Assembly: GCA_002483395.1 (NCBI GenBank)
Contig: DLHV01000219.1
Location: forward strand, 6,387 to 14,916
Direction: 5' to 3'
Length of the DNA: 8,530 nucleotides
From: Chloracidobacterium sp. UBA7659
GTDB taxonomy: Bacteria > Acidobacteriota > Blastocatellia > Pyrinomonadales > Pyrinomonadaceae
The notes below the pieces were generated by a model that was not told the origin of the DNA, made no database searches, and saw only the letters and a list, made by a program, of their open reading frames with translations. Positions 1 to 8,530 of this stretch are shown piece after piece. Made by a program: the position numbers and the translations under genes. Numbering within the stretch: position 1 is the first letter of the stretch; each line of letters opens with the position of its first letter.

Positions 1-932
1 TGCCACGAAATATCAAGTTCGAAGTAACCGAAAAAGGGCTTGATTTCCTGGGTTATAAAACGTTGCAAAAACTGCTCGGAAGCCTGGGCAAATCCTCGAT
101 CGGCCGGCATGACACGCCGTATTTGGACACAGGCGTCGAGGCAGCGCTCAGCTCGAAGCAATACGAATTCGGCGATACGATGAATCTCGATGTAAACGCC
201 ACTCTTATGTCGGCGATCACCCGCGAAGGCCTCGGCGTGCCGCTGAATCTTGAATACAAAGATCTATATGTCCACCAGCAGGATTATCAATCCTCGTGCG
301 CGACGGTCGTAATGCTCGATTGCTCGCATTCGATGATCCTTTACGGCGAAGACCGTTTTACGCCCGCGAAGAAAGTGGCGATTGCGTTGGCACATTTGAT
401 ACGGACGCAATACGCGGGCGATTCGCTGAACGTTGTGCTTTTCCACGACGGAGCGGAAGAGGTGCCGATCGCAAAGCTTGCTTCGACGCAGGTCGGGCCG
501 TATCACACCAACACCGCCGAAGGCTTGAAGCTCGCACGCCGCATCCTAACCGCCCAGCGAAAGGACATGAAGCAGATCGTGATGGTGACTGACGGAAAGC
601 CGACCGCCGCCTTTATCGAGCCTTCGAACGCGGCGTTTTTCGGCTACCGCAAATATTCGGACGCCGTTCCCGGCGAGCAGCGGATGCTTTACAAAAATTC
701 GATGGGCAACGATCCGTTTGTCATGGCTGAGACGTTCAAGGAAGTCCAGGCCTGCCGCAAATCGGGCGTCATGATAAATACATTCATGCTCGCCAGCGAC
801 TATTACCTCGTCGAATTCGTAAAGGAAATGACGGCGATAACGCGCGGCAAGGCTTATTTCGCCAATCCCGATAATCTAACAGAATTCGTGTTAATGGATT
901 TCCTCAAACGGCGGACCAGCCGTGTAAAATAG
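1..932 (+). CDS. VWA (von Willebrand factor A) domain protein, 5' truncated by window edge
   Basis: The reading frame is open from the left edge (first whole codon at 3), so the true start lies outside the window. About 309 residues are visible, ending at TAG 930-932. The C-terminal part is a VWA domain with an intact metal-ion-dependent adhesion site: DCSHS at 318-332 (the DxSxS motif), a Thr in TNTAEG at 513-515, and the Asp of TDGK at 591-593. No signal peptide or membrane segment is visible, so the protein is probably cytoplasmic. VWA proteins of this kind commonly work with a MoxR or Mg-chelatase-like AAA+ ATPase; whether one lies upstream cannot be seen. A TTG at 63 could be taken as a start, but the frame continues upstream with protein-like sequence. 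The next gene begins 4 bases downstream, so the two are probably co-transcribed. The VWA call is firm; the exact family and function are not known. Confidence 0.85.
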
Positions 933-936
933 GTCT

Positions 937-1782
937 ATGCTAAAAACCGAAATACACGAACCCACGTGGTTCTTCGATCTGGAATGGGTGCCGGATGCTG
1001 CGGGTGCGATGCGTTTGTACGATCTGTCGCCGGAAACTACCGAGCTTGAGGCTATGGAGAAGCTCTGGCAGGATACGCCGAATTATGATGCGGAGGATAA
1101 TCCTCGGCCGTTTGTAAAGTATCTGTTCTCACGGGTTGTTTCGATTTCTTTCCTGTCGCGGCGGATTGTTTATACGGACGGCGAACGGCATGTGGAATTT
1201 GGGCTTCATTCGCTGCCGAAGCTTCCACTTGACGGCTCCGGTTCGAACGAGGGTGAGATAATCGGCCAATTTCTGCATTGGGTCGGAGTGCGCAACCCGC
1301 AGCTTGTCGGTTTTAACTCGATGGAATCCGATCTGCAGGTTTTGATCCAGCGCGGCCTGGTCAATGAGGTTCGAGCCGAATCCTTCAGCGATCGCCCGAA
1401 CAAGCCATGGGAAGGCCGTGATTATTTCGACAAATTCGGCGAGGCTCATCTCGACCTTATCAAACTGCTCTCGCCGGGAACTATGAAACCCACTCTTAAT
1501 GGCCTTGCCCGTCTTTGTGGATTTCCCGGAAAGATCGATATCGATGGCAAACAGGTCGCCGAGCTGTGGCTAGCCGGGGAGCTGGCAAAAATAGTCGAAT
1601 ATAACCAGATCGACACCCTAAACACCTATTTGGTATGGCTGCGGGTTGTTAACTTCGCGGGCAAGGTTACCGAGGAACAATATATCGCGGAACAGGACGA
1701 TGTTCGGGCTTTTCTTGAAACAGAATCGGATAAAGAAGAGAACGATCATCTGCGTCGGTTTCTTGCGAAGTGGGACTTGTAA
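937..1782 (+). CDS. DEDD-type 3'-5' exonuclease, PolB-exonuclease-like family
   Basis: This 281-residue protein resembles the predicted 3'-5' exonucleases related to the proofreading domain of DNA polymerase B. Exo I is FDLEW near the N-terminus (D14, E16). Exo II is LVGFNSMESD (D132). Exo III is YNQID (Y222, D226), the YxxxD form. Further family-like landmarks are HLDL at 171-174 and GFPGK at 195-199. The four acidic residues would bind two metal ions for hydrolysis from 3' ends. Length agrees with a stand-alone exonuclease with no polymerase domain. The start is ATG at 937, 4 bases after the VWA stop; there is only a weak AGG upstream, which fits translational coupling. The last about 30 residues are charged and probably form a helical tail. 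Substrate and pathway are unknown; the nurA neighbour suggests DNA repair or end processing, which is inference. Confidence 0.85.
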   Translation: MLKTEIHEPTWFFDLEWVPDAAGAMRLYDLSPETTELEAMEKLWQDTPNYDAEDNPRPFVKYLFSRVVSISFLSRRIVYTDGERHVEFGLHSLPKLPLDGSGSNEGEIIGQFLHWVGVRNPQLVGFNSMESDLQVLIQRGLVNEVRAESFSDRPNKPWEGRDYFDKFGEAHLDLIKLLSPGTMKPTLNGLARLCGFPGKIDIDGKQVAELWLAGELAKIVEYNQIDTLNTYLVWLRVVNFAGKVTEEQYIAEQDDVRAFLETESDKEENDHLRRFLAKWDL

Positions 1783-1791
1783 TTTCAATTA

Positions 1792-1819
1792 TTGACATTT
1801 CTAAAATTCAAAAAACAAT
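1792..1819 (+). promoter_or_regulatory. Possible sigma-70-type promoter upstream of nurA
   Basis: A perfect TTGACA (1792-1797) is followed after 16 bases by AACAAT (1814-1819), which matches the -10 consensus at four of six positions. The region is AT-rich, begins just after the exonuclease stop, and would start transcription close to the left arm of the repeat at 1823. The -35 is convincing and the -10 is weak, so this is tentative. Confidence 0.35.
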
Positions 1820-1822
1820 TTT

Positions 1823-1914
1823 AACGCAAGCCGTTAAGACGCAGAGTCGCAAAGCTTTAATGGCTTTTTACTTTTTCATGATTTTGCGTCTTAGCGGCTT
1901 TGCGACTTTGCGTT
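1823..1914. repeat. Palindromic repeat pair of the gacgcaaag type (no gene inside)
   Basis: The left arm (1823-1855) is built of short units such as aagacgcagagtcgcaaag. The right arm (1886-1914) carries the reverse complement of the same units. GCCGTTAAGACGC (1830-1842) pairs with 1886-1898 with one mismatch, AGTCGCAAAGC (1845-1855) is exactly complementary to 1897-1907, and AACGCAA (1823-1829) to 1908-1914. The modules occur in a different order in the two arms, so several alternative hairpins are possible. The spacer 1856-1885 is AT-rich and holds no gene. The right arm ends one base before the nurA ribosome binding site. Confidence 0.8.
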
Positions 1915-1924
1915 AGAAAGGCTT

Positions 1925-3133
1925 ATGATGTTCCGCGACTTCGTAGACAAAGAGTTAAAGGATAAGCTTACCGAATTTCGCGAGCATCGTGAAAGGCATT
2001 CGGAGGCGGCGACGATCATTTTGGCGGCACTTTCGCGGCTTGCCGAAACGCCTTTCGAAGGCATTCAACGCCGATTTGAAGCTACAGAAAACATCGGGGC
2101 GTTTCCGGCGTCGGAGATCGAAGCTTCTCGCTCATTCGTTTTCCCTTTCGACATTTCCTGGCCGAACCACGAGCGGGCTCGCGACTGGGCGGCTGAAATA
2201 CTTGACGACCGGACAACCTTTGCGGCCGACGGGAGCCAGGTCTATGCGGGAAAGGAAACATCCGTGCCGGTGGCGATGATCCAGATCGGATCGTTCGAAA
2301 ATCCGCATGCCGCCGCGAAAGCATACGAAAAAAATGTCCGTGTCGAGATACTCTCGCCCGCCGATCTATTTCGCGATCAGGAAGAGCCAATGAACCCGGA
2401 CATCCGTGTCGAGGAACGGCGTTACCTAGGCGAGGTTGCCGCGATCGGTGATTTTCTAAAAAAGAAAAAAGGATGGCAGTCACGGGGCGAGCGGATGCCG
2501 CTGGCGTTTTTTGACAATCCGCTGCTCGTTCCATTCTCGCAGAAAGGGCTGCAAAAAAGCCTGCTTGAAGCGACCGTCGATCTTGTCACGTTGTCCCGCG
2601 AAACCGAAGTGCCGCTTGTCGGTTATGTTGACCGCAGCTTCTCCCGCGATCTGATCACGATGCTCGCCGCGTTCGATCCATCGGCGGATTGCTCTGAAGC
2701 ATCCGTTTACGATTCATGGCTATTGAACTCATCGGCAGCAGACATGCCGGCTGTGCTGAATTCATGGGGCGACCGGACCTGTTATTGCTATTCAAAACGC
2801 CGCGGTCTCAACGCGTTCATAGATCAGGCGACCGGACGGCCGACCGCCGGTTTTACTTATCTTCAAACGATGTCGGATTCTCCGCCAGCGCGGCTGGATA
2901 TCCCGGCCTGGATTTATGAGCAAGGGCTTTTGAATGAACTTGTTGACGTGGTTCGCGCAGAATGCGTGATCGGTTTGGGCTATCCATATCCGCTCGAAGC
3001 GGCTGATCAGACAGCGGTCATTTCGACCCGCAACAGGGAAGTCTTCTTCCGGTCTTTGCAGGATTTCGCATCTCGTGAAAAACTAGATTTCAGCGTTGCA
3101 CGCAAAGATACCAGTAAAGCAAGACGCAGATGA
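1925..3133 (+). CDS. nurA: NurA-family DNA nuclease
   Basis: This 402-residue protein carries the NurA hallmark FAADGSQV (D102-G103-S104) after a helical N-terminal region. Further conserved-looking acidic patches are FFDNPLL (D197) and GYVDRSFSRD (D236, D242), and the C-terminal part has GYPYPLEAADQ (352-362). In characterised systems NurA is a Mn-dependent 5'-3' nuclease that works with the HerA translocase in end resection; related pairs also act in phage defence. AGAAAGG at 1915-1921 is a good ribosome binding site: 3 bases from ATG 1925 and 6 bases from ATG 1928, so the second Met may be the real start. The final Lys/Arg-rich residues run towards the repeat arm, and the stop is 5 bases before it, so the extreme C-terminus may have been altered by repeat insertion. 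A probable HAS-barrel gene follows beyond the GxxExxY cassette. No HerA ATPase is visible. Confidence 0.85.
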   Translation: MMFRDFVDKELKDKLTEFREHRERHSEAATIILAALSRLAETPFEGIQRRFEATENIGAFPASEIEASRSFVFPFDISWPNHERARDWAAEILDDRTTFAADGSQVYAGKETSVPVAMIQIGSFENPHAAAKAYEKNVRVEILSPADLFRDQEEPMNPDIRVEERRYLGEVAAIGDFLKKKKGWQSRGERMPLAFFDNPLLVPFSQKGLQKSLLEATVDLVTLSRETEVPLVGYVDRSFSRDLITMLAAFDPSADCSEASVYDSWLLNSSAADMPAVLNSWGDRTCYCYSKRRGLNAFIDQATGRPTAGFTYLQTMSDSPPARLDIPAWIYEQGLLNELVDVVRAECVIGLGYPYPLEAADQTAVISTRNREVFFRSLQDFASREKLDFSVARKDTSKARRR

Positions 3134-3138
3134 AGCCA

Positions 3139-3166
3139 GCCACAGAGAACACGGAGAACACAGAGA
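3139..3166 (+). repeat. Left inverted arm of the GxxExxY cassette
   Basis: This 28-base arm matches the reverse complement of 3528-3555 at 24 of 28 positions. It contains a 9-base unit repeated three times: CACAGAGAA (3141-3149), CACGGAGAA (3150-3158) and CACAGAGAA (3159-3167). It begins 5 bases after the nurA stop and ends 4 bases before the GxxExxY start codon, to which it supplies a purine-rich leader. The same family recurs at 7695-7718. Confidence 0.85.
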
Positions 3167-3170
3167 AAAG

Positions 3171-3536
3171 ATGTCGGATACCTTGACGCAGGCGATAATT
3201 GGGGCAGCAATAGAAGTGCATAGAAATTTGGGACATGGCTTAATAGAATCGATTTACGAGGAAGCTTTGTGCCATGAATTCGACTTGCGCGGCATCAAGT
3301 ACCAACGTCAGATTGGAGTCGATATAGTTTACAAAGGCAAGGTTATCAAGGGCCAACGCCTTGATCTTTTAGTAGAAGGTGAAGTCGTTGTCGAATTGAA
3401 ATCTGTTTCGCGATTGCCGGAGGTCGCGACGGCTCAAGTTCTTTCATATTTGAAGGCAACGGGTTTAAAACGTGCGTTGCTAATCAACTTCGGTCAGCCA
3501 AAACTTGTCGAAGGAGTAAAAAGAATCTCTCTGTGA
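3171..3536 (+). CDS. GxxExxY family protein (PD-(D/E)XK nuclease superfamily)
   Basis: This 121-residue protein matches the GxxExxY family. The name-giving motif is GLIESIY (G23, E26, Y29), preceded by the typical IIGAAIEVHRNLG. It then has a PD-(D/E)XK-like core: RLDLLVEG (D65) and VVVELKSV (E75, K77), followed by AQVLSYLKATG and LLINFG. All predicted catalytic residues are present, so it may be an active metal-dependent nuclease; the family's biological role is not established as far as I know. ATG 3171 is chosen because the upstream frame (HREHGEHRE) is only the translated 9-base repeat, and because the length then agrees with the usual about 120-130 residues. The start lies 4 bases after the left repeat arm. 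The stop TGA (3534-3536) lies inside the right arm. Gene and arms form a compact cassette between nurA and the HAS-barrel gene. Confidence 0.9.
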   Translation: MSDTLTQAIIGAAIEVHRNLGHGLIESIYEEALCHEFDLRGIKYQRQIGVDIVYKGKVIKGQRLDLLVEGEVVVELKSVSRLPEVATAQVLSYLKATGLKRALLINFGQPKLVEGVKRISL

Positions 3537-3555
3537 TCTCTGTGCCCTCTGTGGC
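3528..3555 (-). repeat. Right inverted arm of the GxxExxY cassette
   Basis: This is the reverse-complement partner of 3139-3166 (24 of 28 identical). It supplies the last codons and the TGA stop of the GxxExxY gene and ends 7 bases before the ATG of the next gene. The intervening bases up to that ATG are pyrimidine-rich, so the following gene has no recognisable Shine-Dalgarno sequence. Confidence 0.85.
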
Positions 3556-3562
3556 TTTTCTT

Positions 3563-4153
3563 ATGAAAATCGCAAAGATCGTCAGCTCAAATTCCCACAT
3601 TGATTACATCGGACGCGTGATCGACGAACTCGATTCGGATGCGCCGCCAAAAGCGGGAGATTTCGGCTTTGCTCAATGGGTGAGCGTTCCGATGGACGAC
3701 GGGGATGTCGTTGGTGTGATCTACGATTCGAAGCTGGTGAATCCCGAGTACGCGAATTATGGCCCAAGGCTGAGCCCGAAGCCATCGCTTGCGAATTTTA
3801 CTCCGGATTATTTGAACGAGCAGGGAATTTTGCTCGGAATTTTGCTGCTTGGAAGTTTTGACAAAAGCGGAAATGTTCGGCACGAGATACCGCGTCGTGT
3901 CGTTCCGGCGGGGCAGGACGTATTCAAGATCGATGACGCGGCGGTGAAGAAATTCCACACCGACGCGGACGGGTCCGTTCGCCTCCATTATTATTCGCAG
4001 GTCATTGCCCACGCGGGGCTTTTTGCCGTTCCGTTAATGGAAGCAATAATAAAGCAGGTCTCGGCCGATCTTTTGGAACCCGAACGCCAGCGACTGGCCG
4101 TGTTGATGCAGAATCTGGAATGGCAGCGGACGTTCGGTGCCGTCAGAGCTTAG
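3563..4153 (+). CDS. Probable HAS-barrel protein (HerA/NurA-associated)
   Basis: This 196-residue protein opens with MKIAKIVSSNSHIDYIGRVI, then DFGFAQWVSVP (33-43) and VVGVIYDSKLVN (49-60). That is a run of short beta strands resembling the HAS-barrel at the N-terminus of HerA ATPases. LLGILLLGSF (90-99) and PAGQDVFKID (115-124) continue the pattern, and the C-terminal about 50 residues look helical. There is no Walker A motif, so this is not the ATPase itself but may be a separate barrel or adaptor subunit that docks NurA or a HerA hexamer. ATG 3563 is chosen over GTG 3533 because the extension would be repeat sequence (ISVPSVAFL). There is no Shine-Dalgarno sequence; translation may depend on coupling to the gene upstream. 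The HAS-barrel assignment is pattern recognition plus its nurA neighbour, hence moderate. Confidence 0.6.
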   Translation: MKIAKIVSSNSHIDYIGRVIDELDSDAPPKAGDFGFAQWVSVPMDDGDVVGVIYDSKLVNPEYANYGPRLSPKPSLANFTPDYLNEQGILLGILLLGSFDKSGNVRHEIPRRVVPAGQDVFKIDDAAVKKFHTDADGSVRLHYYSQVIAHAGLFAVPLMEAIIKQVSADLLEPERQRLAVLMQNLEWQRTFGAVRA

Positions 4154-4194
4154 CGTACTAAGTCCAAAGGGTTTTCGGCGACGCGGCGAAGAAT

Positions 4195-4905
4195 ATGTCA
4201 AATCAGAATGCATATATTGGGAAGGATGTTGAGCGGCTGTTCAAAAATAGCGTTAGGAGTAAGGCGCACGTCCTCGAATCACTGAAGCAGTGCTTCAACA
4301 TTGAAGGGGAGTTTGCCACGTCATATTCGACTGGCACCGACGCCGGCAAATCTGATGTGATATTGAAATTTGCCGACGGAAAAACGCTTAGCGCAAACGT
4401 AAAAGCCTTCAAGGCTGGATTCAATCAGATAACACGAGCAAAGATTCCCGCATTTTGCACACGTTTCGGAATCGAGAGTTTGAAGCCTATTTTTGAGGAC
4501 GGCGCGATTCGTGTTGCGAGTAAGTCTGGGCGATTCATATTGGAATCTGACGAAGATAAAGTTCTCGAAATACTTTCGCCTCTTGCGAAGCGAATTTTGC
4601 AGGTTTCGATAGCTGGACTCGAACGTCCTGAACTCTTGGTACTTTATGATCGCACCAAGAACCTCATGATTCTTTACGGTATGGACGATTTGTTGGAAAA
4701 TCTGGATTATCAGATTACGTTTTCGAAAAAAGGTATTATAAAATTAGGCCACTACTTTACCATACAGAGAAAGGGAGGAAACGGGGTTCATTCGATACAC
4801 ATATCGAAGACATCACTTGACCATCCAGGAAATGGCCTCCAAGTGAAAATGAATGTGCGCAAATTTGTTCTTGAAAATGAGTCCTTGATCACATACCACC
4901 CGTGA
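4195..4905 (+). CDS. Putative type II restriction endonuclease (PD-(D/E)XK-like)
   Basis: This 236-residue protein lies directly upstream of a DNA methyltransferase gene on the same strand, the standard layout of a type II restriction-modification pair. No named family is recognised. A likely nuclease core is GTDAGKSDVILKF (D54), then LSANVKAFKAGFNQITR (N68, K70): an Asp, a strand, and a strand carrying a Lys, as in PD-(D/E)XK enzymes but with NxK in place of ExK. GFNQITR may add substrate-binding residues. The C-terminal half (VLEILSPL, PELLVLYD, YQITFSKKGIIKL, then LQVKMNVRKF near the end) could be a recognition domain. The start is ATG 4195, with weak upstream GAAGAA. Composition is more AT-rich than nearby genes (18 GC in 60 at 4681-4740), which suggests horizontal gain. 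It could instead be a non-restriction nuclease accompanying a solitary methyltransferase. Confidence 0.6.
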   Translation: MSNQNAYIGKDVERLFKNSVRSKAHVLESLKQCFNIEGEFATSYSTGTDAGKSDVILKFADGKTLSANVKAFKAGFNQITRAKIPAFCTRFGIESLKPIFEDGAIRVASKSGRFILESDEDKVLEILSPLAKRILQVSIAGLERPELLVLYDRTKNLMILYGMDDLLENLDYQITFSKKGIIKLGHYFTIQRKGGNGVHSIHISKTSLDHPGNGLQVKMNVRKFVLENESLITYHP

Positions 4906-4934
4906 TTGAGTTTGCGCCATCTGTGGGATATAAT
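4906..4934 (+). promoter_or_regulatory. Sigma-70-type promoter of the DNA methyltransferase gene
   Basis: TTGAGT (4906-4911, four of six matches to the -35 consensus) and a perfect TATAAT (4929-4934) are separated by exactly 17 bases. The -35 box begins at the first base after the TGA of the endonuclease gene (4903-4905). Transcription would start near 4941-4943, leaving a leader of only about 8-10 bases before ATG 4951. This is the best promoter in the window. Confidence 0.7.
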
Positions 4935-4950
4935 TGCAAGTACAAAAAAA

Positions 4951-5757
4951 ATGGAGCTAGAAAAAACCTATAACGAAAATTGCATTGAAACACTTCATCG
5001 TATGCCGGACGATTTTATCGATATGACGATAACAAGTCCGCCGTACGATGATCTGCGAGATTACAATGGTTATCATTTTCCGGTCGAGGAAATTGCTGCG
5101 TCGCTTTATCACAAGACAAAAAAGGGTGGTGTCGTGATCTGGGTTGTGGGCGACCGCACGGTCAACGGCGACGAGACACTTTCGAGTTTTAAGCATGCTT
5201 TCGCGTTCAAAGACGCCGATTTTCGCGTTCACGACACGATGCTGTACGTAAAGAAGAACCCGATCCCGAGTGACTGCGGCAAGCGTTACCGCCAGTGCTT
5301 CGAATATATGTTCTGCTTTTCGAAGGGTCAGCCGAAAACTTTTAATCCAATTACCGAGCCGACCAAATCGGCAGGTCAAAAAATTAAGGCATTTCGAATC
5401 ACCGAGGTAGGACGCGGCAACGTACCGGATGAGGACATAGGCCGCGAGATAAAATCCGAAAGGAAAGTAAGCAACATTTTTGCTTACAACGTCGGCACTT
5501 CAAGTTCGAAGGACAAGGTCGCGTTCAGCCATCCGGCAATTTTTCCTGAGCAGCTTGTCGAAGACCAGATCAGAACCTGGACAAACGAAGGCGATCTGGT
5601 TTACGACTGCTTTATGGGAAGCGGGACGACGGCAAAGGTTGCTCATTTGATGAACCGGCGATGGCTGGGATCGGAAATCTCCGAAGAATATGTGAATATC
5701 TCCAAAGAACGACTCGCTCCGTATCTCGACGTAATGGAGTTCTTTGCCGCAAAATAA
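4951..5757 (+). CDS. Beta-class site-specific DNA methyltransferase (N4-cytosine or N6-adenine)
   Basis: This 268-residue enzyme transfers a methyl group from S-adenosylmethionine to an exocyclic amine in DNA. Catalytic motif IV, TSPPY (28-32), lies before the SAM-binding motif I, DCFMGSGTT (219-227); this order defines the beta class. The run PPYDDLRDYNGYHF, GGVVIWVVGD and RYRQCFEYMFCFSKG are typical of the N4/N6 methylase family often seen in phages and restriction-modification loci. SPPY is most common in N4-cytosine enzymes but not exclusive, so the base is left open. ATG 4951 is preferred to the in-frame TTG at 4906 because a near-consensus promoter fills 4906-4934 and the family-like sequence starts at MELEKTY. 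There is no Shine-Dalgarno sequence; the predicted leader is very short. The recognition sequence cannot be read from the gene. It probably protects DNA from the upstream endonuclease. Confidence 0.9.
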   Translation: MELEKTYNENCIETLHRMPDDFIDMTITSPPYDDLRDYNGYHFPVEEIAASLYHKTKKGGVVIWVVGDRTVNGDETLSSFKHAFAFKDADFRVHDTMLYVKKNPIPSDCGKRYRQCFEYMFCFSKGQPKTFNPITEPTKSAGQKIKAFRITEVGRGNVPDEDIGREIKSERKVSNIFAYNVGTSSSKDKVAFSHPAIFPEQLVEDQIRTWTNEGDLVYDCFMGSGTTAKVAHLMNRRWLGSEISEEYVNISKERLAPYLDVMEFFAAK

Positions 5758-5829
5758 CAACCAATTCCATATTTTTTGCGTCTATAACAATTGGAAACTT
5801 CAAAATACAAAATTCCGCAGGTACATTTC

Positions 5830-6378
5830 ATGAAGAAATTAGGTTTGATCTCGATCGTTGTTCTGTCACTCTCCGTTCTCGCCTTTGCCCAGCCGCGTCC
5901 GGTCGAAAACGCGGCGAAGCCGGCCGCTCCGGCAAAACTGGCTCCTGCGTCGTTTGAGGCAAAGTATGAAGGCGGGCTTTTTGGTTTTACCGATAAAGAA
6001 ACCGGTACGTTGAAGTTTGACGACGCCAACCAACGCATCGTTTTTCTTGGCAAAAACCAGAAAGAGCGGTTCGGCATTCCGTATACATCGCTGCTGGTCG
6101 TCTCGCCGCAATCGAGGTCGGTCACATCTAACACGGGAAATGTGGTCAGCCATATTCCGCTTCCGGGTGCGGGGCTAGGAAGCCTTATCAGAGAGAAGCG
6201 GCGTTATATGATGCTGCAATTTAACGACCCGGACGCGGATGCTCGGGGCACCGTCAGTTTCAAGATCGAAAATAAGGAACTGCTCGATTCGGTAATTCAA
6301 ACCCTTGGCGAAAAAGCCAAGCTGACACAACGTGGCGATGCCTATTACCGCCCGCGTGTCGCGAAGACCGATATTTAG
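5830..6378 (+). CDS. Small secreted protein of unknown function
   Basis: This 182-residue protein begins with a clear Sec signal peptide: KK, a hydrophobic stretch LGLISIVVLSLSVL, and a signal peptidase I site AFA-Q at about 20/21. An Ala/Pro-rich linker (22-40) follows. There is no lipobox Cys, so it is probably periplasmic or exported. The mature part has beta-strand-like segments GTLKFDDANQRIVFLG (59-74), FGIPYTSLLVVS (81-92) and RYMMLQFND (125-133), then a likely helix NKELLDSVIQTLGEKA (148-163). This order faintly resembles a pleckstrin-homology-like fold, which is inference only. ATG 5830 is chosen because the signal peptide starts there and AGG lies 8 bases upstream; the in-frame TTG 5791 would put 13 residues before it. 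No convincing promoter is seen in the 72 bases upstream. Its stop overlaps that of the convergent rsmE by 3 bases. Confidence 0.75.
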   Translation: MKKLGLISIVVLSLSVLAFAQPRPVENAAKPAAPAKLAPASFEAKYEGGLFGFTDKETGTLKFDDANQRIVFLGKNQKERFGIPYTSLLVVSPQSRSVTSNTGNVVSHIPLPGAGLGSLIREKRRYMMLQFNDPDADARGTVSFKIENKELLDSVIQTLGEKAKLTQRGDAYYRPRVAKTDI

Positions 6379-7109
6379 GAGAGGTCGCCGAAACGGTGCT
6401 GCAGGATGGCTGACATGGCGATCGCCGCCGTTTCGGCACGTAAGATCCGTCCACCAAAGGTAACGATCGAAAAACCGTTCTCGCATGCCATTTCCAACTC
6501 CGAATCTTCCCAGCCACCTTTCGGGCCGATAACGGCGGTTATTTTTTTAGCCGCCCCTATCCCGGAGAATCCAACGCCTTCCCGTTCGCTAAATAAAATC
6601 AGGCTATCACCTTCAGTTTTGGCCGCACTGCATCGCGGCAAAAAGGCTGCGATCTGACAAGGCTCGGCAATCTCCATCAACTTCGCACGGCCTGACTGCT
6701 TGGCGGCTTCGAGTGCGATCTTTTTCCAGCGTTCGAGCCGCCGCCGGCTGCCTTCGGCCCGAGCTTCGCAGCGTTTTGTATAAAGAGGCTGGAGGGTCAC
6801 CATGCCAAGTTCGACAGTCTTCTGAACGACGAGATCGAACTTTTCGCCCGGCAAGATCGCGGCTGCGAGGATGAGGTCGAGGGACGATTCGGGAGCGGTC
6901 GGAGGAATCTCTTCAACCACTAAAAGCACAGACTCTTTTTTCGAGATTTTTTCGATCGTGCAAGAATACTCGAGACCGAGGCCGTCAAATACGGATGCCT
7001 CATCGCCTTCACGCAGCCGCAAAACATCGCGCAGGTGGCGCGTTTCCTCAAGGCTGAGCGTAACTTTTCCATCAACAATATTTTCGGGCGGTGCAAAGAA
7101 ACGACGCAT
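6375..7109 (-). CDS. rsmE: 16S rRNA (uracil1498-N3)-methyltransferase RsmE
   Basis: This 244-residue protein has the RsmE layout: an N-terminal PUA-like RNA-binding domain starting MRRFFAPP with RHLRDVLRLREGDE (24-37), then a SPOUT/trefoil-knot methyltransferase domain. Landmarks of the latter are KFDLVVQKTVELGM (90-103), RWKKIALEAAKQSGR (127-141), IGPKGGW (194-200) and GGRILRAETAAI (219-230). It methylates N3 of U1498 in helix 44 of 16S rRNA using S-adenosylmethionine, in the cytoplasm. Length is normal. The usual GPEGG motif reads GPKGG here (Lys197 for Glu), and RILRAETA is preceded by FGG; the enzyme otherwise looks intact. The start is ATG at 7107-7109, 3 bases after the stop of the upstream gene, so the two are surely one transcription unit. 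The 3' end is convergent with the secreted protein gene. Confidence 0.93.
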   Translation of the reverse strand: MRRFFAPPENIVDGKVTLSLEETRHLRDVLRLREGDEASVFDGLGLEYSCTIEKISKKESVLLVVEEIPPTAPESSLDLILAAAILPGEKFDLVVQKTVELGMVTLQPLYTKRCEARAEGSRRRLERWKKIALEAAKQSGRAKLMEIAEPCQIAAFLPRCSAAKTEGDSLILFSEREGVGFSGIGAAKKITAVIGPKGGWEDSELEMACENGFSIVTFGGRILRAETAAIAMSAILQHRFGDLS

Positions 7110-7112
7110 AAT

Positions 7113-7682
7113 CTAATCCGAGTGCGGAGCGGAGAATTTGTTCTTAAAATCTGCCGACGCTTGTCTCAGCGCGACCCACGTTTCAAACATTTCCGGCGAT
7201 TGCATCCATAATGTCAGCCATTCCGCGATCTCGGCATTTTTAAGTCGGCCGGCGGCTTCAAGTCTGTTGCTATCAGCCAATTCGAGGGCTTCCTTTCTGC
7301 CTTGCTGACCTGTTTCGCGAACGAGCCGCATGCCTTCCTTGTCATTTTCGCTGAGAAACTTTCTCCGCAGATTCTCAAGTCGCTTAATCGATGCCAAAGT
7401 TGTGTCGAGATTGGAAATATTCAGGACATTGCGAAACGCGGGTTCATACGGGCGATCCGAATGCCGTTCGACATAAAGCAGCATTATCTCCGAGTGGCGC
7501 AACACGGCACCTTCATCGGCCAAAAGTCGGGCAACGACCATAGGCGAATCGACGGCTGATTTGCCAAATTGACCCAGAACGGCTTGTTCGATAGCGAGTA
7601 ATTCCTCGGCCCCGACGCTTTCGCAGTCCAGTTTTTCCCAAACTTCAATGATCAGATCGGTCTTGTTTCGCGATTCGAACAT
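7113..7682 (-). CDS. Conserved-looking hypothetical protein, mostly helical
   Basis: This 189-residue protein is not recognised. It has no signal peptide or membrane segment and is rich in charged residues and Leu. Likely helices span most of it, for example EELLAIEQAVLGQFG (26-40), LASIKRLENLRRKFLSEND near the middle, and NAEIAEWLTLWMQSPEMFETWVAL towards the C-terminus; a small helical adaptor is plausible. The gene is real: codon use resembles rsmE, it is 3 bases upstream of rsmE with no room for a promoter between, and no competing frame is better. ATG at 7680-7682 is the first in frame. The upstream minus-strand sequence is pyrimidine-rich with no Shine-Dalgarno sequence, and the repeat at 7695 begins only 12 bases away, so the native promoter may have been displaced or may lie in the repeat region. 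Confidence 0.7.
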   Translation of the reverse strand: MFESRNKTDLIIEVWEKLDCESVGAEELLAIEQAVLGQFGKSAVDSPMVVARLLADEGAVLRHSEIMLLYVERHSDRPYEPAFRNVLNISNLDTTLASIKRLENLRRKFLSENDKEGMRLVRETGQQGRKEALELADSNRLEAAGRLKNAEIAEWLTLWMQSPEMFETWVALRQASADFKNKFSAPHSD

Positions 7683-7694
7683 AAGGGAAATTTA

Positions 7695-7718
7695 CCACAG
7701 AGGCACGGAGACACAGAG
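7695..7718 (+). repeat. cacagag/cacggag-type repeat arm
   Basis: The arm consists of three 8-base units: CCACAGAG, GCACGGAG and ACACAGAG. It is clearly of the same family as the GxxExxY cassette arms at 3139-3166 and 3528-3555, but has no GxxExxY gene beside it. A degenerate inverted partner may lie at 8045-8060 (GTCTCTGAGGCTTTGG): about 12 of 16 aligned bases agree if a 2-base gap is allowed. The pairing is uncertain. Confidence 0.7.
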
Positions 7719-7734
7719 GAAGAAGATTTTGTCA

Positions 7735-7750
7735 ACAGATGGACACGGAT
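7735..7750 (+). repeat. Left arm of an exact 16-base inverted repeat
   Basis: ACAGATGGACACGGAT is exactly complementary to 8014-8029. The sequence ACACGGATAA occurs twice in tandem here (7743-7752 and 7753-7762), giving a 10-base period. The arm encloses the MITE-like element. Confidence 0.85.
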
Positions 7751-7763
7751 AAACACGGATAAG

Positions 7764-7966
7764 GGTAATGTCCTAATCTTGTGGTGCCAATTTCAAGAGA
7801 ACAACTCCCTCTCAGCGTTCTCTGCGAAATCTCGGCGATCTCCGCGTTAAAATTGCTTCAAACGCGGAGGCCGCTGAGAAAGACGCGGAGTCCGCCAGGA
7901 AGTGGTTTGTGATTTCATGTCGGTTAGTCAGCTACGTCACAAACACCATCATTTTAGGACACCACC
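7764..7966. mobile_element. MITE-like element with terminal inverted repeats
   Basis: The ends GGTAATGTCCTAA (7764-7776) and TTAGGACACCACC (7954-7966) are inverted repeats matching at 11 of 13 positions. Over 23 bases (7764-7786 against 7944-7966) 17 match. The 7-base sequence GGATAAG flanks the element on both sides (7757-7763 and 7968-7974, one extra T on the right), as a target-site duplication would. The 203-base interior has no transposase and holds the gcggag-type palindrome. It could be a non-autonomous derivative or the fused ends of a deleted insertion sequence. Confidence 0.5.
7809..7900. repeat. Innermost gcggag-type palindrome
   Basis: CTCCGCGTT (7840-7848) and AACGCGGAG (7861-7869?) form an exact 9-base stem: the second arm begins one base into the run at 7861, and the loop is about 12 bases. 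Imperfect complementarity continues outward over roughly 30 more bases per side, as in CTCGGCGATC paired with GCCGCTGAG and CTCTGCG with CGCGGAG. No T-run follows on either strand, so it is not a standard intrinsic terminator. Confidence 0.75.
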
Positions 7967-8013
7967 TGGATAAGAAAAAAATGGGTTAAATTTGACGTTA
8001 CTGGCTTTAACCG

Positions 8014-8029
8014 ATCCGTGTCCATCTGT
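8014..8029 (-). repeat. Right arm of the exact 16-base inverted repeat
   Basis: ATCCGTGTCCATCTGT is the exact reverse complement of 7735-7750. The flanks TTAACCG before it and GGATAA after it continue the style of the acacggataa family, but complementarity to the left arm stops here. Confidence 0.85.
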
Positions 8030-8064
8030 GGATAATTCTATCGCGTCTCTGAGGCTTTGGACGG

Positions 8065-8530
8065 TTAACCCTTTCCTGAAACCGTTTCGATCAGGTCGGT
8101 GGATGAATGATCCTTAGGATCGCCGACGATCGCAACCTGACCGCCGTATTTTCTGACGATCTCGCGCTCTGGCACCGTTTCCGTTGTGTAATCCTTACCT
8201 TTCGTATGAAAATCCGGACGGATCGCCATGATGAGCTCTTCGACCGTCGGTTCGTCAAAGATCGTAACGGCATCGACGAAACGGATCGCGGAGACTATCT
8301 CGGCACGCTCATTTTCCGGCATAAACGGCCGGCCTTCGCCTTTCAAATTCCTGACCTGCCGATCGGAGTTTATGCCCACGACAAGCAGGCCGCCGAGGTC
8401 TTTGGCCCCGGCAAGATAGCGAATGTGACCGACGTGGAACAGATCGAAGCAGCCATTGGCGAGAACGATCTTCGAACCACTTTTGCGAGCTTCGGCGACC
8501 TTGCTTATGAGTTCGTCACGATCCAGTATG
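8065..8530 (-). CDS. rfaE2: D-glycero-beta-D-manno-heptose 1-phosphate adenylyltransferase (RfaE2-type), N-terminus cut by window edge
   Basis: The frame is open to the right edge, with 154 residues visible before TAA at 8065-8067. Only a few N-terminal residues are missing if the usual stand-alone length of about 160 applies. It is a nucleotidyltransferase of the cytidylyltransferase fold: [15 protein letters not shown] carries the HxGH ATP-binding motif, followed by [51 protein letters not shown] and HSSTDLI. It adenylates heptose 1-phosphate with ATP to give ADP-heptose for lipopolysaccharide inner core or other heptose glycans, in the cytoplasm. In Escherichia coli this activity is the C-terminal half of HldE; here no kinase domain is fused within the visible part. 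An internal GTG at 8377-8379 is not the start, because the HxGH motif lies upstream of it. The nested-repeat region begins just past its stop. Confidence 0.92.

Follow-up and report, generated by a model that had tools for sequence, protein, structure and literature searches.

The window analyzed here, meaning the whole stretch of 8,530 nt, is from Chloracidobacterium sp. UBA7659 (GCA_002483395.1, contig DLHV01000219.1, positions 6,387-14,916). It carries a gene of the GxxExxY family, a PD-(D/E)XK nuclease family (3171..3536, + strand, 121 aa), between nurA (1925..3133, + strand; PF09376, E 2.3e-21) and a downstream gene (3563..4153, + strand). The downstream gene had been named HAS-barrel in a preliminary description of this DNA, a name for which we found no Pfam or NCBIfam match and which we keep only as the label HAS. 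The nuclease gene is flanked by a left arm (3138..3166, + strand), made of three CACAGAG-type word copies with 2-nt spacers that read toward the gene, and by a right arm (3528..3556, - strand) that is its inverted copy, with 25/29 bases complementary and 361 nt between the two. The left arm starts 4 nt after the end of nurA, and the right arm ends 6 nt before the next ATG (3563). Random 60x60 inverted comparisons within the same window scored 24 at the 99.9% level and never above 30; the arm pair has a local score of 38, indicating that the inverted arms first reported as a 24/28 match are real. They had also been described as palindromic, which is incorrect, as a single arm consists of three direct word copies and folds at only 0 or -1.4 kcal/mol; only the pair is inverted. 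The gene is indeed bracketed by the arms, but it does not merely fill the space between them, because it runs into the right arm, which contains its final two codons and its stop (TCT CTG TGA, 3528-3536). Further downstream (4195-5757), a 236-aa protein without a family match is encoded directly 5′ of an N6_N4 DNA methylase (PF01555, E 9.5e-43), and the two may be a restriction-modification pair.

The window also contains arm pairs that lack a gene. One, of the CGCAAAG/CGCAGAG kind, is located just 5′ of nurA (1823..1924; best ungapped arms 1828-1855 and 1897-1924, 23/28), and this stretch folds as a long hairpin (z -4.5). Another, of the ACAGATGG/ACACGGAT kind, spans 7729..8035 (arms 7729-7750 and 8014-8035, 20/22) and encloses an inner inverted pair of the CGCGGAG kind (7830..7879; 7830-7848 and 7861-7879, 16/19), which is borderline, with a score of 23 against the 99.9% chance level of 24. 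The 7729-8035 pair lies in the intergenic space between two genes, and a third, outer pair noticed by eye was not above chance.

The protein between the arms was assigned to GxxExxY by PF13366 (E 1.3e-39, 135.6 bits, cut-off 22) and TIGR04256 (E 1.1e-40, 138.6 bits, cut-off 35). The G, E, Y, D, E and K of the GxxExxY and D...ExK motifs did not vary among 16 diverse and 30 close homologues, and the predicted catalytic residues E26, D65, E75 and K77, previously listed as intact, are intact and invariant among the 30. A structure model returned PD-(D/E)XK nucleases as its best structural matches; as regards the PD-(D/E)XK nucleases near Cas4 (SSO0001, 4ic1), Foldseek gave no match at E <= 0.001, and a sequence search against solved structures gave none. 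PADLOC matched the protein to Cas4 only weakly (E 0.009-0.03), and no Cas match was present among the ten window proteins scanned with Pfam and NCBIfam. The same two databases returned only PDDEXK_3/GxxExxY matches for this gene and no tyrosine HUH transposase; neither a DDE nor another known transposase was detected in the cassette, whose single gene is the PD-(D/E)XK protein.

We asked how general the arms are. The family is present in 25 of 30 genomes, including the window's own, which has nine GxxExxY genes (ten matches, two of which are halves of one gene). The class sample comprised 97 loci from 25 genomes of the window's class, with fragments L103 and L104 and three more partial or contig-edge matches left out, and arms were scored as the best inverted alignment between the 350 bp upstream and the 350 bp downstream of each gene. 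The median arm score was 43 (n = 97), and 84/97 loci exceeded 25, the 95% level of 70 control windows taken from the same loci. With the flanks of other loci as the control (median 19, 95% level 30), 74/97 exceeded the 95% level. These values bear on the trivial explanation that the arms reflect chance or a repeat-rich neighborhood: the words occur frequently in several of the genomes, and some of the 70 control windows contain strong inverted pairs (maximum 106). Against this, the mean score of each gene's own upstream-downstream pairing was 41.9, and the permuted mean stayed at or below 23.9 across 10,000 permutations. In addition, Uma2, another PD-(D/E)XK family, had 1/27 loci above 25 (score 26) and 0/27 above 27 (27 of 30 fetched loci were usable), compared with 80/97 GxxExxY class loci above 27. 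We consider this explanation refuted by the Uma2 control and the permutations, and give it almost no probability.

A contig scan across phyla with an alignment of the window's clade gave at least 80 loci, two of which were dropped for short flanks, leaving 78. Among the matches listed were Planctomycetota, Proteobacteria, Chloroflexota, Nitrospirota, Bacteroidota, Verrucomicrobia, Marinimicrobia, Spirochaetes and two archaeal bins. Arms scored above 27, the 95% level of 104 control windows, at 65/78 of these listed loci, and above the control maximum of 33 at 55/78. Compared with the flanks of other loci, only 35/78 of the listed matches were above the 95% level, because most cross-phylum loci share one word. 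The archaeal loci are poor examples, with L317 scoring 26 with visible words and L320 scoring 20. Looking for inverted arms at GxxExxY genes elsewhere had been proposed as a check, and they were found at these 84/97 class loci and, among the matches listed, 65/78 loci of other phyla, being absent above threshold from 13 in each set. The arms at the window gene are no local oddity.

Each arm is built of tandem copies of a 7-letter word, and the word varies from gene to gene (CACAGAG, CGCAGAT, CACGAAT, CGCGAAA, ACAGGAT, CGCAAAG, CGCCAAG and others). In the 84 class loci with arms, the words read toward the gene in 53 and away from it in 13, with 16 lacking a callable word pair and two ties; in the 65 cross-phylum loci, among the matches listed, 59 read toward the gene and one away. 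Three or more units in a row occurred in 45/84 and, among the matches listed, 41/65 loci, respectively. By eye, most window-clade loci of other phyla among the matches listed carry GCCACAGAG-NN-CACAGAG, and clades about 50% identical to the window's have ACC-type starts, other words and other spacings.

The word follows the protein. Counting arms as alike at an arm alignment score >= 24, we found like arms in 56/57 pairs of class loci with arms whose proteins are >= 70% identical, in 64% of pairs at 60-70% identity and in 6% below 40%, and arm similarity tracked protein similarity (Mantel test, 0 of 2000). In 29 of the 57 close pairs, no homologous flanking gene was present in the stretches read. 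On a FastTree tree of 137 proteins (from 175 loci, leaving out those without arms above threshold or without a callable word), there are 49 changes of word, compared with a mean of 81.6 and a minimum of 77 in 200 shuffles, and 8 changes of its last letter versus 36.5 shuffled. The same was true of class loci alone (32 versus 52.7) and of other phyla alone (19 versus 27.3). Common descent of the cassette accounts for part of this linkage, which alone is no proof of recognition.

We then counted word pairs in the 30 genomes, having set down beforehand the word expected for each genome. Genomes with a resident gene of the matching word had more CACAGAG pairs (median 26 versus 4, p 2e-4; genus alone p 0.001), more ACAGGAT pairs (17 versus 0, p 0.005; genus alone p 0.03) and more CACGAAT pairs (18 versus 1, p 0.002, with G012 left out as partial; genus alone p 0.04). 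These raw counts include the arms of the resident cassettes themselves. Subtracting four matches per resident gene gave p values of 0.001 for CACAGAG (genus alone 0.003), 0.011 for ACAGGAT (0.065) and 0.067 for CACGAAT (0.27), so the link with abundance is firm for CACAGAG and weak for the other two. All five genomes without PF13366 had zero CACAGAG pairs. A strict link between gene and abundance is contradicted by G022, which has 111 ACAGGAT word pairs, many as inward-facing doublets (L226-L285), with no PF13366 match in the genome and no gene remnant in the stretches read. Additionally, G004 has 17 CACGAAT pairs and no PF13366, and G009 and G008 have 40 and 28 ACAGGAT pairs, respectively, without a resident gene of that word.

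Such genomes would be expected if GxxExxY were a passenger, with some other, unknown enzyme moving the doublets and the gene carried along in some of them, where it might serve to protect or process them. The weak abundance correlation for two of three words fits this reading, as do genes of the unrelated TIGR02436 family, which has 15 matches in the window's own genome. TIGR02436 genes lie between inverted arms of tandem 7-9 bp words at 26/30 loci (L105-L134) above the cross-pair 95% level, which makes a shared mover possible, and their arm similarity also follows protein similarity (Mantel test, 7 of 2000; 26 loci). The arm architecture is that of the GxxExxY cassettes; the protein is unrelated, the words are different and, by eye, the arms often have more units. 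TIGR02436 encodes four-helix-bundle proteins, which we take to be kin of the 23S rRNA intervening-sequence protein. We nevertheless regard a passenger role as unlikely, since the word follows the GxxExxY tree both in the class and across phyla, which is not required of a passenger, and CACAGAG counts follow the resident gene.

Orthologous junctions revealed different states of one site. At sdhA-sdhB, 20 of 21 loci in the genus were read (L154, at a contig end, was left out). A cassette with the gene confirmed by tblastn was present in four (G008, G006, G001, G049), gene-less word pairs in nine and other DNA in three; L145, L148 and L153 contained another palindrome type (GGAACGC...GCGTTCC), and the junction in G016 measured 2 bp. 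Two of the nine gene-less junctions, L143 and L155 from G009 and a second G006 contig, are identical, which may be cross-contamination of bins. At sufD-sufS, where arms were classified by eye in 30 loci among the matches listed, six held a cassette confirmed by tblastn (G014, G003, G032, G036, G043, G009), three had single or decayed arms, three had gene-less pairs, 14 had other DNA and two were near-empty (G016, 14 bp; G039, 28 bp). The two remaining loci are relics: the one in G018 agrees with the start of the gene at 34/41 bases, which is below the tblastn cut-off, and the one in G002 with its end at 44/53 bases (tblastn E 2e-5). Terminal inverted repeats are common to the gene-bearing cassettes, relics and doublets at this junction. 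Together, the two junctions indicate that the elements at one site vary by species, and the relics indicate that internal deletion can yield gene-less pairs. Both junctions are too diverged for a target-site duplication to be read.

The junctions also speak to the idea that the doublets came first and the gene invaded as a homing endonuclease, cutting gene-free doublets and being copied in by recombination between arms. Homing endonucleases of the PD-(D/E)XK kind are known, and our protein had a weak Foldseek match (E 0.066) to the catalytic domain of I-Bth0305I. By eye, the gene at sdhA-sdhB has a whole doublet to its left and to its right in L135 and on one side in L142. Doublets flank the gene on both sides at several further loci. 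We find this origin improbable, as the near-empty G016 junctions (2 bp at sdhA-sdhB and 14 bp at sufD-sufS) show that the doublets themselves come and go, and G018 and G002 show the reverse step, with the gene lost and the arms left.

At the window locus itself, nurA was found in 5/30 genomes, including the window's own, and no empty nurA-HAS site was seen among them; in the three nurA genomes of other genera, the 1.5 kb read contained neither a HAS nor a GxxExxY match. Sites without the cassette, which the preliminary description had suggested seeking here, are instead represented by the near-empty sdhA-sdhB and sufD-sufS junctions. Within the genus, the 30-genome search gave a nurA match in just one other genome, G017. 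It has a GxxExxY gene in the same place that is 87.6% identical to the window's, with flanks of 66% (nurA, 143 aa compared) and 55% (HAS) identity, which suggests that the insertion at this locus is old. The arms in G017 differ from the window's yet pair with each other, and next to the gene there is an additional gene-less pair. GxxExxY has probably been kept here and in G017 by purifying selection. In the class sample, 28/57 close protein pairs share a flank; many copies have long stayed at orthologous sites, with low amino-acid change, and movement is therefore infrequent.

Both flanks are homologous in 35 locus pairs, some loci belonging to more than one pair. In three of these pairs (L026/L047, L035/L048, L092/L094) the cassette lies in opposite orientation relative to both flanks, as expected from recombination between inverted arms. 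Inversions of this kind have reportedly been seen for insertion sequences (PMC3004938). These flips also concern the possibility that the arms are operator or terminator hairpins bound by GxxExxY and that nothing moves. The doublets are intergenic and can fold as hairpins, and the word-protein linkage would fit an autoregulated DNA-binding protein as well, but we judge a purely regulatory role very unlikely in view of up to 111 word-pair matches in one genome, presence and absence at orthologous junctions, deletion relics and the flips themselves.

The bracketing, the word-protein linkage, the presence or absence of cassettes at orthologous junctions, the gene-less pairs, the relics and the changes in orientation, all of which are observed, give good support to a gene-repeat unit with cognate arms that is mobile or once was. 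The gene and word change together across genomes, and the pair is likely a very small mobile element that would spread itself as well as copies lacking the gene. On balance, we favor the explanation that gene and arms form a co-varying cassette in which the nuclease probably recognizes its own word and moves the cassette and the gene-less pairs to other places between genes; a nuclease that does the moving is the best candidate mechanism. Two nuclease subunits would bind, one to each arm, and would cut near the arm ends or at a cruciform or hairpin formed by the arm pair, after which the element would be copied or joined by host repair into a new intergenic site. Gene-less pairs, the analogue of REPINs or MITEs, would be left by internal deletion and might still be mobilized in trans by a resident nuclease of matching word, and recombination between arms would flip the cassette.

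The closest parallel is the RAYT/REP system. Passages in PMC2817692 and PMC3116915 describe a RAYT (TnpA-REP) gene bracketed by inverted repeats, a repeat that co-varies with the protein, gene-less inverted doublets in intergenic regions, and copies within a genome that are mostly of different kinds. REPINs are inverted REP doublets according to PMC3116915, and PMC8266576 reports that TnpA-REP processes cognate REPs in vitro. Similarly to a REPtron, the GxxExxY gene lies between inverted repeats at 84/97 class loci and, among the matches listed, 65/78 loci of other phyla, its word co-varies with the protein, its gene-less doublets are intergenic, and the copies in one genome mostly differ in kind. 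Unlike RAYT, which is a HUH tyrosine transposase, GxxExxY is a PD-(D/E)XK protein, and unlike REPs its arms are direct word copies with no palindrome. Nor is the gene, in contrast to RAYT, consistently faster-evolving than its neighbors, with amino-acid change below both flanks in 14 and above both in nine of the 35 pairs with homologous flanks (pairs share loci). The correlation between gene presence and repeat number is also weaker than for RAYT/REP. The gene-less pairs resemble REPINs and MITEs in being short, inverted, intergenic and able to fold as hairpins, and the G018 and G002 relics suggest that they arise by internal deletion; they differ in having word repeats as arms and no known transposase. 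We conclude that the unit works like a REPtron but is none. The earlier suggestion of a RAYT/REP-like and possibly mobile gene-repeat unit agrees with the co-variation of arms and gene, the gene-less doublets and the deletion relics.

A broader reading, to which we give not quite even confidence, is that these cassettes could form an undescribed class of mobile DNA in many bacterial phyla, consisting of a lone small protein and inverted tandem-word arms, with each protein clade reading its own word, and having arisen with at least two unrelated proteins (the GxxExxY PD-(D/E)XK nuclease and the TIGR02436 four-helix bundle). We found no published report of arms at GxxExxY genes in the open-licence PMC literature. 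A mobile cassette of this kind would provide a function for a common nuclease family without an assigned role, account for the frequent CACAGAG-, CACGAAT- and ACAGGAT-type repeats of these genomes, and represent a REPIN-like system with a different enzyme. Under the broader reading, the word-to-protein code could be deduced from sequence alone, with over a hundred natural pairs here, and these pairs of protein and word allow a direct test of the recognition code.

As a further observation on the words, the spacer between CACGAAT copies seems by eye to be genome-specific, being mostly 1 nt in G017, G014 and G003 and 2-3 nt in G011. The arms of the resident genes in G017 (L094) and G014 (L092) also have a 1-nt spacer by eye.
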